Below are positions 1 through 64,000 of a DNA stretch of 64,000 nt, piece by piece. Every line of letters starts with the position of its first letter. Position 1 is the first letter of the stretch. The stretch is from the NCBI GenBank assembly GCA_947427035.1, contig CANEGK010000004.1:1-64000 (forward strand), read 5' to 3'. The stretch comes from an uncultured Clostridium sp. (lineage in GTDB: Bacteria; Bacillota; Clostridia; Oscillospirales; Butyricicoccaceae). The position numbers were made by a program, and so were the translations under genes. The notes below the pieces were generated by a model, which did no database searches, was not told the origin of the DNA, and saw only the letters and a list, made by a program, of their open reading frames with translations.

Positions 1-11
1 CCCGTGCCGAT

Positions 12-270
12 TTTTGGTTCTTTTGTTCGGAAACAAAAGAACAACGAAGTTCCCTTCTCCCCCGTAGGGGAGAGCTTATTAAAACCTTTTGGTACTTTTT
101 GTCGACACAAAAAGTACGAATGCCCTCTTCTCCCCCGTAAGGGGGAACTAATTTCAAACTCCTTTTGGTTCTTTTGTTCGGTTACAAAAGAACTACGAAG
201 TCCCCCTTCTCCCCCGTATGGGGGAACTAATTTCAAAACCCCTTTTGGTTCTTTTTAAAAGAACACATAC
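12..270 (+). repeat. Tandem paired-hairpin repeat, about 3.4 units
   Basis: Units of about 76-79 bp begin near 12, 87 and 164, with a partial unit from 242. Each unit has an A/T hairpin (stem of the form GTTCTTTTGT / ACAAAAGAAC) followed by a pyrimidine tract and a second hairpin around CCCCCGTANGGGGG. The second unit changes the first stem to GTACTTTTTGT / ACAAAAAGTAC, so both arms change together. The last copy keeps only a shortened first stem. The same family returns at 58935-59165 in the opposite orientation and at 59803-59895. No protein is supported here. Confidence 0.85.
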
Positions 271-277
271 CCCTGCG

Positions 278-646
278 TCACCCAACCCGCCGCCGTTCGG
301 CATTCGCCCGTCCGGATCTGCCGCACACCGGCAGGGGGCGAAGCGCCGCCTTTTCCTGGGCCGTCCGCTCGGCCTGCTCCTTCAGCCATGCAACGTAAAC
401 GCCGTAGCTCACCCCGGCCTGCGCCGCGGCACGGGCCACCCGGGCGATGCTCTGCATATTTTCCGATGTCCCGGCCGCCTTCTGCGCCTTGCATTCCAGC
501 CACCGCTGCCTGGCCAAAGCATCGGCCCGTCGGGCGCAGGCCGGGCAGTATTTTCGCTGCCGTGCGCTTTTGTAGGGTATTACATCTACGGCGCCGCATT
601 CAGGGCAGATAAAGGTTACCTGCACGTCATCCGTGTAGCTGCTCAT
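278..646 (-). CDS. Small zinc-ribbon protein, function unknown
   Basis: This 122-residue protein has two Cys pairs, C14-x2-C17 and C34-x2-C37, spaced like a treble-clef or ribbon zinc finger. A basic, alanine-rich, helical region follows, ending in an Arg-rich tail. The start at 646 is supported by an AAGGTGG ribosome binding site. It is read from a near-consensus promoter at 799-827 and lies opposite an S24-type repressor gene, with operator-like palindromes between them. That arrangement resembles the early-gene side of a phage-type switch, or a small domesticated element. I do not recognise the family; nucleic-acid binding is inferred only from the zinc ribbon. Confidence 0.7.
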   Translation of the reverse strand: MSSYTDDVQVTFICPECGAVDVIPYKSARQRKYCPACARRADALARQRWLECKAQKAAGTSENMQSIARVARAAAQAGVSYGVYVAWLKEQAERTAQEKAALRPLPVCGRSGRANAERRRVG

Positions 647-737
647 TTTACATATTCCACCTTTTTGAATCTTTTTAAGTTACAATGGCTTGAAAAAATA
701 AGCGTCTGCCCTATATATGGCTAAACGCCAGGAAAAG

Positions 738-778
738 TTTCATCAAAAACCGCGAGCAAAATCCCATTTTTGATGAAA
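738..778. promoter_or_regulatory. 12-bp inverted repeat in leader of zinc-ribbon gene
   Basis: TTTCATCAAAAA at 738-749 is exactly mirrored by TTTTTGATGAAA at 767-778, with a 17-nt spacer. It lies just downstream of the predicted start point of the minus-strand gene. It could be an operator or an RNA hairpin in the leader. Confidence 0.6.
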
Positions 779-795
779 TAACTTTATGAGTTATT
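777..795. promoter_or_regulatory. Palindromic operator candidate at the minus-strand start point
   Basis: AATAACT at 777-783 and AGTTATT at 789-795 form a perfect 7-bp dyad with a 5-bp centre. It sits where transcription from the 799-827 promoter should start. A near copy of one half, ATGAGTTTATT on the minus strand of 909-919, lies beside the repressor's own -10 box. Confidence 0.6.
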
Positions 796-798
796 TAA

Positions 799-827
799 AG
801 TATAGCGCAAATGGAGTCTCTTGTCAA
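799..827 (-). promoter_or_regulatory. Sigma-A promoter for the zinc-ribbon gene
   Basis: On the minus strand, TTGACA (822-827) and TATACT (799-804) are separated by exactly 17 bp. This is one of the strongest promoters in the window. Confidence 0.8.
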
Positions 828-883
828 GATATTAAAAGCAAAAAAGACAGTGATTAGCGGCATCCGTCATTTGTGTGAAAGCT

Positions 884-919
884 TTGCTTTTGTGCATGGA
901 TATGCTATAATAAACTCAT
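884..919 (+). promoter_or_regulatory. Promoter and operator half-site of the S24 repressor
   Basis: TATAAT at 906-911 is preceded by TTGCTT at 884-889 with a 16-bp spacer. The segment 909-919 resembles half of the 777-795 palindrome, which would allow autoregulation. Confidence 0.5.
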
Positions 920-945
920 TACCAGCTGAAAAGAGAGAATGCACA

Positions 946-970
946 GCCGACGTCCGGTTTGAACGTCGGC
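946..970 (+). promoter_or_regulatory. Inverted repeat in repressor leader
   Basis: GCCGACGT (946-953) and ACGTCGGC (963-970) form a perfect 8-bp stem with a 9-nt loop in the 5' leader of the repressor gene. No T-run follows, so it does not look like a simple terminator. Confidence 0.45.
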
Positions 971-1061
971 CGTTGTTTCCGCACTTGGCGGGCTGCCGCC
1001 TGTCAGGAACCTGCAAAGGAACGGCTTCTTTCCGGCTGAGCGTTAAAAGGGGGCTGTCATC

Positions 1062-1838
1062 ATGACAATGGGCCAGCGTATTCGGCAGCTGCGGGAAATA
1101 CACGGCATGACGCAGGAGTACCTGGGTGACTGCGTCGGCGCCAGCAAGCAGACTATTTATAAATATGAACAGGGGATTGTCACCAATATCCCCCTGGACA
1201 CACTGTACGCCCTGGCGTCTGCCCTGCGGACGACGCCCGGCTACCTGACCGGCTGGGGCGGCCCGGACGACGACGGTCCGGCGCCTGCGCCCAAGGCCAA
1301 TACGGTTCCGCTGGTGGGGCGCGTCGCCGCCGGCACATCGGTGTGGGACGGGCAGAATATCGAAGAATACATCCCTGCCGCGCCGCGCTGCCAGTCGGAT
1401 TTTGCCCTGCGCTTTCAGGGCGACAGCATGATCAACGCCCGCATTTTTGACGGGGACATTGTGTACATTCACAGCCAGCGCGATGTTGACAACGGCGAAA
1501 TTGCCGCTGTGCTCGCAGGGGAAGAGATCGTGCTCAGAAAGGTTTTCCGCACGCCGGACCGGCTGGTGCTGCGCGCGGAAAACCCGATGTACTCTGACAG
1601 CGTTTTTGCCGGCGAAGAGATCAAAAATGTGCGGATTCTGGGAAAGGCAACGGCTTTGTCCGCCATGGTCCCGCACGAAATCGACCGCGTCGACGGCGAG
1701 TGGCGGCGTTATGTCGGCCAGCCCATTGCCGCGCGCGGCGGCGGCGTCCGCCCCATGAACGAGGCGCAGGCCAAAATGGCCTGGAAGCACGAGCAGAGCC
1801 GCCTGAAGAACCGGAAGCCGGAAGAGGGGGAAGAGTAA
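1062..1838 (+). CDS. XRE-family repressor with S24 (LexA/CI-like) self-cleavage domain
   Basis: This 258-residue protein has an N-terminal XRE helix-turn-helix (about 4-60) and an S24 peptidase domain (about 82-200). The catalytic pair is visible as S122 in GDSM and K160 in VLRKVF. An Ala-Gly bond at 90-91 sits where CI and LexA proteins cleave themselves. By family knowledge such proteins repress phage or stress genes until RecA-stimulated autocleavage. The start at 1062 has an AAAGGGGG ribosome binding site. The C-terminal tail is basic and extended past the peptidase fold. It faces the divergent zinc-ribbon gene, its most likely target. Confidence 0.85.
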   Translation: MTMGQRIRQLREIHGMTQEYLGDCVGASKQTIYKYEQGIVTNIPLDTLYALASALRTTPGYLTGWGGPDDDGPAPAPKANTVPLVGRVAAGTSVWDGQNIEEYIPAAPRCQSDFALRFQGDSMINARIFDGDIVYIHSQRDVDNGEIAAVLAGEEIVLRKVFRTPDRLVLRAENPMYSDSVFAGEEIKNVRILGKATALSAMVPHEIDRVDGEWRRYVGQPIAARGGGVRPMNEAQAKMAWKHEQSRLKNRKPEEGEE

Positions 1839-1845
1839 AGGCGCG

Positions 1846-2382
1846 TTACAGCGCCGTCCCCTTTGTGGGAATGAACAGGCGCGTCATGTCCGCGCCTTCC
1901 AGAGTGAGGAGCTGGATTTTCCTCTGTAAGCCGCCCGCATAGCCGGTCAGGCTTCCGTTTGTTCCGACAACCCGGTGACAGGGAATGATGACAGAGATCG
2001 GGTTGTGGCCTACCGCGCCGCCCACCGCCTGGCTGGACATGGTGCTCTTGCCGCGCCGGGCGGCGATTTTTTTGGCGATGTCGCCGTAGGTGGCCACTTG
2101 GCCATAGGGAATTTCACATAACAGCTTCCAGACCTCCTGCCGGAATTCGCTGCCGGCGGGGGCCAGCGGAAGCTCGGATATGGCGGGCCTGCGCCCCGCA
2201 AAATAGCGGTCGAGCCACTGGGCAGCCTGTTTTAAAACGGGAGCTTCGCCGTTCTGCACGGCGTCGGGCGGCAAAGCGGGAAAGTATTTTTGCCCCTGGA
2301 TCCACACGCCTGTCAGCGCCTGGTCGTCGGCCGCCAGCAAAAGACGGCCGACAGGAGAATCGCAGTATGTGGTGTACAGCAT
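1846..2382 (-). CDS. ogt: Methylated-DNA--protein-cysteine methyltransferase
   Basis: The 178-residue protein transfers methyl groups from O6-methylguanine (and O4-methylthymine) in DNA to its own cysteine. The acceptor motif PCHRV is present with C135, followed by the conserved glycine-rich stretch ending the DNA-binding domain. The N-terminal domain is short and there is no AdaA-type regulatory domain, as in Ogt-type enzymes. It converges on the S24 repressor gene with only 7 bp between stop codons, and is divergent from the cytidine-deaminase-like gene. Repair of alkylation damage in the cytosol is the expected role. Confidence 0.93.
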   Translation of the reverse strand: MLYTTYCDSPVGRLLLAADDQALTGVWIQGQKYFPALPPDAVQNGEAPVLKQAAQWLDRYFAGRRPAISELPLAPAGSEFRQEVWKLLCEIPYGQVATYGDIAKKIAARRGKSTMSSQAVGGAVGHNPISVIIPCHRVVGTNGSLTGYAGGLQRKIQLLTLEGADMTRLFIPTKGTAL

Positions 2383-2456
2383 AGAATGGACTCCTTTTCA
2401 AGAAGGATTTTACCGATTGGCAAGTGTTTATGTGCTATAAAAAGGGAGGCTTGAAC

Positions 2457-2843
2457 ATGACATTTGAAAAACTGCTGGAAATTGCACAGCAAAAGACCGG
2501 CCCGCGGCAGCTGGGGAAAATGGGCGAGGCCGGCGTCGTTGCCGCCGCGCTGGAAACCGAAGGCGGAAATGTTTATACCGGCGTCAACATCGACGTGCCC
2601 TGCTCCATGGGCTTTTGCGCCGAGCACGCTGCCATCGCCGCCATGGTGACGGCGGGCGAGACCCGCATTGTGCGCCTGGTCGCCGTGCGCCACACGGGCC
2701 TTATCCTGCCGCCGTGCGGGCGCTGCCGCGAGTTTATCTGCCAGATCAACAAGGACAACGGCAGCTGCCAGGTGCTGCTGGACGGCGGCCGGGTGACGAC
2801 CATTGACGCGCTGCTGCCCGAACGCTGGGACGCTAAAGACTGA
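2457..2843 (+). CDS. Cytidine deaminase-like protein (blasticidin-S deaminase type)
   Basis: The 128-residue protein has the zinc-dependent nucleoside deaminase signature: C54-A-E56 and PC87xxC90. Length and spacing fit the small tetrameric CDA family. The Leu-rich N-terminus and the unusual ending leave open whether cytidine, blasticidin S or another base is the substrate. The start at 2457 is chosen over the longer in-frame ATG at 2424 because a GGGAGG site lies just before it. The next gene, glutaminase, is 63 bp downstream on the same strand. Confidence 0.8.
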   Translation: MTFEKLLEIAQQKTGPRQLGKMGEAGVVAAALETEGGNVYTGVNIDVPCSMGFCAEHAAIAAMVTAGETRIVRLVAVRHTGLILPPCGRCREFICQINKDNGSCQVLLDGGRVTTIDALLPERWDAKD

Positions 2844-2906
2844 GGCCGCAAAGGCAGAGCAATGCGGGAGCACCGCACCGCTGCCGGGCTGAAAGGAAGG
2901 AAAGCC

Positions 2907-3821
2907 ATGGATAAAAACATCGAAGCGCTCATGCAGAAAAATGCGCGCCACACAGCGCGGGGGGCCGTCGCGTCCTATATCCCAGAACTCGCCAAGCAGG
3001 ACCCCTCGCTCCTCGGCCTGTGCCTGATGGATATTGACGGTCATGCGCGCTGCTTTGGCGATTATGACAGCCGCTTTACGGTGCAGAGCATCATCAAAGT
3101 GCCCGTTCTGCTGGCGGCTCTGCTCGACAACAGCATGGAAAAGCTTTTTCAGAAAATCAACATTTCCCCGACGGCCGACGGCTTCAATTCCATCGTCAGC
3201 CTGGAAACCAAAAGTGATAAAAAACCCCTGAACCCCTTTATCAACTCGGGCGCCATCGCGGCGCTGTCCATGGTGGCGGGCGACACGCCTGCGCAAAAGC
3301 TCGAGCGGGTGCTTTCGCTCTTCCGCCGCATCGCCGGCAACGACGGGCTTTCGGTGTGTCAGGCGGTTTACCGTTCGGAAAACGAGACGGGCCACCGCAA
3401 CCGGGCCCTCGCCTATTACATGAAGAGCACCGGTATTCTGGAATGTGACGTCGAGCCCCTGCTCGACGCCTATTTCCGGCTGTGCGCCGTCGAGGCCGAC
3501 TGCCGCGATATCGCGGCGCTGGGGTGCTTTCTGGCGCGCAACGGCGTCACCATCGACGGCGAACGGCTGGCCCGGCGCGAGACCTGCCGTATCATCAAGG
3601 CCGTTATGGCCACCTGCGGCATGTACGACGGCTCGGGCGACTTTGCCGCGATGGTCGGCATCCCCGCCAAAAGCGGCGTGGGGGGCGGTATTCTGGGCGT
3701 CGTGCCCGGGCTGTGCGGCATCGGCGTGCTCGGCCCCGCGCTGGACGAGCACGGCAATTCTCTGGCCGGCGTCATGCTGCTGCACGACTTGTCCGAAGCC
3801 TTTAACTGGAGTATTTATTGA
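2907..3821 (+). CDS. glsA: Glutaminase
   Basis: The 304-residue protein matches the serine-dependent beta-lactamase-fold glutaminase family, which hydrolyses glutamine to glutamate and ammonia. The catalytic S61-x-x-K64 lies in the TVQSIIKV stretch. The NSGA motif, a YYMKSTG-like tyrosine motif and the C-terminal KSGVGGG segment are all present. The length is typical for the short bacterial form without ankyrin or STAS domains. GAAAGGAAGG precedes the ATG at 2907. The following MATE gene starts 59 bp later, so the two may be cotranscribed. Confidence 0.93.
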   Translation: MDKNIEALMQKNARHTARGAVASYIPELAKQDPSLLGLCLMDIDGHARCFGDYDSRFTVQSIIKVPVLLAALLDNSMEKLFQKINISPTADGFNSIVSLETKSDKKPLNPFINSGAIAALSMVAGDTPAQKLERVLSLFRRIAGNDGLSVCQAVYRSENETGHRNRALAYYMKSTGILECDVEPLLDAYFRLCAVEADCRDIAALGCFLARNGVTIDGERLARRETCRIIKAVMATCGMYDGSGDFAAMVGIPAKSGVGGGILGVVPGLCGIGVLGPALDEHGNSLAGVMLLHDLSEAFNWSIY

Positions 3822-3880
3822 AGACTGAGGGGCAGGGCAGCGCAGCACACTGCGCCGGCTGCGGCCGAAAGGGAGCGGGT

Positions 3881-5251
3881 ATGGAAAAGAAAATCGATAT
3901 GACAAAGGGCGGCATTATCGCCGGCGTTGTGGCCTTTGCCGTTCCGCTGTTGATAGGGAATCTCTTCCAGCAGCTTTACAGCATGGTCGACAGCATTGTC
4001 GTCGGCAATTTTGACGGGCACACAGCCCTGTCGGCCGTCGGAACGGCCGCCATGCCGGCCCAGGTGCTGACCGCTTTATTCCTGGGCATCGGCACGGGCG
4101 CCGGCATCATGGTGTCACAGTATATGGGCGCGGGGGACATGGACAGCATCCGCCGCACGCTGCACACGGGCAACGGCTTTTTGCTGGCCTGCTCGCTGCC
4201 GCTGACGGTGCTGGGCGTCCTGGCGGCGCCGTGGGTGCTGCGCTTTATGAACGTACCGGACGAGGCGTTCGGGTTATCGCAGAGCTACCTCGCCATTCTG
4301 CTGCTGGGCACGGTGGCCAGCCTGGGCTACAATATGAACGCCGGCGTTCTGCGCGGCATGGGGGACAGCCGCTCGCCCCTTTATTTTCTGATCTTCGCCT
4401 GCGTCGTCAACATCGTGCTCGACGTGCTCTTTGTCGCCGTGTTTCACCTGAGCGCCGCCGGTGTGGGCGCGGCGACCGTCATCGCCCAGTTTTCGGCATG
4501 GTTTTACAGCATCTGGCATATCCGCAGAAAATACCCCGAGCTCGATTTGCGCCTGCTGCGCTTTTCCGTCGACCGCGGCAACCTGCGGCAGATGATCCGG
4601 CTGGGCCTGCCCATCGGCTTTAACAACGCGGTGTTTTCGCTCGGTTTTGTGCTGCTCAACTCGCTCATCAACCAGCAGGGCACCATTTTCATGGCGGGAG
4701 TGACGGCGGCGTCGCGCGTCGACAACCTGATTTTCCTGCCCATCGCCAGCTTTGGCGCGGCGGCCACCACCTTTGCCGGGCAAAATGTCGGCGCGCTGCA
4801 AATTCACCGGCTGAAAGAGGGCTTCCGCAAAATCCTGCTGCTGACGCTGGGGGTCAACATCGCGCTGGGCGCCATTATTCTGCTGCTGGGCAAGTATGCG
4901 CTTTATATGTTCACACAGGAGCCCGAGGTCATCGCCGTCGGCCTGCAATGCATGTGGTGGTTAGTGCCGGGCTACTCTGTCTACGTCGTTTTCAACACCT
5001 GCTGCTGCTTTATGAACGGCGCGGGAGAGGTGCGGGTTCCCACACTGTCCAGCCTTCTGATGTTCTGGGGCGTGCGCATTCCGGCGGCTTACCTGCTCTT
5101 TGACGCACTGGGCCGCGATTATATTTACGGGGCTTACCCCATCAGCTGGGTGGCCGGCGTCATCATCGCGGGCAGTTATTACCTGTCCGGCCGGTGGAAG
5201 CGGCATTTTTCGGCCCGCCTGGCCGAGCCCGCGCCGAACCTGCCGGAATAG
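3881..5251 (+). CDS. MATE family efflux transporter
   Basis: The 456-residue membrane protein has the twelve-helix MATE arrangement. The N-terminal segment running into PLLIGNLFQQLYSMVDS is the family signature, and a similar motif recurs in the second half. Such proteins export cationic drugs or metabolites in exchange for Na+ or H+. The start at 3881 follows an AGGGAG site; the longer reading from 3818 has no such site. The DUF5655 gene begins 8 bp after its stop. A second, distinct MATE gene lies at 21140. The substrate cannot be told from sequence. Confidence 0.9.
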   Translation: MEKKIDMTKGGIIAGVVAFAVPLLIGNLFQQLYSMVDSIVVGNFDGHTALSAVGTAAMPAQVLTALFLGIGTGAGIMVSQYMGAGDMDSIRRTLHTGNGFLLACSLPLTVLGVLAAPWVLRFMNVPDEAFGLSQSYLAILLLGTVASLGYNMNAGVLRGMGDSRSPLYFLIFACVVNIVLDVLFVAVFHLSAAGVGAATVIAQFSAWFYSIWHIRRKYPELDLRLLRFSVDRGNLRQMIRLGLPIGFNNAVFSLGFVLLNSLINQQGTIFMAGVTAASRVDNLIFLPIASFGAAATTFAGQNVGALQIHRLKEGFRKILLLTLGVNIALGAIILLLGKYALYMFTQEPEVIAVGLQCMWWLVPGYSVYVVFNTCCCFMNGAGEVRVPTLSSLLMFWGVRIPAAYLLFDALGRDYIYGAYPISWVAGVIIAGSYYLSGRWKRHFSARLAEPAPNLPE

Positions 5252-5259
5252 GGGGCCGT

Positions 5260-5643
5260 ATGGTGAACGGAGACGTGCTCGCCTTTTTTGCCAAAAGCCC
5301 TGCGGCGCTGCCTTTGTATGAAGCGCTGGAGCGGCGGATTCTGTCGGAAATAGACGGCGTGACGGTCAAGGTACAGAAAACGCAGATCGCTTTTGCGCGC
5401 AGGCGCAATTTTGCCTTTGTGTCCTTTTTGCCGGTGCGCAGGGCGAAGGACAGACCGGAAAGCTATATTACCGTCACCTTCGGGCTGGGCTGTCAAAAGG
5501 AATCGCCCCGCATCGACGCGGCCGTCGAGCCGTACCCAAACCGCTGGACGCACCATGTTCTTCTTTCTTCGGTGGAGGAAATTGATGGCGAGCTGATGAG
5601 CTGGCTCCGGGAAGCGGGCGATTTTTCGGCGAACAAGCGATAA
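5260..5643 (+). CDS. DUF5655 domain-containing protein
   Basis: The 127-residue protein resembles DUF5655 proteins, with a core reading ILSEIDGVTVKVQKTQIAF followed by a histidine-containing HHVLL segment. The family's biochemical role is not settled; it is often found in bacteria as a small stand-alone protein. It starts 8 bp after the MATE stop with a GGGGG site and probably shares its transcript. A bidirectional terminator follows at 5646-5682. No membrane segment or signal peptide is visible. Confidence 0.7.
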   Translation: MVNGDVLAFFAKSPAALPLYEALERRILSEIDGVTVKVQKTQIAFARRRNFAFVSFLPVRRAKDRPESYITVTFGLGCQKESPRIDAAVEPYPNRWTHHVLLSSVEEIDGELMSWLREAGDFSANKR

Positions 5644-5645
5644 AC

Positions 5646-5682
5646 AAAAGGGCGGTATGGCCTATGGCCACGCCGCCCTTTT
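5646..5682. terminator. Bidirectional terminator
   Basis: AAAAGGGCGG (5646-5655) pairs with CCGCCCTTTT (5673-5682). It separates the convergent DUF5655 and flavoprotein genes and has T-runs on both sides. Confidence 0.8.
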
Positions 5683-5692
5683 CAGCACGGGG

Positions 5693-7075
5693 TTACACGC
5701 GCTGCGCAATGGCGCGGGCGGCGCGCACGCCCGAAGCGCCGGCCTGCGCCAGACCGCGGGTAATGCCTGCGCCGTCGCCGATGGCGAACAGGCCGGGCAG
5801 GGTGGTTTCCAGCTCGTCGGTCAGCGTAATGCGCGCCGAATAGAACTTGACCTCGACGCCATAGAGCAGTGTGTCGCAGTTGGCGGTGCCCGGCGCGATT
5901 TTGTCAAGAACATAAATCATTTCAATGATGTTGTCCATATGCCGCTTGGGCAGCACCAGACCCAAATCGCCCGGCGTTGCGTCGAGCGTCGGCCGGACAA
6001 AGCTGTGGCTCATGCGGTGCTCGTTGGTGCGCACGCCGCGGACAAGGTCGCCGAAGCGCTGTACCAGAACGCCCCCGCCCAGCATATTGGACAGCGAGGC
6101 GATGTGTTTGCCGTAGGCATAAGGCTGGTCAAACGGCTTGGTAAACCGGTTGGAGACCAGCAGCGCGAAGTTGGTGTTTTTGGACCGCAGCGCCGGGTCG
6201 GCATAGCTGTGGCCGTTGACGGTAATCAGGCCGTCGACATTTTCGGAAACAACGTGGCCGTAAGGGTTCATGCAGAAGGTTCGCACCGTGTCGCCGTACT
6301 GTTTGGTGTGGTAAACCAGCTTGGACTCGTACACCACGTCGGTGATGTGCTCGAATACCTTGGCAGGCAGCTCGACGCGCACGCCGAGGTCGACCTGGTT
6401 ATTGGTCATGGGCAGGCCCAGCTCGCGGCAGCGGTCAGAAAACCATTCGGCGCCGCTGCGGCCGGGTGCGGCGATGCAGAAGGCGCAGTCGACGTCGCCG
6501 CCGTCGCGCAGGCGCAGTCGGTAGCCGCCGCCCGAAAGCGGCGTGACGCTGTCGACCGCTGTATTGAAGCGGAACTCACATTTGTCCCGCATGAACTCAT
6601 AAATATTGGTCAGGATTTTCAGGTTGCGCTCGGTACCCAGGTGCTTGCAGCGCGCCTGGAGCAGGTGCAGGTCGTGCTCGAGCGCCCGGCGCTCCAAAAG
6701 ACGCGCCTCGGGCGAGTCGGTGGTAAAGACCTCTTCGGTCGCGCCGAAATGCACATTGACGGAATCGACGTAGTCAATCAGCGCCATCAGCTCGCCGTCG
6801 TCCAGATAATCGCTCAGCCAGCCGCCGAATTCGGTGGTAAAATTGTACTTGCCGTCGGAAAAGGCGCCCGCGCCGCCAAAGCCCGACATGATGGAGCACG
6901 GCTTGCACGAGATGCACTCGCGCACCTTGCCCGCAACGATGGGGCAGCGGCGGCTGTAAATGTCGTTGCCCATTTCCAAAATGGCAACCTTGAGATGAGG
7001 CCGCAGCTTCAAAAGCTCGTACCCGGCGTAGACGCCGGCCGTTCCGGCGCCGATGATGGCGACGTCATATGTCAT
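5693..7075 (-). CDS. FAD-dependent oxidoreductase (dehydrogenase)
   Basis: The 460-residue flavoprotein begins with a Rossmann dinucleotide motif, IIGAGTAGVYAGYELL, and ends with an FAD-contacting GLFAIGDGAGITRGLAQAG segment. A CISCKPC cysteine cluster at about 54-60 is conserved in this clostridial group. The family is often named uncharacterised FAD-dependent dehydrogenase (COG2509). The true substrate is unknown. AAAGGAG precedes the ATG. A promoter is visible at 7123-7152, inside the short gap after the NERD gene, so the gene is probably monocistronic. Confidence 0.85.
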   Translation of the reverse strand: MTYDVAIIGAGTAGVYAGYELLKLRPHLKVAILEMGNDIYSRRCPIVAGKVRECISCKPCSIMSGFGGAGAFSDGKYNFTTEFGGWLSDYLDDGELMALIDYVDSVNVHFGATEEVFTTDSPEARLLERRALEHDLHLLQARCKHLGTERNLKILTNIYEFMRDKCEFRFNTAVDSVTPLSGGGYRLRLRDGGDVDCAFCIAAPGRSGAEWFSDRCRELGLPMTNNQVDLGVRVELPAKVFEHITDVVYESKLVYHTKQYGDTVRTFCMNPYGHVVSENVDGLITVNGHSYADPALRSKNTNFALLVSNRFTKPFDQPYAYGKHIASLSNMLGGGVLVQRFGDLVRGVRTNEHRMSHSFVRPTLDATPGDLGLVLPKRHMDNIIEMIYVLDKIAPGTANCDTLLYGVEVKFYSARITLTDELETTLPGLFAIGDGAGITRGLAQAGASGVRAARAIAQRV

Positions 7076-7122
7076 GGAAATTCTCCTTTGTCAAACGGTT
7101 TCGGGAAAAGCATACCATTTTT

Positions 7123-7152
7123 ATTATAGCAGAGAGCCGCGCAGAAATGCAA
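7123..7152 (-). promoter_or_regulatory. Promoter of the flavoprotein gene
   Basis: On the minus strand TTGCAT (7147-7152) and TATAAT (7123-7128) are separated by 18 bp, 48 bp upstream of the start codon. Confidence 0.65.
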
Positions 7153-7195
7153 GCAGAGGCAAAGAAAGGCAGCCATGATCGAACAGACGATGTTC

Positions 7196-7924
7196 TCATT
7201 TATCTGGGCGAGTGAACTTACATCGAGGGTATGCGCTACAACCCCAAAACTGGCCATATTTCCCTTTGCGCAAAACAAGCTCGCTGCCGCAGAACGGACA
7301 TTTCGTTTCGATATTTTTGATATGCTGTTGCTTTTTGCTGGCATCGTTGAAGGTAAATTCCCTGAGACTGTCGGCCATGGATTTGATTTCATCGAGTGTG
7401 TATTTGGGCTGGGCAGCTTTGAGCGCAGCACGCAGTTTTTTTAGCATATTCGGGCGGCGAACAATAACAACGTTAGGGGTATCTTCGGGAACTTTTTTTA
7501 ATGTACAGCGCTCTGAAAATACAATGTATGATGTAAACTCAGCGACAGGTTTTTTCAAATACTCTGCCAATGCCCTGATATGAGTTTGGTTTTGGCGAAT
7601 GGGGTTATAAAATTGATTTTTGTTGCCGCCTGGCAGAGCTTGTGTCCAATCCAGCTGCTCTGTGCTGCCGAAAATCCACCCGCTGTAATTCTTGCTTTCA
7701 AACACGAAAATGCCTTTTTCATGGATCATCAATAAATCGACTTCTGTTGTTTTGTTTTGTAGCGGAATATAAAGATTTTTTAAAACAATTAATTCGCCAT
7801 CGAGGTTATTGTTCGTCAGAGCAAATTCGGTTGCAAACTCTCCGAACTGCCCTGTATTTTCATAATTCAATAGCGCCTTAATGGGGCCGGGTTGTTCGCC
7901 TTTCAGGATTTCCAATAATCCCAT
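7196..7924 (-). CDS. NERD domain protein with C4 topoisomerase-type zinc finger
   Basis: The 242-residue protein has an N-terminal NERD domain (about 25-135), a nuclease-related fold, with the motif EVDLLMIHEKGIFVFESKNY holding the Asp and the ExK pair. The C-terminus carries a CPxCG...CxxYPxC zinc finger like those in topoisomerase I tails. DNA or RNA cleavage is inferred from the fold only. Codon use is clearly more AT-rich than the surrounding genes, as is the following 280 bp, suggesting recent transfer. No partner gene of a defence system is adjacent. Confidence 0.85.
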   Translation of the reverse strand: MGLLEILKGEQPGPIKALLNYENTGQFGEFATEFALTNNNLDGELIVLKNLYIPLQNKTTEVDLLMIHEKGIFVFESKNYSGWIFGSTEQLDWTQALPGGNKNQFYNPIRQNQTHIRALAEYLKKPVAEFTSYIVFSERCTLKKVPEDTPNVVIVRRPNMLKKLRAALKAAQPKYTLDEIKSMADSLREFTFNDASKKQQHIKNIETKCPFCGSELVLRKGKYGQFWGCSAYPRCKFTRPDK

Positions 7925-8123
7925 ACAATAAAGCTCCTTATCGTGAGATTAAGCGATTAAAACAACTTTAGCACAAGGAGTACGGGATATCAAGCATATG
8001 CCATTTATGATCAAAAGATTGCCGCGATTGCAAGTAATGAAAATTCTAAAAAACAGCTCAACTATAGCAAACCTCTTTCTGGCAGATAACAAAACAAAAA
8101 ATACATAAATGTATATTCGGATG

Positions 8124-8152
8124 TTGCATCTCAGCTGCACAAGTGTTATACT
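8124..8152 (+). promoter_or_regulatory. Promoter of the D-aminoacylase operon
   Basis: TTGCAT (8124-8129) and TATACT (8147-8152) are separated by 17 bp, with the predicted start about 48 bp before the ATG at 8208. The remaining AT-rich gap 7925-8123 shows no gene. Confidence 0.7.
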
Positions 8153-8207
8153 TTAAGCGTATATGTGAAATGTGAAGACTGTACATAGTCGGCGGAAAGG
8201 GATATTT

Positions 8208-9797
8208 ATGCATACTGTCTGCATTAAAAACGCAACTGTCTACGATGGAACCGGCGCGCCTGCCTTTACGGCCGACGTCAGCTGTGTGGACGGAAAACTG
8301 CATCTGGGCGCGGTTGACGGCGCGCAAGAGGTGCTGGACGGCACGGGGCTGTGCCTGGCCCCGGGCTTTATTGACACCCATTCGCACGGCGACAGCTGCC
8401 TGGGAAACCCGCACAACAGCCTGTCGCGCGTGTCGCAGGGCATCACGACGCAGCTGGCCGGCAACTGCGGCCACACGGTCGTCGTTTTGAACGAAGAGAT
8501 GTACCGCGAAGATAAGCCCGATCTGACCCCGTCGCCGGGGCTGGACGGGCCGGAGCATTTCACCGGCTTCGGCCCCTATCTTGCATACGCGAACAGCCTG
8601 CCGCAGGTCGAAAACACCGCTTTTCTGGTTGGTCACGGCAATCTGCGCCGGGTGGCCATGGGCTTTGACGACCGCGAGCCGACGGCCGGAGAGCTGGCGC
8701 ACATGAAGGCCATGCTGACCGAAGCCATGGAGAACGGCGCCTTCGGCATGAGCTCGGGGCTCATCTACATCCCGGGCGCTTATTCCCGCATCGAAGAAAT
8801 GGCTGAGCTGTGCAAAATTGTCGCGCAGTACGACGGCATTTACGCCACCCATATGCGCAACGAATCGGAAGGCATCCTCGACTCCATCCGCGAAGCCATC
8901 GAGGTGGCGCGGCGCAGCGGCTGCCGGCTCAATATCTCGCACCTGAAGGTGTGCGGCCGGCAAAATCACGGCGTGGCAGAGCAGATGCTCGCCCTGATTC
9001 ATGACGCGCGCAAAGAGGGGCTGCGCGTCTCGGCCGACCAGTATCCGTACGAAGCGTCGTCGACTTCGCTGTCCAGCTGTGTGCCGCCCAAATACTTCAC
9101 CCAGGGCACCGAAGGGCTGGTAAAAATACTGCGCGACCCCGCTATGCGCCGGCAGATCCGCGATGAGATCGAAAACGACACGGTCGCCGATTTTGAAAAC
9201 CTGGTGCTCGGCTGCGGCGGGTTCGGCGGCATCGTCGTCTCGGCCGCGCCCCAAACGCCGGCGGCGGTCGGGAAAACGATAGCAGCCTATGCCCAGGAGC
9301 GCGGGGCCGACGAGTACGAAGTCTTTTTTGACCTGCTGGAAGCCAACGGCGACGGCGCCTGGGCCATTTACTTTGACATCGGCGAGCCGGATTTGATGAA
9401 AATACTGGCCGACCCGACCATCATGGTGGGCACCGACGGCGTCATCACGACGGCCGACGGCCTGTGTCATCCCCGCGCCTTCGGCACCTTCACCCGCGCG
9501 CTCGGCCGTTACGGCCGCGGCAAGGGGCTGCTGCCGCTGGAAGCCATGCTGCACAAAATGACCGGGCTGCCCGCCCGCACGCTGGGCCTTGCGCACAAGG
9601 GCGTCATAGCCGAAGGCATGGACGCCGATCTGGTGCTTTTCAACCCCCAAACGGTGTGTGACCGCGCTGATTTTGCCGATCCGCACCAGCTGTCCGACGG
9701 GATAGAAGCCGTTATCATCGGCGGCGAAGTGGTCTACAGCGCCGGCGCGCTGACCGGAAAAACGCCCGGCCGCGTCATTCTGCGCGGGCAGGGCTGA
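8208..9797 (+). CDS. N-acyl-D-amino-acid deacylase (D-aminoacylase family amidohydrolase)
   Basis: The 529-residue protein fits the D-aminoacylase/dihydroorotase-like amidohydrolase family. The metal site can be read as H58-x-H60 in DTHSHGD, C87 in GNCG, a histidine in THMRNE, another in ISHLK, and the catalytic Asp in VGTDG. Family members free D-amino acids from N-acyl or N-carbamoyl forms. GGCGGAAAGGG precedes the ATG. The next gene, a serine hydrolase, starts 21 bp downstream, so both are likely on one transcript from 8124-8152. The natural substrate is not known. Confidence 0.88.
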   Translation: MHTVCIKNATVYDGTGAPAFTADVSCVDGKLHLGAVDGAQEVLDGTGLCLAPGFIDTHSHGDSCLGNPHNSLSRVSQGITTQLAGNCGHTVVVLNEEMYREDKPDLTPSPGLDGPEHFTGFGPYLAYANSLPQVENTAFLVGHGNLRRVAMGFDDREPTAGELAHMKAMLTEAMENGAFGMSSGLIYIPGAYSRIEEMAELCKIVAQYDGIYATHMRNESEGILDSIREAIEVARRSGCRLNISHLKVCGRQNHGVAEQMLALIHDARKEGLRVSADQYPYEASSTSLSSCVPPKYFTQGTEGLVKILRDPAMRRQIRDEIENDTVADFENLVLGCGGFGGIVVSAAPQTPAAVGKTIAAYAQERGADEYEVFFDLLEANGDGAWAIYFDIGEPDLMKILADPTIMVGTDGVITTADGLCHPRAFGTFTRALGRYGRGKGLLPLEAMLHKMTGLPARTLGLAHKGVIAEGMDADLVLFNPQTVCDRADFADPHQLSDGIEAVIIGGEVVYSAGALTGKTPGRVILRGQG

Positions 9798-9818
9798 ACG
9801 CCAAAAGGAGGAGCAGAC

Positions 9819-11153
9819 GTGATCGATTGGAAGAAAACGCTGGAAGATTTTATTACATACTCGTTTGATAAAGGGTTTTTTAACGGGAACTGGCTTTTAA
9901 AAAAGCGGGGCGAAATCGTCAGCCGTGGCTCTCTGGGCCCGGCGCACCCGGCGCGCGGCAACCCGCTGCGCGAGGATACGGTTTTTGAAATGGCGTCGGT
10001 CAGCAAGCATTTTACCGCCACGGCCGTCCTGATTCTGCGTGATCGCGGGGCTTTGTCGCTGGACGACCCGCTGGAAAAATACTTTCCCGGCGCGCCCTAC
10101 CCCGGCATCGTGGTAAAGAATCTGCTCAACCACACCTCCGGCCTGCCGGATTATATGGAATGGCTGGCGGAAAAGGGCGAGCGCGAAAATACCATTTACC
10201 CCAACGCCGCGATGGAGGACTTTCTGCTGCACAGCGGATTGCCCGCGCTGTTTGCCCCCGGCGAGGGCTGGTCCTACTGCAACACGGCGTATGCCCTGTT
10301 GGCGCTTATCATAGAAAAGGCATCCGGCAAAAGCTTTGCCGACTTTATGCGCGACGAGATTTTTGCGCCCTGCGGCATGACGTCGTCATGCGTCTACCAC
10401 CGCCGCCTGCACGGCGAAACCATTGAAAATTATGCCTATGGGATGGTGCTGGACGGGGGCGTTTACAAGCTGCCCGAGGACACGGCCGAAAACCGCTTTG
10501 TCATTCCCCTTGACGGCATTGAAGGCGACGGCATCGTCAACACCACGCTGGACGATATGCTGGCCTGGGACTGCGCCCAGCGCAGCTGCACGGTGCTTTC
10601 AGCGCACTCGCAGGCGGAAATGGCTGCGCCGACCCGCCTGAAAAACGGCGATGAATACCCTTACGGTTACGGCTGGCGCGTCGGCACGGATGCTGACGCA
10701 GGCCGGATCCTTCAGCACAGCGGGGGATGGCCGGGGTACAATACCTATTTTGCACGCCTGCTGGACGAGGACTCCATGCTGGTCTGTATGCTCAACCAGA
10801 CCGGATGCGACAGCCTGGCGCGCAAAGAGGTATTCGAGGGAATGGTTGAAATCCTGTGCGGGCGGGAACCCGCGCTGCCTGCGGCTTTGGCAGAGCAGGA
10901 GGATCAGACGGTCGGGGCGGCCGAGCTTGCGCGCCGCTGCGGCAGTTACGAGGGCGGCATAGAGGTTTATACGGACAACGATCGCCTGATGATGCGCTGG
11001 AATGAATACGGACAGAAGGTGGAAAGCCGGCTTGTCCCCCTCCAGGGCGGCGGGTTTTACCTGACGGAACGGGGCTGCCGCCTTGCGTTGGACGGCAGGA
11101 CAATCCGCGGGGATCTGCTGGGCAGGAAGGCCAGCTTTTCCAAAAAAGAATAG
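9819..11153 (+). CDS. Beta-lactamase-family serine hydrolase (class C fold)
   Basis: The 444-residue protein has the penicillin-recognising serine hydrolase motifs: S60-x-x-K63, Y153-C-N155, and a C-terminal HSGG triad where KTG stands in other members. A C-terminal domain of about 80 residues follows the hydrolase, like the lipocalin-type tail of D-aminopeptidase and EstB-like enzymes. No signal peptide is visible, so it should act in the cytosol. The start is GTG with AAAGGAGG upstream. Paired with the D-aminoacylase, a role in D-amino-acid peptide or amide hydrolysis is plausible; antibiotic resistance is not implied. Confidence 0.85.
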   Translation: MIDWKKTLEDFITYSFDKGFFNGNWLLKKRGEIVSRGSLGPAHPARGNPLREDTVFEMASVSKHFTATAVLILRDRGALSLDDPLEKYFPGAPYPGIVVKNLLNHTSGLPDYMEWLAEKGERENTIYPNAAMEDFLLHSGLPALFAPGEGWSYCNTAYALLALIIEKASGKSFADFMRDEIFAPCGMTSSCVYHRRLHGETIENYAYGMVLDGGVYKLPEDTAENRFVIPLDGIEGDGIVNTTLDDMLAWDCAQRSCTVLSAHSQAEMAAPTRLKNGDEYPYGYGWRVGTDADAGRILQHSGGWPGYNTYFARLLDEDSMLVCMLNQTGCDSLARKEVFEGMVEILCGREPALPAALAEQEDQTVGAAELARRCGSYEGGIEVYTDNDRLMMRWNEYGQKVESRLVPLQGGGFYLTERGCRLALDGRTIRGDLLGRKASFSKKE

Positions 11154-11159
11154 AAAAAA

Positions 11160-11192
11160 ATCACCCCGGGCCGCGGCGCCCGGGGTGATTTT
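11160..11192 (+). terminator. Rho-independent terminator
   Basis: ATCACCCCGGG (11160-11170) pairs with CCCGGGGTGAT (11179-11189), followed by TTT. It ends the 8208-11153 transcript. Confidence 0.8.
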
Positions 11193-11244
11193 CATGCCGA
11201 ACAGTGAAACGGCGTCCGAATTTGCGCGGCTTTTGCAGAAACAC

Positions 11245-11273
11245 TTGCAATTGCGCGCGTTTGCCGTTATGAT
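11245..11273 (+). promoter_or_regulatory. Promoter of the tandem amidohydrolase pair
   Basis: TTGCAA (11245-11250) and TATGAT (11268-11273) are separated by 17 bp, shortly before the ATG at 11312. Confidence 0.65.
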
Positions 11274-11311
11274 CAAAAGAGAACCAATTATCCGGAAAGG
11301 GTGAAAAGCAA

Positions 11312-12454
11312 ATGCTGTTAATTAAAAACGGAAAGGTCTACCTCGGCCAGGGCCGTTACGAGGCCGGCTGGGACGTTTTGTGCGACGGGGCCGTCATCCG
11401 TGAGGTCGGGCCCGGGCTTTCGGCCGACGGGGCCGAGGTCATCGACGCCGCCGGCCGCGACGTGTACCCCGGCCTGGTGCTGGGGCTGTGCGCCGTGGGC
11501 GCCGTGGCCTTCAGCGAAGGCTTTGAGCAGTGGGACATGAACGAGGCGGTAAACCCTGTCAACCCGCAGATGGACATCCGGCACGCGTTTGACCTGCGCG
11601 AGCTGAAATTGCAGCGCTTTGGCCGCGCGGGCGTCACGTCCTACGGCCTGTGCCCCGGCACGCAGGCGCTGGTCGCCGGGCAGGTGTCGCTGATTCACGT
11701 CGACGGCGAACGCACGGCCGACGTGTTCCTGGCCGAGCATATCGCGCTCAAGGGCAACTACACCCAAAGCGTCAAGGATCGCTACAAAGGAAAGGGAGCG
11801 CCCCAGACCCGCATGGCCATGTACCAGATGCTCGACGAAACCTTCCGCGCCGCACAGGAATACATGGACAAGGAAGAAAAGGAGTATGACGAGGGCAAGG
11901 AGGTCCTGTGCCGCGTGCTTCGGCGTGAAATCCCCTTTGCCGTGTCGGCCACCACACCCGGCGAGGTGGAAAGCGTCGTGCAGATCGGCAAAAAGTACAA
12001 TCTCCGGCTGGTCATCACAGGAGCCTACGGGGCCGAAAATATGGCCGGCGAGATCATGGCGCAGGGCTGGCACGTCATGCTGGGCGACAGCAGCTATATG
12101 ATGGCGGGCGTCAAAGGACACACGGATCACAAAAAGCTGGTCGAGCTGTACCGCAAGGGGCTGAAAATGTCGCTCTTCTGCTCGGGCGACGAGGGCTATC
12201 CGCCCGCGTATGAACAGGTGTGGTGGACGGCTGCGGAAATGAGCGCCGCCGGCGCAACCGGCGCGGAAATCATGGACATGGTGACCATCGAGCCGGCGCG
12301 GGCGCTCGGCGTCGACCATCTGGTCGGTTCGCTGGAGGCGGGCAAGCAGGCCGATATCATCATCTGCCGCGGCAACCCGGCCGAGCGGTTTGACAACTAT
12401 ATCGACCAGACCATTGTGGCCGGCCGGCCGTTTTACGCAAGGGAGGGAAAATGA
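11312..12454 (+). CDS. Amidohydrolase-like protein lacking metal ligands (predicted pseudoenzyme)
   Basis: The 380-residue protein aligns end to end with its neighbour at 12451, sharing the segment SADGAEVIDAAG exactly. Yet every metal position is altered. Where the neighbour has H62-T-H64, this one has L59-C-A61. The neighbour's VHCE is VSAT here, LEHGW is VITGAYG, and LITDG is LFCSG. The reading frame is intact with no stop or frameshift, and the fold-defining glycines and the C-terminal beta segment remain. It therefore looks like a conserved non-catalytic subunit rather than a decayed gene. The stop overlaps the next start (ATGA), so the two are translationally coupled. Confidence 0.85.
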   Translation: MLLIKNGKVYLGQGRYEAGWDVLCDGAVIREVGPGLSADGAEVIDAAGRDVYPGLVLGLCAVGAVAFSEGFEQWDMNEAVNPVNPQMDIRHAFDLRELKLQRFGRAGVTSYGLCPGTQALVAGQVSLIHVDGERTADVFLAEHIALKGNYTQSVKDRYKGKGAPQTRMAMYQMLDETFRAAQEYMDKEEKEYDEGKEVLCRVLRREIPFAVSATTPGEVESVVQIGKKYNLRLVITGAYGAENMAGEIMAQGWHVMLGDSSYMMAGVKGHTDHKKLVELYRKGLKMSLFCSGDEGYPPAYEQVWWTAAEMSAAGATGAEIMDMVTIEPARALGVDHLVGSLEAGKQADIIICRGNPAERFDNYIDQTIVAGRPFYAREGK

Positions 12455-13602
12455 TCATGCTGCTCATTAAAAACGCCACCGTTTATACCATGGAGGACGA
12501 CAAAGTCCTGCAAAACACCGATATCCTGTGTGAAGGCGGCAAGATCGCCAAAATCGGCCAGGGCCTTTCGGCCGACGGGGCCGAGGTCATCGACGCCGCC
12601 GGCATGGTTGCCACGCCCGGCCTTATCGACGCGCACACCCACGCGGGCGGCTTTGACCTGAACAGCCCGGATCTCAATGAAATGACGGATCCGGTGACGG
12701 CGCAGCTCGACGCCCTTTACGCCATCGACATTCATTCGCCCGATTTTGAAGAGATTCACACCCGGGGCGTTACGGCCTGCTGCCTGATTCCCGGCTCGGC
12801 CAACGTCGTGTGCGGCACCGGCTTTGTCGCCAAAACGGCGGGCAAGAATACCATTCAGGATCTGGCGGTGCTGCATCCGGCCGTTATGAAGTGCGCCATG
12901 GGCGGCAACCCCAAGGGCTACGGCAAGCGCGGGAAAGCGCCGCAGAGCCGCATGGGCGTGGCCGACATCTTCCGCAGCACGCTGCGCAAAGCCAAAACCT
13001 ATATGGAAAAGCAGGAAGCGGCCGGCGGCGACAAGGAGAAAATGCCCCCGTATGACGCGCAGTGCGAAGCGCTGCTGCCCGTGCTGCGGCGCGAAATCCC
13101 GCTCAAGGTCCACTGCGAGCAGTTCGACATGCTGACCGTTATTGACATCGCGCGCGAGTTCGGCTGCGACTACACCCTTGAGCACGGCTGGGCCTGCAAC
13201 CTGTACGCCGACGAGCTGGTCGCGGGCGGCGGCCCGGTCTGCTTCGGGCCCATCGGCATTGCCGAAGGATACGGCGAGCTGACGGGCGGCGACGTCGCTT
13301 ATCTCAAGGAGCTGGACGAGCGCGGGCTGACCGTCTGCCTCATCACCGACGGGCCCATCTGCGGGCCGCAGGTGCTTGCCATTTCGGCCGGTGACGCGGT
13401 GCGCTATGGCATCGACCATATGCGCGCGCTGCGCATGATCACCATCAACCCCGCGAAAGCGCTGCGCGTCGACGGCAGGCTCGGCTCGCTCAAACCGGGC
13501 AAAGACGCCGACGTCGTGCTGTGGAGCGGCGTGCCCGCGCTGGAGACATCGGCGCACCCGCTGTACACCATCATCGACGGCGCTGTCGTGTACAAGGAAT
13601 AA
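12451..13602 (+). CDS. Amidohydrolase (imidazolonepropionase/prolidase-like), metal site intact
   Basis: The 383-residue protein has the complete amidohydrolase metal set: H62-T-H64 after the first strand, VHCE, LEHGW and the catalytic Asp in ITDGP. A Lys in VMKCAMGG may be the bridging residue. The family hydrolyses cyclic amides or Xaa-Pro-type dipeptides. The start overlaps the stop of the metal-less paralogue upstream, with AAGGGAGG before it. A 1:1 complex of the two products is a reasonable inference. A second in-frame ATG at 12457 is also possible. The substrate is unknown. Confidence 0.85.
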   Translation: MIMLLIKNATVYTMEDDKVLQNTDILCEGGKIAKIGQGLSADGAEVIDAAGMVATPGLIDAHTHAGGFDLNSPDLNEMTDPVTAQLDALYAIDIHSPDFEEIHTRGVTACCLIPGSANVVCGTGFVAKTAGKNTIQDLAVLHPAVMKCAMGGNPKGYGKRGKAPQSRMGVADIFRSTLRKAKTYMEKQEAAGGDKEKMPPYDAQCEALLPVLRREIPLKVHCEQFDMLTVIDIAREFGCDYTLEHGWACNLYADELVAGGGPVCFGPIGIAEGYGELTGGDVAYLKELDERGLTVCLITDGPICGPQVLAISAGDAVRYGIDHMRALRMITINPAKALRVDGRLGSLKPGKDADVVLWSGVPALETSAHPLYTIIDGAVVYKE

Positions 13603-13630
13603 GGTTTAGCAGAAAAGCCTGTGAAAAGAA

Positions 13631-13664
13631 CCGGCCTGACGGAAAGTCAGGCCGGTTTGATTTT
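13631..13664 (+). terminator. Rho-independent terminator
   Basis: CCGGCCTGAC (13631-13640) pairs with GTCAGGCCGG (13646-13655), followed by TTTGATTTT. It closes the amidohydrolase pair. Confidence 0.85.
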
Positions 13665-13667
13665 GGC

Positions 13668-14780
13668 TTAAAGCGGCAGTCCGCAGGATGTGTCAAAAGA
13701 AAGCTCGCAATAAAGCTCGGGGCGGCAGGCGGAGAAGTAACGCTCTTCCAGCGGAATCCAGCGGGTGCGGAAGACCTCGGCATAGTCGGCGCCTTCACGT
13801 TCGGCAATGCGCCGCAGCTGCTCTTCAGGCGAAATCGTCAAAAAGATCCGCAGGTCGTAAAACGCCCGCAGGGCGGGGTGGCAGGAATACGAACCCTCGA
13901 CAACGACGGCGGGCGCACGTTCAAGACAGACAGGCTCGGCCAGACGCTGCGTGTGGCAGTCAAAAGGCCGGTATTCCGGCCAGGCGCCGCCGTGCAAAGG
14001 CAGCAAAACCTCCTGCAAAAAGCGTTCGTGGTCGACGTTGCCGCCCGGCGTCTGGTAGCGCTTTTCCGTCCGCTGCTCGGGACGCAGGAAGAAATGGTCC
14101 ATATGCGCCACCGTGCAGCCGCAGATTTCGCGCAGGCGCGCGGCCAGCGTCGTCTTGCCCGAAGCGCACCGGCCGTCGATGGCGATGAGCAGCGGCCGCG
14201 AAGCGTCGGGGCGGCCGGTCAGCCGGGCGCGAACCAGAGCGGGCAAATCACAGGCAGCGGCGGGCACAAGCGAGCGCAGCACGACCCGATAAGCCGGGCG
14301 GTAGGCGGCGCGGTATTCGCCGCTGTGTGAAACGGGCGGGCAGCCGGCCTGCCGGTATTCGGCCAGATATTGGTCGAGCTCGGCGGCCGAAAAGCGGAAG
14401 AGCCCCTGCCGCGCCAGCGTCTGTAAAAGCCAAAGCTTGCACGCAAAGGAATCCCGGCTGCCGGTGTGCAGCTGCGCCGAACGGACAAAATCGCGGTTGA
14501 GCGCTTCGAACGGGTAGCGCCCGGCGTCAAGCGCCGGCAGCATGACGCGCACCAGACCGTTGCCGATGTCTTCGAAAGGCAAAGCTGCGCCGTCATGCGG
14601 CGTCTGCGCGCACTCGTCCTGAAGGCGGCGAAGGCTGGCGCCGGCGTCGGAAATCAGGTGCCCGCCGCCCCATTCGTTTTGAAAAACCAGCTTGACGGCG
14701 TCACAGGGGCGCATAAGCGGGTATTTTTGGGCATGGGCAGCCAAAACGGCTTCCAATTCGTGCAAATCCGGCGGCGTCAT
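13668..14780 (-). CDS. P-loop nucleoside (uridine) kinase-like protein with N-terminal extension
   Basis: The 370-residue protein has a C-terminal uridine-kinase-like domain. Its Walker A motif GRCASGKT lies at about 203-210, a DHFF motif follows about 25 residues later, and a VVEGSY segment resembles the Walker B region of this fold. The first 190 residues form a separate, conserved-looking domain that I cannot name. Starts further upstream are rejected because they overlap the ECF gene, and AGGAGG sits before the ATG at 14780. It follows the S-component gene by 29 bp on one transcript, suggesting a take-up-then-phosphorylate pair. Confidence 0.75.
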   Translation of the reverse strand: MTPPDLHELEAVLAAHAQKYPLMRPCDAVKLVFQNEWGGGHLISDAGASLRRLQDECAQTPHDGAALPFEDIGNGLVRVMLPALDAGRYPFEALNRDFVRSAQLHTGSRDSFACKLWLLQTLARQGLFRFSAAELDQYLAEYRQAGCPPVSHSGEYRAAYRPAYRVVLRSLVPAAACDLPALVRARLTGRPDASRPLLIAIDGRCASGKTTLAARLREICGCTVAHMDHFFLRPEQRTEKRYQTPGGNVDHERFLQEVLLPLHGGAWPEYRPFDCHTQRLAEPVCLERAPAVVVEGSYSCHPALRAFYDLRIFLTISPEEQLRRIAEREGADYAEVFRTRWIPLEERYFSACRPELYCELSFDTSCGLPL

Positions 14781-14809
14781 GGCGATTCCTCCTGCCTGTG
14801 TCAGTAAAA

Positions 14810-15373
14810 TCAGTTGCCCGAAACCCGAACCGCAAGGCCGGACGGGTAGCGCTGCGGAATGAGCCGCGCTTTGGTCAACGCCAGCACCATAGCGGGCAGC
14901 ACAATCAGCTGCATAATGACGGCGGGCAGCGTCCCCACTATATAAGAGCTGGCCCACAGGGCGATGGAGTAGCTCTGTGCAGACGCGAGGAAGAAGAGGG
15001 CCCGCGCCACGCCGCCGACAACGCGGCCGAGGATCATCGCCGGGACCAGGGACAGGTACAGGTCGGCTGCTATGCGGCCGGTGCGCACAAACTTGTAGAA
15101 AAGCCCGCAGAACAGGCCGTAAGCGCACAGCTCGGGCACCATGCAGACGAGCTGCGCCGCCGGCGGCATTCCGGAAAGCAGGCTGGAAAGGACGGGGCCG
15201 ACCGCGCCGCAGACCAGGCCATAGGGCCATCCGCACAGCAGGCCGCACAGCAGAACGGGCAGGTGCATGGGTGAAAAGGCGGTGCCGAGCGCCAGCGCGT
15301 GAAAAGCCAGCGGCAGCACATAACACAAAGCGGTACAGATTGCGCAGATAGAGATTTTTTTGATGGCAGACAT
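14810..15373 (-). CDS. ECF transporter S-component, substrate unknown
   Basis: The 187-residue integral membrane protein has about six hydrophobic helices, and an N-terminal pattern running from KKISICAICTALCYVLP to a HLPVLLCGLL segment typical of ECF substrate-binding subunits. It must borrow the shared EcfAAT module, which is not in this window. Its leader carries a consensus promoter (15546-15574) and a strong intrinsic terminator before the gene (15417-15462), so expression is probably controlled by a ligand or translation event. The kinase-like gene downstream suggests a vitamin- or nucleoside-like substrate. Confidence 0.8.
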   Translation of the reverse strand: MSAIKKISICAICTALCYVLPLAFHALALGTAFSPMHLPVLLCGLLCGWPYGLVCGAVGPVLSSLLSGMPPAAQLVCMVPELCAYGLFCGLFYKFVRTGRIAADLYLSLVPAMILGRVVGGVARALFFLASAQSYSIALWASSYIVGTLPAVIMQLIVLPAMVLALTKARLIPQRYPSGLAVRVSGN

Positions 15374-15416
15374 AAAAACTCCTCCTTACGGTTTCCGCCG
15401 CGGCGCGCTCAGGGCG

Positions 15417-15472
15417 GAAAAGAAAAAGGTATGCCCTTTCTCTGCGAGAAAGCGCATACCTTCATGGTATAC
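15417..15472 (-). promoter_or_regulatory. Transcription attenuator in ECF leader
   Basis: On the minus strand a 15-bp stem with one mismatch and a 3-nt loop spans 15428-15460. It is followed by a T-rich tract ending at 15417, some 45 nt before the start codon. A competing hairpin can form between GTATACC (15466-15472) and GGTATGC (15454-15460), which would break the terminator. No T-box or known aptamer signature was recognised in the leader. Confidence 0.7.
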
Positions 15473-15545
15473 AAGTCAAATCAAAAGAAAACGCGCACAG
15501 GCGCTTCAGCGCCAAAGGCGGGCTTCATGCCGGCCGAACACTTTT

Positions 15546-15574
15546 ATTATAAAAATATTCGGCGGGATTGTCAA
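15546..15574 (-). promoter_or_regulatory. Consensus promoter of the ECF/kinase operon
   Basis: On the minus strand TTGACA (15569-15574) and TATAAT (15546-15551) are separated by 17 bp. This predicts a 5' leader of about 165 nt. Confidence 0.85.
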
Positions 15575-15596
15575 GAGGGCGGCGCGCACATCCTTT

Positions 15597-16178
15597 TTAA
15601 ACACCCTTCTCTATAAAATGCACAGAAGACTGATTCCAATACCGTTTGTACACTCTGTTTGTATTTCTATCAAGGTTCAACTGGTACATCCGAAAGAGAA
15701 CGAGGATGTTTTTCGGCTGCCACTGTTCTTCATAGGAATATTGATAACGCATACCCAGCCGCTTCATGACTGCGCCGCTTCGGGGGTTGTTGACATCGTG
15801 CGTTGCCGTAATATAGGGGACCCCCTCTTTCCTCAGCCGTTCAATGACCGCCCGGCAGGCTTCTGTTGCAATCCCCTGATGCCAAAACGCTTTGCGAAGC
15901 CCATAGCCGAAATCATAGCTGCCATCTGCGGCGACATTGACATAGCCGATGGGAAAATTATCTTTTTTTAAGCAGACTGCGTAGCTGTACAAAGGGTTCT
16001 GGCGGGTTTTGAAAAAGGCCCGCGCTTCTTCCCTTGTTTTTAACGGAAACCATGGCAAAAATCGGTTGGCTTCGGCGTCGCTGTAAATCTGATAGAAAGC
16101 TTCCATATCGCTTTCCGTAAATTTTCGCAATACAAGCCGCTCTGTCTGAAGGGTTGGCGTGTTCGCATGACTTTCCAT
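15597..16178 (-). CDS. GNAT family N-acetyltransferase (RimJ/RimL type)
   Basis: The 193-residue protein has a GNAT fold: an ERLVLRKF start typical of the RimJ/RimL group, and a region RKAFWHQGIATEACRAVIE near the acetyl-CoA loop. Acceptors in this group include ribosomal protein N-termini and amino-sugar antibiotics; the target here is not clear. ATG 16178 is taken as start, though a GTG at 16193 in frame would add five residues, and neither has a strong ribosome binding site. Its base composition is more AT-rich than its neighbours. Confidence 0.8.
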   Translation of the reverse strand: MESHANTPTLQTERLVLRKFTESDMEAFYQIYSDAEANRFLPWFPLKTREEARAFFKTRQNPLYSYAVCLKKDNFPIGYVNVAADGSYDFGYGLRKAFWHQGIATEACRAVIERLRKEGVPYITATHDVNNPRSGAVMKRLGMRYQYSYEEQWQPKNILVLFRMYQLNLDRNTNRVYKRYWNQSSVHFIEKGV

Positions 16179-16284
16179 TTTATGACTTATCACTCCAATC
16201 GCAGGGCCGGAACTCCCCCTTCATTTGCTGTAAAATGCAGGCCGACTGACCGCCCTGCCGCAGCGCCGGAATCTGCCATACGCC

Positions 16285-16653
16285 TTACCGCGCGTCCTTT
16301 AATTTCTGTACGGCTTCTTCTTTTGTTGCGACAAAAAAGAAGTCCCTGCCGTTGTTGGACTCGTACAGGAAGTCTCTGAGCGGCTTGCTGGTATAGTGTG
16401 AAAAATCGCCGTAAACGGCGGCTTTGACATGATAGTTGATGAACTTTTGCAAAATCTCCCCGGCAACGCCGGTGCTGAGGATAAAAAAGTCATCGCAAAT
16501 CGTTCGCTTGTCCAGGACAATGCGGTCGGCGCCGGTTTCATATTTGACGGTCATGGCCAGATCCAGGGCTGACTGCGGGTCGCAAATCAGCGTTTCATCG
16601 CCCGAAACCAGGGCGATTGTGACGTTATCTGTTTTCATGCTTTCTATGTTCAT
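16285..16653 (-). CDS. DUF4180 domain-containing protein
   Basis: The 122-residue protein matches the DUF4180 pattern, including an SALDLAMTVKYETG segment, a DDFFILSTGVAGEILQKF segment and a C-terminal NNGRDFFFV stretch. The fold is thought to be small alpha/beta, and the function is unknown. AAGGAG lies nine bases before the ATG at 16653; an ATG at 16662 abuts that site and is less likely. A TTGACA-N17-TACAAT promoter is visible at 16703-16731. The gene stands alone. Confidence 0.8.
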   Translation of the reverse strand: MNIESMKTDNVTIALVSGDETLICDPQSALDLAMTVKYETGADRIVLDKRTICDDFFILSTGVAGEILQKFINYHVKAAVYGDFSHYTSKPLRDFLYESNNGRDFFFVATKEEAVQKLKDAR

Positions 16654-16702
16654 TGTTTTCATCTCCTTTTTGGCGCACGGTGCAAATCCCCGATGAAGCC
16701 CG

Positions 16703-16731
16703 ATTGTACCAGTTTTGCGCCGCTTTGTCAA
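16703..16731 (-). promoter_or_regulatory. Promoter of the DUF4180 gene
   Basis: On the minus strand TTGACA (16726-16731) and TACAAT (16703-16708) are separated by 17 bp. Confidence 0.75.
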
Positions 16732-16752
16732 ACACACGGGGAATGCGCTGCA

Positions 16753-16781
16753 TTGAAGAAGGCCGGCCGGCGTGATATAAT
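16753..16781 (+). promoter_or_regulatory. Promoter of the DUF3842 gene
   Basis: TTGAAG (16753-16758) and TATAAT (16776-16781) are separated by 17 bp. It is divergent from the DUF4180 promoter, 22 bp away. Confidence 0.75.
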
Positions 16782-16816
16782 GAATCATCCATACGGGAAT
16801 TGCAGGTGATCCATCC

Positions 16817-17224
16817 ATGAAAATCCTCATCATCGACGCCCAGGGCGGGGGAATTGGCCGGCAGCTGGTCGCGTCGGTCAAGCAGGCGCTGCCGGGCGCC
16901 GACATTATGGCGGTCGGGGCCAACAGCGCCGCCACCGCCGCCATGCTCAAAGCCGGGGCGGACAACGCCGCGACAGGCGAAAACGCCGTGGTCGTGGCCT
17001 GCCGCAGCGCCGACGTCATCATGGGGCCGGTCGGCATCGTCATCGCCGATTCGCTGTTCGGCGAAATCACGCCGGCCATGGCCGCCGCCGTTGGGCAGAG
17101 CGGCGCGGCGCGCATTCTCATCCCCTTCAACCACTGCGGCAACATCATCGCCGGCGTGTCCGGCCAGAGCGCCGGCGCGCTCATTAAAAGCGCCGTCGAC
17201 GCGCTGTTGGAGCTGGCGAGGTAA
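16817..17224 (+). CDS. DUF3842 family protein
   Basis: The 135-residue protein has the hallmark DUF3842 start, ILIIDAQGGGIGRQLV, a Rossmann-like nucleotide-binding strand and glycine loop. A VVACRSADVIMGPVGIV segment follows in the middle. The family is largely restricted to Clostridia and its role is unknown. It is small, soluble and alanine-rich. It ends 3 bp from the convergent stop of the ABC exporter gene and has its own promoter at 16753-16781. Confidence 0.85.
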   Translation: MKILIIDAQGGGIGRQLVASVKQALPGADIMAVGANSAATAAMLKAGADNAATGENAVVVACRSADVIMGPVGIVIADSLFGEITPAMAAAVGQSGAARILIPFNHCGNIIAGVSGQSAGALIKSAVDALLELAR

Positions 17225-17227
17225 TCA

Positions 17228-18991
17228 TCAGGCGTACCATTTAGCCTGGCTGCGGAACATGCGGGCATACTCGCCGTCCTGTGCCAGCAGCTCGCCGTGG
17301 CAGCCGCGCTCGACAATCCGGCCGTCTTTGAGCACGATAATGATGTCGGCGTCCACGGCCGACGCCATGCGGTGGGTGACGACGACGACCGTTTTGCCCC
17401 GGTTCAAGCGGAAAAACTGCCGGTACAGCTCGCGTTCGGCCAGCGGGTCGATGGCGGCTGTCGGCTCGTCGAGCACCATGACCTCGCCGCCCTTGTAATA
17501 TCCGCGGGCAATGGCCACCTTCTGCCACTGCCCGCCCGACAGCTCGGTCCCGCCGAACTCGCGGCCGAGCAGGGTGTCGGGCGCTGTGCGCAGCGGCACG
17601 TCCAGCTCGGCGGCCAGGGCGTCAAAGCCGACGCCGCTTTCCATGCCCAGCGTGACGTTTTCCCGCAGCGTCAGCGACGGGTAACGGCAATAATCCTGAA
17701 AAACGGCCGACAGCCGCTCCGGCTGCACACCGTAACGCCGTTCGCCCCGCGACGGTTCGAGCACCCCGAGCAGCAGCTTGGACAGGGTGCTTTTGCCCGA
17801 GCCGTTGGCGCCGACCAGGGCGACTCGCTGCCCCGGCTCGACGGTCAGCGTGATGTCCTGCAAGGCATAGCGGTCGGTCAGCGGGTAGCGGTACCAGACG
17901 TTTTGAAGCACGATGCTCCCCTCCGCAGCGCTGCCGTGCTGCGGTTTTTTGCCTTCAGGCAAATCCATAAACGCATAAAACTGCCCAACTTCCCGGCGCT
18001 TGCCCAAAAGCGCGCCGACGCTTTCGTACAGCCCGCTAATCTGCCGGGTACAGCCCTGGCACAGCGACATGAGCGCCCCCAGCGCGCCCAGGGTCAGCCT
18101 TCCCTGTGACGTCTGCCAGACGGCCAGCAGGATCATGGCGACGCTGGCGCCATAGGTAAAGACCGTCGCGCCCAGCGAAAGCAGGCACTTTTTGCGCAGA
18201 AGCCGGTGGTATTCGCGGCGGTACAGGCGGTAATTTTCCTCCCATTTGTCCTGGATGAACCCGCCCGTCCCGGCGCATTGCAGTTCTTTGACCGCCTTGC
18301 GGCGCAGCAGGTCTTCAAAGTAGATCATTTTGCGGCGGGACAGGGTGATATCCTGCTGAAACTGCGCCTGAAGCCGTCCGCCCAGCAGGCTGCCCAGCAG
18401 CATGGGAAGGGGCGTGAGCACGCTGAGCACAAAAATGGCGGGGGACAAGATGTAAATAGAGGACAGCGTAAAGCACAGCACAACGGCCGACAGCGCGGCA
18501 CGGTAAAAATCGACGGTCATCTGCCGCAGCGATTCGCGGGTAAAGCGCAGGCCGCGGTCGATGACGTCGTTGACCTGCGCCGCCTCGAACAGCTCGGGCG
18601 AAAGGCCGCTCAGCTTTTGACAAATGCGCCCCCACAGCCCTTCGGCAAAGCGGTTTTCGTGAATGACGTCGTAGCGGAAGATATACTCCCCCTGCGTGCT
18701 GCACAAAAGGGTCAGCAGCCGCTGCACCGTTTGAAAGAGCACATAGCCGACGACGAGCGGGCCGAGCGCCGACAGCGCGCCCCCGCGCCCGACGCCGTCC
18801 AGAATGGCCTTCCACCAGAAGGCGAGCAGGACGGTCGCGGCATTGAGCAGGAAGATGAGCAGCCAGTACAGCGCGCCCGCGCCGGTTCCTTTGCCAAAGC
18901 GGTCGCGAAGCAGGCGGCCAAAGCCGGATTTTTGGGTCTGGGCGCTTTGGTGCACGGCCTCTTCCAGCCGGGTGGTGTTATCCTTCGGCAT
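17228..18991 (-). CDS. ABC exporter half-transporter, subunit 2
   Basis: The 587-residue protein joins a six-helix type 1 exporter domain (about 25-320) to a nucleotide-binding domain (about 350-575). The Walker A is GANGSGKST, the signature LSGGQWQKV, the Walker B VMVLDEPTAAID and the H-loop VTHRM. The start at 18991 has an AGGGGGGG site and overlaps the stop of the upstream subunit by 14 bases, so the two are translationally coupled and probably form a heterodimer. Unlike many heterodimeric exporters, both subunits keep a canonical catalytic Glu. The substrate is unknown. Confidence 0.9.
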   Translation of the reverse strand: MPKDNTTRLEEAVHQSAQTQKSGFGRLLRDRFGKGTGAGALYWLLIFLLNAATVLLAFWWKAILDGVGRGGALSALGPLVVGYVLFQTVQRLLTLLCSTQGEYIFRYDVIHENRFAEGLWGRICQKLSGLSPELFEAAQVNDVIDRGLRFTRESLRQMTVDFYRAALSAVVLCFTLSSIYILSPAIFVLSVLTPLPMLLGSLLGGRLQAQFQQDITLSRRKMIYFEDLLRRKAVKELQCAGTGGFIQDKWEENYRLYRREYHRLLRKKCLLSLGATVFTYGASVAMILLAVWQTSQGRLTLGALGALMSLCQGCTRQISGLYESVGALLGKRREVGQFYAFMDLPEGKKPQHGSAAEGSIVLQNVWYRYPLTDRYALQDITLTVEPGQRVALVGANGSGKSTLSKLLLGVLEPSRGERRYGVQPERLSAVFQDYCRYPSLTLRENVTLGMESGVGFDALAAELDVPLRTAPDTLLGREFGGTELSGGQWQKVAIARGYYKGGEVMVLDEPTAAIDPLAERELYRQFFRLNRGKTVVVVTHRMASAVDADIIIVLKDGRIVERGCHGELLAQDGEYARMFRSQAKWYA

Positions 18992-20753
18992 GAATAGCCC
19001 CCCCTTCAAAGCTGTCCCTCTGCGCCCGGAACATCTCGGCGTACAGGCCGCCCTGCGCCATCAGCTCGTCATGCGTGCCCTGTTCGGCTGCCACGCCGTC
19101 CGACAGCACAACGATTTTTTCCATGGTTCGGGCCGACGCCAGCCGGTGCGAGACAAAGAGCACCGTTTTATCTGAAAAGGCGCTTTGCAGGTATTCGTAC
19201 AGCTGCGATTCCGCCATCGGGTCCATCTGGCTGGTCGGCTCGTCGAGCAGCAGCACCGGTTTGCCCTGCACAAAGGCCCGGCTGAGGGCCAGCTTCTGCC
19301 ACTCGCCGCCCGACAGGTCGACGCCGCCCGGGAAGGAGCGGCCCAGCGGCTGGTCAAGCCCGATACGTTCGGCCAGCTCGCCCGCGCCGCCCAGACGGGC
19401 GGCGTGCAGCAGCCCGGTATCATCGGCGTCGGCCTGCCCCAGCGTCAGATTGTCGCGCACCGAAAGCTCGTAACGCACAAAGTCCTGAAACACCGGTGCA
19501 AAAATACGGCTGCGCAGCGCCTGCGAATATTCGGCAATGGGACGGCCGCCCAGCAGGATTCGGCCCCCGTCCGGCTCGTACAGGCCGAGCAGCAGCTTGA
19601 TGAGGGTGCTTTTGCCCGCGCCGTTGGCGCCGACGAGCGCCACCTTTTCGCCCGGCGCCACCGTCAGGCTGAGGTCGTGCAGAATCTGCCGGTCGGTGCC
19701 TGGATAGGCGAAGCTGACGTGCTCAAAGGCCAGCGATGCCGGCCCGTCCAGCGTGTCAAGCCCGCCGTCCTCCCGCTCTTCAAAGCGGAGGAACTCGTCG
19801 TACTTGTCATAAAAGAAGGTCCACATGCCAAAGGTGCCGAAGGGCAGGTTGAGCTCGAGCGCCGCGATGTAGGCGCACAGCGCGGCGAAGCTGCCGACGC
19901 TGAGGGCCCCTTTCAGGCACAGGGCCAGCAGGTACAGGCAGCTCAGCCCCTTGCACAAATCGAGCAGCAGATAGGCGGCGCCGCTGGTTTTCAGGTTGCG
20001 GCCGAAGATTTTCTCATATTCGGCATTGTACCGCCGCATCCGCCCGACGTACAGCCGGCGCAGGAAAGGGAAAGCGCCGTAAATGTGCAGCTCTTTCATG
20101 TAAGCGCGCTCGGTCTGATAGGGCAGGAGCGCGTCGCACATGCGCTTTTTTTGCAGCTGCTCGCTCAGGCGGGCAAAGGATTCGCGGTTATTTTTGGAAA
20201 AGTACAGGTTGAAAAGGACCATCGGGACGAGCACGGCCAGCGGCAGCCACCACGCCACCGGCCCGAGCAGCCAGAAAAGGCCCGCCACATTGACGAGCGA
20301 CATCAGGCAGCCGGACAGCAGCGTCACCGACACGACGCGGATGATCATTTCCAGTTTGTCTTCGACCAGCGTGACGGTGTCGACGCTCTGCGGGTCTTCA
20401 AAGTAACGGTATTTCATGCGCATACACTTCTGGTTGATGAGGCGGCTGACCCCCAGCTGTACGTCGGTCAGGTAGCGCGGCGCAATGACGTTGTCGCGCA
20501 GCGCGTCCAGCATGGGCGGCAGCAGAAGGCACAGCGCAAACAGCACGACGGCCGGCGCAAAGTCGGAAAAGGCCATGCGCCCCGCCGCCGCTTCGGCGGA
20601 AGCGTCCAGCACCTTCCGGCTGAAAAAAGCCAGCTGCGGCCCGGCCAGCGCCGCCTGCAAAAGGGTTGCCAGGATAAAAAGAAAATAGCTCCCTTTGGCA
20701 AAGCGCAGCGACAGCGCCACCGTGCTTTTGATGACGCGAACGGTGTTTTTCAT
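18978..20753 (-). CDS. ABC exporter half-transporter, subunit 1
   Basis: The 591-residue protein has an N-terminal six-helix membrane domain and a C-terminal nucleotide-binding domain with Walker A GANGAGKST, signature LSGGEWQKL, Walker B VLLLDEPTSQMD and H-loop VSHRL. The start at 20753 follows AAGGGGATGAAGCC. It is driven by a TTGACA-N17-TATACT promoter at 20793-20821. With subunit 2 it likely exports a peptide, lipid or drug; no precursor peptide or processing enzyme is adjacent, so a bacteriocin role has no support. Confidence 0.9.
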   Translation of the reverse strand: MKNTVRVIKSTVALSLRFAKGSYFLFILATLLQAALAGPQLAFFSRKVLDASAEAAAGRMAFSDFAPAVVLFALCLLLPPMLDALRDNVIAPRYLTDVQLGVSRLINQKCMRMKYRYFEDPQSVDTVTLVEDKLEMIIRVVSVTLLSGCLMSLVNVAGLFWLLGPVAWWLPLAVLVPMVLFNLYFSKNNRESFARLSEQLQKKRMCDALLPYQTERAYMKELHIYGAFPFLRRLYVGRMRRYNAEYEKIFGRNLKTSGAAYLLLDLCKGLSCLYLLALCLKGALSVGSFAALCAYIAALELNLPFGTFGMWTFFYDKYDEFLRFEEREDGGLDTLDGPASLAFEHVSFAYPGTDRQILHDLSLTVAPGEKVALVGANGAGKSTLIKLLLGLYEPDGGRILLGGRPIAEYSQALRSRIFAPVFQDFVRYELSVRDNLTLGQADADDTGLLHAARLGGAGELAERIGLDQPLGRSFPGGVDLSGGEWQKLALSRAFVQGKPVLLLDEPTSQMDPMAESQLYEYLQSAFSDKTVLFVSHRLASARTMEKIVVLSDGVAAEQGTHDELMAQGGLYAEMFRAQRDSFEGGAIHAEG

Positions 20754-20792
20754 GGCTTCATCCCCTTTTTGCTGTTGACGGCGGTTTTCAAC

Positions 20793-20821
20793 AGTATATC
20801 GTGCGGGGGCGAGGCTGTCAA
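20793..20821 (-). promoter_or_regulatory. Consensus promoter of the ABC exporter operon
   Basis: On the minus strand TTGACA (20816-20821) and TATACT (20793-20798) are separated by 17 bp. Confidence 0.8.
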
Positions 20822-20952
20822 ACTGCTTGTGGAGCGCCAAAGCGGCAGTGCAATGGAATTTTCAATTTTTAGATTAGCCATCCCCGTTTTCCACATAGGC
20901 GGCCGCTGTAAAATTTTTCGCAAATAGTTTTGTGCGTTAAGAGCGGCACGGC

Positions 20953-20981
20953 TTGACTTAAACGGGGGCTTTTGCTATAAT
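20953..20981 (+). promoter_or_regulatory. Promoter of the riboswitch-MATE unit
   Basis: TTGACT (20953-20958) and TATAAT (20976-20981) are separated by 17 bp. It predicts a leader of about 150 nt before the ATG at 21140. Confidence 0.8.
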
Positions 20982-20999
20982 AGCATCACAATTCAACAA

Positions 21000-21066
21000 A
21001 TGGTTCGACGAGGCGTTCATAAGTTACCCCTGGGGTACGGCACATGCCGTATGGTAGCTTTTTGGG
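21000..21066 (+). ncRNA. Candidate guanidine-IV (mepA motif) riboswitch with terminator
   Basis: The leader holds a short conserved-looking block, GACGAGGCGTTCAT (21007-21020), then ACCCCTGGGGTACGG and a hairpin TACGGC / GCCGTA at about 21036-21051. Enclosing it, GTTACC pairs with GGTAGC directly before TTTTT, which makes an intrinsic terminator. The mepA RNA motif, now known as guanidine-IV, precedes MATE genes in Clostridia and works by antitermination. The gene context and ACGAGG/CTGGGG elements fit, but I recall the consensus only in outline. Confidence 0.55.
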
Positions 21067-21139
21067 CGCTTATTTTTTTACTGTGCAAAGCCAAACAGCG
21101 GAGCCGCTTCAACGCCGGTCCGGAACAGGAGGGAAACAG

Positions 21140-22474
21140 ATGAAAAGGGATATGACGCAGGGGAGCATCACCAAAGCCCTGGTGCTGTTCACCGTCCCGC
21201 TGGTGCTGAGCGGCCTGCTTCAGCAGATTTTTAACTGGGTGGACGCATTCATCGTCGGGAATATCGAGGGTGAGGCGGCGCTGGCCGGCATTGGGGCGAC
21301 GACGTCGATTTACGGGCTGTTTATCACCATTCTGACCGGCTTTACCGCCGGGCTGTCCGTTTTGTCCGCCCAGCAGTACGGCAGCGGCGAGCGCGAAAAG
21401 CTGACCCGGTCGCTGGCCACCTTTACCGTGCTTCTGGGCGGCGCCTGCCTGGTCATCGCGGCAGCGGGATCGGTCTTTTACCGGGAAGTGCTGGCGCTGC
21501 TCGGCACGCCGGAGGATATTTTTGAAATGGCAGGGGACTACCTGAAAATTATTTTCCTCGGCGTCCCGTTCCTCGCCGTTTACAACACCTATTCCGCCGT
21601 ACTGCGAGGCATGGGCGACAGCCGCGCGCCCTTTTTGTCCATTCTCGTGTCCTCGCTGGCCAATATCGCGCTCGACATTCTCTTTGTCGCTTCGCTGCGC
21701 TGGGGTTCGGCGGGAGCCGCTGCGGCAACGGTGATATCGCAAAGCATCATGACGATCTTCATCGTCGTTTATGCCGTCAAAAAACACCCGGCCCTGCGCT
21801 TCCGCCCGAGCCGCCGCTTTATTCAAAAGTCCGCCCTGACGGCCGGCGGCCGGTTCGGCCTGCCCCCGGCCATACAATCGGGCATGGGAGCCATCGGCAA
21901 CCTGATTTTGCAGCGCTTTATGAACGGCTTTGGCGGCCAGACCGTCGCCGCGATCACGACGGCGTACCGCGTGGATTCGGTCGTTATGCTGCCCATTTTC
22001 AACTTCGGCTCGGGCATTGCCACCGTCGTGGCGCAGAACATCGGGGCGGGCAACCGCGAGCGGGCCGAAAAGGCCTTTAAAACCGGCGTCGCCCTGATGG
22101 CCGGCATTTCACTGTGCCTGATGGTTGTGGTGCTTCTGGCCGGCGGGCCGCTGATCGCCATGTTCGGGCTGACGCAGGAATCGGTGGACATCGGCAAAAG
22201 CTTTTTCCGCGCCGTCTCGGTCTTTTACATTGTCTGCGGCGTGGCCACGGCGGTTCGGGGGTATGTTGAAGGCATGGGCGATATGGTCTTTTCCGGGCTG
22301 GCGGGCATTGCCGCGCTCGTTGTGCGCATCATTGCGTCTTATGCCTTTGCCGGGCTGATGGGCAATATGGTCATCGCCTATGCCGAGGCGTTTTCGTGGG
22401 TGGTGCTGCTTTTGCTGTACTTTATCCGGCTGCGGCAAAAGCGCCGGGAGACATCGCCGGTTTTGTGGAAGTAA
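21140..22474 (+). CDS. MATE family efflux transporter (MepA-like)
   Basis: The 444-residue, twelve-helix protein has the MATE signature near its start (LVLSGLLQQIFNWVDAF) and the AVLRGMGDS loop. GGAGGG precedes the ATG at 21140. It follows a leader with a candidate guanidine-responsive riboswitch, which would make it a guanidinium or related cation exporter. If that reading of the leader is wrong, it is simply a multidrug MATE pump. Two hairpins, at 22505-22534 and 22567-22601, end transcription. Confidence 0.88.
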   Translation: MKRDMTQGSITKALVLFTVPLVLSGLLQQIFNWVDAFIVGNIEGEAALAGIGATTSIYGLFITILTGFTAGLSVLSAQQYGSGEREKLTRSLATFTVLLGGACLVIAAAGSVFYREVLALLGTPEDIFEMAGDYLKIIFLGVPFLAVYNTYSAVLRGMGDSRAPFLSILVSSLANIALDILFVASLRWGSAGAAAATVISQSIMTIFIVVYAVKKHPALRFRPSRRFIQKSALTAGGRFGLPPAIQSGMGAIGNLILQRFMNGFGGQTVAAITTAYRVDSVVMLPIFNFGSGIATVVAQNIGAGNRERAEKAFKTGVALMAGISLCLMVVVLLAGGPLIAMFGLTQESVDIGKSFFRAVSVFYIVCGVATAVRGYVEGMGDMVFSGLAGIAALVVRIIASYAFAGLMGNMVIAYAEAFSWVVLLLLYFIRLRQKRRETSPVLWK

Positions 22475-22504
22475 AGGCGCGGCGATGCATGGTCTGCCGT
22501 CAAT

Positions 22505-22534
22505 AAAATCCGGGCGCGCATCCGCCCGGATTTT
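22505..22534. terminator. Bidirectional terminator
   Basis: AAAATCCGGGCG (22505-22516) pairs with CGCCCGGATTTT (22523-22534). It serves both the MATE gene and the convergent gluQ. Confidence 0.8.
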
Positions 22535-22566
22535 GAAAAACAGAAGGATTTCATAAGCTTCAGCAG

Positions 22567-22601
22567 TGCCCGGCCGCAGGGAAAACCGGCCGGGCATTTT
22601 T
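22567..22601 (+). terminator. Second terminator, plus strand
   Basis: TGCCCGGCCG (22567-22576) pairs with CGGCCGGGCA (22587-22596), followed by TTTTT. It touches the stop codon of gluQ and faces into that gene. Confidence 0.75.
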
Positions 22602-23547
22602 ATATCCAGTCGGCCGGATTTATGACGATGTCGGCGCGCGAAAGGGCTTCGGGGCGGTAGAGCGGCAGCAGCTCGCGCACCGAAACCGGTTCAGGGACGG
22701 GCAGCAGCCCGGCGGCGTGGGCCAGCCGGCCCAAAAGGGGTTCGGGCGCGGGAAAACGGCTGCGCAGGCGGCCCAGATCCAGATCCTTTTCACGCTTGGA
22801 CAGCCGCCGGCCGTCGGGCGCGACGAGCAGGGGAATGTGCCCAAATCGCGGCGGAGCATAACCCAAAAGACGGTACAGGCACAGCTGGACGGGTGTGGAG
22901 TCGAGCAGGTCGCGGCCGCGCACGACCTCGGTGACGCCCATGAGCGCATCGTCGACGACGACGGCCAGCTGGTAGGCGTGAACGCCGTCGCGCCGCCGGA
23001 CAACGATATCCCCGCAGTCGCGCGCCGGGTTGCGGCGCACAGGGCCGCAAAAGAGGTCGTCAAAGCCCACCGTCTCGTCGGGCATGACCAGGCGCAGCGC
23101 CGGTACGCGCCGCTGCGAAAGCGCCTGCCGCTGCGCCTCGGTCAAAGCGCGGCAGCGCCCGTCATAGGGGCTGCGGCCGTCGCCGGCGTGGGGGGCCTGC
23201 GCCGCATGCAGCTCGGCGCGCGTACAGAAGCAGGGGTACAAAAGCCCCTGTGCGCGCAGCAGCGCAAGGGCCTGTTCGTAATAACCCCGGCGCTCGCTTT
23301 GCAGGCAGGCGCTGTCCAGCCCGCCCTCGTCCCAGTCGAGGCCGAGCCACAGAAGATCCTCTTCCAGCAGCCGGGCGTATTCCGGTTTGCAGCGCTCGGG
23401 GTCCAGATCCTCGATGCGCAGCAGCATCCGGCCGCCCTGCGAGCGGCAGCTGAGCCAGGCCGCCAGGGCGCAGAAGACGTTGCCCAGATGCATCCGGCCG
23501 CTGGGGCTGGGGGCAAAACGGCCGCGAACGGGCTGAGTCACAGGCAT
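22600..23547 (-). CDS. gluQ: Glutamyl-Q tRNA(Asp) synthetase
   Basis: The 315-residue protein is a short glutamyl-tRNA synthetase paralogue lacking the anticodon-binding domain. It charges glutamate onto the queuosine of tRNA(Asp). The adenylate site is visible as FAPSPSGRMHLGN at about 11-23 and RRLSKREKD near the C-terminal third. The zinc knuckle CFC...YDGRC typical of GluQ is present. The start at 23547 has only a weak ribosome binding site. Its presence implies queuosine-modified tRNA in this organism. Confidence 0.9.
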   Translation of the reverse strand: MPVTQPVRGRFAPSPSGRMHLGNVFCALAAWLSCRSQGGRMLLRIEDLDPERCKPEYARLLEEDLLWLGLDWDEGGLDSACLQSERRGYYEQALALLRAQGLLYPCFCTRAELHAAQAPHAGDGRSPYDGRCRALTEAQRQALSQRRVPALRLVMPDETVGFDDLFCGPVRRNPARDCGDIVVRRRDGVHAYQLAVVVDDALMGVTEVVRGRDLLDSTPVQLCLYRLLGYAPPRFGHIPLLVAPDGRRLSKREKDLDLGRLRSRFPAPEPLLGRLAHAAGLLPVPEPVSVRELLPLYRPEALSRADIVINPADWI

Positions 23548-23557
23548 CACATCCAAA

Positions 23558-23613
23558 TTGCAAAGGTTGCTTGACAAAAAATGCAAAGTACGCTATACTA
23601 AAAATGCAAAGTA
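23558..23613 (+). promoter_or_regulatory. Promoter with three operator repeats at 23-bp spacing
   Basis: TTGACA (23571-23576) and TATACT (23594-23599) are 17 bp apart. TGCAAAG occurs at 23559, 23582 and 23605, exactly 23 bp from one to the next. The two inner copies share ATGCAAAGTA. The repeats bracket the -35 and -10 boxes, which suits autorepression by the XRE protein encoded just downstream. Confidence 0.8.
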
Positions 23614-23636
23614 AACTTGTCAAAAGAGGTGAAAGG

Positions 23637-23858
23637 TTGAAAACGCGCATACGGGAACTGCGGCGCGCCCGCAAGCTGTCACAGGAAGAGCTGGCCAACG
23701 CCGTCGGGACGACGCGGCAGACCATCACTTCGATCGAGGTGGGGAAATACACTGCGTCGCTGCCGCTGGCCTATAAACTGGCGCGGTTTTTTGGCCTGCC
23801 TATCGAAGAGGTTTTTGATTTTTCCGAACTGGAGGATGAGATGAATGAAATTCGATGA
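23637..23858 (+). CDS. XRE-family transcriptional regulator, small
   Basis: The 73-residue protein is almost entirely a helix-turn-helix domain with recognition region VGTTRQTITSIEVGKY, similar to YgzD-type regulators. The start is TTG at 23637, chosen because GAGGTGAAAGG lies directly before it and the in-frame ATG upstream falls inside the promoter. Its stop overlaps the next gene by 14 bases. The three regularly spaced repeats in its promoter suggest it controls its own operon. The pairing of such a regulator with a four-helix membrane protein is common in Firmicutes. Confidence 0.85.
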   Translation: MKTRIRELRRARKLSQEELANAVGTTRQTITSIEVGKYTASLPLAYKLARFFGLPIEEVFDFSELEDEMNEIR

Positions 23859-24309
23859 AGAAAGCATGAAGCAAACGCTGCTGCGGCGCATTTACGCGCT
23901 TTGCGCGGCGCTGGGGCTGCTCGGTTTACTGACCGGCGTGCGGATATACCTGCCGCACAGCACGGCGGTGGGCGGCGAGTGGTATACCGGCTTTATCGTC
24001 GGCTGGCAGATAGGGGTGCTGGCAGGGCTGATGCTGTTTGGCGTTTTCTATCTGGTCAAATACCTGGCCGCCCTGCACGACCCGGACAAGGCGCGCGCGG
24101 TGCTCATCGCCGAGCGCGACGAGAGGACCCTGTTTATCGAGCAGAAGGTGGGGAAAAGCAGCTATAAATATGTCATCGCCGGCCTGCTGCTGGCCGCGGT
24201 CATCGCAGGATGCTTCAGCGCGGCAGCCTTTGCGGCGCTGCTGGGGGCCGTGGCGCTCGAAGCCGCGGTTCGCATAGCGCTGCGGGCCTACTATATGCGG
24301 AAAATCTGA
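23845..24309 (+). CDS. Membrane protein of XRE/membrane pair
   Basis: The 154-residue protein has about four hydrophobic helices (near 16-36, 48-74, 108-128 and 129-146). Between the second and third lies a charged loop containing ERDERTLFIEQKVG, a pattern seen in this group. The function is unknown. It is translationally coupled to the small XRE regulator. A role in sensing membrane state and relaying to the regulator is only a guess. A terminator follows at 24451-24484. Confidence 0.75.
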   Translation: MKFDEESMKQTLLRRIYALCAALGLLGLLTGVRIYLPHSTAVGGEWYTGFIVGWQIGVLAGLMLFGVFYLVKYLAALHDPDKARAVLIAERDERTLFIEQKVGKSSYKYVIAGLLLAAVIAGCFSAAAFAALLGAVALEAAVRIALRAYYMRKI

Positions 24310-24450
24310 AAACCAGGGGCAGGCGGCCGCAGATCCGGGGAAGGGCCTGCCCAGCCGACGGGCGGATAGCGACGATCCCTTGATACCCCCGGGAAACGCA
24401 AACGCCTGATTTGGAGGGCGTTCGTTTCAAAAGCGCTTTTATAAATGATG

Positions 24451-24484
24451 CAAGGGGACTGCCCGCAGGCAGCCCCCTTGTTTT
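24451..24484 (+). terminator. Rho-independent terminator
   Basis: CAAGGGGACTGCC (24451-24463) pairs with GGCAGCCCCCTTG (24468-24480), followed by TTTT. The gap 24310-24450 shows no gene or recognised RNA. Confidence 0.8.
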
Positions 24485-24516
24485 ACTCTATAAGCTGCGC
24501 TGAAATGCGCTTTTAC

Positions 24517-25011
24517 TTAGTGCTCGCAGCCGCAGTCACAGCCGCAGCCCTTGTCGTCGTCATCCTCATCCTCTTCTTCCAACAGGCTGAGGTCGAACTC
24601 AAGCTCTTCGCCGCAGGCCGGGCATTTCATGCCGCCCTCTTCCAAAACGTCCTCGTCGACACAGATTTCCTCGCCGCAGGTGGGGCAGGAAAGCTGGTAG
24701 AAGGTTTCGTCGCAGTCGCAGTCGTCGTCCTCGTCGTCGCAGTCGCAGCAGTCTTCCAGAACGTCGCAGATATCGTCCAGCGTGTCTTCCATCTCTTCCA
24801 GCTCGTCGTCGATATCGTCAATGGCGTCCTCAATGAGCTCGATGTCTTCGGACATGTCGGCGGCGTCCGATTCCAGATCGGAAACCGACAGGGCGATATC
24901 GTTCAGCGTGTCGACAATGGCGCACAGAAGCTTGCCCTGGTCGGTGCTGTCGTCGATTTTAAGGCCTTCGAGCAGGCCTTTCAGGTATGCGGTTTTTTCA
25001 GTAACAGTCAT
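24517..25011 (-). CDS. CD1247-type acidic protein with zinc ribbon and Cys-rich tail
   Basis: The 164-residue protein has an N-terminal helical domain with the CD1247-like start (TEKTAYLKGLLEGLKID) and a long acidic coiled-coil-like stretch rich in Asp and Glu. A CPTCG...CPACG zinc ribbon follows, then a Cys-rich tail with alternating CDCGC residues. AAGGAGG precedes the ATG at 25011. It sits 13 bp after efp, probably on the same transcript. The extreme acidity plus metal ligands suggests a metal- or nucleic-acid-mimic role, but nothing firm is known. Confidence 0.8.
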   Translation of the reverse strand: MTVTEKTAYLKGLLEGLKIDDSTDQGKLLCAIVDTLNDIALSVSDLESDAADMSEDIELIEDAIDDIDDELEEMEDTLDDICDVLEDCCDCDDEDDDCDCDETFYQLSCPTCGEEICVDEDVLEEGGMKCPACGEELEFDLSLLEEEDEDDDDKGCGCDCGCEH

Positions 25012-25024
25012 GCGCTTTTCCTCC

Positions 25025-25588
25025 TTATTCTTTGGAGCGCTCCAGATATTCGCCCGTGCGGGTGTCGATGCGGATCTTCTCGCCGACGTTGATGAACAGG
25101 GGCACGCGGACTTCGGCGCCCGTTTCCAGCGTGGCGGGCTTGGTGACGTTGGTCGCCGTGTCGCCGCGGACGCCGGGCTCGGTTTCGGTGACCTCCAGAT
25201 CGACGAAGAGGGGCGGTTCAAGGCCGAAAACGTTGCCCTTGTAGGACAGAACCTTGACGACCATATCCTCTTTGACAAAACGGAAGGCGTCGCTCAGCTT
25301 GTCGGCGTTGAGCGGCATCTGTTCGTAGGTTTCAGTATCCATAAAATAGTAAAGCTCGCCGTCGTTGTACAGGTACTGCATGTCGCGGCGGTCGACATAG
25401 GCGTTTTCAAATTTATCGGTGGGGTTAAAGGTGCGCTCGGTGACGGCTCCGGTGATGACGTTTTTCAGTTTGGTGCGGACAAAGGCCGCGCCCTTACCGG
25501 GCTTGACGTGCTGGAACTCGACGATCTGCATAACCTGTCCGTCCATTTCAAAGGTGACGCCGTTTCTGAAATCTCCTGCCGTTATCAT
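25025..25588 (-). CDS. efp: Elongation factor P
   Basis: The 187-residue protein has the three beta-barrel domains of EF-P, which rescues ribosomes stalled at polyproline. The loop [10 protein letters not shown] carries the modifiable K32. The GEYLERSKE end fits the bacterial type. TGGAGG lies before the ATG at 25588. A promoter, TTGCAA-N17-TAGAAT on the minus strand, is visible at 25621-25649. The Xaa-Pro peptidase gene lies upstream but is separated by that promoter. Confidence 0.96.
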
Positions 25589-25620
25589 AAAGATGACCTC
25601 CAGTTTAGTTTAGCACAGAT

Positions 25621-25649
25621 ATTCTATCGCAAAAAGGCTTATTTTGCAA
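25621..25649 (-). promoter_or_regulatory. Promoter of efp
   Basis: On the minus strand TTGCAA (25644-25649) and TAGAAT (25621-25626) are separated by 17 bp. Confidence 0.65.
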
Positions 25650-25655
25650 GAGAAA

Positions 25656-26726
25656 TCAAAGAATTAGCAATTCTTTGGGCATATTCGTCAGGTTGACCTT
25701 GCCGGACGGGCTGAGGTAAAGCATATCCTCGATGCGGACGCCGAATTTTCCCGGCAGATAGATGCCCGGCTCCATGGTGACGATGTTGCCCGTTTTGAAA
25801 TGGGCTTCGCTTCGCCTGGACGCGCTGGGCGATTCGTGAATGCGGAGCCCCAGGCTGTGGCCCAATCCATGCCCGAAGTACTCGCCGTAGCCGGCCCGCT
25901 CGATGACGGCGGCCGCGGCGTTGTGTACGTCTTTGCCCAGCGCGCCGACCTCAAAGGCTTCGATGCCGCGCTTCTGCGCTTCCAGCACGACCTGGTAGAC
26001 GCGGCGCATTTCGTCGCTCGCTTCGCCGACGGCGACGGTGCGGGTCATGTCCGAGCCGTAACCGTTGTAGGTCGCGCCGAAATCGATGACGACAAAATCG
26101 CCCTTCTGTACGACGCGGTCGCCCGGCACGCCGTGCGGCAGCGCGCTCTTGGGGCCGGAAACAAAGATGGTTGAAAAGGACACGCCCTGCGAGCCGTGGC
26201 GGCGCATACGGTATTCCAGCTCGCCGGCCATTTCAATTTCGGTGACGCCCGGCTTGATGAGGCCGTACAGCTCGTCCAGCGCCTTTTCCGCGATGCGCTG
26301 CGCCTTTTCGATGCAGTCGACCTCGCTCTGCTCTTTGACTTCGCGCAGAAGCTCGAAGGCGTCGCCCACCGGCTTGAGCGCGCACGACAAGGCGCCCAGG
26401 TACTTCTGATAAGAATCATACGTCAGGGCGCGATCTTCAAAGCCCATGAGCTTGACCCCTTTATTGCGCACAATGTTTTCGATGCACTCGGGGTAAGCGG
26501 TTTCGGGCATGACGACATGGTAGCCCAGCGGGGTGACGCGGGCGGTCGCATCTTCAATATAGCGCGAGTCGGTAAACAGCCAGCCCTCGCTGTCGGCGGT
26601 GATGACGGCGGCGCCCTCGATGCCGGGCATGGCGGTGGCGTACACCAGGTTGTCGCCGTCGGTCAGCATGACGGCATCCAGTTTCCTTTCGCGCAGCATG
26701 GCGGCGATTTTTTCCAGTCTTGACAT
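25656..26726 (-). CDS. Xaa-Pro aminopeptidase/dipeptidase (M24B)
   Basis: The 356-residue protein has the pita-bread fold of proline peptidases, which cut after the residue preceding proline. All five metal ligands are readable: D215, D226, H290, E319 and E333. The N-terminal domain (1-125) is the usual creatinase-like lid. AAAGGAGG precedes the ATG at 26726. It is the last gene of a three-gene run after yqeG-like and AP-endonuclease-like genes. The pairing with efp downstream is frequent in Firmicutes. Confidence 0.92.
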   Translation of the reverse strand: MSRLEKIAAMLRERKLDAVMLTDGDNLVYATAMPGIEGAAVITADSEGWLFTDSRYIEDATARVTPLGYHVVMPETAYPECIENIVRNKGVKLMGFEDRALTYDSYQKYLGALSCALKPVGDAFELLREVKEQSEVDCIEKAQRIAEKALDELYGLIKPGVTEIEMAGELEYRMRRHGSQGVSFSTIFVSGPKSALPHGVPGDRVVQKGDFVVIDFGATYNGYGSDMTRTVAVGEASDEMRRVYQVVLEAQKRGIEAFEVGALGKDVHNAAAAVIERAGYGEYFGHGLGHSLGLRIHESPSASRRSEAHFKTGNIVTMEPGIYLPGKFGVRIEDMLYLSPSGKVNLTNMPKELLIL

Positions 26727-26740
26727 CAGATTTTCCTCCT

Positions 26741-27598
26741 TTATCGGCTGCAAACGGCCTGTTGATACATGGTTTTCATGGCAAGGGCATCCTCGGCCTG
26801 CGTCCCGGCCGATTCGCAGATAATATGCGGGGCCAGCTCCCGTTCGGCCAAAAGCGCGGCCAGGGGTGCAAAGTCGGGGCCGTATACTGTATCGGAAAAG
26901 GTCAGGTGCTTGACCTCGCCGCCCTTGGAATATTCAATTTTACTGAAGTGCGCGTGGAAAATGCGCGAGCGCTCGGCCCCCAGGCCGTCGTGCAGCGCGT
27001 CCAGCACGGCAGCCAGCTCTTCACGGGTCGAAACCCGGCCGAGCGTGCGGGCGTTTAAGTGGCCGAAGTCGATGCAGGGCAGCAGCCGCTCATCGCTTCG
27101 GCAAATCAGAATGACCTCGGAAAGGTCGCCCAGGACGTTGACCTTCCCCATGGTCTCAATGCACAGGCGCACGGCGCCCAGCCCCTCGTCATCCAGACGC
27201 AGCAGCGCTTCGCGCAGGCCGCTGAGCGTGTTGGCAAGGGCCTGCTCGCGCGTCTGGCCGGTCAGGCCGCCGCAGTGTACGACGACGCGGCCGCCGCCCA
27301 TCCACTGCGCGGCGCGGCACGAGCTGAGGATGTAGCCGATGTTTTTTTCACGCCGGTCCGCGTCGGGGCTGGACAGATTGATAAAGTAGGGCGAGTGAAC
27401 GGACAGACAAATGTTCTGCTCACGGGCGCGCTCACCCAGGGCGCGGGCGGTGTCTTCACCGATGTTGACGCCGCGGCCGCACTGGTATTCGTAACAGTCA
27501 AGCCCCATTTCGCGCAGAAAGCGCGGGGCGTCCAGACTGGATTTATAACGGGCTGAAAAACTTTCACTGTTGCCGGCAGGGCCGAAGATTGCTGTCAT
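26741..27598 (-). CDS. AP-endonuclease family 2 TIM-barrel protein (deoxyribonuclease IV-like)
   Basis: The 285-residue protein matches the endonuclease IV-like fold: VHSPYFINLSS near 66, VVVHCGG near 105, a CIETMGK stretch, CIDFGHLNAR, HAHFSK and CESAG at the end. The His, Glu and Asp residues in these strands are the zinc ligands in Nfo. It is more divergent than classic Nfo, so sugar isomerase-like activity cannot be excluded. It follows the YqeG-like gene by only 4 bp and precedes the peptidase by 14 bp. Confidence 0.8.
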   Translation of the reverse strand: MTAIFGPAGNSESFSARYKSSLDAPRFLREMGLDCYEYQCGRGVNIGEDTARALGERAREQNICLSVHSPYFINLSSPDADRREKNIGYILSSCRAAQWMGGGRVVVHCGGLTGQTREQALANTLSGLREALLRLDDEGLGAVRLCIETMGKVNVLGDLSEVILICRSDERLLPCIDFGHLNARTLGRVSTREELAAVLDALHDGLGAERSRIFHAHFSKIEYSKGGEVKHLTFSDTVYGPDFAPLAALLAERELAPHIICESAGTQAEDALAMKTMYQQAVCSR

Positions 27599-27602
27599 GG
27601 CG

Positions 27603-28190
27603 TTACTCCTTTGGCTGCAAAAAAGGTTTTTCGAAAAACCGCCGCAGCCTGAAATACCACAGATAGTTGTCGATGGATTCCACGCGCAGCGCCTTCAGCC
27701 CGCAGCGGCGCGCGCCCAGCACGTCGGTGAAAATCTGATCGCCCAGCAGGGCGGCCTCGCCGGGCGGGCACCCCACGGCCGCAAGGGCCTGCAAAAAGCC
27801 GGCGCGGCGCGGCTTGTGCGCCAGGTGGATGTACCCGCAGCGCAGGCGCTCGCCGAACAGGCGGACGCGCGCGGGGTGTTTGTTGTTGGAAAGGATGAAA
27901 AGCGTGACGCCCCCGGCCTGCAAAGCGCGGGCCCATTCAACGACAGCGGGCGAAGGCTCGGGGTCACAGGTGCGGGCAATGGTGCCGTCGATGTCGAGCA
28001 AAAGGGCGCGGACCCCAATGCGCCGCAGCTCGCCGGCTGTTACGGCGAAAGGGGACGGATATACGCAGTGCGGATGAAGCAGCATAAACTCGCCCCTCTC
28101 GTCCGGCGGCATAAAGAGACACGCCCGGTCATAAAAATGAACGGATGGCAGTACATGGCGCCAAACGGCGCTGCTTCTATATTTTAACAT
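27603..28190 (-). CDS. YqeG-family HAD phosphatase
   Basis: The 195-residue protein is a HAD IIIA phosphatase with nucleophile motif D66-I-D68-GT and a later GDQIFTDVLGA motif. The start at MLKY (28190) matches the usual YqeG N-terminus; the longer frame to 28256 would overlap the divergent gene. No clear ribosome binding site is seen, which may mean a leaderless or very short leader mRNA. YqeG proteins include mitochondrial-type phosphatidylglycerophosphatase relatives; the substrate here is unproven. Confidence 0.85.
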   Translation of the reverse strand: MLKYRSSAVWRHVLPSVHFYDRACLFMPPDERGEFMLLHPHCVYPSPFAVTAGELRRIGVRALLLDIDGTIARTCDPEPSPAVVEWARALQAGGVTLFILSNNKHPARVRLFGERLRCGYIHLAHKPRRAGFLQALAAVGCPPGEAALLGDQIFTDVLGARRCGLKALRVESIDNYLWYFRLRRFFEKPFLQPKE

Positions 28191-28224
28191 ATGGGGCGGA
28201 GCGAGCACAAGGGGGTCTTTCAAA

Positions 28225-29007
28225 TTGACAGACAAAATCAGGAGCTTCCTCGTCACGACAGCCGAGGACCAGAAAAACGCCGCCGCACTGCGCGTGCCGT
28301 CATGTTACTTGTTTTACTGCATCGGCGAGGGGGGCGTATTGCAGCGCAGGGGCCTGCCCGCGTCGGCGCGCGGCGGGGTGATGGGAATTTTTGACGACGG
28401 CGCCGCCGATTGGCAAAGCGTCGACGCCGCGCGGCTGGCGCGCGATATTATCGCCGAATGCTCGCGCCGCAGCTATGGCGGCGTCTTGCTCGACTGGCAG
28501 GAGAGTGCCGGCGCGCTGGAGACGGTGCGCCGCGTTTCACCCGCGCTGGCCGCCAGACGGCTGGTGCATTTTGTACCGCTGGGGCTGGCCTCTGCCAGCG
28601 AATATGCCAAAGTGATTGTGCCTTCGGCCATCAGCGGCGGGTCCTTTGCCGACATGCTGCGGCACTACACCGTCCGCTTTCCGCCCGAACGGCTGTGTCT
28701 CGAGGTGGTGCGCGTCTGCTCGGACTTTGTCATGCCGTCCTACACGGCCGAAGGGCGGGCGCTGTCGGCCGGGGAGTTCCGCGGGATTCTGGAAAACCGG
28801 AGCCCGCAGAGCTATTTTTCCGCAGAGCTGTGCGCAAAATACTTCACTTATCAGGATGAAGAGCGACAGGTGCATTTCCTTTTATACGACGACCCGGCGA
28901 CGGCGGCGCAGAAAATACAGGCTGCCGCGGCGCAGGGGTACTTCGCCGCTTTTTTGCTGTACCGTGACTGGGGCGCCGCCGCGGGGGATATTATGGCCGG
29001 ATTATAA
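28225..29007 (+). CDS. GH18-like TIM-barrel protein, catalytic Glu apparently replaced
   Basis: This 260-residue protein is not firmly identified. The stretch YGGVLLDWQES at about 87-97 resembles the DxxDxDxE strand of GH18 glycosidases, but Gln stands where the acid should be. Later segments (ISGGSFADML, VRVCSDFVMPSYT) are compatible with barrel strands. No signal peptide is present. The start is TTG at 28225 with GGGGG eight bases upstream. It is divergent from the YqeG gene with a 34-bp gap. A spore-cortex-related role is possible but unsupported. Confidence 0.5.
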   Translation: MTDKIRSFLVTTAEDQKNAAALRVPSCYLFYCIGEGGVLQRRGLPASARGGVMGIFDDGAADWQSVDAARLARDIIAECSRRSYGGVLLDWQESAGALETVRRVSPALAARRLVHFVPLGLASASEYAKVIVPSAISGGSFADMLRHYTVRFPPERLCLEVVRVCSDFVMPSYTAEGRALSAGEFRGILENRSPQSYFSAELCAKYFTYQDEERQVHFLLYDDPATAAQKIQAAAAQGYFAAFLLYRDWGAAAGDIMAGL

Positions 29008-29035
29008 AAGAAAAATCCCGCGCCGGGCGCGGGAT
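29005..29035 (-). terminator. Terminator of the APC permease gene
   Basis: ATCCCGCGCC (29015-29024) and GGCGCGGGAT (26 nt apart at most, ending 29035) form a tight hairpin. On the minus strand it is followed by TTTTTCTTTT. Confidence 0.75.
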
Positions 29036-29045
29036 AGAAGGGATA

Positions 29046-30383
29046 TTATTTGTCCCGTACGGCGTCGTGCCTTTTGACCGCCAGGTAAACCGGCAGGCCG
29101 ACCAGAGTGATGCAGATGCTGCCGACAGAGAGCAGCCGCGCCGTGGAACCGGCCATAAAGAGCTGGCTGACCATGACGTAAACGCCGCTGAGAATGGCGA
29201 GAATGGGGATGACAGGGTAAAGCGGAACTTTGTACTTGCGCTCCAGCTCGGGATGGGTTCTGCGCAGCTTAATGACGCAGACAAAGGTCAGCGTGTAGAA
29301 AATCCAGCACGAGAAGACGGCCAGGTCGGTCAGCATGTCAAACTGGCCGCTGATCGAGTAGACGCAGGCCAGAAAACCGACCAGGATGATGGAATTGGCG
29401 GGGACCTGGTTGCCGTTGAGCCTGCCCAGCGCGCCGCTGAAGGGCAGGGTGCGCTGCTCGGCCAGCTGATAGGCGACGCGCGAGCCCGACATCAGAAAGC
29501 CGTTGGCCGCGCCGAGCACCGATACAATGATGCCGACTTTAATGAGCAGGCCGCCCGTGGGCCCGAAAATCTGCGTGGCGACAGCCGCGGCCGGCGACTC
29601 AAGATTCATCAGCTCGCTGGCGGGGATGACCCACAGATAAGCCAGATTGATGACAAAGTAGACGGCCATGATGATGGAGACGCCGCCGACAATGGCGCGC
29701 GGCAGGTCCCTGCCCGGATTTTTCATTTCGCCGGCAATGGCGCCGACGTTGGTCCAGCCCTCAAAGGCAAAGAGCACGGCGAGCAGCGTGGAGCCGAGCA
29801 CGGCCCCGGCCGCCTTGCCCTCGCCCACCATGGGCGTGAAGATCGGGTTGCCGCCGCTGCCCAGAATAAAGCCGAACACCATTAAAAGCACCAGCGGAAT
29901 CAGCTTGCAGACGGTCGAAACGACCTGGATGCCGCCCGCCGTTTTGGAACCCAGCGTATTGAGCGCAACCAGAAGAATGATGATGGCCATGGCGATGGGA
30001 AGCTGGAACTGCGAACCGACGTATTCGCCCAGCTCGGCCCCGACTTTGACGCCGTAGCCGGCCAAAAAGGCCGGGTAAAAAATGATGGTCTGCATCCAGC
30101 CGGCGAGGAAGCCGATTTTTTCATTGTAGACCTCGCTCAGATAGGCGACCATGCCGCCCGTTCTGGGAATGAGCACGGCAACCTCGGCAAAGGTGAGAGC
30201 GGCAAAAATGCTGGCCAGCCCCCCGAAGATCCACGCAAGCATCCCCATGCCGGGCGCGCCGCCAGTGGCCTGATAGATGGCGTAGGGTTTGAAGAAGACG
30301 CCGGCGCCGATGACGCAGCCGACTACGATGGAGGTTGCTGTCATGACGCCCAGATCTTTTTTTAATCCCTGTTTTTCAGACAT
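29046..30383 (-). CDS. APC family amino acid permease
   Basis: The 445-residue, twelve-helix protein has the APC signature GCVIGAGVFFKPYAIYQATGG in the first helix, close to the LAT/Ser-Thr exchanger group. An FAFEGWTNVGAIAGEMKNPGRDL segment marks helix 6 and the next loop. The start at 30383 has AAAGGGG eleven bases upstream. A promoter lies at 30450-30478 and a terminator at 29005-29035, so the gene is a single unit. It probably exchanges or imports neutral amino acids at the cell membrane. Confidence 0.9.
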   Translation of the reverse strand: MSEKQGLKKDLGVMTATSIVVGCVIGAGVFFKPYAIYQATGGAPGMGMLAWIFGGLASIFAALTFAEVAVLIPRTGGMVAYLSEVYNEKIGFLAGWMQTIIFYPAFLAGYGVKVGAELGEYVGSQFQLPIAMAIIILLVALNTLGSKTAGGIQVVSTVCKLIPLVLLMVFGFILGSGGNPIFTPMVGEGKAAGAVLGSTLLAVLFAFEGWTNVGAIAGEMKNPGRDLPRAIVGGVSIIMAVYFVINLAYLWVIPASELMNLESPAAAVATQIFGPTGGLLIKVGIIVSVLGAANGFLMSGSRVAYQLAEQRTLPFSGALGRLNGNQVPANSIILVGFLACVYSISGQFDMLTDLAVFSCWIFYTLTFVCVIKLRRTHPELERKYKVPLYPVIPILAILSGVYVMVSQLFMAGSTARLLSVGSICITLVGLPVYLAVKRHDAVRDK

Positions 30384-30449
30384 AAAGGTGTAGGCCCCTT
30401 TCCAAATATTGCTTTTCAAAAACTGAAGCGAGCTTCCTTATCTTGGTAA

Positions 30450-30478
30450 AGAGTATCATATGCAGAAATGATTGTCAA
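30450..30478 (-). promoter_or_regulatory. Promoter of the APC permease gene
   Basis: On the minus strand TTGACA (30473-30478) and TACTCT (30450-30455) are separated by 17 bp. Confidence 0.6.
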
Positions 30479-30572
30479 TCTTTCGTCAAACATTTTATAG
30501 CATGGTGGTCACAGAAATATATAATATAGCATATGATCCGTGGTGCACGGCTGAAAAAAGGGCTCTGGATGT

Positions 30573-30603
30573 AAAAAGGCCCGCGCCGGGCGGCGCGGGC
30601 CTT
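30573..30603 (-). terminator. Terminator of the Cys-rich microprotein gene
   Basis: On the minus strand AAGGCCCGCGCC pairs with GGCGCGGGCCTT and is followed by TTT (30573-30603). Confidence 0.8.
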
Positions 30604-30630
30604 GGTGCGAGAGAGGATGTACAAGAGCGA

Positions 30631-30837
30631 TTAGCAGCAGCTGTTGCAGCAGTTGTTGTTGCAGCAGTCGTCAAAGCCGCCGCAGCCGCAGTTATTGCCG
30701 TTGTTGCAGCCGCAGCCGCAATTGCCGCCGCACATGTAGTGGACCCAGATGATGACGATGGCAATAACGACAATGATCCAGAACGCTTCATAGCCCTCGA
30801 ACAAACTGCCTCTGTTGCGATTGCATCCCATACCCAT
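30631..30837 (-). CDS. Cys/Asn-rich single-span membrane microprotein
   Basis: The 68-residue protein has a short polar N-terminus, one strong transmembrane helix (about 18-35, FWIIVVIAIVIIWV) and a tail made almost wholly of Cys, Asn and Gly, including CGCGC, CCNNNCC and a final CC. AGGAGG lies eleven bases before the ATG at 30837, and a terminator follows, so it is a real unit. It recalls small sporulation or coat proteins of the YjcZ type, but the Cys-rich tail is unusual and suggests metal binding or crosslinking. The family is not recognised. Confidence 0.75.
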   Translation of the reverse strand: MGMGCNRNRGSLFEGYEAFWIIVVIAIVIIWVHYMCGGNCGCGCNNGNNCGCGGFDDCCNNNCCNSCC

Positions 30838-30897
30838 AAGAACTTAACCTCCTAAAAGATTTCTCACTCCATAGTATTGCGGTATGGGGCTTCTTGT

Positions 30898-30934
30898 TAC
30901 TGCCCGGAGCATGTCTGCGGGCAGTTATTTTTTT
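30898..30934 (+). terminator. Plus-strand terminator without an obvious gene
   Basis: CTGCCCG (30900-30906) pairs with CGGGCAG (30918-30924), followed by TTATTTTTTT. It reads on the plus strand, into the end of the SLH gene. No plus-strand gene lies upstream. Confidence 0.55.
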
Positions 30935-32067
30935 GCGCCGTCCAGCTGGGCGCGGGTCAGCACGCCGCGTTCGACCAGCCGTTCGCCCAGCGTCTGCCCG
31001 CCGCCCTTGCACGGGGCCCACAGGGCGTTATATGAAATGAGCGCCATGTGGTCGCGCAAAAGACCGGTCGTTTGCAGCTGTCCGTACTGCGCGGCGGTGA
31101 TGAGGCCGAGCTCGACGGCCTTGTCGATGGCGCCGCGGTAGGTGAAGTCGCCGCCGGTGTCGCTGTAGCCCAGTGCACGCAGAACATAGGTGCAGTACAT
31201 GTTGGCGTCGGCGGGGGTCTGCTGTGAAAACTCGGTCGCCGTCATGCCGTTGGTATACTGCATGTGCTGCCCGTAGGCGACGTATTTGATGCCGTCAGGC
31301 CAGCCGGTCAAATCGGTAAAGGTCGAGCGGCCGGTGTAGCCCAGCGCGGCGCTCTCTTCGCCCAGCAGGCGGATGAGCATGATGAGCGCTTCCTGCCGCG
31401 TCGGGCGGCGGGAAAGTTCGTAGCCGCGGTTGCTGCCGCGGAAGAGGCCGATGGCGTTTAGGCGGTTGGCTTCGTCCTCGTACAGCGCGCCGGAAGCGTG
31501 CGTCACACGCGCGCCGTCCTTGACGCAGACGGTGGCGCTTCCGCTTGTGATGCGCAGGCCGGCGCTCTGCGCCTGCGGCACCATATAATAAGTGTTCGGC
31601 GCGGCGGAAACGCCGACGGCCAGCGCGCGGCCGTGCGTGACGTCAATAAGCTCGGTTGAGCCGGCCGTTGCGGCGCTGCCGTCCAGCAGCATGACGCCGG
31701 CCCCCGCCGGGCCGGAAACGACGTCGCCCTGCGACAGCGTCAGCGTGCGCCACGCCCTTGCGCTGTCCGATGTGCCCGTGTCCGCGGCGCCGGTCAGCCC
31801 GATGGCGCGCGAAACGGCAGCAGCCGCCTTTTCGGCCACACGCTGGGTGATGCGGGCGTCGATGGCGTTTTGCAGTTCCCGGCTTTTTTGGGTCAGCAGG
31901 GAGGCTGCGCGCGACGCGGCCTGCTGTTCGACCGCGGCAGTATAAATTTTTCGGACATAGGACAATGTAACCAGCGGATCGGAAGCGTCGCCGCCGGCGG
32001 ATAAATCGGTAAAAACGGCAAAGAAAATGGCCGCAAACAGGAAGAGAAAAGCTGTGGTTTTACGCAA
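30925..32067 (-). CDS. Secreted S-layer-homology-like protein
   Basis: The 380-residue protein has a signal peptide (about 1-24) and then DPLVTLSYV, a start common in clostridial surface proteins. A coiled-coil-like helix (about 40-90) and a beta-rich FecR-like middle part (about 105-200) follow. The C-terminus holds SLH-type repeats around RPTRQEALIMLIRLLGEE and AIDKAVELGLI. It should be anchored to secondary cell-wall polymer. A TTGCCA-N17-TATACT promoter is at 32114-32142. No catalytic residues are seen; a structural or scaffold role is likely. Confidence 0.8.
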   Translation of the reverse strand: MRKTTAFLFLFAAIFFAVFTDLSAGGDASDPLVTLSYVRKIYTAAVEQQAASRAASLLTQKSRELQNAIDARITQRVAEKAAAAVSRAIGLTGAADTGTSDSARAWRTLTLSQGDVVSGPAGAGVMLLDGSAATAGSTELIDVTHGRALAVGVSAAPNTYYMVPQAQSAGLRITSGSATVCVKDGARVTHASGALYEDEANRLNAIGLFRGSNRGYELSRRPTRQEALIMLIRLLGEESAALGYTGRSTFTDLTGWPDGIKYVAYGQHMQYTNGMTATEFSQQTPADANMYCTYVLRALGYSDTGGDFTYRGAIDKAVELGLITAAQYGQLQTTGLLRDHMALISYNALWAPCKGGGQTLGERLVERGVLTRAQLDGAKK

Positions 32068-32113
32068 GGCGCACCTCGATTCAAAACAGCAGGGTGATTC
32101 GACAGATATAAAC

Positions 32114-32142
32114 AGTATATCCTATTTTCCGCGCTGTGGCAA
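32114..32142 (-). promoter_or_regulatory. Promoter of the SLH protein gene
   Basis: On the minus strand TTGCCA (32137-32142) and TATACT (32114-32119) are separated by 17 bp. Confidence 0.7.
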
Positions 32143-32225
32143 GGCAAAAGAAAAAGGGAAAAGCCCTCTTTTCCGCTGCGGGAAAAACAACGCAGACAGC
32201 CTGAAGAGTTCGGAGGAAAAACCTC

Positions 32226-32281
32226 TTGCCAATGGGCGCGTTTGGGGGTATAATAAGAAATAATATCAATAATCATATCAG
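32226..32281 (+). promoter_or_regulatory. Promoter and operator of the GntR gene
   Basis: TTGCCA (32226-32231) and TATAAT (32249-32254) are 17 bp apart. Downstream lie ATATCA (32263-32268) and CATATCAG (32274-32281). The same arrangement follows the -10 box of the operon promoter at 32995-33047. Confidence 0.7.
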
Positions 32282-32297
32282 TTGGGGGGATGGCCGT

Positions 32298-32885
32298 ATG
32301 GAAAAAAGATTGTCGGACCGGGTGTATGAGGGGATTCAGCACGACATCGTCTCAGGCAAGCTGAAGGGCAATACCTTTCTGGTAGAAAGCGAGGTCGCCA
32401 AGCAGTACCAGGTCAGCAAGGCGCCGGTCAAGGCGGCGCTGCAGAACCTTGCGCAGGAGGGGCTGCTCATCTGCTACCCGAGGCGCGGATATATGGTCGT
32501 CTCCGTCTCTGTCGACGAATACCGGCATGTGCGGGAGCTGCGGCTGCATATCGAGCGCTTTTCCATCGGAATGGCCGTTCAGCGCGCCAGCGATGAGGAA
32601 ATCCGCAGCCTGGCCGACACGCTGGAAGGCGGAGAAGAGGACGCTGCGCATTCCCATGGCAGCAATGCGCTCTTTCACATGCGGCTGGCCGAAATCTCTC
32701 AGAACCCCTATCTGGGCGAAACATTGCAAAGGCTTTTGCTGCTGACGCTGCGCTATGCGTCGGGAAAGGCGGACAATAACCGCTATCATTATCAAATCAT
32801 CGAAGCGCTTTTGCGGCGCGACGAAGCCGCGGCCCTGGCGGCGCTGGATAAGGATTTGAATATGGATTTGGACAAAGACTGGTAA
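32298..32885 (+). CDS. GntR family transcriptional regulator
   Basis: The 195-residue protein has an N-terminal winged helix (about 3-70) with the GntR pattern SEVAKQYQVSKAPVKAALQNL, and a shortened all-helical FCD-type ligand domain (about 75-190). FCD regulators usually bind organic acids or amino-acid derivatives. GGGGGATGG precedes the ATG at 32298. Matching operator-like sites in its own promoter and in that of the operon starting at 33140 indicate that it controls both. A strong terminator follows. Confidence 0.88.
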   Translation: MEKRLSDRVYEGIQHDIVSGKLKGNTFLVESEVAKQYQVSKAPVKAALQNLAQEGLLICYPRRGYMVVSVSVDEYRHVRELRLHIERFSIGMAVQRASDEEIRSLADTLEGGEEDAAHSHGSNALFHMRLAEISQNPYLGETLQRLLLLTLRYASGKADNNRYHYQIIEALLRRDEAAALAALDKDLNMDLDKDW

Positions 32886-32895
32886 AGCAAAGCAG

Positions 32896-32938
32896 AAACT
32901 CCCCGTGCAGTTTAAGACTGCACGGGGAGTTTGTTTAT
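32896..32938 (+). terminator. Strong Rho-independent terminator
   Basis: AAACTCCCCGTGCAGT pairs perfectly with ACTGCACGGGGAGTTT across a 5-nt loop (32896-32932), followed by GTTTATT. Confidence 0.9.
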
Positions 32939-32994
32939 TATGTCTTAATTTGCCAAAGGAAATTGGATATTTTTTATAAATTTGAATCTGGGCC

Positions 32995-33047
32995 TTGAAA
33001 AACCTTCTTACAGAGACTATTATAAGAATATCTTCTAAACATATCAG
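32995..33047 (+). promoter_or_regulatory. Promoter of the aminotransferase-peptidase operon with GntR sites
   Basis: TTGAAA (32995-33000) and TATTAT (33018-33023) are 17 bp apart. Directly after comes AAGAATATCTT (33024-33034) and CATATCAG (33040-33047), matching the AAGAA...ATATC...CATATCAG run in the GntR promoter. Confidence 0.7.
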
Positions 33048-33139
33048 AAAAATAATTAATGAAGTGACTAAGCTTCGGATGAAATAAAAGCAACGCCGGG
33101 CCGCGCTGTTCCGAGGCAAAGGGAGGGCAGGAGGTTTGC

Positions 33140-34336
33140 ATGGAAAACACACGCTTTTTGCAGGAGCGGAAGCATTATCCGCTGCTGCAAAACAGGGCTT
33201 ATTTTGAAACGGCGGCGACAGGCGCTGTTCCGGACTATGTGTACGAGGCGCACCGGCAGTACGAGCAAAAGCGCTACGACTGGGGCGGGGACTCTTTCTG
33301 GCGCAGCATGGATTCCTTCAGTATGATTGAGTGGGCCAAATCGCAGCTCGCCGGGCTGCTCGGCTGTACGCCCTGCGAGCTGGCCTTTGGCGAGAACGCA
33401 TCGCAGATGTTCGGCCAGTTTGCCGCGGGGCTGCGGCTGTCGCCGGGCGACAACGTCATTTTGACCGACACCACTTTCCCCAGCATGGCCTACGCCTGGC
33501 AGCTCAGGCAGCAGACCGGGGGAATTGAGGTTCGCTTCGCCCGGTCGGACAAAGGCGCCGTCAGCCCCGCAGATATCTTTGCGCTGGCTGATGAGCGCAC
33601 GCGGGTCATTTCGCTCAACCATGTCGAAAGCAACACCGGTTTTCGGCACGACCTCGGGGAAATCGGCGCGTTCTGCCGCAGCCGGGGCACTCTGCTGGCG
33701 GTCGACGCCGTCCAGTCGGCGGGGGTTCTGCCCGTTGACGTGCGCGCCATGAACATCGATTTTCTGGCAGGCAACAACTACAAGTGGATGCAGGGCTTCT
33801 GCGGCGTCGGGTACGGGTATTTCGGGCCGCGCGCTATGGAGCGCATGGCCCCGCAGACGGCCGGCTGGAAAAGCGGGGAGGACATCCGCGCGCTCGACCC
33901 GCGGAATCTGCGGCTGAGCCGGACGGCGTCGCGCTATGAGTTCGGCTACCCCAACACCCCCGGCGTTTACAGCATGGGCTGTGTGGCGGAGCGGTATAAA
34001 AACCTGGGCGCCGCCGCAGTGGAAGAGCGCGTGCTCGCACTGGCAGACGCGGTGCGCTGTCAGGCAGCCGGGCGCAAAGGGCTGTGCGTCTGGAATGACT
34101 ACGGCCTGCAGAACCGCTCCCAGATTGTCGTTTTGACAGCGGACGAAACCTACCGGCTGGACAGCGAGGGCTTTGAAAGCCGGGGGATCGGGGCAGCCGT
34201 CAGGGACGGGAAGCCCTACGGCGCGCGCTACGCGCTGCGGCTGGGCCTGCATTATTATAATGACTTTGCCGATATCGAGCGCCTGTTTGAAGCGCTCGAA
34301 GAGATGAAAGCGCCGGGAACTGCGCGAAAAGCCTGA
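33140..34336 (+). CDS. Class V aminotransferase (cysteine desulfurase/isopenicillin N epimerase-like)
   Basis: The 398-residue PLP enzyme has the class V fold, with the Schiff-base K215 in GNNYKWMQG, D189 and Q192 in LLAVDAVQSAG, and a DTTFPSM segment. There is no clear catalytic Cys loop of a true cysteine desulfurase, so an aminotransferase, lyase or epimerase role fits better. AGGAGG lies before the ATG. It is the first gene of a six-unit operon ending with RidA, a protein that clears reactive enamines made by PLP lyases. Confidence 0.85.
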   Translation: MENTRFLQERKHYPLLQNRAYFETAATGAVPDYVYEAHRQYEQKRYDWGGDSFWRSMDSFSMIEWAKSQLAGLLGCTPCELAFGENASQMFGQFAAGLRLSPGDNVILTDTTFPSMAYAWQLRQQTGGIEVRFARSDKGAVSPADIFALADERTRVISLNHVESNTGFRHDLGEIGAFCRSRGTLLAVDAVQSAGVLPVDVRAMNIDFLAGNNYKWMQGFCGVGYGYFGPRAMERMAPQTAGWKSGEDIRALDPRNLRLSRTASRYEFGYPNTPGVYSMGCVAERYKNLGAAAVEERVLALADAVRCQAAGRKGLCVWNDYGLQNRSQIVVLTADETYRLDSEGFESRGIGAAVRDGKPYGARYALRLGLHYYNDFADIERLFEALEEMKAPGTARKA

Positions 34337-34350
34337 AAGGAGGGAGCCGA

Positions 34351-35283
34351 ATGTATAAGTTTATCCTCAAAAGGCTGCTGATGGTCATTCCGCTTCTGCT
34401 GGGGGTTGTCATTATTGTGTTCAGCATTGTCAACATGATCCCCGGCGACCCGGGGCGGATCATTCTGGGGGCGAGCGCCGAGCAGTCGGCCGTCGACCAG
34501 CTCAACCACGAGCTCGGGTACGATCAGCCCTTTGCCATGCGGCTTGTGAACTACATAAAAGGTGTCGTCACGCAATTCGAGTTTGGGAATTCGTATACGT
34601 CATCCAAACCGGTTGTGCGCGAAATCGCCGCCAATTTCCGCTACACATTCAAATTCACTGTCATGGGCACGCTGCTGTACGTGCTGCTCGGCATTCCGCT
34701 GGGGGTGATGTCAGCCGTCAAGCAGTATTCGGCGGGGGACAACATCGTGCGCATCATGGCCATGTTCATCGCCAGCTTCCCGGGGTTCTGGATGGGAATG
34801 CTGGGGGTGCTCTTCTTCTCGCTCAAGCTGGACTGGCTGCCGTCCAACGGTGTGGAGACCTGGCGGCATTACATCCTGCCGGTCGCCGTGTTCGGCATCA
34901 CGCAGTCGGCCGGGCTTTTGCGCCTGACGCGCACCACCATGCTCGAAGCCATCCGGCAGGACTATGTGCGCACGGCGCGCGCCAAAGGGGCGTCCGAACG
35001 CACCGTCATCTGGAAGCACGCCTTCCGCAACGCCATGCTGCCCCTCATCATGACGGTCGGCGTTTCCTTCGGCAGTATGTTGGGCGGGACCGTTTTGCTC
35101 GAAAGCATCTTTTCCATGCCGGGGCTCGGCTCGCTGGCGCTCACCGCCATTCGCAGCAAGGACATTCCGCTGGTCATGGCGACGACCATTTTCCTGGCGT
35201 CCATCTTCTGTCTGATGGTGCTGCTGGTCGATATCGTCAGCGCTTTTGCCGACCCGCGTGTCCGCGCAAAGTATACGTCTTGA
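34351..35283 (+). CDS. Peptide ABC transporter permease, DppB/OppB type
   Basis: The 310-residue protein has six helices and the permease EAA motif near TARAKGASERTVIWKHAFRNA. Its start and the GDPGRIILG segment are typical of DppB. AAGGAGGGAGCC precedes the ATG. The partner permease (DppC) that should follow is present only as a short fused remnant at 35300. No binding protein or ATPase is nearby, so this permease is an orphan unless it works with subunits of the complete Dpp system at 51661-57079. Confidence 0.9.
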   Translation: MYKFILKRLLMVIPLLLGVVIIVFSIVNMIPGDPGRIILGASAEQSAVDQLNHELGYDQPFAMRLVNYIKGVVTQFEFGNSYTSSKPVVREIAANFRYTFKFTVMGTLLYVLLGIPLGVMSAVKQYSAGDNIVRIMAMFIASFPGFWMGMLGVLFFSLKLDWLPSNGVETWRHYILPVAVFGITQSAGLLRLTRTTMLEAIRQDYVRTARAKGASERTVIWKHAFRNAMLPLIMTVGVSFGSMLGGTVLLESIFSMPGLGSLALTAIRSKDIPLVMATTIFLASIFCLMVLLVDIVSAFADPRVRAKYTS

Positions 35284-35299
35284 AGAGGAGGGCGGCAAA

Positions 35300-35458
35300 A
35301 TGAAAAAGAAAGCGGCTCTGGACGGAAACGACCGGAAGCGCCAGGGCATGTGGAAGGACGTGTGGCGCAGGTTCCGCAAAAACAAAGCAGCTATGCTGGG
35401 CGAAGAGAGCGCCGTGCGTCTGGCCGCCGATCTGCGCGGCTTTTTGCAGGGGAAATAA
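35300..35458 (+). pseudogene. Deletion remnant: DppC N-terminus fused to an S10 peptidase C-terminus
   Basis: The 52-codon frame begins as a normal DppC leader (GMWKDVWRRFRKNKAAMLG), with a ribosome binding site AGGAGGG. Just before the first membrane helix should begin, it changes to EESAVRLAADLRGFLQGK and stops. That ending resembles the tail of S10-type peptidases; the intact one next door ends PFVSLCADLRQFIGGEG. The join falls near ATGCTGGGC at about 35392-35400. A deletion between a dppC gene and a second copy of the peptidase gene best explains it. Confidence 0.8.
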
Positions 35459-35471
35459 AGGGAGGTTTGAA

Positions 35472-36833
35472 ATGAGCGAGCTGATTTTTCACCGGCAGGA
35501 CAAAAACATCAAACTTCACGGCCGGGAAACCGGGTATACGGTGACGGCAGAAGAATACCCCCTGTACAGCGAAACAGGGGAGCTGGAAGCGAGCATGTTC
35601 GGCTATTCGTATACGGCGGCGCAGGGTGCGCCGGGGCGGCCGGTGGTGTTTGCCTACAACGGCGGGCCGGGGTCGGACAGCACCTGGCTGCACTTCGGGC
35701 TGCTCGGCCCGCGCCGGATGGTGATTCGGGAGCCGGACGAAGGGCTCTGTGCGTTCCCCTATCTGCTTCAGGACAACGGGGAGTTTCTCATCGACCTGTG
35801 CGACATCGTGCTCGTCGACCCGGTGGGCACCGGCTACACGCAGGTGTTGACCGAACAGGCTAAAAAGAAATACTACGGCGTTCAGGGGGACGCCCAAAGC
35901 TTCGCCCGGTTTATCGAAAGCTGGGTAGAGCGGCATAACCGTTGGGACAGCCCGGTGTATCTGCTGGGCGAAAGCTATGGGACCATCCGCAACGTGGCGG
36001 TGGCCGACGCGCTGCCAAGCGGCGTTCACCTGGCGGGCATTGTCAGCGTGGGCACATCCTTCAACGTCGGCGTGCCCGAGCTGCACGTCGAGCCGAGTGT
36101 GCGGCGGCTGGAGGCCTATGCCGCGGCGTCGTGGTACCACAGGCGGGACGGGAAACCCGATTTGCGCGGGCACCTTGCGCAGGCCCACGAGTTCGCCTAT
36201 ACCGATTACGCCAAAGCGCTGCTGTGGGGCAGCCTGCTGCCGCGGGACGAGTACGAGCGGGTTTTGGAGCGGCTGCAATACTTCACCGGCATGACGGAAG
36301 AGTATCTGCGAATAAACGCCCTGCGCGTCGAACAGGACGATTTCCTGCGCCTGATCTGCCCGGGTTGGGTGGTCAGCGTCTATGATGCGCGCATTAAAAT
36401 GCCACTCGGCCGCGCGCGGGGCGAAGCGCCGCCCAGCATGGACGACGAGGCGCAGACGGCGGCGACCGCGCCCGCATTCGCCGCGGCTCTGCACAAATAT
36501 ATCGGCGAGCTGGGACTGAAAACCGAACGCCCATATTGCAAAATAAAGTCGGAAGCTATCGGAAACTGGGACTATACAAGCGGAAACATCAACACAATGA
36601 ATCTGCTGGAAAGGCTCATGCGGCGTAAAAAAGACCTGCGCGTCTTTTTTGTCAATGGCCTTTACGACATGCAGTCGACGGCCGACTTTGTCACTTATTA
36701 TCTGGCGCAGTACGACATTCCACGGGAACGGACAATGGTGCGGGCTTATGAATCGGGGCACATGACCTATTTCGGAAAGCCCTTTGTTTCCCTGTGCGCC
36801 GACCTGCGGCAGTTTATCGGAGGAGAGGGGTAA
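35472..36833 (+). CDS. S10 family serine carboxypeptidase-like protein
   Basis: The 453-residue alpha/beta hydrolase has the S10 oxyanion motif NGGPGS (about 63-68), the nucleophile S168 in GESYGT, a catalytic Asp in the NGLYDMQST segment and the His in GHMTY. No signal peptide is present, so it probably acts inside the cell on imported peptides or acylated amino acids. The start has GGGAGG upstream. It sits between the transporter remnants and an amidohydrolase, four bases before the latter, consistent with a peptide-use operon. Confidence 0.88.
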   Translation: MSELIFHRQDKNIKLHGRETGYTVTAEEYPLYSETGELEASMFGYSYTAAQGAPGRPVVFAYNGGPGSDSTWLHFGLLGPRRMVIREPDEGLCAFPYLLQDNGEFLIDLCDIVLVDPVGTGYTQVLTEQAKKKYYGVQGDAQSFARFIESWVERHNRWDSPVYLLGESYGTIRNVAVADALPSGVHLAGIVSVGTSFNVGVPELHVEPSVRRLEAYAAASWYHRRDGKPDLRGHLAQAHEFAYTDYAKALLWGSLLPRDEYERVLERLQYFTGMTEEYLRINALRVEQDDFLRLICPGWVVSVYDARIKMPLGRARGEAPPSMDDEAQTAATAPAFAAALHKYIGELGLKTERPYCKIKSEAIGNWDYTSGNINTMNLLERLMRRKKDLRVFFVNGLYDMQSTADFVTYYLAQYDIPRERTMVRAYESGHMTYFGKPFVSLCADLRQFIGGEG

Positions 36834-36836
36834 AGT

Positions 36837-38051
36837 ATGGAAGGCTATGCAATCCGCGGCCGGGTCATTGACGCGGCGGGCGACCGCCCGGTGGAAAAGG
36901 GCTTGGTCGTAGTTCAGGGCGCGGACATCGTGTACGCCGGCGAAGAATCGGGATATTCCCTGCCCGCAGGGATCGAGGTCATCGACGCCGGGGCGGGCAG
37001 CATCCTGCCCGGCTTTATCGACTGCCACGCCCACCTGTGCGGCGGCGAGGACTATATGGGCCGGCCGCACTTTGACAGCCTGCTGACCGCAGCATACCAC
37101 ATGGGGCTGCTGCTCGACGCCGGGTTTACCTATGTGCGCGACATGTCGCTCTTCGGCGGGGCGCTCAAGCGCGCGGTGGCGCGGGGCGAGCTGCGCGGTC
37201 CCAACGTCATGCCGGGCGGGCGCGTGCTTAGCCCGGTGGCAGGGCACGTCGATTTTCAGACCGGGCTGCCGGTACAGGTGCAAAACGCAATCAGCGTCGC
37301 CGGGTACACGGCCGACGGCGTGGAAGGGTGCCTGCGGGCGGTGCGCGAGCAGTTCCGCGAGGGCGCGGAGTTCATCAAAATCTGTGCGACCGGCGGCGTA
37401 TCGTCCGAAGTCGACGGGCTGGAGGACGTGCAGTATTCCGACGAGGAAATCGCCGTCATGACGGCAGAGGCGGCGCGGCATGGGACGTATGTGACGGCCC
37501 ACTGCTCCAACGCAAAGGGAACGCGGCAGGCGCTGGAAAACGGGGTGCGGTGCATCGAGCACGGCATCGAGCTGGACGAACGGTGCATCGAACTGATGGT
37601 TAAAAACAACGTGCCTCTTGTCACGACGCTGTATGTGTCGAACCTGGTGGCCACGCTGCCCGACTTCCCGGCCTTTATGAGGGAAAAAGGAAAAAAGGCG
37701 GCGCAGAGCCACACCAAAAGCATGATGAAAGCGCGCGCCGCGGGCATACGCATCGCCTACGGCACCGATTTTTTCAATTCGAAAAACACCCCGTACCTGC
37801 AAAACGGGCTGGAGTTCCGCGCCATTGTCGAAGCGGGGTTCACGCCCATGGAAGCCATCCGGGCAGGCACAATCAACGCTGCGCATGTGCTGGGGCGCGC
37901 CGGGCGCCTGGGCACGCTGGAGGCGGGCAAGCAGGCCGACATCGTCGTCGTCGACGGCAACCCGCTGGAGGATATCGGGGTGTTGACGCACGCCGAGCAT
38001 GTTAAGCTGGTCATGCAGGGCGGCGCGGTGAAAAAGCGTGTGCAGCTTTAA
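36837..38051 (+). CDS. Amidohydrolase, prolidase-like (Xaa-Pro/Xaa-Arg dipeptidase group)
   Basis: The 404-residue protein has an intact binuclear metal site: H64-A-H66, the bridging Lys in FIKICATGG, VTAHC, IEHGIE and the catalytic Asp in YGTDF. The GGVSSEVDG stretch and loop pattern fit the microbial prolidase-like amidohydrolases that act on L-Xaa-L-Arg or Xaa-Pro dipeptides. GGAGAGGGG precedes the ATG. Its place after the S10 peptidase supports stepwise peptide breakdown. Confidence 0.9.
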   Translation: MEGYAIRGRVIDAAGDRPVEKGLVVVQGADIVYAGEESGYSLPAGIEVIDAGAGSILPGFIDCHAHLCGGEDYMGRPHFDSLLTAAYHMGLLLDAGFTYVRDMSLFGGALKRAVARGELRGPNVMPGGRVLSPVAGHVDFQTGLPVQVQNAISVAGYTADGVEGCLRAVREQFREGAEFIKICATGGVSSEVDGLEDVQYSDEEIAVMTAEAARHGTYVTAHCSNAKGTRQALENGVRCIEHGIELDERCIELMVKNNVPLVTTLYVSNLVATLPDFPAFMREKGKKAAQSHTKSMMKARAAGIRIAYGTDFFNSKNTPYLQNGLEFRAIVEAGFTPMEAIRAGTINAAHVLGRAGRLGTLEAGKQADIVVVDGNPLEDIGVLTHAEHVKLVMQGGAVKKRVQL

Positions 38052-38078
38052 AAGAAAAGAGCAAAGGAGAAACGGAAT

Positions 38079-38537
38079 ATGCAGATAGAAAAACGGCTGG
38101 AAGAGCTGGGAATCGAAGTCAAAGAGGCGGTCGCGCCGGTGGCCAATTATGTCAGCGTGCAGCGCGCGGGCGATCTGCTGTTTTTGTCGGGCGCGGGGCC
38201 TGTGCGCGGCGGAAAGGCGAGCATGACGGGGCGCGTGGGCGAGGGCGTCAGCGTCGAGCAGGGGTATGCCGCCGCACGCGAGGGGGCGGTCAACCTGATT
38301 TGCGCGCTCAAAGGGGCCCTGGGCGACCTGGACAGGGTGGAGCAGATTGTCAAGCTGGTCGGGTTTGTCAACGCCGTGCCGGGGTTCGAGGCGCAGCCGC
38401 AGGTCGTCAACGGCGCATCGGATTTGTTGGTAGAGGTCTTTGGCGACAAGGGCCGTCACGCCCGCTCGGCTGTCGGCGTCGCCTCGCTTCCGCTCAATAT
38501 CCCCGTCGAGGTGGAGATCATCGTCAAAGTCAAATAA
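38079..38537 (+). CDS. RidA family protein
   Basis: The 152-residue protein belongs to the YjgF/YER057c/UK114 group that hydrolyses reactive enamine or imine intermediates. The pattern LLFLSGAGPVRG, the VGFVNAVPGF segment and the HARSAVGVASLPLNIPVEVE end are typical of the larger RidA subgroup. In most RidA proteins an Arg near the end of the penultimate strand marks the deaminase; here the visible R is in HARSAVG. It is the last gene of the operon and should clean up products of the class V PLP enzyme. Confidence 0.88.
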   Translation: MQIEKRLEELGIEVKEAVAPVANYVSVQRAGDLLFLSGAGPVRGGKASMTGRVGEGVSVEQGYAAAREGAVNLICALKGALGDLDRVEQIVKLVGFVNAVPGFEAQPQVVNGASDLLVEVFGDKGRHARSAVGVASLPLNIPVEVEIIVKVK

Positions 38538-38575
38538 GCGCAGCTGAAAATAGGTTTACACCAACCTCCCATACC

Positions 38576-38619
38576 GCCGGACGGACGGCCTGCAGCAGGG
38601 CCGGCCGTCCGGCTTTTTA
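38576..38619 (+). terminator. Operon terminator
   Basis: A long GC stem starting at GCCGGACGG (38576) and ending GCCGTCCGGC (38604-38613) is followed by TTTTTAT. Confidence 0.85.
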
Positions 38620-38754
38620 TGCACGAAAGCGGTTGTCGTTTGACAGAGTGCCCGGGGCCGGTGCATCGAATTGAGCGCTGTAAAGCAGATAAAAACGCCG
38701 CGGGCGAAAAGCGCGTCCACGGCGTTCTTATAAACGGAAAGAGAATTACGGCCG

Positions 38755-39579
38755 TCAGGCCAGCTGCTCCAGCCAGACGCCGCAGAGGGCATCGTCATTT
38801 GCCAAAGCGGCGGCAGCGTCAAACAGCGCGGCGTGAAGGCTGCCCGGGCCCCGCCCCGGCGCCAGTTTTTCGGCGCGGGCGGCGCACAATTTCCACAGGG
38901 CTGCGGCCTGCGCCGCTGCGTGCAGCGAATCCTTTTCAACGGCGGCAAGTACGCCGCACAGCGTCGAAAGCATACACCCTGTGCCGGTGACGGCCGCCAT
39001 GCCTGCACTGCCGCCGCGCGCCAGCCAGACGGCGTCGCCGTCGGTGGCGACATCCTCCGATCCGGACAGCAGCGCGACGGTTTTGTATTGCCGCGCCAGC
39101 TGTACGGCGGCCTGCACCCGTTCTTCGCGGGTAGAGGGCGTGGGGCTGTCGACGCCCTGCGCCGGGCCGGCGGCTGCGGTAGGCGGGGATAAAAGCGCCT
39201 GCGCCTCCCCCAGATTGACGTGCAGAATGGCGGGGGAGCATTGGCCGAGCAGGCACCGCGCCCAGCCAAGCCGCCACGGGCTGGCCCCCACCCCCACCGG
39301 GTCGACAACTACGGGAAGGGAGCGCCGGGCCGCCGCCTGCGCGCACAAAAGACAGGCTTTGAACTTCTCTTCACTCGGCGTGCCCAAATTGAGCACTACG
39401 GCATCGCTCACAGCGGAAATATCGGCCATTTCCTCGGGCGCCTGCGCCATGATGGGGCTGGCCCTCACGGCGAGCGCCAGATTGGCGCAATCGTTGGCGG
39501 CAACGATGTTGCTGACGCAGTGGACAAGCGGCCGTGCGCGGCGAACGGCGGCCAGAAGGGACAAATCGGGCATCATCAC
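38755..39579 (-). CDS. thiM: Hydroxyethylthiazole kinase
   Basis: The 274-residue protein phosphorylates the thiazole half of thiamine for salvage. The ribokinase-like fold is clear: PLVHCVSN and ANDCANLALA near the start, a PVVVDPVGVGAS segment, LHVNLGEAQAL, and the VTGTGCMLST loop with its catalytic Cys. The start is GTG at 39579 or the adjacent ATG. Its start lies just before the stop of thiW, so they share the transcript controlled by the minus-strand TPP riboswitch at 40411-40489. Confidence 0.93.
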   Translation of the reverse strand: MMMPDLSLLAAVRRARPLVHCVSNIVAANDCANLALAVRASPIMAQAPEEMADISAVSDAVVLNLGTPSEEKFKACLLCAQAAARRSLPVVVDPVGVGASPWRLGWARCLLGQCSPAILHVNLGEAQALLSPPTAAAGPAQGVDSPTPSTREERVQAAVQLARQYKTVALLSGSEDVATDGDAVWLARGGSAGMAAVTGTGCMLSTLCGVLAAVEKDSLHAAAQAAALWKLCAARAEKLAPGRGPGSLHAALFDAAAALANDDALCGVWLEQLA

Positions 39580-39594
39580 TGATTCACACTCCGC

Positions 39595-40110
39595 TCAATG
39601 TTCCAGCGCGCTGCGCATGGCACGCATGGCGCCGCTTTTTTGCAGGGCAAAAACAAGCACGCCGGCCAGAGCCGAACCGACGGCCGTTGAAATAAAGAAG
39701 GGAACGATGTAGGCGTACAGCGTGGCGGGCGTCTGCCCCATCAGCTGTACGGCGACGGGGTAGGCGGCCAGCCCGCCTATAAGGGCGGTGCCCACGATCT
39801 CGGCCGCCAGGGTGACAGGCAGGTTCTTGAACTGATGATACGCAAGGCCGCATAAAAGCGCGCCGCACATACTGCCCGGAAAGGCCATCAGCGAGCCGAC
39901 GCCCAGCGCGTTGCGCAGCAGGCTGGAGGCAAAGGCGGCCCCCACGCCGTACCACGGCCCCAGAAAGACGGCGCACAGAATGTTGACCATGTGCTGTACC
40001 GGCGCGCACATGCTGCCCAGGAACGGAAAGGTGACAAAGACGCTGCCGACGACGGCCAGCGCGCACAAAATGGCGGCCGTCGCCAGTTTTTTGACAGAGG
40101 CGGTTTTCAT
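39595..40110 (-). CDS. thiW: ThiW, ECF S-component for thiamine precursor
   Basis: The 171-residue protein has about five or six helices and the ThiW pattern FLGSMCAPVQHMVNILCAVFLGP followed by LMAFPGSMCGA. It is the predicted thiazole-precursor binding subunit of an ECF transporter. AAAGGAG precedes the ATG at 40110. The location directly downstream of a TPP riboswitch and upstream of thiM supports the assignment. Energy-coupling subunits are not in this window. Confidence 0.9.
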   Translation of the reverse strand: MKTASVKKLATAAILCALAVVGSVFVTFPFLGSMCAPVQHMVNILCAVFLGPWYGVGAAFASSLLRNALGVGSLMAFPGSMCGALLCGLAYHQFKNLPVTLAAEIVGTALIGGLAAYPVAVQLMGQTPATLYAYIVPFFISTAVGSALAGVLVFALQKSGAMRAMRSALEH

Positions 40111-40362
40111 TTGCAAAACTCCTTTGGAAGAAAATGGCGGAGAAAAGAGCGCGGCCCGTGCAGCGTTTTTCCCCGCGGGACAAGCGGGCAGAGCCCGCCG
40201 CGGAAAAAGGCCGGTCGGGGCTTACTGGCCCCCTCTCACGCCGGAACACGGCTTCCCATCGCTGCATGGCGGCCCGGACGCAGGGCGCTCCCCCTCCGTC
40301 CGCTCCCGGCAGGGCCGGGGCGCCGGTTTCTTTCCCGATGCACTCCCTTTCATCCAAAGAAT

Positions 40363-40396
40363 AAAAAAGGCAGCGGACGCAGGAACGTCCGCCGCA
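40363..40396 (-). terminator. Terminator of the minus-strand TPP riboswitch
   Basis: On the minus strand GCGGCGGACG pairs with CGTCCGCTGC across a 6-nt loop (40371-40396), followed by CTTTTTTATT. It provides transcriptional control of thiW-thiM. Confidence 0.85.
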
Positions 40397-40410
40397 TTCG
40401 GCTTGGGCGA

Positions 40411-40489
40411 CATCCCTGCGGCGGCATTATCCGCGTCAGGTCAAAGGGTCGAAACAGACGTTTCCTCTCAGCGCGTGGCTCCCCTGTCT
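40411..40489 (-). ncRNA. TPP riboswitch (THI element), minus strand
   Basis: Read on the minus strand, the leader shows the THI-box elements in order: GGGGAGC, GCTGAGAGG, GACCCTTTGACCTGA, CGGATAATGCCG and CGCAGGGA. TPP binding should favour the terminator at 40363-40396 and switch off thiW and thiM. Confidence 0.96.
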
Positions 40490-40498
40490 TTTGCCGTT

Positions 40499-40527
40499 AT
40501 TATGGCACCGGGCGGGAAATTTGTCAA
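40499..40527 (-). promoter_or_regulatory. Promoter of thiW-thiM
   Basis: On the minus strand TTGACA (40522-40527) and CATAAT (40499-40504) are separated by 17 bp. Confidence 0.8.
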
Positions 40528-40532
40528 GGGGC

Positions 40533-40561
40533 TTGCAAAGTCAAAAAAACAGGTGTACAAT
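40533..40561 (+). promoter_or_regulatory. Promoter of the thiE-HAD, thiD, cytX operon
   Basis: TTGCAA (40533-40538) and TACAAT (40556-40561) are separated by 17 bp. The two divergent -35 boxes are only 5 bp apart. Confidence 0.8.
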
Positions 40562-40572
40562 CAAAAAGACAA

Positions 40573-40655
40573 AGGGGAGTCCGCTGGCGCGGGCTGAGAG
40601 GGGGCAGCAAGGCCCCGACCCTGAAACCTGATTTGGGTCATGCCAACGTAGGGAA
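40573..40655 (+). ncRNA. TPP riboswitch (THI element), plus strand
   Basis: The elements GGGGAGT, GGGCTGAGAGG, GACCCTGAAACCTGAT, GGTCATGCC and GTAGGGAA occur in the right order. The terminator at 40673-40709 follows. Confidence 0.96.
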
Positions 40656-40672
40656 AATGATGGGCGCATATT

Positions 40673-40709
40673 CGCGGACAGCCGTTTTCCGGCGTGTCCG
40701 CGTTTTTTT
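40673..40709 (+). terminator. Terminator of the plus-strand TPP riboswitch
   Basis: CGCGGACAGCCG and CGGCGTGTCCGCG form a hairpin (40673-40702), followed by a seven-T run, 31 bp before the start of the ThiE fusion gene. Confidence 0.85.
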
Positions 40710-40740
40710 GTTTTGGGCAAGGACAAAAGGAGGAAAGTAT

Positions 40741-42018
40741 ATGAAACTGGACAGACGCCGGCTGCGGCTGTACGCCGTGACCGACAGGGCCTGGGCGGGC
40801 GGCGAGGACGCGCTGATGGCGCAGATAGCTGCCGCAATAGAGGGCGGCGCCGGCATGGTACAGCTGCGGGAAAAGAACCTGCCGGAAAACGAGCTGCTGG
40901 AAGAGGCCGGGCGCTTTGTACAGCTGTGCCGCGGGCGCGGGGCCTTCAGCATCATCAACGACAGCGTCGAGACGGCCGCGCGCGCCGGGGCGGACGGCGT
41001 TCACGTCGGCCAGAGCGACCTTGCGGCCGGGCAGGCCAGAGCCATTCTGGGGCCGGATAAAATCGTCGGCGTGTCGGCGCACAATGTCGAAGAGGCGCTG
41101 CGCGCGCAGGCGGCGGGGGCCGATTATCTGGGCGTCGGCGCCGCCTTTGCAACGGGCACCAAATCGGACGCAAAACCCATTTCCAAAGAGACCATACGGG
41201 CCATCACCCGCGCTGTCGACATTCCGGTGGTCGCCATCGGCGGGGTGGGAAAGGGCAACATTTTACAGCTGAGCGGCTGCGGTCTGGCCGGCGTCGCCGT
41301 GGTGTCGGCGCTTTTTGCGCAAAGCGACGTGCGCGGGGCCGCGCAGAAAATGGCGGCTCTGGCCGGGCAGATTGCGGCCCCCATCGACCTGCGCGGCGCC
41401 ATTTTTGATTTGGACGGCACGCTGACCGATTCCATGTACATCTGGGCCGACGCGCCGCGCGCGCTGGTGCGCCGGTATGGCGGAAACCCGCCCGAAAACC
41501 TGCACGAAGACATCCGCGAAATGGGGCGGCGCGAAGCATCCGACTACCTGATCGAGCGCTTTCACCTGCCCTGCACGGCCGAAGAGATGATGGCCGGGCT
41601 CAACGAGCTGGTCAGCGACGAATACCGGCTGCGCGTGCCCTTAAAGCCCGGGGCAGAAGCGCTGCTGCGCCGGTTGGAGGGCTGGGGTGTGCCCTGCTGT
41701 ATTGCCACCGCCAGCGAAGCCTTTCAGGCCCAGAGCGCCATGGAGCGGCTGGGACAGTGGAAGCGCTTTCATTCGGCCGTCAGCTGCGTGCAGTACGGCG
41801 GAAAGCACACGCCCGGCGTGTATCTGGAGGCAGCGCAGCGTCTGGGCGCAGACCCTGCCCGCACCGTTGTTTTCGAGGACGCGCTGCACGCGGCCCGGAC
41901 AGCCAAAAAGGCCGGCTTCCTGGTCTGCGGCGTCTACGACCGCTCTTCGGACGCCGATTGGCCGGCGCTTTCACAGCTGGCCGACTGGGCGGTGCGCGAT
42001 TTGAACGAGTTTCTATAA
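40741..42018 (+). CDS. thiE: Thiamine phosphate synthase fused to a HAD phosphatase
   Basis: The 425-residue protein joins two domains. Residues 1-212 are ThiE, which couples HMP pyrophosphate to thiazole phosphate. The motifs include QLREKN, the N73D74 pair of FSIINDSV, HVGQSDL, GTKSD and VVAIGGV. Residues 217-425 are a HAD phosphatase of the beta-phosphoglucomutase group with FDLDGTLTD at 222-230, IATAS, and GGKHTPGVYL. AGGAGG lies before the ATG at 40741; the longer frame upstream runs through the riboswitch and is not coding. The fused phosphatase may act on thiamine phosphate. Confidence 0.92.
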   Translation: MKLDRRRLRLYAVTDRAWAGGEDALMAQIAAAIEGGAGMVQLREKNLPENELLEEAGRFVQLCRGRGAFSIINDSVETAARAGADGVHVGQSDLAAGQARAILGPDKIVGVSAHNVEEALRAQAAGADYLGVGAAFATGTKSDAKPISKETIRAITRAVDIPVVAIGGVGKGNILQLSGCGLAGVAVVSALFAQSDVRGAAQKMAALAGQIAAPIDLRGAIFDLDGTLTDSMYIWADAPRALVRRYGGNPPENLHEDIREMGRREASDYLIERFHLPCTAEEMMAGLNELVSDEYRLRVPLKPGAEALLRRLEGWGVPCCIATASEAFQAQSAMERLGQWKRFHSAVSCVQYGGKHTPGVYLEAAQRLGADPARTVVFEDALHAARTAKKAGFLVCGVYDRSSDADWPALSQLADWAVRDLNEFL

Positions 42019-42032
42019 GAGAGGGGATTTTT

Positions 42033-42842
42033 ATGAAAACAGCACTGACCATCGCCGGAAGCGACTCCAGCGGGGGCGCCGGCATTCAAGCCGATATCAA
42101 AACCATGACGGCCCACGGCGTCTTTGCCATGAGCGCCGTCACCGCCCTGACGGCCCAGAACACCGTCGGCGTCACCGGCATTCTGGACGCGACGCCGGAT
42201 TTTCTGGCCGCCCAGCTTGACGCCGTCTTTACCGATATTTTTCCCGACGCCGTCAAGATCGGCATGGTTTCGTCGGCCGGGCTCATCGCCGTCATCGCCG
42301 AAAAGCTGCGCTTTTACGGGGCGAAAAACATCGTCGTCGACCCGGTCATGGTGGCGACGTCGGGCGCGCGCCTTTTAAAAGAGGACGCCGTCGGCGCGCT
42401 GCGGGAGCAGCTTTTGCCGCTGGCCGCGCTTTTAACCCCCAATATCCCCGAAGCAGAAATCCTTTCGGGCCTTTCCATTCGGTCGGCGGCCGATATGGAA
42501 CGGTCGGCCCGCGCCATCGGCGAACAATACGGCTGCGCCGTTCTGTGCAAGGGCGGGCACCGCATCTCTGACGCCGACGACCTTCTGTACCGCGGCGGCA
42601 CGCTTTGCTGGTTCCGGGGAAAACGCGTGGAAACGCAGAACACCCACGGCACCGGCTGTACGCTGTCGAGCGCCATTGCCGCGAACCTCGCCAAAGGTTT
42701 GGCGCTGGAGGATGCCGTACAGCTCGCCAAGGAATACCTGTCGGGCGCGCTGGGCGACATGCTCGACCTGGGGCGCGGAGCGGGGCCGATGAACCATATG
42801 TTTGACCTGCGCAGCCGTTTTTGCGGAGGTGAACGGGCATGA
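42033..42842 (+). CDS. thiD: Hydroxymethylpyrimidine (phosphate) kinase
   Basis: The 269-residue ribokinase-fold protein phosphorylates HMP and HMP-P. It begins ALTIAGSDSSGGAGIQAD, the ThiD hallmark, has the KIGMVSS and VVDPVMVATSG segments, and the catalytic loop THGTGCTLSSAIA. GAGAGGGG precedes the ATG at 42033. It is 14 bp after the ThiE fusion and overlaps cytX by 4 bases, all under the TPP riboswitch at 40573-40655. Confidence 0.95.
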   Translation: MKTALTIAGSDSSGGAGIQADIKTMTAHGVFAMSAVTALTAQNTVGVTGILDATPDFLAAQLDAVFTDIFPDAVKIGMVSSAGLIAVIAEKLRFYGAKNIVVDPVMVATSGARLLKEDAVGALREQLLPLAALLTPNIPEAEILSGLSIRSAADMERSARAIGEQYGCAVLCKGGHRISDADDLLYRGGTLCWFRGKRVETQNTHGTGCTLSSAIAANLAKGLALEDAVQLAKEYLSGALGDMLDLGRGAGPMNHMFDLRSRFCGGERA

Positions 42843-44029
42843 AGAAAACCACCGTCTTTCAAAACGGCCTGATCTGGTTTGGCGCCGGCGTTTCGCTGGC
42901 CGAAATTCTGACCGGCACGGCGTTTGCGCCGCTCGGCATGGCAAAAGGCCTGGCGGCCATTCTGCTCGGCCATGTCATCGGCTGCGTGCTTTTATTTTTG
43001 GCCGGGCTGATTGGCGCGCGCACCGGCCGCAGCGCTATGGAAACCGTCAAAATGAGCTTTGGGCAGAAGGGCGGGCTCTTTTTCGCCTTTTTGAATGTGC
43101 TTCAGCTGCTGGGGTGGACAGCCATTATGATTTATGACGGCGCGCTCGCCGCCGGCGGCATTTTTGACGCAGGGCACTGGGTGTGGTGCCTGGTGATCGG
43201 CGGGCTCATTATCCTGTGGGTCGCCGTCGGGGTGACCGACCTGGGCGCCGTCAACAAAATTGCGATGGCCGCCCTGTTTGTCCTGACGCTCGTTTTGTGC
43301 AAGGTCATTTTCTTTGACGGCAGCGCGCCGCTTGCCGCGCCGGATGGGGCGCTGTCCTCGCTGTCCTTTGGCGCGGCCGTCGAGCTGGCGGTCGCCATGC
43401 CCCTGAGCTGGCTGCCCCTTATCAGCGACTACACCCGCGAAGCGGAAAAGCCCCTCAGGGCCACGCTGGCCAGCGCCGTTGTTTACGGTGTGGTGTCCTG
43501 CTGGATGTATGTCATCGGCATGGGGGCCGCCCTGTTTACGGGCGAAGCCGATATCGCCGTCATTATGCTGCGGGCGGGGCTGGGCATTGCGGCCCTTGTC
43601 ATTCTGGTGCTGTCAACGGTGACGACGACTTTTCTCGACGCCTGGTCGGCCGGCGTTTCGGCTCAGTCGCTGCACAGGGGGCTGAACGCAAAGAGAGTGG
43701 CCGTTGCCGTCGCCGCCGTCGGCACGGCAGCCGCCATTTTGTTCCCTATGGACGATATCACCGGCTTCCTGTACCTGATAGGCTCGGTGTTCGCGCCCAT
43801 GATAGCCATTCAAATCGCCGACTTTTTTGTACTGAGGCGCGACCGTTTTGACAAACCGGCCGACATGCGCAACCTGATTGTGTGGCTCGCCGGTTTTGCC
43901 GCCTATCGCGGGCTGATGCGTCTGGATATTGCGGTGGGGTACACCCTGCCCGATATGGCGCTGACTGTGCTGCTATGCGTCGCCGCCGATCGCCTGACGG
44001 GCAGAAAAGCGGGAGCTGCGGCGGAATAA
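42839..44029 (+). CDS. cytX: Hydroxymethylpyrimidine transporter CytX
   Basis: The 396-residue, NCS1-family permease has about twelve helices. The FGAGVSLAEILTGT start, the ELAVAMPLSWLPLISDYTRE segment in helix 6 and a TTFLDAWSAGVSAQS stretch in helix 8 match CytX. In riboswitch-linked clusters this protein imports HMP. Its ATG overlaps the thiD stop (ATGA), so it is translationally coupled. Import of HMP followed by ThiD, plus thiazole import by ThiW and ThiM, gives both halves for the ThiE domain. Confidence 0.92.
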   Translation: MKKTTVFQNGLIWFGAGVSLAEILTGTAFAPLGMAKGLAAILLGHVIGCVLLFLAGLIGARTGRSAMETVKMSFGQKGGLFFAFLNVLQLLGWTAIMIYDGALAAGGIFDAGHWVWCLVIGGLIILWVAVGVTDLGAVNKIAMAALFVLTLVLCKVIFFDGSAPLAAPDGALSSLSFGAAVELAVAMPLSWLPLISDYTREAEKPLRATLASAVVYGVVSCWMYVIGMGAALFTGEADIAVIMLRAGLGIAALVILVLSTVTTTFLDAWSAGVSAQSLHRGLNAKRVAVAVAAVGTAAAILFPMDDITGFLYLIGSVFAPMIAIQIADFFVLRRDRFDKPADMRNLIVWLAGFAAYRGLMRLDIAVGYTLPDMALTVLLCVAADRLTGRKAGAAAE

Positions 44030-44139
44030 GGGGCTGAATCTGAAAAACCCCGTCTGACGGCGGGGTTGGATGGAGAACCGCCCTGCAAAGAAGAACGGTA
44101 TACCGGGCGCGGTTCTCTTGCCGCGCCGGCAGACTCAAA

Positions 44140-44185
44140 TTTTTAAGCCCGCCGGGGAACCTTCCCCCGGCGGGCCTGTTTTTAT
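44140..44185. terminator. Bidirectional terminator
   Basis: GCCCGCCGGGG (44147-44157) pairs with CCCCGGCGGGC (44165-44175), with T-rich flanks on both sides. It separates cytX from the convergent phosphorelay genes. A weaker stem, AACCCCG / CGGGGTT, lies near 44047-44068. Confidence 0.8.
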
Positions 44186-44541
44186 TCCTGGGCGAGAGCG
44201 CGTATGCATTCTGCTGTTTTGGCGTAAGCCTGCTTCACGCGTTCAAAGGCCGGCTCGATGTCTTCGCCGTAATCTTCCCGGTTGCGCAGTACGTCGGACA
44301 ATTCGCTCGACGCCTGGTACAGTTCGGTCAGCGACAGGTTGGAGCTGACGCCTTTGATGGTGTGCGCGGCGCGAAATGCTTCGGACAGATTCCGCTCTTT
44401 CAGCGAAGAGCACAGCAGATCATAGCTGGAATCTTCAAGCGCCATAAGCAGAAATTTGCGGATCCGCTCCTCTTTGCGCAGCCGGCCGAGCACATCGTTG
44501 TAATTGGCTCCCATAGCCGCGTAGCATTCCTGTAGGGTCAT
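44182..44541 (-). CDS. Histidine phosphotransfer (Hpt) protein
   Basis: The 119-residue, all-helical protein has the phosphorylatable H60 in AAHTIKGVSSNL. It would carry phosphate between receiver domains of hybrid kinase and response regulator. It starts 22 bp after the stop of the receiver-HD-GYP-GGDEF gene on the same strand and completes the relay. It has no other domain. Confidence 0.9.
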   Translation of the reverse strand: MTLQECYAAMGANYNDVLGRLRKEERIRKFLLMALEDSSYDLLCSSLKERNLSEAFRAAHTIKGVSSNLSLTELYQASSELSDVLRNREDYGEDIEPAFERVKQAYAKTAECIRALAQE

Positions 44542-44563
44542 TTTTACTGCTCTCCTTTCATGG

Positions 44564-46621
44564 TCACCGGGTGCTGTTCCGGTTCCTCTCGGCCGGCATT
44601 TTCATGCCTTTTTCATAAAAGCACCAGGAATTCTTCTTCTCGTTTTTGACGACATACATAGCCTCGTCCGCTCTGCGGAACAGCTCGGCATAATCTGTCT
44701 CGCCCGGCTCAACGCAGGCGATGCCCATGCTGAGCTGAATGGAAAAGCCTTTGTACACCGCCCCGGACAGCTGCCCGAAAATTCGCTTGACCAGCGGTTC
44801 GATGCTGCCCGTATATTCCATAAAGATGACATACTCATCACCGCCGATGCGCGAGGCAATATCGGCGCTGCGGGTGTGATTTCGAATGATATCGGCCACA
44901 TATTTGAGGACCTCGTCGCCGAACAGGTGGCCATATTCGTCGTTGGCATATTTGAAATTGTCCAGGTCGAACAGAATCAAAGCGTAATTTTTCTCTTCGT
45001 CCGGCGAGGCCAGCAGCGCCGAGACGCGCGACTCGACGGCGTCCCGGTTAAACAGCCCGGTCAACGGGTCGCGCGTCGCTTTGATTTCCATATTGCGCAG
45101 CTTTTCCAGGTCGTCGTGAATGTCCATGATCATGCCGAAGGCGCTCTCATATTCCGGGGGCGTCTTTTCCGACCAGAGGGAGCGGGTGATGATTTTCTTC
45201 CAGCGCTGCTGCCCCTTGACATTGAGCTGGTAAATGCCCTCGGCCACCGGCTGATCCGGCGTAGTCCCCTTTATACGGGCCAACAGGATTTCAAAATCGT
45301 CGTCATTAAACACCTGCTCCGCCATGACGCTGCGGCGCGGATCGATGATGGTTTGCGGCAGGCCGAGGTATTCGGCTCCCCATTCTGAAACGGTGAGAAT
45401 TTCAGGCATGACGTTATATTCGAATATGACGGTTTTGGAAAGCTCGGCAAAAAAGCGGTTTTTCAGCTTCTCATTTTCCAGGTCGCGCAGCATGGACGCC
45501 GAGGAATCCAAATCGTTGTTTTCCAGGATTTGGCCGACCGAATCGAGAATTCCCACTTCGGCGTGCTCAACGTACATGGAACTGTCGAGTTCGGTCTGTA
45601 AGATGGACGAAACCTCTGTCAGACATTCGAGAAGAATGGGGTTAAAAACGCCGCATTCGCCGTTGAGAATCATTTGCATAGCCTGTTTGTGGGAGAAGGG
45701 CGGCTTGTAAACGCGTTTGCTGGTCAGCGCGTCATAGACGTCGGCCATTGCCACGACCTGCGCCGCAACGGGAATTTCCTCGCCCTTCAGGCCGTCGGGA
45801 TACCCGCGGCCGTCATACCGCTCGTGGTGCCAGCGGCAAATCTGGTAACCGAACTGAATGAGCGGTTCGGTTTCGTGCAGCGGAATGCTTTGCAAAAGCC
45901 GCGCGCCTTCGGCCGAGTGCGTTTTCATGATTTCGAACTCTTCGGGCGTCAGCTTGCCCGGCTTGTTGAGCACGGCCTCGGGAATGGCGATTTTGCCGAT
46001 GTCATGTAGCGCTGACGCCGTGCAGATCATCGAAACCTCTTTGGGCGTAATGTTGTACTGGTCGGTTTTTTCCAGAAGCCGCTTCAGGATCAGCTCGGTA
46101 AAAGTGCGCACATGCAGAATGTGCAGGCCGCTTTCACCGTTTCGGAATTCGACGATGTGCGAGAGGATCTCGATCATCAGGCGGTTGTCTTTTTCTTTTT
46201 CATAGAGCTGGCGCGCCACCATGTTGGACAGCTCTTTCTGCTTGGCCGTCAGCATGATGGTGCTGTTGACGCGGCGCTTGACCATGCGCTCGTTAAAGGG
46301 GCGGCTTATGTAATCCAGAACGCCCAGGTCATAGGCCTTGTCGACATAGTCCTCAGCCGTTTCCGAGGAGATCATGACGACGGGCAGCCCCTTGATCCAA
46401 CCGTTTTTGTTCATGGCCGTCAGCACTTCAAACCCGTCGGTTTTGGGCATGACAATGTCCAGAAGCATGAGCGACAGTGAATGCCGCTGCGTTTGCAGAA
46501 TGGCCAGCGCCTCCATGCCGTCTTCCGCTTCCAGAATATCAAATTCATCGTCCAGAATATCCGTCAGCAGGGCGCGGTTGATGGCCGAATCGTCGACGAT
46601 CAGTATTTTTCTTTTGACCAT
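44564..46621 (-). CDS. Response regulator with HD-GYP and GGDEF domains
   Basis: The 685-residue protein has a receiver (about 1-120, phosphoacceptor D55 in LMLLDIVMPK), an HD-GYP domain (about 150-330; HDIGK, HHERYDGRGYPDGL), a PAS-like linker (about 380-500) and a GGDEF domain (about 515-670; IGGDEYVIF). The HD-GYP motif should hydrolyse c-di-GMP and GGDEF should make it, so both active sites look intact. The order HD-GYP then GGDEF in one regulator is uncommon. It lies between hybrid kinase and Hpt and is the likely output of the relay. Confidence 0.92.
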   Translation of the reverse strand: MVKRKILIVDDSAINRALLTDILDDEFDILEAEDGMEALAILQTQRHSLSLMLLDIVMPKTDGFEVLTAMNKNGWIKGLPVVMISSETAEDYVDKAYDLGVLDYISRPFNERMVKRRVNSTIMLTAKQKELSNMVARQLYEKEKDNRLMIEILSHIVEFRNGESGLHILHVRTFTELILKRLLEKTDQYNITPKEVSMICTASALHDIGKIAIPEAVLNKPGKLTPEEFEIMKTHSAEGARLLQSIPLHETEPLIQFGYQICRWHHERYDGRGYPDGLKGEEIPVAAQVVAMADVYDALTSKRVYKPPFSHKQAMQMILNGECGVFNPILLECLTEVSSILQTELDSSMYVEHAEVGILDSVGQILENNDLDSSASMLRDLENEKLKNRFFAELSKTVIFEYNVMPEILTVSEWGAEYLGLPQTIIDPRRSVMAEQVFNDDDFEILLARIKGTTPDQPVAEGIYQLNVKGQQRWKKIITRSLWSEKTPPEYESAFGMIMDIHDDLEKLRNMEIKATRDPLTGLFNRDAVESRVSALLASPDEEKNYALILFDLDNFKYANDEYGHLFGDEVLKYVADIIRNHTRSADIASRIGGDEYVIFMEYTGSIEPLVKRIFGQLSGAVYKGFSIQLSMGIACVEPGETDYAELFRRADEAMYVVKNEKKNSWCFYEKGMKMPAERNRNSTR

Positions 46622-46664
46622 GTGCTTTCTCCTGTCTCTGGCGGGCGCCCTTTTCGCGCCGCTT

Positions 46665-49205
46665 TTATTTCAGGTATTGCTTTAAAAGCTGGATAAGCCT
46701 GTCAATATCGATAGGCTTTGCAATGTGCGCGTTCATGCCGCATTCCAGGCTGTGCTGGATGTCGTCGGAAAATGCGTCGGCCGTCATGGCGATGATGGGG
46801 AGTCCGGCGTCCGGGCGCTCCAGCGCGCGAAGGGCCCGGGCGGCGTCATAGCCGTTCATGACAGGCATACGGATGTCCATCAGGATCAAATCATAATGCC
46901 CCTGCGGGGATGCTTTGAACATGTCGACGCAGATTTGGCCGTTTTCCGCCCTGTCGATTTCAAAGCCCGCATCGCCGAGAAGCTCCTGCGCGATTTCCCA
47001 GTTGAGGTCGTTGTCCTCGGCCAGCAGAATGCGTTTGCCGGCGAACATTAGGCTTTCCTGCTTTTCGGGCTGCCGTTCTTCTGTGTCATTCAGCATGAAG
47101 GGGCTGAGGCTGAGGAAGAGGTTTGATTTGAAGAGCGGCTTTGAAATAAAGCCGTCGATGCCCACCTCGTTGGCCTCGTCCTGAATATCGGTCCAGTCGT
47201 AAGCCGAGATGATGAGAATGGGCACCTCGTCGCCCAGCAGCTTTTTGATCTCGCGCGCCGTCTGCAACCCGTCCATGCCTTCCATTTTCCAGTCGAGCAG
47301 AATCAGCTGATACTCGTCGCCCCGCTCATGGTGTGTCTGGACCATCTGCACGGCCGTTTTTCCGTCGAGCGTCCATTCGGCCGTGATGCCGATTTCCTTG
47401 AGCGAGGAAACGGCGCTTAAACACAAATCCTCGTTGTCGTCGACGACGAGCAGCTTCCACGGCGGAAGCACCATGTCGGCCTCGCACTCGGTCGCCCGCT
47501 CCAAATCCACTGTGATGTGGAACTCAGAGCCCTTGCCCAATTCGCTGTGCAGTTCGATGGTTCCGTGCATTGCGTCGACAATGGCCTTTGTGATGGCCAT
47601 GCCCAGGCCGCTGCCTTCAATTCGGTTGACCTGTTCGGTCTTTTCGCGTGAGAACTTGTCAAAAATACTGCGCTGGAACTCGGGGGTCATCCCGATGCCG
47701 GTGTCCTTGACCCGGAAATGGCAGCGTACAAAGCCGCGGCCCAGCGGCGACTGTTCCTGTTCTACATAGATATTGATGGTTCCCTTTTCCGGCGTAAACT
47801 TGATAGCGTTGGACAAAAGGTTAATAAGCACCTGGTTCAGACGCACACTGTCACAGTGAACCTCCTCCGCCAGGATGTTTTTAATAAAGATGTCAAAGTT
47901 TTGATTTTTCGCCTTGATCTGCGGCCGTGCAATATTTACAATGCTTTCCATTGTTTCATGCAGCGAAATCTGATGCATGTTGAGCGAAAGCTTGCCGCTT
48001 TCGATTTTGGACATGTCGAGCACGTCGTTGATGAGCCCCAGAAGGTGCTTGCTCGAAAGGGCTATTTTGCCCAGACAGTCTTTAACGCGCGCCGTGTCGT
48101 TGATGTTGGCCTGCGCAATGGCGGTCATCCCCACAATACCGTTCATCGGCGTGCGGATATCGTGGCTCATACTTGAAAGGAACTCGCTCTTGGCCATGTT
48201 GGCCCGCGAGGCTTCCCGCTCTGCCTCCTGCAGCTCGCACATTTGCCTTTGCGACATGCGGTAGTACAAAACAAAGACAAAAACAATGGCCGCCAGAAAC
48301 ACGCCGCCAGTCATCAGGAGGGTAGTCTGGCGCTTGTCGCTCAGGTCATTGACGGCGGCGTCCAGCGTTCCATACGGCATGGTCGACAAAAGGTACCATT
48401 GAGAATGCTGTATGTGCGCGCAATAGACATAGTAATGCCCGCTTCCTACTTTAGCCAGCGTGCTGTAGCTTTCTTCGGTGTCCATGGCGTTTTGCAGTTC
48501 CTGTACATATTGTTCAGGGGTCTTTCCGTTAAACTCCTGATATTCTTCTCTGATTCTGTCAAAATAACTGTCGCGGAAGGCTTCGCCGCTTCGGATGACA
48601 AAAGAGCCGTCCCGCCGGATGATGTGCGAAAGCAGTACCGCCCCTTCTTCGTCCAGCGACAGGGCCTGCTCGAGTGAATCCATCGGGATGCCGGCGACCA
48701 GGATTCCGCTGATCTCTCCGTCGTGCATGGGGTATTCGGCCCGGGTTGAAAGAATGAGAAGCTTTTCCTGCTGTGTGGTGTAGCCGACGGTGACCCGAAT
48801 ATCGTCATTCTGCAGCAGCTCCAGAAAAGAGTCCTGATCCTGCGTTACAATCGGGTTGCCGTATATCGTGTCGCAGACACCGTCGTCCGTATAAAGGCCC
48901 AGAAAGGTAAAGCCGCGGACTTCGGCGCCGATCGCCAGTTCGTTCCACAGCTTTTGGCTGTCATCCAGTTCTTCCATCGTGGCGCGCTTTACAATGCCGT
49001 CCAGCTGCGACAGATGCATGTCGATGATCGCTTCGAATTTTTTTTGCAGCTGGCCGTTGACTTCCGCCATGTAAATGGTGCTGACCTCGTTGAGCGTCTC
49101 TTCGCTTTTCGCGCCCATCGTTGCGCCCAGCCACAAAAACCCGACGATCGCCAAGATGACCAGGCCGGCAAAGCTGCCGAGCAGGAAGCGTCTGGTGTTT
49201 TTCAT
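46665..49205 (-). CDS. Hybrid sensor histidine kinase with two receiver domains
   Basis: The 846-residue protein has a transmembrane helix (about 10-30), an extracytoplasmic dCache-like sensor (about 31-295), a second helix (about 298-318), HisKA (phosphoacceptor His in [11 protein letters not shown]), HATPase ([25 protein letters not shown]), then two receivers. The first has acceptor Asp in [10 protein letters not shown], the second in [10 protein letters not shown]. No Hpt domain is attached; the separate Hpt two genes down supplies it. The start at 49205 is chosen because it begins with the signal-anchor helix, though the ribosome binding site is distant. Confidence 0.92.
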
Positions 49206-49407
49206 GTGGGGTAAAACCGCCTTTCCTCCTACCGCGGGCGTTGCTTTGCAAACAGCCCCACGCGGTGATGACAGTGCTTTTGACTGACAGAACAGATGTG
49301 ATGTTAAAGGCCGGAGCGGCGTCCGGCGTTTTCGGTGCGGCATATCTGCATCCGCCAGTCAAAAGCAAAGACCGGCCGGCGGCTGCGCCGATAAAAATTC
49401 CAATTGT

Positions 49408-49436
49408 ATCGTACTTGAAAACGAGGGAAATGTCAA
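49408..49436 (-). promoter_or_regulatory. Promoter of the phosphorelay operon
   Basis: On the minus strand TTGACA (49431-49436) and TACGAT (49408-49413) are separated by 17 bp. It predicts a leader of about 195 nt before the kinase start. Confidence 0.6.
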
Positions 49437-49473
49437 TCGCCCGCCCGGCTTTTTCGCAAAAAAAGACAGCCAA

Positions 49474-49514
49474 TAAAAGGAAGGCGGCGGCCGGGTGCGC
49501 ACCCGGCCGCCGCC
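49474..49514 (-). terminator. Terminator of the flavodoxin gene
   Basis: A perfect 16-bp palindrome (GGCGGCGGCCGGGTGC mirrored, 49483-49514) is followed on the minus strand by TTCCTTTTATT. Confidence 0.8.
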
Positions 49515-49561
49515 CTGTCACGCTGACGCAGTTTGCACTGGGGCGAGCAGCGGCGCTTCGG

Positions 49562-50038
49562 CTACAAACCCAGGCCGGAGACCCAGCTTTTCAGCTCCTG
49601 CTCGGATGCGCCGTTTAACAGCTTGCCGGGCCGCCATGTGACGCTGTCCGGGCAAAGCGGGCGGAGCACTTTTTCGGTATCGCCCAGCCCGCTCCCGCCC
49701 GAGGTGGCGAAAGGAACAATGGTTTTGCCCGAAAAATCGTAGCTTTCCAGAAAAGTATTGATAATGGTCGGCGCCACATACCACCAAATCGGGAAGCCGA
49801 GAAAAACGACATCATAGTCGCCCATGTTGCCCAGCTTTTCCGCAATGGCCGGACGCGAAGAGGGGTTTTTCATTTCCACTGTGCTGCGGCTGTGCTCGTC
49901 GCGCCAGTCCAGATCAGCCCTGGTATAGGGCGTTTCAGGCCGAATTTCAAACAGATCGGCTCCCGCTGCGCCGGCCAGCCGCTGTGCGGCCGCTTTGGTC
50001 ACGCCGCTCGCCGAAAAATAAGCCACCAGTTTTTTCAT
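49562..50038 (-). CDS. Flavodoxin-fold protein
   Basis: The 158-residue protein has the flavodoxin FMN loop near its start ([17 protein letters not shown]), then a [19 protein letters not shown] segment and [14 protein letters not shown] near the isoalloxazine site. This pattern fits small flavodoxins used as electron carriers or as NAD(P)H-dependent reductase subunits. A TTGGCG-N17-TATAAT promoter lies at 50086-50114 and a strong terminator at 49474-49514, so it is a single gene. Confidence 0.88.
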
Positions 50039-50085
50039 CTGCCATCCTCCTTGATGATGAATGTCTGCGGTGTTGGTTTTTCTTT

Positions 50086-50114
50086 ATTATATCACACATT
50101 TTCGTTCCCGCCAA
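50086..50114 (-). promoter_or_regulatory. Promoter of the flavodoxin gene
   Basis: On the minus strand TTGGCG (50109-50114) and TATAAT (50086-50091) are separated by 17 bp. The AT-rich stretch 50115-50439 before the next gene shows no ORF or clear RNA. Confidence 0.65.
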
Positions 50115-50439
50115 ATCAAACGTTGCCACAGCCCTGTCTGCGGAGGCCCTCATGCAAAAGTGCACATTTCCGGCAAACGGATCTGCGGTTAAAAATACCG
50201 ATTTTATCAGGCGTTAAAATTGACATTTTGAATAATATGTGCAAAAAAGCGCATTTTTCGCCGTGATTTTTCTGCCCAATCCGGCAATTTTTCAAGCGGC
50301 TGAAACAGAAAATATTCATATATATACAAAAAATACCCGGGCGCAAAAATATCGGATAAAACGATTGGACTTGTCGAGGATCGCTATGCTATGATAGGCG
50401 AGGTAAATTTCCGGCACAGGCCCGAAAGGATGAAGCGCC

Positions 50440-51600
50440 ATGGATTTTAACTTTCATCAGCCCGTCGAGCGCAGGGGGACAAGCTGCGTAAAATGGGATT
50501 CCGCCGACAGGGTTTTCAAGGGAACCGACCTTCTCCCCATGTGGATTGCCGACATGGACTTTCCCACCGCCCCGGCCATTCAGCAGCAGCTGCACAGCCG
50601 GGTGGAGCAGGGGATCTTCGGCTACGGCATTCTTCCTCCCGAATATTACCAGACCGTCGCCGGCTGGATGCGCCGCCGGCACGGATGCGAAGTAAAGCCC
50701 GAATGGATTACCTATACCGCCGGCGTGGTTCCCGCCCTCAATTACGCGGTGCAGGCCGCCACGCAGCCGGGCGACGAGGTCATGCTCAACACCCCCATCT
50801 ACCATCCTTTTTACCAGGCGGTGGAAGAGCAGGGCCGCACGCTGGTCAAAAGCCCGCTGCGGGAAAAGGATTTGTACTACACCTTTGATTTCGAGGATAT
50901 GGAGCGCCGGGTGACCGAACGCACAAAGGCGTTTCTGCTGTGCTCGCCCCATAATCCCGTCGGCCGGGTGTGGAAACGTGAAGAGCTGGAGCGACTGGCC
51001 GACTTCTGCCTGCGGCACCATTTGACCGTCATCGCCGACGAGATTCACCACGACCTGGTCTTTGAAGAGCACACGATGTTTCTGAATATTTCCCCTGAGA
51101 TCGCGCGGCAGACCATTCTCTGCACCGCCCCCAGCAAAACCTTCAACCTGGCCGGCATCCAAATCGGCAATGCCATCATCCCGGATGACGAGCTGCGCAA
51201 GCGCTTCAAAGGCCTTGTCGTCAAGGCCCACGCGTTTTCTGCCAACTCCTTTGTCGCCCCCGCCGTCATCGGCGCGTACGGGCAGTCGGAGGAGTGGCTT
51301 GACCAGCTGATTGCGTATCTGAAAGGCAATATGGAGCTTTTCTGTTCGGCCATTGAAAGCGAGCTTCCCCGGCTGCGGGTGCGAAAGCCCGAGGGAACCT
51401 ATCTGGCCTGGGTCGACTGCTCGGGCCTGGGCCTTTCGCCCGACGGGCTCAAGCGCTTTCTGGTGGAAAAGTGCCGGCTGGCGCTCAGCGACGGCGCCGG
51501 CTTCGGCGACGGGGGCGAACAGTTCGCCCGCTTTAATCTGGCCTGCCCGCGCTCCACCGTGCAGGAATGCATTCGCCGGCTGCGCGCCGGCTGCCGCTAA
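50440..51600 (+). CDS. MalY/PatB family aminotransferase (cystathionine beta-lyase)
   Basis: The 386-residue PLP protein has the MalY/PatB start RRGTSCVKWD, the MWIADMDFPTAPAI segment, D200 in VIADEIHHDL, and the Schiff-base K233 in APSKTFNLAG. Family members cleave C-S bonds of cystathionine or cysteine conjugates and release pyruvate, ammonia and a thiol. It lies 61 bp before the peptide-binding lipoprotein gene of the Dpp system, so the two may share a transcript, feeding imported peptides into sulfur amino acid breakdown. Confidence 0.9.
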   Translation: MDFNFHQPVERRGTSCVKWDSADRVFKGTDLLPMWIADMDFPTAPAIQQQLHSRVEQGIFGYGILPPEYYQTVAGWMRRRHGCEVKPEWITYTAGVVPALNYAVQAATQPGDEVMLNTPIYHPFYQAVEEQGRTLVKSPLREKDLYYTFDFEDMERRVTERTKAFLLCSPHNPVGRVWKREELERLADFCLRHHLTVIADEIHHDLVFEEHTMFLNISPEIARQTILCTAPSKTFNLAGIQIGNAIIPDDELRKRFKGLVVKAHAFSANSFVAPAVIGAYGQSEEWLDQLIAYLKGNMELFCSAIESELPRLRVRKPEGTYLAWVDCSGLGLSPDGLKRFLVEKCRLALSDGAGFGDGGEQFARFNLACPRSTVQECIRRLRAGCR

Positions 51601-51660
51601 GCTGTCATCACGGGCTGCCCCGTGTGGTACATGATAAAACCAATGAGAAAGGAAACTGTT

Positions 51661-53298
51661 ATGAAGAGAATGATCCCCCTGTTGCTGGCGTTTATGATGC
51701 TGTTCAGCCTGGCCGCCTGCAACAAGACCGGCGAACCCTCCACGCCTGACGATCAACAGCAGGGCGAACCCGCGAACAACGAAGACCAGAACCAGGGCGA
51801 AGAGAAAACGCCCGAGCCGCAGAAGATTGACGGCGGCCACTTTGTGATGTGCGTCGAAGAATCCATCACCACCACAGCCTGGTACAACGTCAATTCGTCC
51901 ACGCTGGGTATGCAGACCTTCCAGCCCGCGTATGACCCGCTGTGGTATGTCACCAGCGGCGGCGAAACCAAGCCCATGATCGCCGAATCGTACGAACTGA
52001 GCGAGGACGGCACGACCTACACCATTCACCTGCGCCAGAACGCCTATTGGCACGACGGCGAGCAGATTACGGCCGACGACTTCATTTACACGCTGGACTG
52101 GTTCCAAGACCCCGACTGCGGCGCGGTGGTTACCGCTTCGCGCTTCAAAGTCGACGGCGAGTTCTGCGGATATGAAAAGGTTGACGACTTCACCGTCAAA
52201 GTGACCATTTCCCGTCCGTCCAACTTCTTCACCGAAAAAATCGGCTCCACCGTCCTGCTGCCCGAGCACGTCTTTAAGGACGTCCCGGCCGCCGAGGTTC
52301 TGACCACCGATAAGCATGTGGGCAACGGCGCCTTTGTCATTTCCGAGTTTGTCCCCGGCGAAAAGGTCGTCATGAAGCGCAACGAGAACTATTACCGCGG
52401 CAAGGCGTCTATCGAAACGCTGGAAGTCCGTTTTGTCACCAACACCGCCAGCCAGGAAGTCGCTTTCCGCAACGGCGAGCTGAGCATCTACCACATCATC
52501 AACGCCGAAACGCTGGCCACCTTTGAAAACGACGAAAACTACAACCTCTACTCCTTCAGCGCCGGCGCCATCAACTTCCTCGCGCTCAACCCCAACGGCG
52601 GCACTTTGAGCGACATCAAGGCCCGCCAGGCCGTCATCAACGCCCTCAACCTGGACGAAATCCTGCAGGGCGCCTTCGGCTCTGAAAAGCTGTCGCATGT
52701 GGCCAACAGCGTCCAGTGCGCCAACGGCCTGTTCTACAATCCCAGCACGGAAAACTACAAGCAGGACGTCGAAACCGCCAAGCAGCTGGTGCAGGAAACC
52801 GGGCTGGCGGACAAGACCATCCGCATCATGTTCAACTCGGCCCGCGCCAACAACGAGAGCATCGCCATCATGATTGAAAGCCAGCTCAACGCCGTCGGCC
52901 TCAAGTGCGAAATCAACTCGATGGAGACCTCGGGCTATTTCACCGCCTATTTCCGCAAAAGCGACGCGTGGGATCTGGCGCTCATGAGTGTCGACTCGAT
53001 GGGCGACCCCGGCAACTATGCCGGCATGTACAACAGCACCCGTTCGGGCGCCAACATGGCCATTTCTGAAGAGGTCAACGAACTGTGGACCACGCTTGAC
53101 AAGGAAATTGACCCCGCCAAGCGGCAGACGCTGGTTGACGAAATCAACGCCAAGCTGAAGGACTGCTGGACCACCGTGCCCGTCTCCGACGCCAACTATG
53201 TTTTTGCGGCGCAGCCCAATGTCCGCGGCTTTGACGAGACAGACGACGTCACCAGCCCGCTCTTCCGCGACTGGCTGGACATTTACTTCGTCGGCTGA
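51661..53298 (+). CDS. Peptide ABC transporter substrate-binding lipoprotein
   Basis: The 545-residue protein has a lipoprotein signal with lipobox SLAAC and acceptor C20, then an Asn/Gln/Pro-rich linker (about 24-50) and an SBP family 5 domain that binds di- or oligopeptides or nickel. The family pattern is clear in LSEDGTTYTIHLRQNAYWHDG. AAAGGAAAC precedes the ATG at 51661. It is the first of five transporter genes. A hairpin after its stop (53313-53340) probably trims read-through, so that it is made in excess over the permeases. Confidence 0.92.
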   Translation: MKRMIPLLLAFMMLFSLAACNKTGEPSTPDDQQQGEPANNEDQNQGEEKTPEPQKIDGGHFVMCVEESITTTAWYNVNSSTLGMQTFQPAYDPLWYVTSGGETKPMIAESYELSEDGTTYTIHLRQNAYWHDGEQITADDFIYTLDWFQDPDCGAVVTASRFKVDGEFCGYEKVDDFTVKVTISRPSNFFTEKIGSTVLLPEHVFKDVPAAEVLTTDKHVGNGAFVISEFVPGEKVVMKRNENYYRGKASIETLEVRFVTNTASQEVAFRNGELSIYHIINAETLATFENDENYNLYSFSAGAINFLALNPNGGTLSDIKARQAVINALNLDEILQGAFGSEKLSHVANSVQCANGLFYNPSTENYKQDVETAKQLVQETGLADKTIRIMFNSARANNESIAIMIESQLNAVGLKCEINSMETSGYFTAYFRKSDAWDLALMSVDSMGDPGNYAGMYNSTRSGANMAISEEVNELWTTLDKEIDPAKRQTLVDEINAKLKDCWTTVPVSDANYVFAAQPNVRGFDETDDVTSPLFRDWLDIYFVG

Positions 53299-53312
53299 TT
53301 GATACAGATTCC

Positions 53313-53342
53313 ATAACGCGGGGGCCATCCCCCGCGTTATTT
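53313..53342 (+). terminator. Intra-operon hairpin, partial terminator
   Basis: ATAACGCGGGGG (53313-53324) pairs with CCCCCGCGTTAT (53329-53340), followed by TT only. It lies between the binding protein and permease genes. Confidence 0.65.
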
Positions 53343-53366
53343 AAGCTCTTGAGAAAGTGGGAAATG

Positions 53367-54326
53367 ATGAAAAAACATATTATTTCGCGAATCCTGTTCT
53401 TCATCCCGGTGCTTTTAATCGTCTCTGTCTTTTCCTTTTCCCTGGTCTTTCTGGCCCCGGGCGACCCGGCCGCATCCTACCGCACGCTGGACATGACGGA
53501 CGAAGAGTATGAGCAGCTGAAAACCGACCTGGGCTTTAACGATCCCATCATCGTCCAGTACGGACGGTGGCTTGGCCGCGTGCTGAAGGGCGACTTTGGC
53601 ATGTCGACGAGCAGCAAGGGCGAGGTTCTGCCCCAGATCATGGTCAAGCTGCCCGCAACCATCGGCCTGATGGGCGCATCGATTCTCTTTTCGCTCATTG
53701 TCGCCATACCGCTTGGTATGCTGGCGGGGTATAAGCAAAACTCGCTGGCCGACAAGGCCGTCAGCTTTTGCAGCTATCTGGGCATCTCCATTCCTTCCTT
53801 CTGGTTCGGCATCATGCTGATTGTTCTCTTTGCGCTCAAGCTGCACTGCCTGCCCTCGTCCGGTATGCGCACCACCGGCGTACGCACCTTCTGGGATTTA
53901 ACCAAACACGCCATTATGCCGATTGTGGTGCTCAGCATCAGCAAAATCTCGATATACGCCCGCTATGTGCGTTCCGAGACCATTAAGCAGCTGAGCGAGG
54001 ATTACGTCCTCAGCGCCATTGCCAAGGGAGCCGGCCGGGGCTATATTCTGGTGCATCATGTGCTCAAAAACTGCCTGCTCCCCATCATCACGCTGGTGGG
54101 CATGAATATGGGCAGCCTGGTCAGCGGCGCTTACATCGTCGAATCCCTTTTCGGCTGGCCGGGCCTGGGCACAACGGGCATGAGCGCCATTTATTCCCGC
54201 GACTACAACATGATTATGGGTACGACCATGCTTTCCTGCATCATTCTGGTGCTGGGCAATTTTATTGCCGACCTTTTGTACACCGTGGCCGACCCGCGTA
54301 TTAAAAGCTTTGGAGGCAAGCGATGA
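53367..54326 (+). CDS. Peptide ABC transporter permease, DppB type
   Basis: The 319-residue, six-helix permease has the DppB pattern with FSLVFLAPGDPAASYR near the start and an EAA loop around AIAKGAGRGYILVHHVLKN. The start could be ATG at 53364 or 53367; both follow GTGGG. It overlaps the next permease by 4 bases. With DppC, DppD and DppF it forms the translocation unit for the lipoprotein upstream. Confidence 0.9.
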   Translation: MKKHIISRILFFIPVLLIVSVFSFSLVFLAPGDPAASYRTLDMTDEEYEQLKTDLGFNDPIIVQYGRWLGRVLKGDFGMSTSSKGEVLPQIMVKLPATIGLMGASILFSLIVAIPLGMLAGYKQNSLADKAVSFCSYLGISIPSFWFGIMLIVLFALKLHCLPSSGMRTTGVRTFWDLTKHAIMPIVVLSISKISIYARYVRSETIKQLSEDYVLSAIAKGAGRGYILVHHVLKNCLLPIITLVGMNMGSLVSGAYIVESLFGWPGLGTTGMSAIYSRDYNMIMGTTMLSCIILVLGNFIADLLYTVADPRIKSFGGKR

Positions 54327-55141
54327 TGAAGAAGAAAAAGCTGTCGGCCGCCGCCATTGTCAGCCTTGCCTTTCTGGCCCTTGTCATCCTGGCGTCCCTG
54401 CTGGCGCCGCTGTCGCGCTATGACCCCAACGCGGTTGACCTTACGCACAAGTTCCAAAACCCTTCGGCGCAGCACTGGTTCGGCACCGACGACTTTGGCC
54501 GCGACTACTTTACCCGCATTCTGTACGGCGGCCGGGTGTCTTTGTCCGTCGGGCTTTTGACCATGCTGGTGTCCATCGCCTTCGGCACGCTGTACGGCAT
54601 CATCGCCGGCTCGTCCGGCGGGATTGTCGACACGCTGATGATGCGCATTGTCGACATTCTTATGGCCATTCCCAGCTTTCTTATCATCATCACCCTCAAC
54701 GTGTACCTGGAAGCGGGGATGGGCACTATGGTCATGACCATCAGCCTGTTTTCGTGGATGAGCGTGGCGCGCATTGTCCGCGCCGAGGTGCTCAGCCTGC
54801 GCGAGCGCGACTTTATTCTGGCGGCGCGGGGGCTGGGTGCGCACAAAAGCTGGATCATTTTCCGGCATATGGTCAAAAATGTGTCGGCGTCGGTGCTGGT
54901 CGCCTCTACCAACAGCATTGCGGGCGCCATTTTGACCGAATCCTCGCTCAGCTACCTGGGCTTTGGCATCAAGGTTCCCAACGCTTCGTGGGGCGGTATG
55001 CTGGAAAACGCCCAGACCTATATTCTGACCAAGCCTGTCCTGGCCGTTTACCCCGGCTTCTGCATACTGTTCACCGTGCTGTGCTTCAATGTGCTGGGCA
55101 ACTCCCTGCGCACCACGCTCGACCCCAAGGCGAGGAGGTAG
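54323..55141 (+). CDS. Peptide ABC transporter permease, DppC type
   Basis: The 272-residue permease has the DppC hallmarks: GTDDFGRDYFTRILYGGRVSL in the first part and an EAA loop around ILAARGLGAHKSWIIFRHM. Its start overlaps the dppB stop and GGAGG lies just before. It is complete, in contrast to the DppC remnant at 35300. It ends 4 bases before dppD. Confidence 0.92.
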   Translation: MMKKKKLSAAAIVSLAFLALVILASLLAPLSRYDPNAVDLTHKFQNPSAQHWFGTDDFGRDYFTRILYGGRVSLSVGLLTMLVSIAFGTLYGIIAGSSGGIVDTLMMRIVDILMAIPSFLIIITLNVYLEAGMGTMVMTISLFSWMSVARIVRAEVLSLRERDFILAARGLGAHKSWIIFRHMVKNVSASVLVASTNSIAGAILTESSLSYLGFGIKVPNASWGGMLENAQTYILTKPVLAVYPGFCILFTVLCFNVLGNSLRTTLDPKARR

Positions 55142-55145
55142 GAAC

Positions 55146-56129
55146 ATGAGCTTATATGAAGTCCGCGATTTGAAAATAGAGTTCCCCACGCCCGGCGGCA
55201 CGGTGCAGGCCGTGCGCGGCGTTTCCTTTGACATCGGGGAAAACGAATGCGTGGCGCTGGTCGGCGAATCGGGCTGCGGCAAGTCGGTCACCGCCCGTTC
55301 GCTCATCGGTCTGACCGAGGTGGTGGGCGGCAGAGTGGCCGGCGGGCAGATCTTTTTCGAAGGGGAAAACATCCTGGATTTTTCCGAGCGCAAATGGCGC
55401 AGCTACCGCGGCGCCCGGGCCGCCATGATTTTTCAGGACGCCATGACGGCGTTAAACCCCACCATGCGCATCGGCAAACAGATTTGGGAGTGCTTCCGTT
55501 TTCACCAGAAGCTGGGCCGTAAGGAGGCCGAGCAGAAAGCCGCCGAGCTGCTCGAAATGGTGAGCATTCCCAACCCGCAGAGCGCGCTCAGGCGCTACCC
55601 GCACGAGTTTTCGGGCGGGATGCGGCAGCGCGTCGTCATCGCCCAGGCGCTGGCCTGCAACCCGTCGCTGCTCATTGCCGACGAGCCGACCACCGCGCTC
55701 GATGTCACCATCCAGGCGCAGATTCTGCGCCTGCTTCTCGACCTGAAGGAGCGGGAGAAAAACTCGGTGCTGCTCATCACCCACGACCTCGGCGTTGTGG
55801 CCGGCATGGCGCAGAAAATCGTCGTCATGTACGCCGGCGTCATTGTGGAAATGGGAACCACTGACGAAATTTTTTATGAAGGCCGGCACCCCTATACCAA
55901 CGGCCTCAAGGCCGCGTCGCCCCGCCTGGACGGCGACAAAGGGCAGCGGCTGCAAACCATCGACGGCATCCCGCCCGAGCTGATAAATCCCGCGCCGGGC
56001 TGCCCCTTTGCCGACCGCTGCGGTTTCTGCGCGCCGGAATGCCGGGAGCGGCTGCCTGAAATGCGCCAGATATCGCCCACCCATTTTGTCCGCTGCGACC
56101 GCGCCCTTGCGCAAGGAGGGGAAGCATGA
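55146..56129 (+). CDS. Peptide ABC transporter ATP-binding protein, DppD type
   Basis: The 327-residue ATPase has Walker [10 protein letters not shown], signature FSGGMRQRV, Walker [13 protein letters not shown] and the H-loop ITHDLG. The C-terminal part has the CPFADRC...C cysteine pattern that binds an iron-sulfur cluster in many Opp/Dpp ATPases. AGGAGG precedes the ATG at 55146. It overlaps the next ATPase gene by 4 bases. Confidence 0.93.
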
Positions 56130-57079
56130 GCCAGCCTTTATTTGAAGTCCGGGAACTGAAAAAATATTTCCATTCCGGCAGAACGGTCACCAAAGCGGTT
56201 GACGACGTGTCCTTTGACATTTTCCCCGGCGAGGTGCTCGGCGTCGTGGGGGAGTCGGGCTGCGGCAAAACGACCTGCGGCCGCACGGTGGTCGGGCTGT
56301 ACGGCAAAGACGGCGGCCAGGTGCTTTACAAGGGGCAGGACGTCCACGCCCTGCGCGGCAGTGAACGCGCTGCCTTCTGCCGCCAGGTGCAGACCATTTT
56401 TCAGGACCCCTATTCTTCGCTCGACAGCAAAAACCATGTCTGCGACCTGATCGCCGAAGGGCTGGACGTCCAGAAGCTGGTCTCGTCCAAAGCCGAGCGC
56501 TTGGAGCGCGTCAAAGAGCTGATGAATCAGGTCGGCCTCAACCAGTCGGGGCTGTACCGTTACCCGCACGAGTTTTCCGGCGGAATGCGGCAGCGCATCG
56601 GCATTGCCCGCGCCCTGGCCGTCGAGCCGGAGTTCATTTTGTGCGACGAGCCCATTTCGGCCCTTGACGTGTCCATTCAGGCCCAGATCATCAACCTGCT
56701 TATGGATCTGCGCGAGCAGAAGGGCCTGACCTATCTGATGATTTCGCACGATCTCAGCATGGTCAAGCATGTTTCCGACCGCATTGTCGTCATGTACCTG
56801 GGCAAAATTGTCGAAACCTGCCCGGCCGCCGAGCTTTACGAAAACCCTGCGCACCCGTACACACAGGCGTTGATTTCGGCCATTCCCATCGCCGACCCCA
56901 AAATCGAGCGCAGCCGTGAAAGGGTCATTCTGACCGGTCAGGTCCCCAGCCCGTCCGACAGGCCGAAGGGCTGCGCCTTTGCCGGGCGCTGCCGTTATGC
57001 AACCGAGCGCTGCCGCGAGGAAGAGCCGGCGCTGCGCGAAGCGGCTTCCGGCCATCTTGCAGCCTGCCATCTGGTGTGA
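56126..57079 (+). CDS. Peptide ABC transporter ATP-binding protein, DppF/OppF type
   Basis: The 317-residue ATPase has Walker A GESGCGKTT, signature FSGGMRQRI, Walker B FILCDEPISALD and H-loop ISHDLS. The OppF-type linker with YKGQDVH and the C-terminal CAFAGRC cysteine pattern are present. It completes the five-gene Dpp system. A terminator follows at 57127-57168. Confidence 0.93.
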   Translation: MSQPLFEVRELKKYFHSGRTVTKAVDDVSFDIFPGEVLGVVGESGCGKTTCGRTVVGLYGKDGGQVLYKGQDVHALRGSERAAFCRQVQTIFQDPYSSLDSKNHVCDLIAEGLDVQKLVSSKAERLERVKELMNQVGLNQSGLYRYPHEFSGGMRQRIGIARALAVEPEFILCDEPISALDVSIQAQIINLLMDLREQKGLTYLMISHDLSMVKHVSDRIVVMYLGKIVETCPAAELYENPAHPYTQALISAIPIADPKIERSRERVILTGQVPSPSDRPKGCAFAGRCRYATERCREEEPALREAASGHLAACHLV

Positions 57080-57126
57080 TTGCCTGCCGGTCAGAGCGCC
57101 GAAAAGGATTTTTACAGCAGAAAAAC

Positions 57127-57168
57127 AGACCCGCGGGGAGCAGATTCCCCGCGGGTCTGGGCTTTTTA
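57127..57168 (+). terminator. Dpp operon terminator
   Basis: AGACCCGCGGGGA (57127-57139) pairs with TCCCCGCGGGTCT (57146-57158), followed by GGGCTTTTTAT. Confidence 0.85.
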
Positions 57169-57192
57169 TGGGCGTTTTTTGTCCTGCGCTTT

Positions 57193-58884
57193 TTACTGCG
57201 GCTCGTTTTTCGCCAGCCATTGCTCGGCTGTCTGCGCCACATCCTGCAGCGCCGACGCTTCAAAGGGCGTGGTCAGCCCGGCGGCGCGCACCAGTTCGGC
57301 AAAGGGGCGGGAGCCGCCCAGGCGCACCAGCGACATATAGCGCTGCCACGCATCGCTGCGGTCTTTTTGCGCACAGGCCCAGAACTGCAAGGCCACCGTC
57401 TGCGCCAGACAGTAGTCGATATAATAGAAGGGGTCGCAGTAGATGTGCAGCTGCCGCTGCCAGGCGCGGCCGTCGCCGTAAAACGGCAGGCTGTCCAGCG
57501 CGATCCAGGGCATATACACAGCGGTCAGCCTGCGCCATTCCTCATGCCGCTGCGCGGGGGTCAGGCCGGGGTTTTCGTAGACGATGTGCTGGAAGTGGTC
57601 GACCATGCAGCCGTAGGGAATGAAGGTGATGGCTTTGGCCAGATGGCTGTAGCGGAACTTGGCCGTATCCTTGCCGAAAAAGCCTTCGGCCCACGGCCAG
57701 GCGAAAAACTCCATGGACATGGAGTGGATTTCGCACGCATCCAGCGTGGGGTTGCGGTATTCGGCGGGGGTGATGTTGCGCGACATATAGCCGGCAAAGG
57801 CGTGGCCGGCCTCATGTGTGATGACCTCGACGTCGCCCTGCGTGCCGTTGAAGTTGGCAAAGATAAAGGGGGCCTTATAATCGGGCAGATCGCTGCAAAA
57901 GCCGCCGCCCGCCTTGCCCTTTTTGCTCAGCACATCAAAGAGCTCGTTTTCGAACATGAAGTCGATGAACTCGCGCGACTCGTCCGACAGTTCGTGATAA
58001 AAGGTCTTGCCGTGCGCCAGAATGTCCTCGGCCGTGCCCTGCGGCGTGGCGTTGCCGTCGCGGAACATCAGGGCGTTGTCGGCATAGTTCATGGGGTAAG
58101 CAAAGCCCATGCGTTCGGCCTGCTGTTTTTGCAGTTTTTCAGCCACCGGCACCAGGTATTTGACAACGGCCTCGCGGAAGCGGGCGACATCGTCGGGGCC
58201 GTAGCTGTTGCGGTTCATGCGGCAGTAGCCCAAGCCGGTAAAGCTGTCAAAGCCCAGCTTTTTGCCCATGGCCGTGCGCAGCGACACCATCTCGTCATAC
58301 AGGCTGTCCAGCTTTTCGGCGTTGTCCATATAAAAGCGCCCCTCGGCCTCCCATGCTTTGCGGCGGCGCGTGTCGTCAGCGCTCATTTTAAAGGGGGTCA
58401 GCTGCGACAGGGTGTATACGCCGTCCTCAAAGGGGATCTGCGCCGAAGCAATCAGCTTCTGGTATTCGGTGACCAGGGCGTTTTCGCGCTGCATGTCGGG
58501 GATGATTTCGGGCGAAAAGGCCTTCAGCGCGATTTCCAGATTGCGGAAGAGCAGCTCGCCGTATTTTTTTTCAAAGTCGGGGCGGAAGCGGCTGTCAAAA
58601 AGCGCGCGGTTCCACTTTTGAAAGGATTCCTGCACCAGCGGCAGCTGCTCGTCGGCAAAGTTCGATTCAGCGTCATAAAACTCGTCGGTCGTGTCGATCA
58701 GATGGCGGATTTGCGCCAGCGCCACCTGGGTGCTCAAACGGTCGCTGAGCTTGTCCATCGCAAGAAAGGCCTGCTCGGCGTCGGCAAAGCTGCCGGCGTT
58801 TTGCAGCGCCGTGATGCACTGCCCGATCTCGCGCTGAATGCCCGCGATATCGGGGCGGCTGTAGGGCATGTCGGAAAATTTCAT
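57193..58884 (-). CDS. M3 family oligoendopeptidase
   Basis: The 563-residue zinc peptidase has the HEAGH motif at about residue 354 with the third ligand Glu in the CEIHSMSMEF segment. The all-helical fold and length match the PepF-like M3 group that breaks down short peptides in the cytosol. It lies tail to tail with the Dpp operon, whose products would be its substrates. GGAGAT lies before the ATG. Upstream lies a long noncoding repeat region. Confidence 0.92.
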   Translation of the reverse strand: MKFSDMPYSRPDIAGIQREIGQCITALQNAGSFADAEQAFLAMDKLSDRLSTQVALAQIRHLIDTTDEFYDAESNFADEQLPLVQESFQKWNRALFDSRFRPDFEKKYGELLFRNLEIALKAFSPEIIPDMQRENALVTEYQKLIASAQIPFEDGVYTLSQLTPFKMSADDTRRRKAWEAEGRFYMDNAEKLDSLYDEMVSLRTAMGKKLGFDSFTGLGYCRMNRNSYGPDDVARFREAVVKYLVPVAEKLQKQQAERMGFAYPMNYADNALMFRDGNATPQGTAEDILAHGKTFYHELSDESREFIDFMFENELFDVLSKKGKAGGGFCSDLPDYKAPFIFANFNGTQGDVEVITHEAGHAFAGYMSRNITPAEYRNPTLDACEIHSMSMEFFAWPWAEGFFGKDTAKFRYSHLAKAITFIPYGCMVDHFQHIVYENPGLTPAQRHEEWRRLTAVYMPWIALDSLPFYGDGRAWQRQLHIYCDPFYYIDYCLAQTVALQFWACAQKDRSDAWQRYMSLVRLGGSRPFAELVRAAGLTTPFEASALQDVAQTAEQWLAKNEPQ

Positions 58885-58934
58885 GGGTTATCTCCTTTTT
58901 TATTTTTATATCCTAAAGCATATAGCTTCAATAA

Positions 58935-59165
58935 GAAACCAAAGGGGGGTTTTTAGACATGCGCCCCGTACGGGGCAGAAGCGGATATCTGTACTTTTTG
59001 TGTCGACAAAAAGTACCAAAAGTGTTGGTACTGCGTTACGGCGCAGGGGGGAACTTCGTTGTTCTTTTGTCGCCGAATAAAAGAATCAAACGGGGTTTTC
59101 GATCAGTTTCCCCGTACGGGGAAGAAGAGGGGGGTTGTACTTTTTGTGTCGACAAAAAGTACCAA
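58935..59165 (-). repeat. Paired-hairpin repeat array, opposite orientation
   Basis: Read on the minus strand, about three units repeat the pattern seen at 12-270: an A/T stem (GTACTTTTTGTCGACACAAA and its mirror near 58990-59025 and 59138-59165, or a TTCTTTTATT form near 59079-59095), a pyrimidine tract and a CCCCGTACGGGG hairpin. The stems differ between copies but stay paired in most copies. Confidence 0.8.
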
Positions 59166-59802
59166 AAAGCGACGCGAGGGGGCCAGCTGTGGCGGCTCCG
59201 CCCGGGTCGTGGCCCCCTCGCGGCTCCCCCATTGACGAACTTTTACACAGGTTTTGCCGTAGCGGCTGGCCTGCTCTGCCCGCGAGGCGTGCGCCGCGCC
59301 GCGCCGGGTGGCGCGCAACGCGCAAGGAGGCTGCGCCGACTGAGCGAGCTTATTTTCGGGGTCCCCGTCGGAACCCAGCCCGGGGTCCCCGCAAAACCCG
59401 CAGGTTTTGTGGGGTGGAAGCAAAGCGGTTTCGGTGGGGATTCCCCTCGTGCCCCCGCCGGCGGACTTTTACGTGTTTACTGCCGCAGGAGCAGTCTGTA
59501 TAAACTCGAAGAAGTGCGGCAACACCGTTGAAAGAGAGCGCATCGGGGCGTTGTCAGCGCGCCGTAGGCGCCAGCGGAACGCCCGGCCCCTTTTGTTTGG
59601 TCGCCCCGGCAATTCCGCCGCACTTTCGCGGCTCGTCCGGGGGGCCTGCGACACTTCCTATCTTCCGTCGGGTCAAATGATTTGTGTTTTCCCGGACATG
59701 TGCCGGAAAAACACACCGTAAGAGGGCGAAGCCCGGCGGGGGTTAGCGAGCATAGCGAGCGATAAGGGGGGACCTGTCCCCACTTATTTTTATTGCCCCG
59801 GC
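59166..59802. other. GC-rich noncoding segment full of hairpins
   Basis: No credible gene lies here; frames in all phases are low-complexity Arg/Pro/Ala readings. Visible stems include CGCGAGGGGGCCA (59173-59185) with TGGCCCCCTCGCG (59210-59222), a 12-bp stem around AAAACC/GGTTTT near 59387-59416, and TGTGTTTT / AAAACACA around 59683-59715. A short palindromic run GCGAGCATAGCGAGC lies near 59745. It is bounded by repeat copies facing opposite ways. Confidence 0.6.
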
Positions 59803-59895
59803 GGGTTTTGGTTCTTTTCCCCGGTGAAAAGAACACTCCTGTTTCCTCTCCCCCGTAGGGGGCATTTATCAAAAAAATTTTGGATCTTTTATCAG
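59803..59895 (+). repeat. Paired-hairpin repeat copy
   Basis: One unit with GGTTCTTTT / AAAAGAAC and then TCTCCCCCGTAGGGGG, in the same orientation as 12-270, followed by a truncated TTTTGGATCTTTTATC start of another unit. Confidence 0.75.
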
Positions 59896-59927
59896 CAAAA
59901 AAGGGCATATCCTGTCAAAAGGCGCTA

Positions 59928-59961
59928 AAACAGCCAAAGCGAGCCCCACAGAGAGGCTCGC
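59928..59961 (-). terminator. Terminator of the nfn genes
   Basis: On the minus strand GCGAGCC pairs with GGCTCGC (59939-59961), followed by TTTGGCTGTTTT. Confidence 0.6.
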
Positions 59962-59982
59962 CCGGCAGAAAAACGTAATGCT

Positions 59983-61371
59983 TTATTTCTTGGATTTGAT
60001 GTACTCGTCGATGGACTGAGCGGCGTGTTTGCCGGCGCCCATAGCGAGAATGACGGTCGCGGCACCCGTGGCGGCGTCGCCGCCGGCGAAGATGCCTTCG
60101 CGCGAGGTCGAGGCGTCTTCCTGCGTCGTGATGCAGCCCTTTTTATTGGTTTCAAGGCCGGGGGTGGTCGAACGGATCAGCGGGTTGGGCGAGGTGCCGA
60201 TTGACATGATGACGGTGTCGACCTCCATGTCGAACTCGCTGCCTTCGACGGGCACGGGACGGCGGCGGCCTGAAGCGTCGGGCTCACCCAGCTCCATGCG
60301 GATGCACTTCATGCTCTGGACGCGGCCTTTTTCGTCGCCTTCAATGGACAGGGGAGCGGTCAGAAGCTCGAAGATAATGCCCTCTTCCTTGGCGTGGTGA
60401 ACCTCTTCCTTACGGGCGGGCAGCTCTTCCTCGCCGCGGCGGTAGACGATGTAGACCTTTTCGGCCCCCATGCGCTTGGCGCAGCGGGCGGCGTCCATAG
60501 CGACGTTGCCGCCGCCGACAACGGCGACGCTCTTGCTGTGCAGCAGGGGGGTCGGGGCGCCGTCGGTATAGGCCTTCATCAGGTTGATGCGGGTCAGGTA
60601 CTCGTTGGCCGAGTAGACGCCGCACAGGCCTTCGCCGGGGATCTTCATAAACTGCGGCAGGCCGGCGCCCGAACCGACAAAGACGGCCTTGTAGCCGCGC
60701 TCAAACAGCTCGTCAATGGACAGCACCTTGCCGATGACCATGTTGGTTTCAACGTCGACGCCCATTTTCTCGAGGCCTTCGATTTCCTTGCGGACGATCT
60801 CCTTGGGCAGACGGAACTCGGGAATGCCGTAGCTCAGAACGCCGCCGGCGGTGTGCAGCGCTTCAAAAATGGTGACGTCATAACCCTTTTTGGCCAGTTC
60901 GCCGGCGCAGGTCAGGCCGGCAGGGCCGGAGCCGACGACAGCGACCTTGTCGCCGTTTTTCTCGACTTCTTTGGCATTCGACAGACCGTGCTCGCGGGCC
61001 CAGTCGGCGACAAAGCGCTCGAGACGGCCGATGGCGACCGGCTCGCCCTTGAGGCCGCGGACGCACTTGCTTTCGCATTGGCTTTCCTGCGGGCAGACGC
61101 GGCCGCAGACGGCGGGCAGAGCGTTGTCGCCCGACAGAATGCGGTAGGCTTCTTCAAAATTGCCCTCTTTCACCTGGGCGATGAACTGCGGGATGGAAAC
61201 CGCGACCGGGCAGCCGCCGCGGCAGGGCTCATTTTTGCAGCCCAGGCAGCGCCCGGCTTCTTCCATAGCCTCTTCGGCGGTGTAGCCGAGCGAAACTTCC
61301 AGGAAGTTGTGGTTGCGAACATTGGGATCCTGCTCGCTGATTTTCACCTTGGTCAGAGACATATTAGCCAT
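59983..61371 (-). CDS. nfnB: NfnB-type large subunit (glutamate synthase small-chain-like flavoprotein)
   Basis: The 462-residue protein has two Cys clusters at the N-terminus (CLGCKNEPCRGGC and CGRVCPQESQCESKC) for [4Fe-4S] centres. An FAD site follows (VVGSGPAGLTCAGELA), then an NADPH Rossmann site (VVGGGNVAMDAARCAKRMG) and the final FAGGDAATGAATV. By itself this reads as a GltD-like protein, but the NfnA-type subunit just upstream makes the bifurcating NADH-dependent ferredoxin:NADP oxidoreductase more likely. The ATG at 61371 follows GAGGGG and overlaps the nfnA stop. Confidence 0.88.
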   Translation of the reverse strand: MANMSLTKVKISEQDPNVRNHNFLEVSLGYTAEEAMEEAGRCLGCKNEPCRGGCPVAVSIPQFIAQVKEGNFEEAYRILSGDNALPAVCGRVCPQESQCESKCVRGLKGEPVAIGRLERFVADWAREHGLSNAKEVEKNGDKVAVVGSGPAGLTCAGELAKKGYDVTIFEALHTAGGVLSYGIPEFRLPKEIVRKEIEGLEKMGVDVETNMVIGKVLSIDELFERGYKAVFVGSGAGLPQFMKIPGEGLCGVYSANEYLTRINLMKAYTDGAPTPLLHSKSVAVVGGGNVAMDAARCAKRMGAEKVYIVYRRGEEELPARKEEVHHAKEEGIIFELLTAPLSIEGDEKGRVQSMKCIRMELGEPDASGRRRPVPVEGSEFDMEVDTVIMSIGTSPNPLIRSTTPGLETNKKGCITTQEDASTSREGIFAGGDAATGAATVILAMGAGKHAAQSIDEYIKSKK

Positions 61372-62212
61372 GGATCTCACCCCTCAAATTGCAGAAATGG
61401 GTCTTTTGCTGCGCTTCAAACTCTTTATAGGAGGCGTTGCGGGCAATGACCTCGTCAAAGTCGACCTGGTGGCCGTCAAAGTCAGGCCCGTCGACGCAGG
61501 CGAACTTCATTTCGCCGCCGACGGTGACGCGGCAGCCGCCGCACATGCCGGTGCCGTCAACCATAATGGGGTTCATGCTGACCGTCGTTTTAATGCCGTA
61601 CTCTTTGGTGACGCGGCAGACGAACTTCATCATGGGCAGCGGCCCGATGGCAAAGACCTCGTCGTATTTGTTGCCGGCCTCAATGAGTTCACGCAGCTTG
61701 TCGGTGGTAAAGCCGTGGAAGCCGTAGCTGCCGTCGTCGGTGCACAGGTGCAGCTTGGTCGAAGCATTCTTCATCATATCCTCAAGGATGATGAGATCCT
61801 TGGTGCGGAAGCCGGCGATAAGGTCGACGTCAGAGCCCTGCTCGTGCAGCGCTTTGGCGATGGGGTAGGCAATGGCGCAGCCCAGGCCGCCGCCGACGAC
61901 GGCGACTTTTTTCAGTCCGTCGATGTGGGTCGGAACGCCGAGCGGGCCGACAAAGTCATGCAGGCAGTCGCCTTCGTTCAGGGTGTCAAGCTGCATGGTG
62001 CTGGCGCCAACCTTCTGGAAGATGATGGTGACAGTGCCCTCTTTTTTGTCGGTGGAAGCCACCGTCAGGGGGATGCGCTCGCCCTTTTCATCCACACGCA
62101 GAATGATGAACTGTCCCGCTTTCGCCTTGGCGGCGATGAGCGGCGCCTCGATGCTCATCAGCGTGATTTCAGGGTTGAGAGGCTGTTTTTTGACGATTTT
62201 GTAGCTGTTCAT
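61364..62212 (-). CDS. nfnA: NfnA-type small subunit (FAD/NAD and [2Fe-2S] protein)
   Basis: The 282-residue protein belongs to the ferredoxin-NADP reductase/DHOD electron-transfer subunit group. An FAD-binding barrel (about 1-100) precedes an NAD domain with VAVVGGGLGCAIAYPIA. The C-terminal Cys motif DGTGMCGGCRVTVGGEMKFAC holds the [2Fe-2S] cluster. The NADH-dependent reduction of NADP and ferredoxin by NfnAB balances cofactors in fermenting clostridia. Sulfide dehydrogenase is the alternative name for close relatives. Confidence 0.88.
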   Translation of the reverse strand: MNSYKIVKKQPLNPEITLMSIEAPLIAAKAKAGQFIILRVDEKGERIPLTVASTDKKEGTVTIIFQKVGASTMQLDTLNEGDCLHDFVGPLGVPTHIDGLKKVAVVGGGLGCAIAYPIAKALHEQGSDVDLIAGFRTKDLIILEDMMKNASTKLHLCTDDGSYGFHGFTTDKLRELIEAGNKYDEVFAIGPLPMMKFVCRVTKEYGIKTTVSMNPIMVDGTGMCGGCRVTVGGEMKFACVDGPDFDGHQVDFDEVIARNASYKEFEAQQKTHFCNLRGEIHG

Positions 62213-62375
62213 ACCCTCTGTCCCGGGCAGCGCGGCCGCCCGGCTCCTTTGCTTTTATTTGGCCGGGCGGCCCGCAGGGCCCCGGTCAGTCGTTCGTTTG
62301 TCGGCCGCCTGCGGGCAGCCTGCGGCAGGCGGGAACAGGGAAAGGCCCGGCGGGCCCTTCCCTGCACTGCGCCCA

Positions 62376-63533
62376 TTAATTAATATAGCCGCTTTTCTTC
62401 AAAATTTCAACTGCTTTATCGTGGTTTGCATCGCTCATCAGCACAATGGGGCCGGTGCAGCCCATGCCGCTTTCGGCATAGATGCCCGCCTTCCACAAAG
62501 CGGCGACAGCGTCGTCCAGATCCATGACTTCAATGCCGGGGATCTGTGCGGTGACCGGCTCCTTCGGGGGGGCCTTGACCTCTTCGGCCTCGGCGGCCGG
62601 CTTCTGCGCCGAAGCGCGGCGCGCATCGAGGATCTTTTTGAGCCCGGCGGCGTTGGCCTTTTGGAACTCGCTCTTGGCAACATCAAAGACCTTGCCGCGC
62701 ACCAGCTGGGCGGCGTATTCGATGGCGCCGGCGATGAGCGGCGCGCCCGAAGCGCGCGAGATGATGAGGATGAGCTTGTCATACCCTTCGCCGATGCCGG
62801 GGCCGTAGCCAAAGCCGGTCGACTCGTAACTGCCGCCGGTGGTGTAGGACGCCATCATTTTGATGAGGACATTGCCCGTCAGGCTGTCGCAGACCATGAC
62901 GTCGGGCGTGCCCTGCAAAACGTCGTTGCCGCGCATGACGCAGCCGCCGTCGGCGCGGGCCGATTCGGCCAGCTTCATGTCGTAGCCGCCGTCGATGAGC
63001 TGCTTGAGCGCCGTTTCGGTCTGGCGCGCGCCGTCGACGTTGAGAATGCCGACCGTCGGGCTTTCAACCCCGCAGGCCTTGGCGGCGATGACGCCGTAGA
63101 CGGCGTTTTTGATCATGCCTTCGATGCGGTCGGTGCTCGAAGTGCCGGTGGTGGTGGCGATGAACATTTCGCGGCCCTTGCCGGGGGTGACGGCACGGCC
63201 GACCGTCGAAACGCCGATGGGGAAGGGAAAGTGCATGGTGACGGCGCCGTCGACCTCGCCCTTTTCCACCAGCTCTTCCATTTTTTTGTGGCCTTCGTCC
63301 TCGTTCTGCACCTTGACGGTGGTGACGCCCTCATGCTCCAGCGTGCCGATGTAATAGACATCGACGCCGCGGCGGGAGGCCATGACGGCGGCCTGCATGG
63401 CGTTTTCTTCGCCATGCTCGCTGCCCATGCCGGTCAGCGCGATTTTAGGCCGCGCGCCGAACGAGCCGGTCTCCAGCCCCTCGGCCATTTGCAGAAAGGT
63501 CTTTGCGACCAGTTTTTCCATACTCGTTGCCAT
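62376..63533 (-). CDS. grdD: Glycine/sarcosine/betaine reductase component C, alpha subunit
   Basis: The 385-residue protein, with GrdC, releases acetyl phosphate from the carboxymethylated selenoprotein GrdA. The acetyl-binding Cys is visible as C359 in SGMGCTGPIVLM, at the position known for GrdD. The N-terminal ALTGMGSEHGEENA segment and the FixP-like beta strands fit the family (phosphate acyltransferase-like). An Ala/Glu/Pro-rich linker lies at about 305-330. It lies 11 bp after grdC. The 163-bp gap to nfnA is GC-rich with several hairpins. Confidence 0.95.
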   Translation of the reverse strand: MATSMEKLVAKTFLQMAEGLETGSFGARPKIALTGMGSEHGEENAMQAAVMASRRGVDVYYIGTLEHEGVTTVKVQNEDEGHKKMEELVEKGEVDGAVTMHFPFPIGVSTVGRAVTPGKGREMFIATTTGTSSTDRIEGMIKNAVYGVIAAKACGVESPTVGILNVDGARQTETALKQLIDGGYDMKLAESARADGGCVMRGNDVLQGTPDVMVCDSLTGNVLIKMMASYTTGGSYESTGFGYGPGIGEGYDKLILIISRASGAPLIAGAIEYAAQLVRGKVFDVAKSEFQKANAAGLKKILDARRASAQKPAAEAEEVKAPPKEPVTAQIPGIEVMDLDDAVAALWKAGIYAESGMGCTGPIVLMSDANHDKAVEILKKSGYIN

Positions 63534-63544
63534 ATCGGTTCCCC

Positions 63545-64000
63545 TTATTCCGCCAACATGCTGGCGGCAAAGTCTTTCATAGCCTTGGCGATCAGGCTCT
63601 TGACCTGCTCTTCGGAAACGCCGGCTTCCTGCTTTTTGCCCTCGTTCTTTTCGATGATGAAGGAAACGCCGTCAAACAGGTTGGTCATACGGCCGAGGAA
63701 GAGGCTGCCCTTGCCGATGATCATGGCGCGGTTGATCTTGCCTTCCAGAATGTCCTTGCGGGCAAAGCCGATATACGGCACGCCCGAGGGGATGTGGCCC
63801 TGCGTCGGGGCCCAGCCGGTCAGGCCGTGCTTGGCCGGGAAGGTGGCCAGCTCGCTCTTTTCCAGGTCGCCGCGCTTGACGCCGAGGGCGCCGATCATCT
63901 TATAGTTGGCCTGCGGCACGTCGCCCGCGCCGGCAGGCTTGGTGATATCGGGGTTCTGCATTTCGGGGGAGTATTTGTCAATGTCGGTGATCTTCAGCCC
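63545..64000 (-). CDS. grdC: Glycine/sarcosine/betaine reductase component C, beta subunit (3' end only)
   Basis: Only the C-terminal 151 residues are in the window, and the frame runs open to the edge; the ATG at 63961 is internal. The visible part includes PQANYKMIGALGVKRGD and an SLFLGRMTNLFDGVSFI segment, as in GrdC, a thiolase-superfamily subunit of about 510 residues. It must continue beyond 64000. Selenoprotein genes grdA/grdB are not seen here and would be expected upstream. Confidence 0.93.
   Translation of the reverse strand, partial: GLKITDIDKYSPEMQNPDITKPAGAGDVPQANYKMIGALGVKRGDLEKSELATFPAKHGLTGWAPTQGHIPSGVPYIGFARKDILEGKINRAMIIGKGSLFLGRMTNLFDGVSFIIEKNEGKKQEAGVSEEQVKSLIAKAMKDFAASMLAE

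Follow-up and report, generated by a model that had tools for sequence, protein, structure and literature searches.

Within the window, by which we mean the whole 64,000-nt stretch of DNA analysed here, a gene for an amidohydrolase-like protein that appears to have no metal centre directly precedes the gene for an intact paralogue. Why a copy of this kind is kept in front of its paralogue, and whether the two chains could work as one enzyme, are the questions raised by this locus. An earlier note, made from the letters alone, had proposed an obligate complex with one dead subunit.

Fold and Metal Ligands of the Two Proteins

The first ORF (11312..12454, + strand) encodes P0001, a metal-less TM0814-type amidohydrolase paralogue of 380 aa, hereafter called the dead copy. 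The second ORF (12451..13602, + strand) encodes its live paralogue P0002, of 383 aa, the true start of which is possibly 12457. Both frames were intact and lay where the earlier note had put them, and the two proteins share 33% identity. In phmmer searches against the PDB, 3OOQ was matched over the full length by P0002 (E 3e-66) and by P0001 (E 1.2e-31). This structure is a Thermotoga maritima amidohydrolase, which we take to be the product of locus TM0814. The AlphaFold2 model of P0001 (pLDDT 81.4, pTM 0.86) superposed on 3OOQ with a Z of 42.5 over 370 residues, and that of P0002 (pLDDT 82.1) with a Z of 47.1 over 373 residues. By this full-length match both proteins were assigned to the amidohydrolase fold, sharing the fold of TM0814/3OOQ along their whole length, and the model supports the proposal that the first protein keeps the full fold.

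At the five His/Asp ligand positions, P0001 carries L59, A61, S212, G237, and S291, the changes being HxH to L59-x-A61, VHC to VS212A, EHG to TG237A, and TDG to CS291G. P0002 has the complete set that had been ascribed to it, with H62xH64, K147, H221, H245, and D300. The statement that the first protein has lost all metal ligands is correct for the five His/Asp residues, but the beta4 lysine, a ligand-type residue, is retained as K147 in P0001 and is also kept in 12/18 dead homologues. With none of the five His/Asp ligands, P0001 is a homologue and not a catalytic member of the TM0814/3OOQ-type amidohydrolases.

The Dead-Live Pair Recurs in Bacillota

Samples at the family, order, class, and phylum levels were searched with the dead protein and its alignment, and one collection of named genomes was also scanned. 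The search for the same tandem elsewhere, which the earlier note had called for, turned up 18 loci of the dead-live type, spread over 14 Bacillota genomes, ruling out a local oddity of one MAG. The dead copy was followed immediately downstream by the live copy in 18/18 loci. All five His/Asp ligands were absent in every full-length dead homologue and present in every full-length live partner. A different contig of the window's own genome (G000:C30; L128, about 14768-17118, and L149) carries a further dead-live tandem, which is preceded by genes for Opp transporters, SBP5 proteins, and an M14 carboxypeptidase. The pair is nevertheless rare, being found in 5 of the 398 genomes of the phylum sample, including the window's own.

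When the live-partner profile was run against this 398-genome sample, an E-value gap was observed, with the partner clade extending to 1.7e-131 and other matches starting from 1.1e-123. Those next-best matches that were checked proved to be copies with the GENPK Glu. The possibility that the first gene is often lost while the second is kept was not borne out, every partner-clade match in the 398 genomes adjoining a dead gene and none standing without one. A match from the phylum sample (G962) was considered as a dead copy and rejected as a live unpaired member. Tandems in G053 and G054 (L030, L024) were likewise discarded as dead-live cases, both copies being live, and three TM0814-type family copies stand in tandem in another genome (G1247:C1:984792-988320). 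It is possible that these tandem copies represent intermediates of the dead-live state.

Some loci showed other arrangements. In G1087 (L117, L122, L123) there are three dead copies; one contig reads live-dead-live, and the contig ends suggest a dead-live-dead-live array. In G786, the dead gene (L119, 8337-9248) has a broken N-terminus. Because the adjoining SBP gene is split too, an assembly error is likely.

Phylogeny and Selection

In a careful ML tree, the dead copies formed a monophyletic clade (100/100), as did the live partners (99/99). The two clades were each other's sister (95/81), with the unpaired members outside them, in a tree whose rooting depends on a single distant outgroup row. 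Subgroups inside the dead and live clades largely corresponded, and path lengths of the two were closely correlated (Mantel r 0.89; 0/20,000 permutations as high). The sister clades and the congruent subgroups and path lengths are explained if, in Bacillota, a single duplication and a single loss of the metal centre were followed by inheritance as a unit.

Omega values were estimated by NG86 for pairs with unsaturated dS, distant pairs being saturated. For the dead gene, omega was 0.215 (G084/G085), 0.225 (second pair), and 0.265 to 0.307 (window versus relatives). The live gene gave 0.108 to 0.204 and a neighbouring enzyme 0.167; dead-gene omega was thus about 1.3 to 2 times that of the live gene, and the evolutionary rate of the dead sequences is about 1.7 times that of the live ones. 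The relaxed selection (dN/dS near 1) that the earlier note had considered was therefore not found, and the omega of 0.215-0.307 indicates purifying selection on the dead gene. A decaying pseudogene could account for the lost ligands and for the broken N-terminus in G786, itself a probable assembly error, but the frame is open in the other copies, omega is 0.22-0.31, and the protein is conserved over many families. Omega well below 1 and this deep conservation refute such a reading, to which we give almost no credence. Very likely, the dead copy is a functional partner subunit and no relic.

Gene Junction and Expression Signals

The letters do contain the ATGA overlap of the two genes that was described earlier, but in homologous live proteins the first residue corresponds to the second Met (12457). 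A start at 12457 also suits the Shine-Dalgarno-like AGGGAGG better, so that the live gene may truly begin 2 bases past the stop of the dead gene. In the other pairs, the dead and live genes either overlap by 1-13 bases or are separated by a gap within about 5 bases. Such junctions are consistent with translational coupling of the dead and live genes.

A strong GC-rich hairpin (11156-11193) separates the pair from the upstream beta-lactamase-family gene, and therefore the dead-live pair may form its own transcription unit. A promoter-like TTGCAA-17-TATGAT (11245..11273, + strand), of a kind whose count is at chance level, lies upstream of the dead gene, and a terminator-like hairpin (13628..13658, + strand) lies 3′ of the live gene.

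Residues Peculiar to Dead or Live Copies

Q101 and W305 were specific to the dead copies and invariant in every dead row with a letter there. G237 and D259 were mostly conserved, and an Asn occupied the beta5 His position in 12/18. Residues conserved in this way could mean that the first protein is active via another site, either metal-independent or differently ligated. However, unlike in a catalytic site, the residues found where the ligands used to be differ freely from one dead subclade to the next (L/M/V/Q/G for the first His; S/C/G/T/A/N/L for the Asp), and a new activity of the dead chain appears quite improbable.

The live partners have also changed. The GENPK Glu after beta4, which would be either a metal ligand or a substrate binder, was present in all unpaired homologues sampled. 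P0002 carries GGNPK instead, and the live partners have Gly most often, or Ile/Met/Ala, with Glu only in the partner of G1147. Compared with unpaired relatives, they also show R to Q and T to W replacements beside the beta5 and beta6 ligands. The unpaired TM0814/3OOQ-type relatives in Bacillota have all ligands and GENPK, whereas the window pair combines a metal-less partner with a live copy without the Glu.

Dead-Live Fusions in Planctomycetota

A protein of an uncultured Pirellula (L043, 3211-6963) has 1250 residues and two family domains, the first without and the second with ligands. Related proteins were common in 149 Planctomycetota genomes, and dead-live fusions of about 1000-1500 aa were found in 19 Planctomycetota loci (L043, L180-L197). 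In 18/18 of the further loci (L180-L197), the N-terminal part of the fusion is a dead domain, a live one comes next, and an extra metal-less copy is present downstream or as a third domain. A few of these dead domains retain one His or Asp by alignment. The fusions resemble the Bacillota pair in belonging to the same family and in having the dead domain first and the live domain second. They differ in forming a single polypeptide, in the further dead copy downstream, in the Glu kept by the live domain, and in the separate placement of the loss. In a quick tree, the Planctomycetota dead lineages were separated from the Bacillota dead clade; independent loss is therefore preferred to a common origin, and the metal centre appears to have been lost at least twice.

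These fusions are the strongest evidence for dead and live units working in one assembly. Co-inheritance and adjacency by themselves show functional coupling, as distinct from physical contact; physical assembly is argued because the same gene order is found in 18 loci and because the Planctomycetota fusions are independent. Two adjacent paralogues that never interact might be kept by operon inheritance or by horizontal transfer as a unit, and peptide-transporter operons do travel together. Yet a ligand-less protein under purifying selection needs some function, and the fusions repeat the association independently, so that we consider mere neighbourhood very improbable. Alternatively, the dead protein might exist on its own and bind ligands or regulate, as a sensor or an inhibitor whose contact with the live enzyme is only transient. 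The kept fold, the conservation of clade-specific residues, and the beta4 Lys in most dead copies would suit this role, but the unvarying position and order of the genes at 18 loci, congruent trees, and natural fusions fit a permanent assembly better, making a free regulator unlikely.

Gene Neighbourhood and Possible Substrates

Upstream of the window pair stand an N-acyl-D-amino-acid deacylase-like amidohydrolase gene (Amidohydro_3; 8172..9797, + strand), which also neighbours the pair in G084 and G085, and a gene for a beta-lactamase-family (PF00144) serine hydrolase (9819..11153, + strand), seen at the window locus only. The former product is presumably a D-acylase, judging by resemblance. 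D-acylase-like enzymes precede 3/18 pairs, including that of the window. Genes of Opp-type peptide ABC transporters or their binding protein were found beside 9/18 pairs, and 7/18 have a gene for an M14 carboxypeptidase or S9 oligopeptidase next to them. Overall, 13 of the 18 paired loci have an Opp, peptidase, or D-acylase neighbour; at the other 5/18, no peptide-related gene was in view, on contigs that are short or have none. By comparison, one weak OppF match was all that came from 15 control loci with unpaired members of the family. Prolidases and Lys/Arg carboxypeptidases are among the solved folds that come nearest once 3OOQ is set aside. Together with the gene neighbours, these folds suggest that the substrates are most likely peptides, or N-acyl/D-amino-acid derivatives of them.

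A Model for the Pair and Its Relation to Known Systems

We favour the explanation that the two chains form an obligate hetero-oligomer that hydrolyses peptides or acyl-amino acids, one of its subunits being a metal-less partner, and regard it as probable. An ancestral TM0814-type amidohydrolase gene would have been duplicated once in Bacillota. The first copy would then have lost its metal centre and become a dedicated partner subunit, and the second would have stayed catalytic with a remodelled active-site rim. Both chains would be encoded by neighbouring genes whose translation is probably coupled, and the assembly would very likely be an obligate hetero-oligomer of the (dead+live)n type, a contact and stoichiometry that we infer. 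The dead chain would replace a second catalytic subunit, stabilise the live chain, and most likely shape or gate its substrate entrance. Substrates may enter the cell through Opp-type transporters or be set free by peptidases encoded alongside. A broader idea, which we hold more tentatively, is that hetero-assemblies with metal-less subunits evolved at least twice, Bacillota having tandem genes and Planctomycetota dead-live(-dead) fusions and arrays, and that the dead subunit helps to build the live entrance, letting the live copy lose the conserved Glu and shift its specificity.

Related arrangements have been described in the superfamily. The AibH1H2 hydroxylase of Rhodococcus wratislaviensis is an (alpha-beta)2 heterotetramer of amidohydrolase-related chains, one being catalytic and AibH1 being thought structural; it is a monooxygenase with ferredoxin partners, and AibH1 still binds metal through ligands needed for solubility (PMC12141560, PMC10401708). 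Like the window pair, it consists of two amidohydrolase-fold chains encoded together, but AibH1 has a metal site, whereas all five His/Asp ligands are gone from the dead partner in the window. Unlike in the AibH1H2 system, no redox genes were seen among those neighbours of the pair that were looked at. In Pseudomonas aeruginosa, the pseudo-dihydroorotase (pDHO), an inactive amidohydrolase-fold chain, is necessary for ATCase activity (PMC7053772). The pDHO serves an unrelated enzyme, whereas the dead chain of the window is paired with its own live paralogue. P0001 matched dihydroorotases at E 3e-5 or weaker and over about residues 1-56 only, its closest relative being 3OOQ and not a dihydroorotase. 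Moreover, the ATCase gene (pyrB) is not beside the window pair, where the Amidohydro_3 and beta-lactamase-family proteins are encoded.

In the open literature, a scope that leaves out most subscription journals, no papers were found on 3OOQ/TM0814 or on dead-live amidohydrolase pairs, and none on the Planctomycetota fusions. The suggestion that the arrangement would be new for this family thus holds for TM0814-type pairs, but AibH1H2 (PMC12141560, PMC10401708) and pDHO (PMC7053772) are precedents in the superfamily. As far as found, the principle of a dead or structural amidohydrolase subunit is already known, and what is new is the TM0814-type family, the metal-free subunit, and the recurrence. 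The system makes it testable why enzymes swap one catalytic subunit for a dead one: the duplication is single and clean, the same genomes supply unpaired members as controls, and a second phylum has counterparts that were fused independently. It also gives a structurally solved family a functional handle in peptide import and breakdown. For annotation, it is a warning that many "amidohydrolase" genes in Bacillota and Planctomycetota are without the metal site.

A Tract Shared by the Two Genes of the Window

The two proteins had been said to share an identical 12-residue stretch; its actual length is 14 residues (GLSADGAEVIDAAG). The codons of GLSADGAEVIDAAG occupy a 42-bp tract in the dead gene (11414..11455, + strand) and a matching tract in the live gene (12562..12603, + strand), with 41/42 bases equal and an exact run of 39 bp. 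This identity exceeds the expectation from shared codon usage (mean 34.4, P 0.0016). In the other dead-live pairs checked, the near-identical 42-bp tract was absent and the longest shared run was 16 bp at most. Both observations make a local gene conversion between the window's dead and live genes likely.
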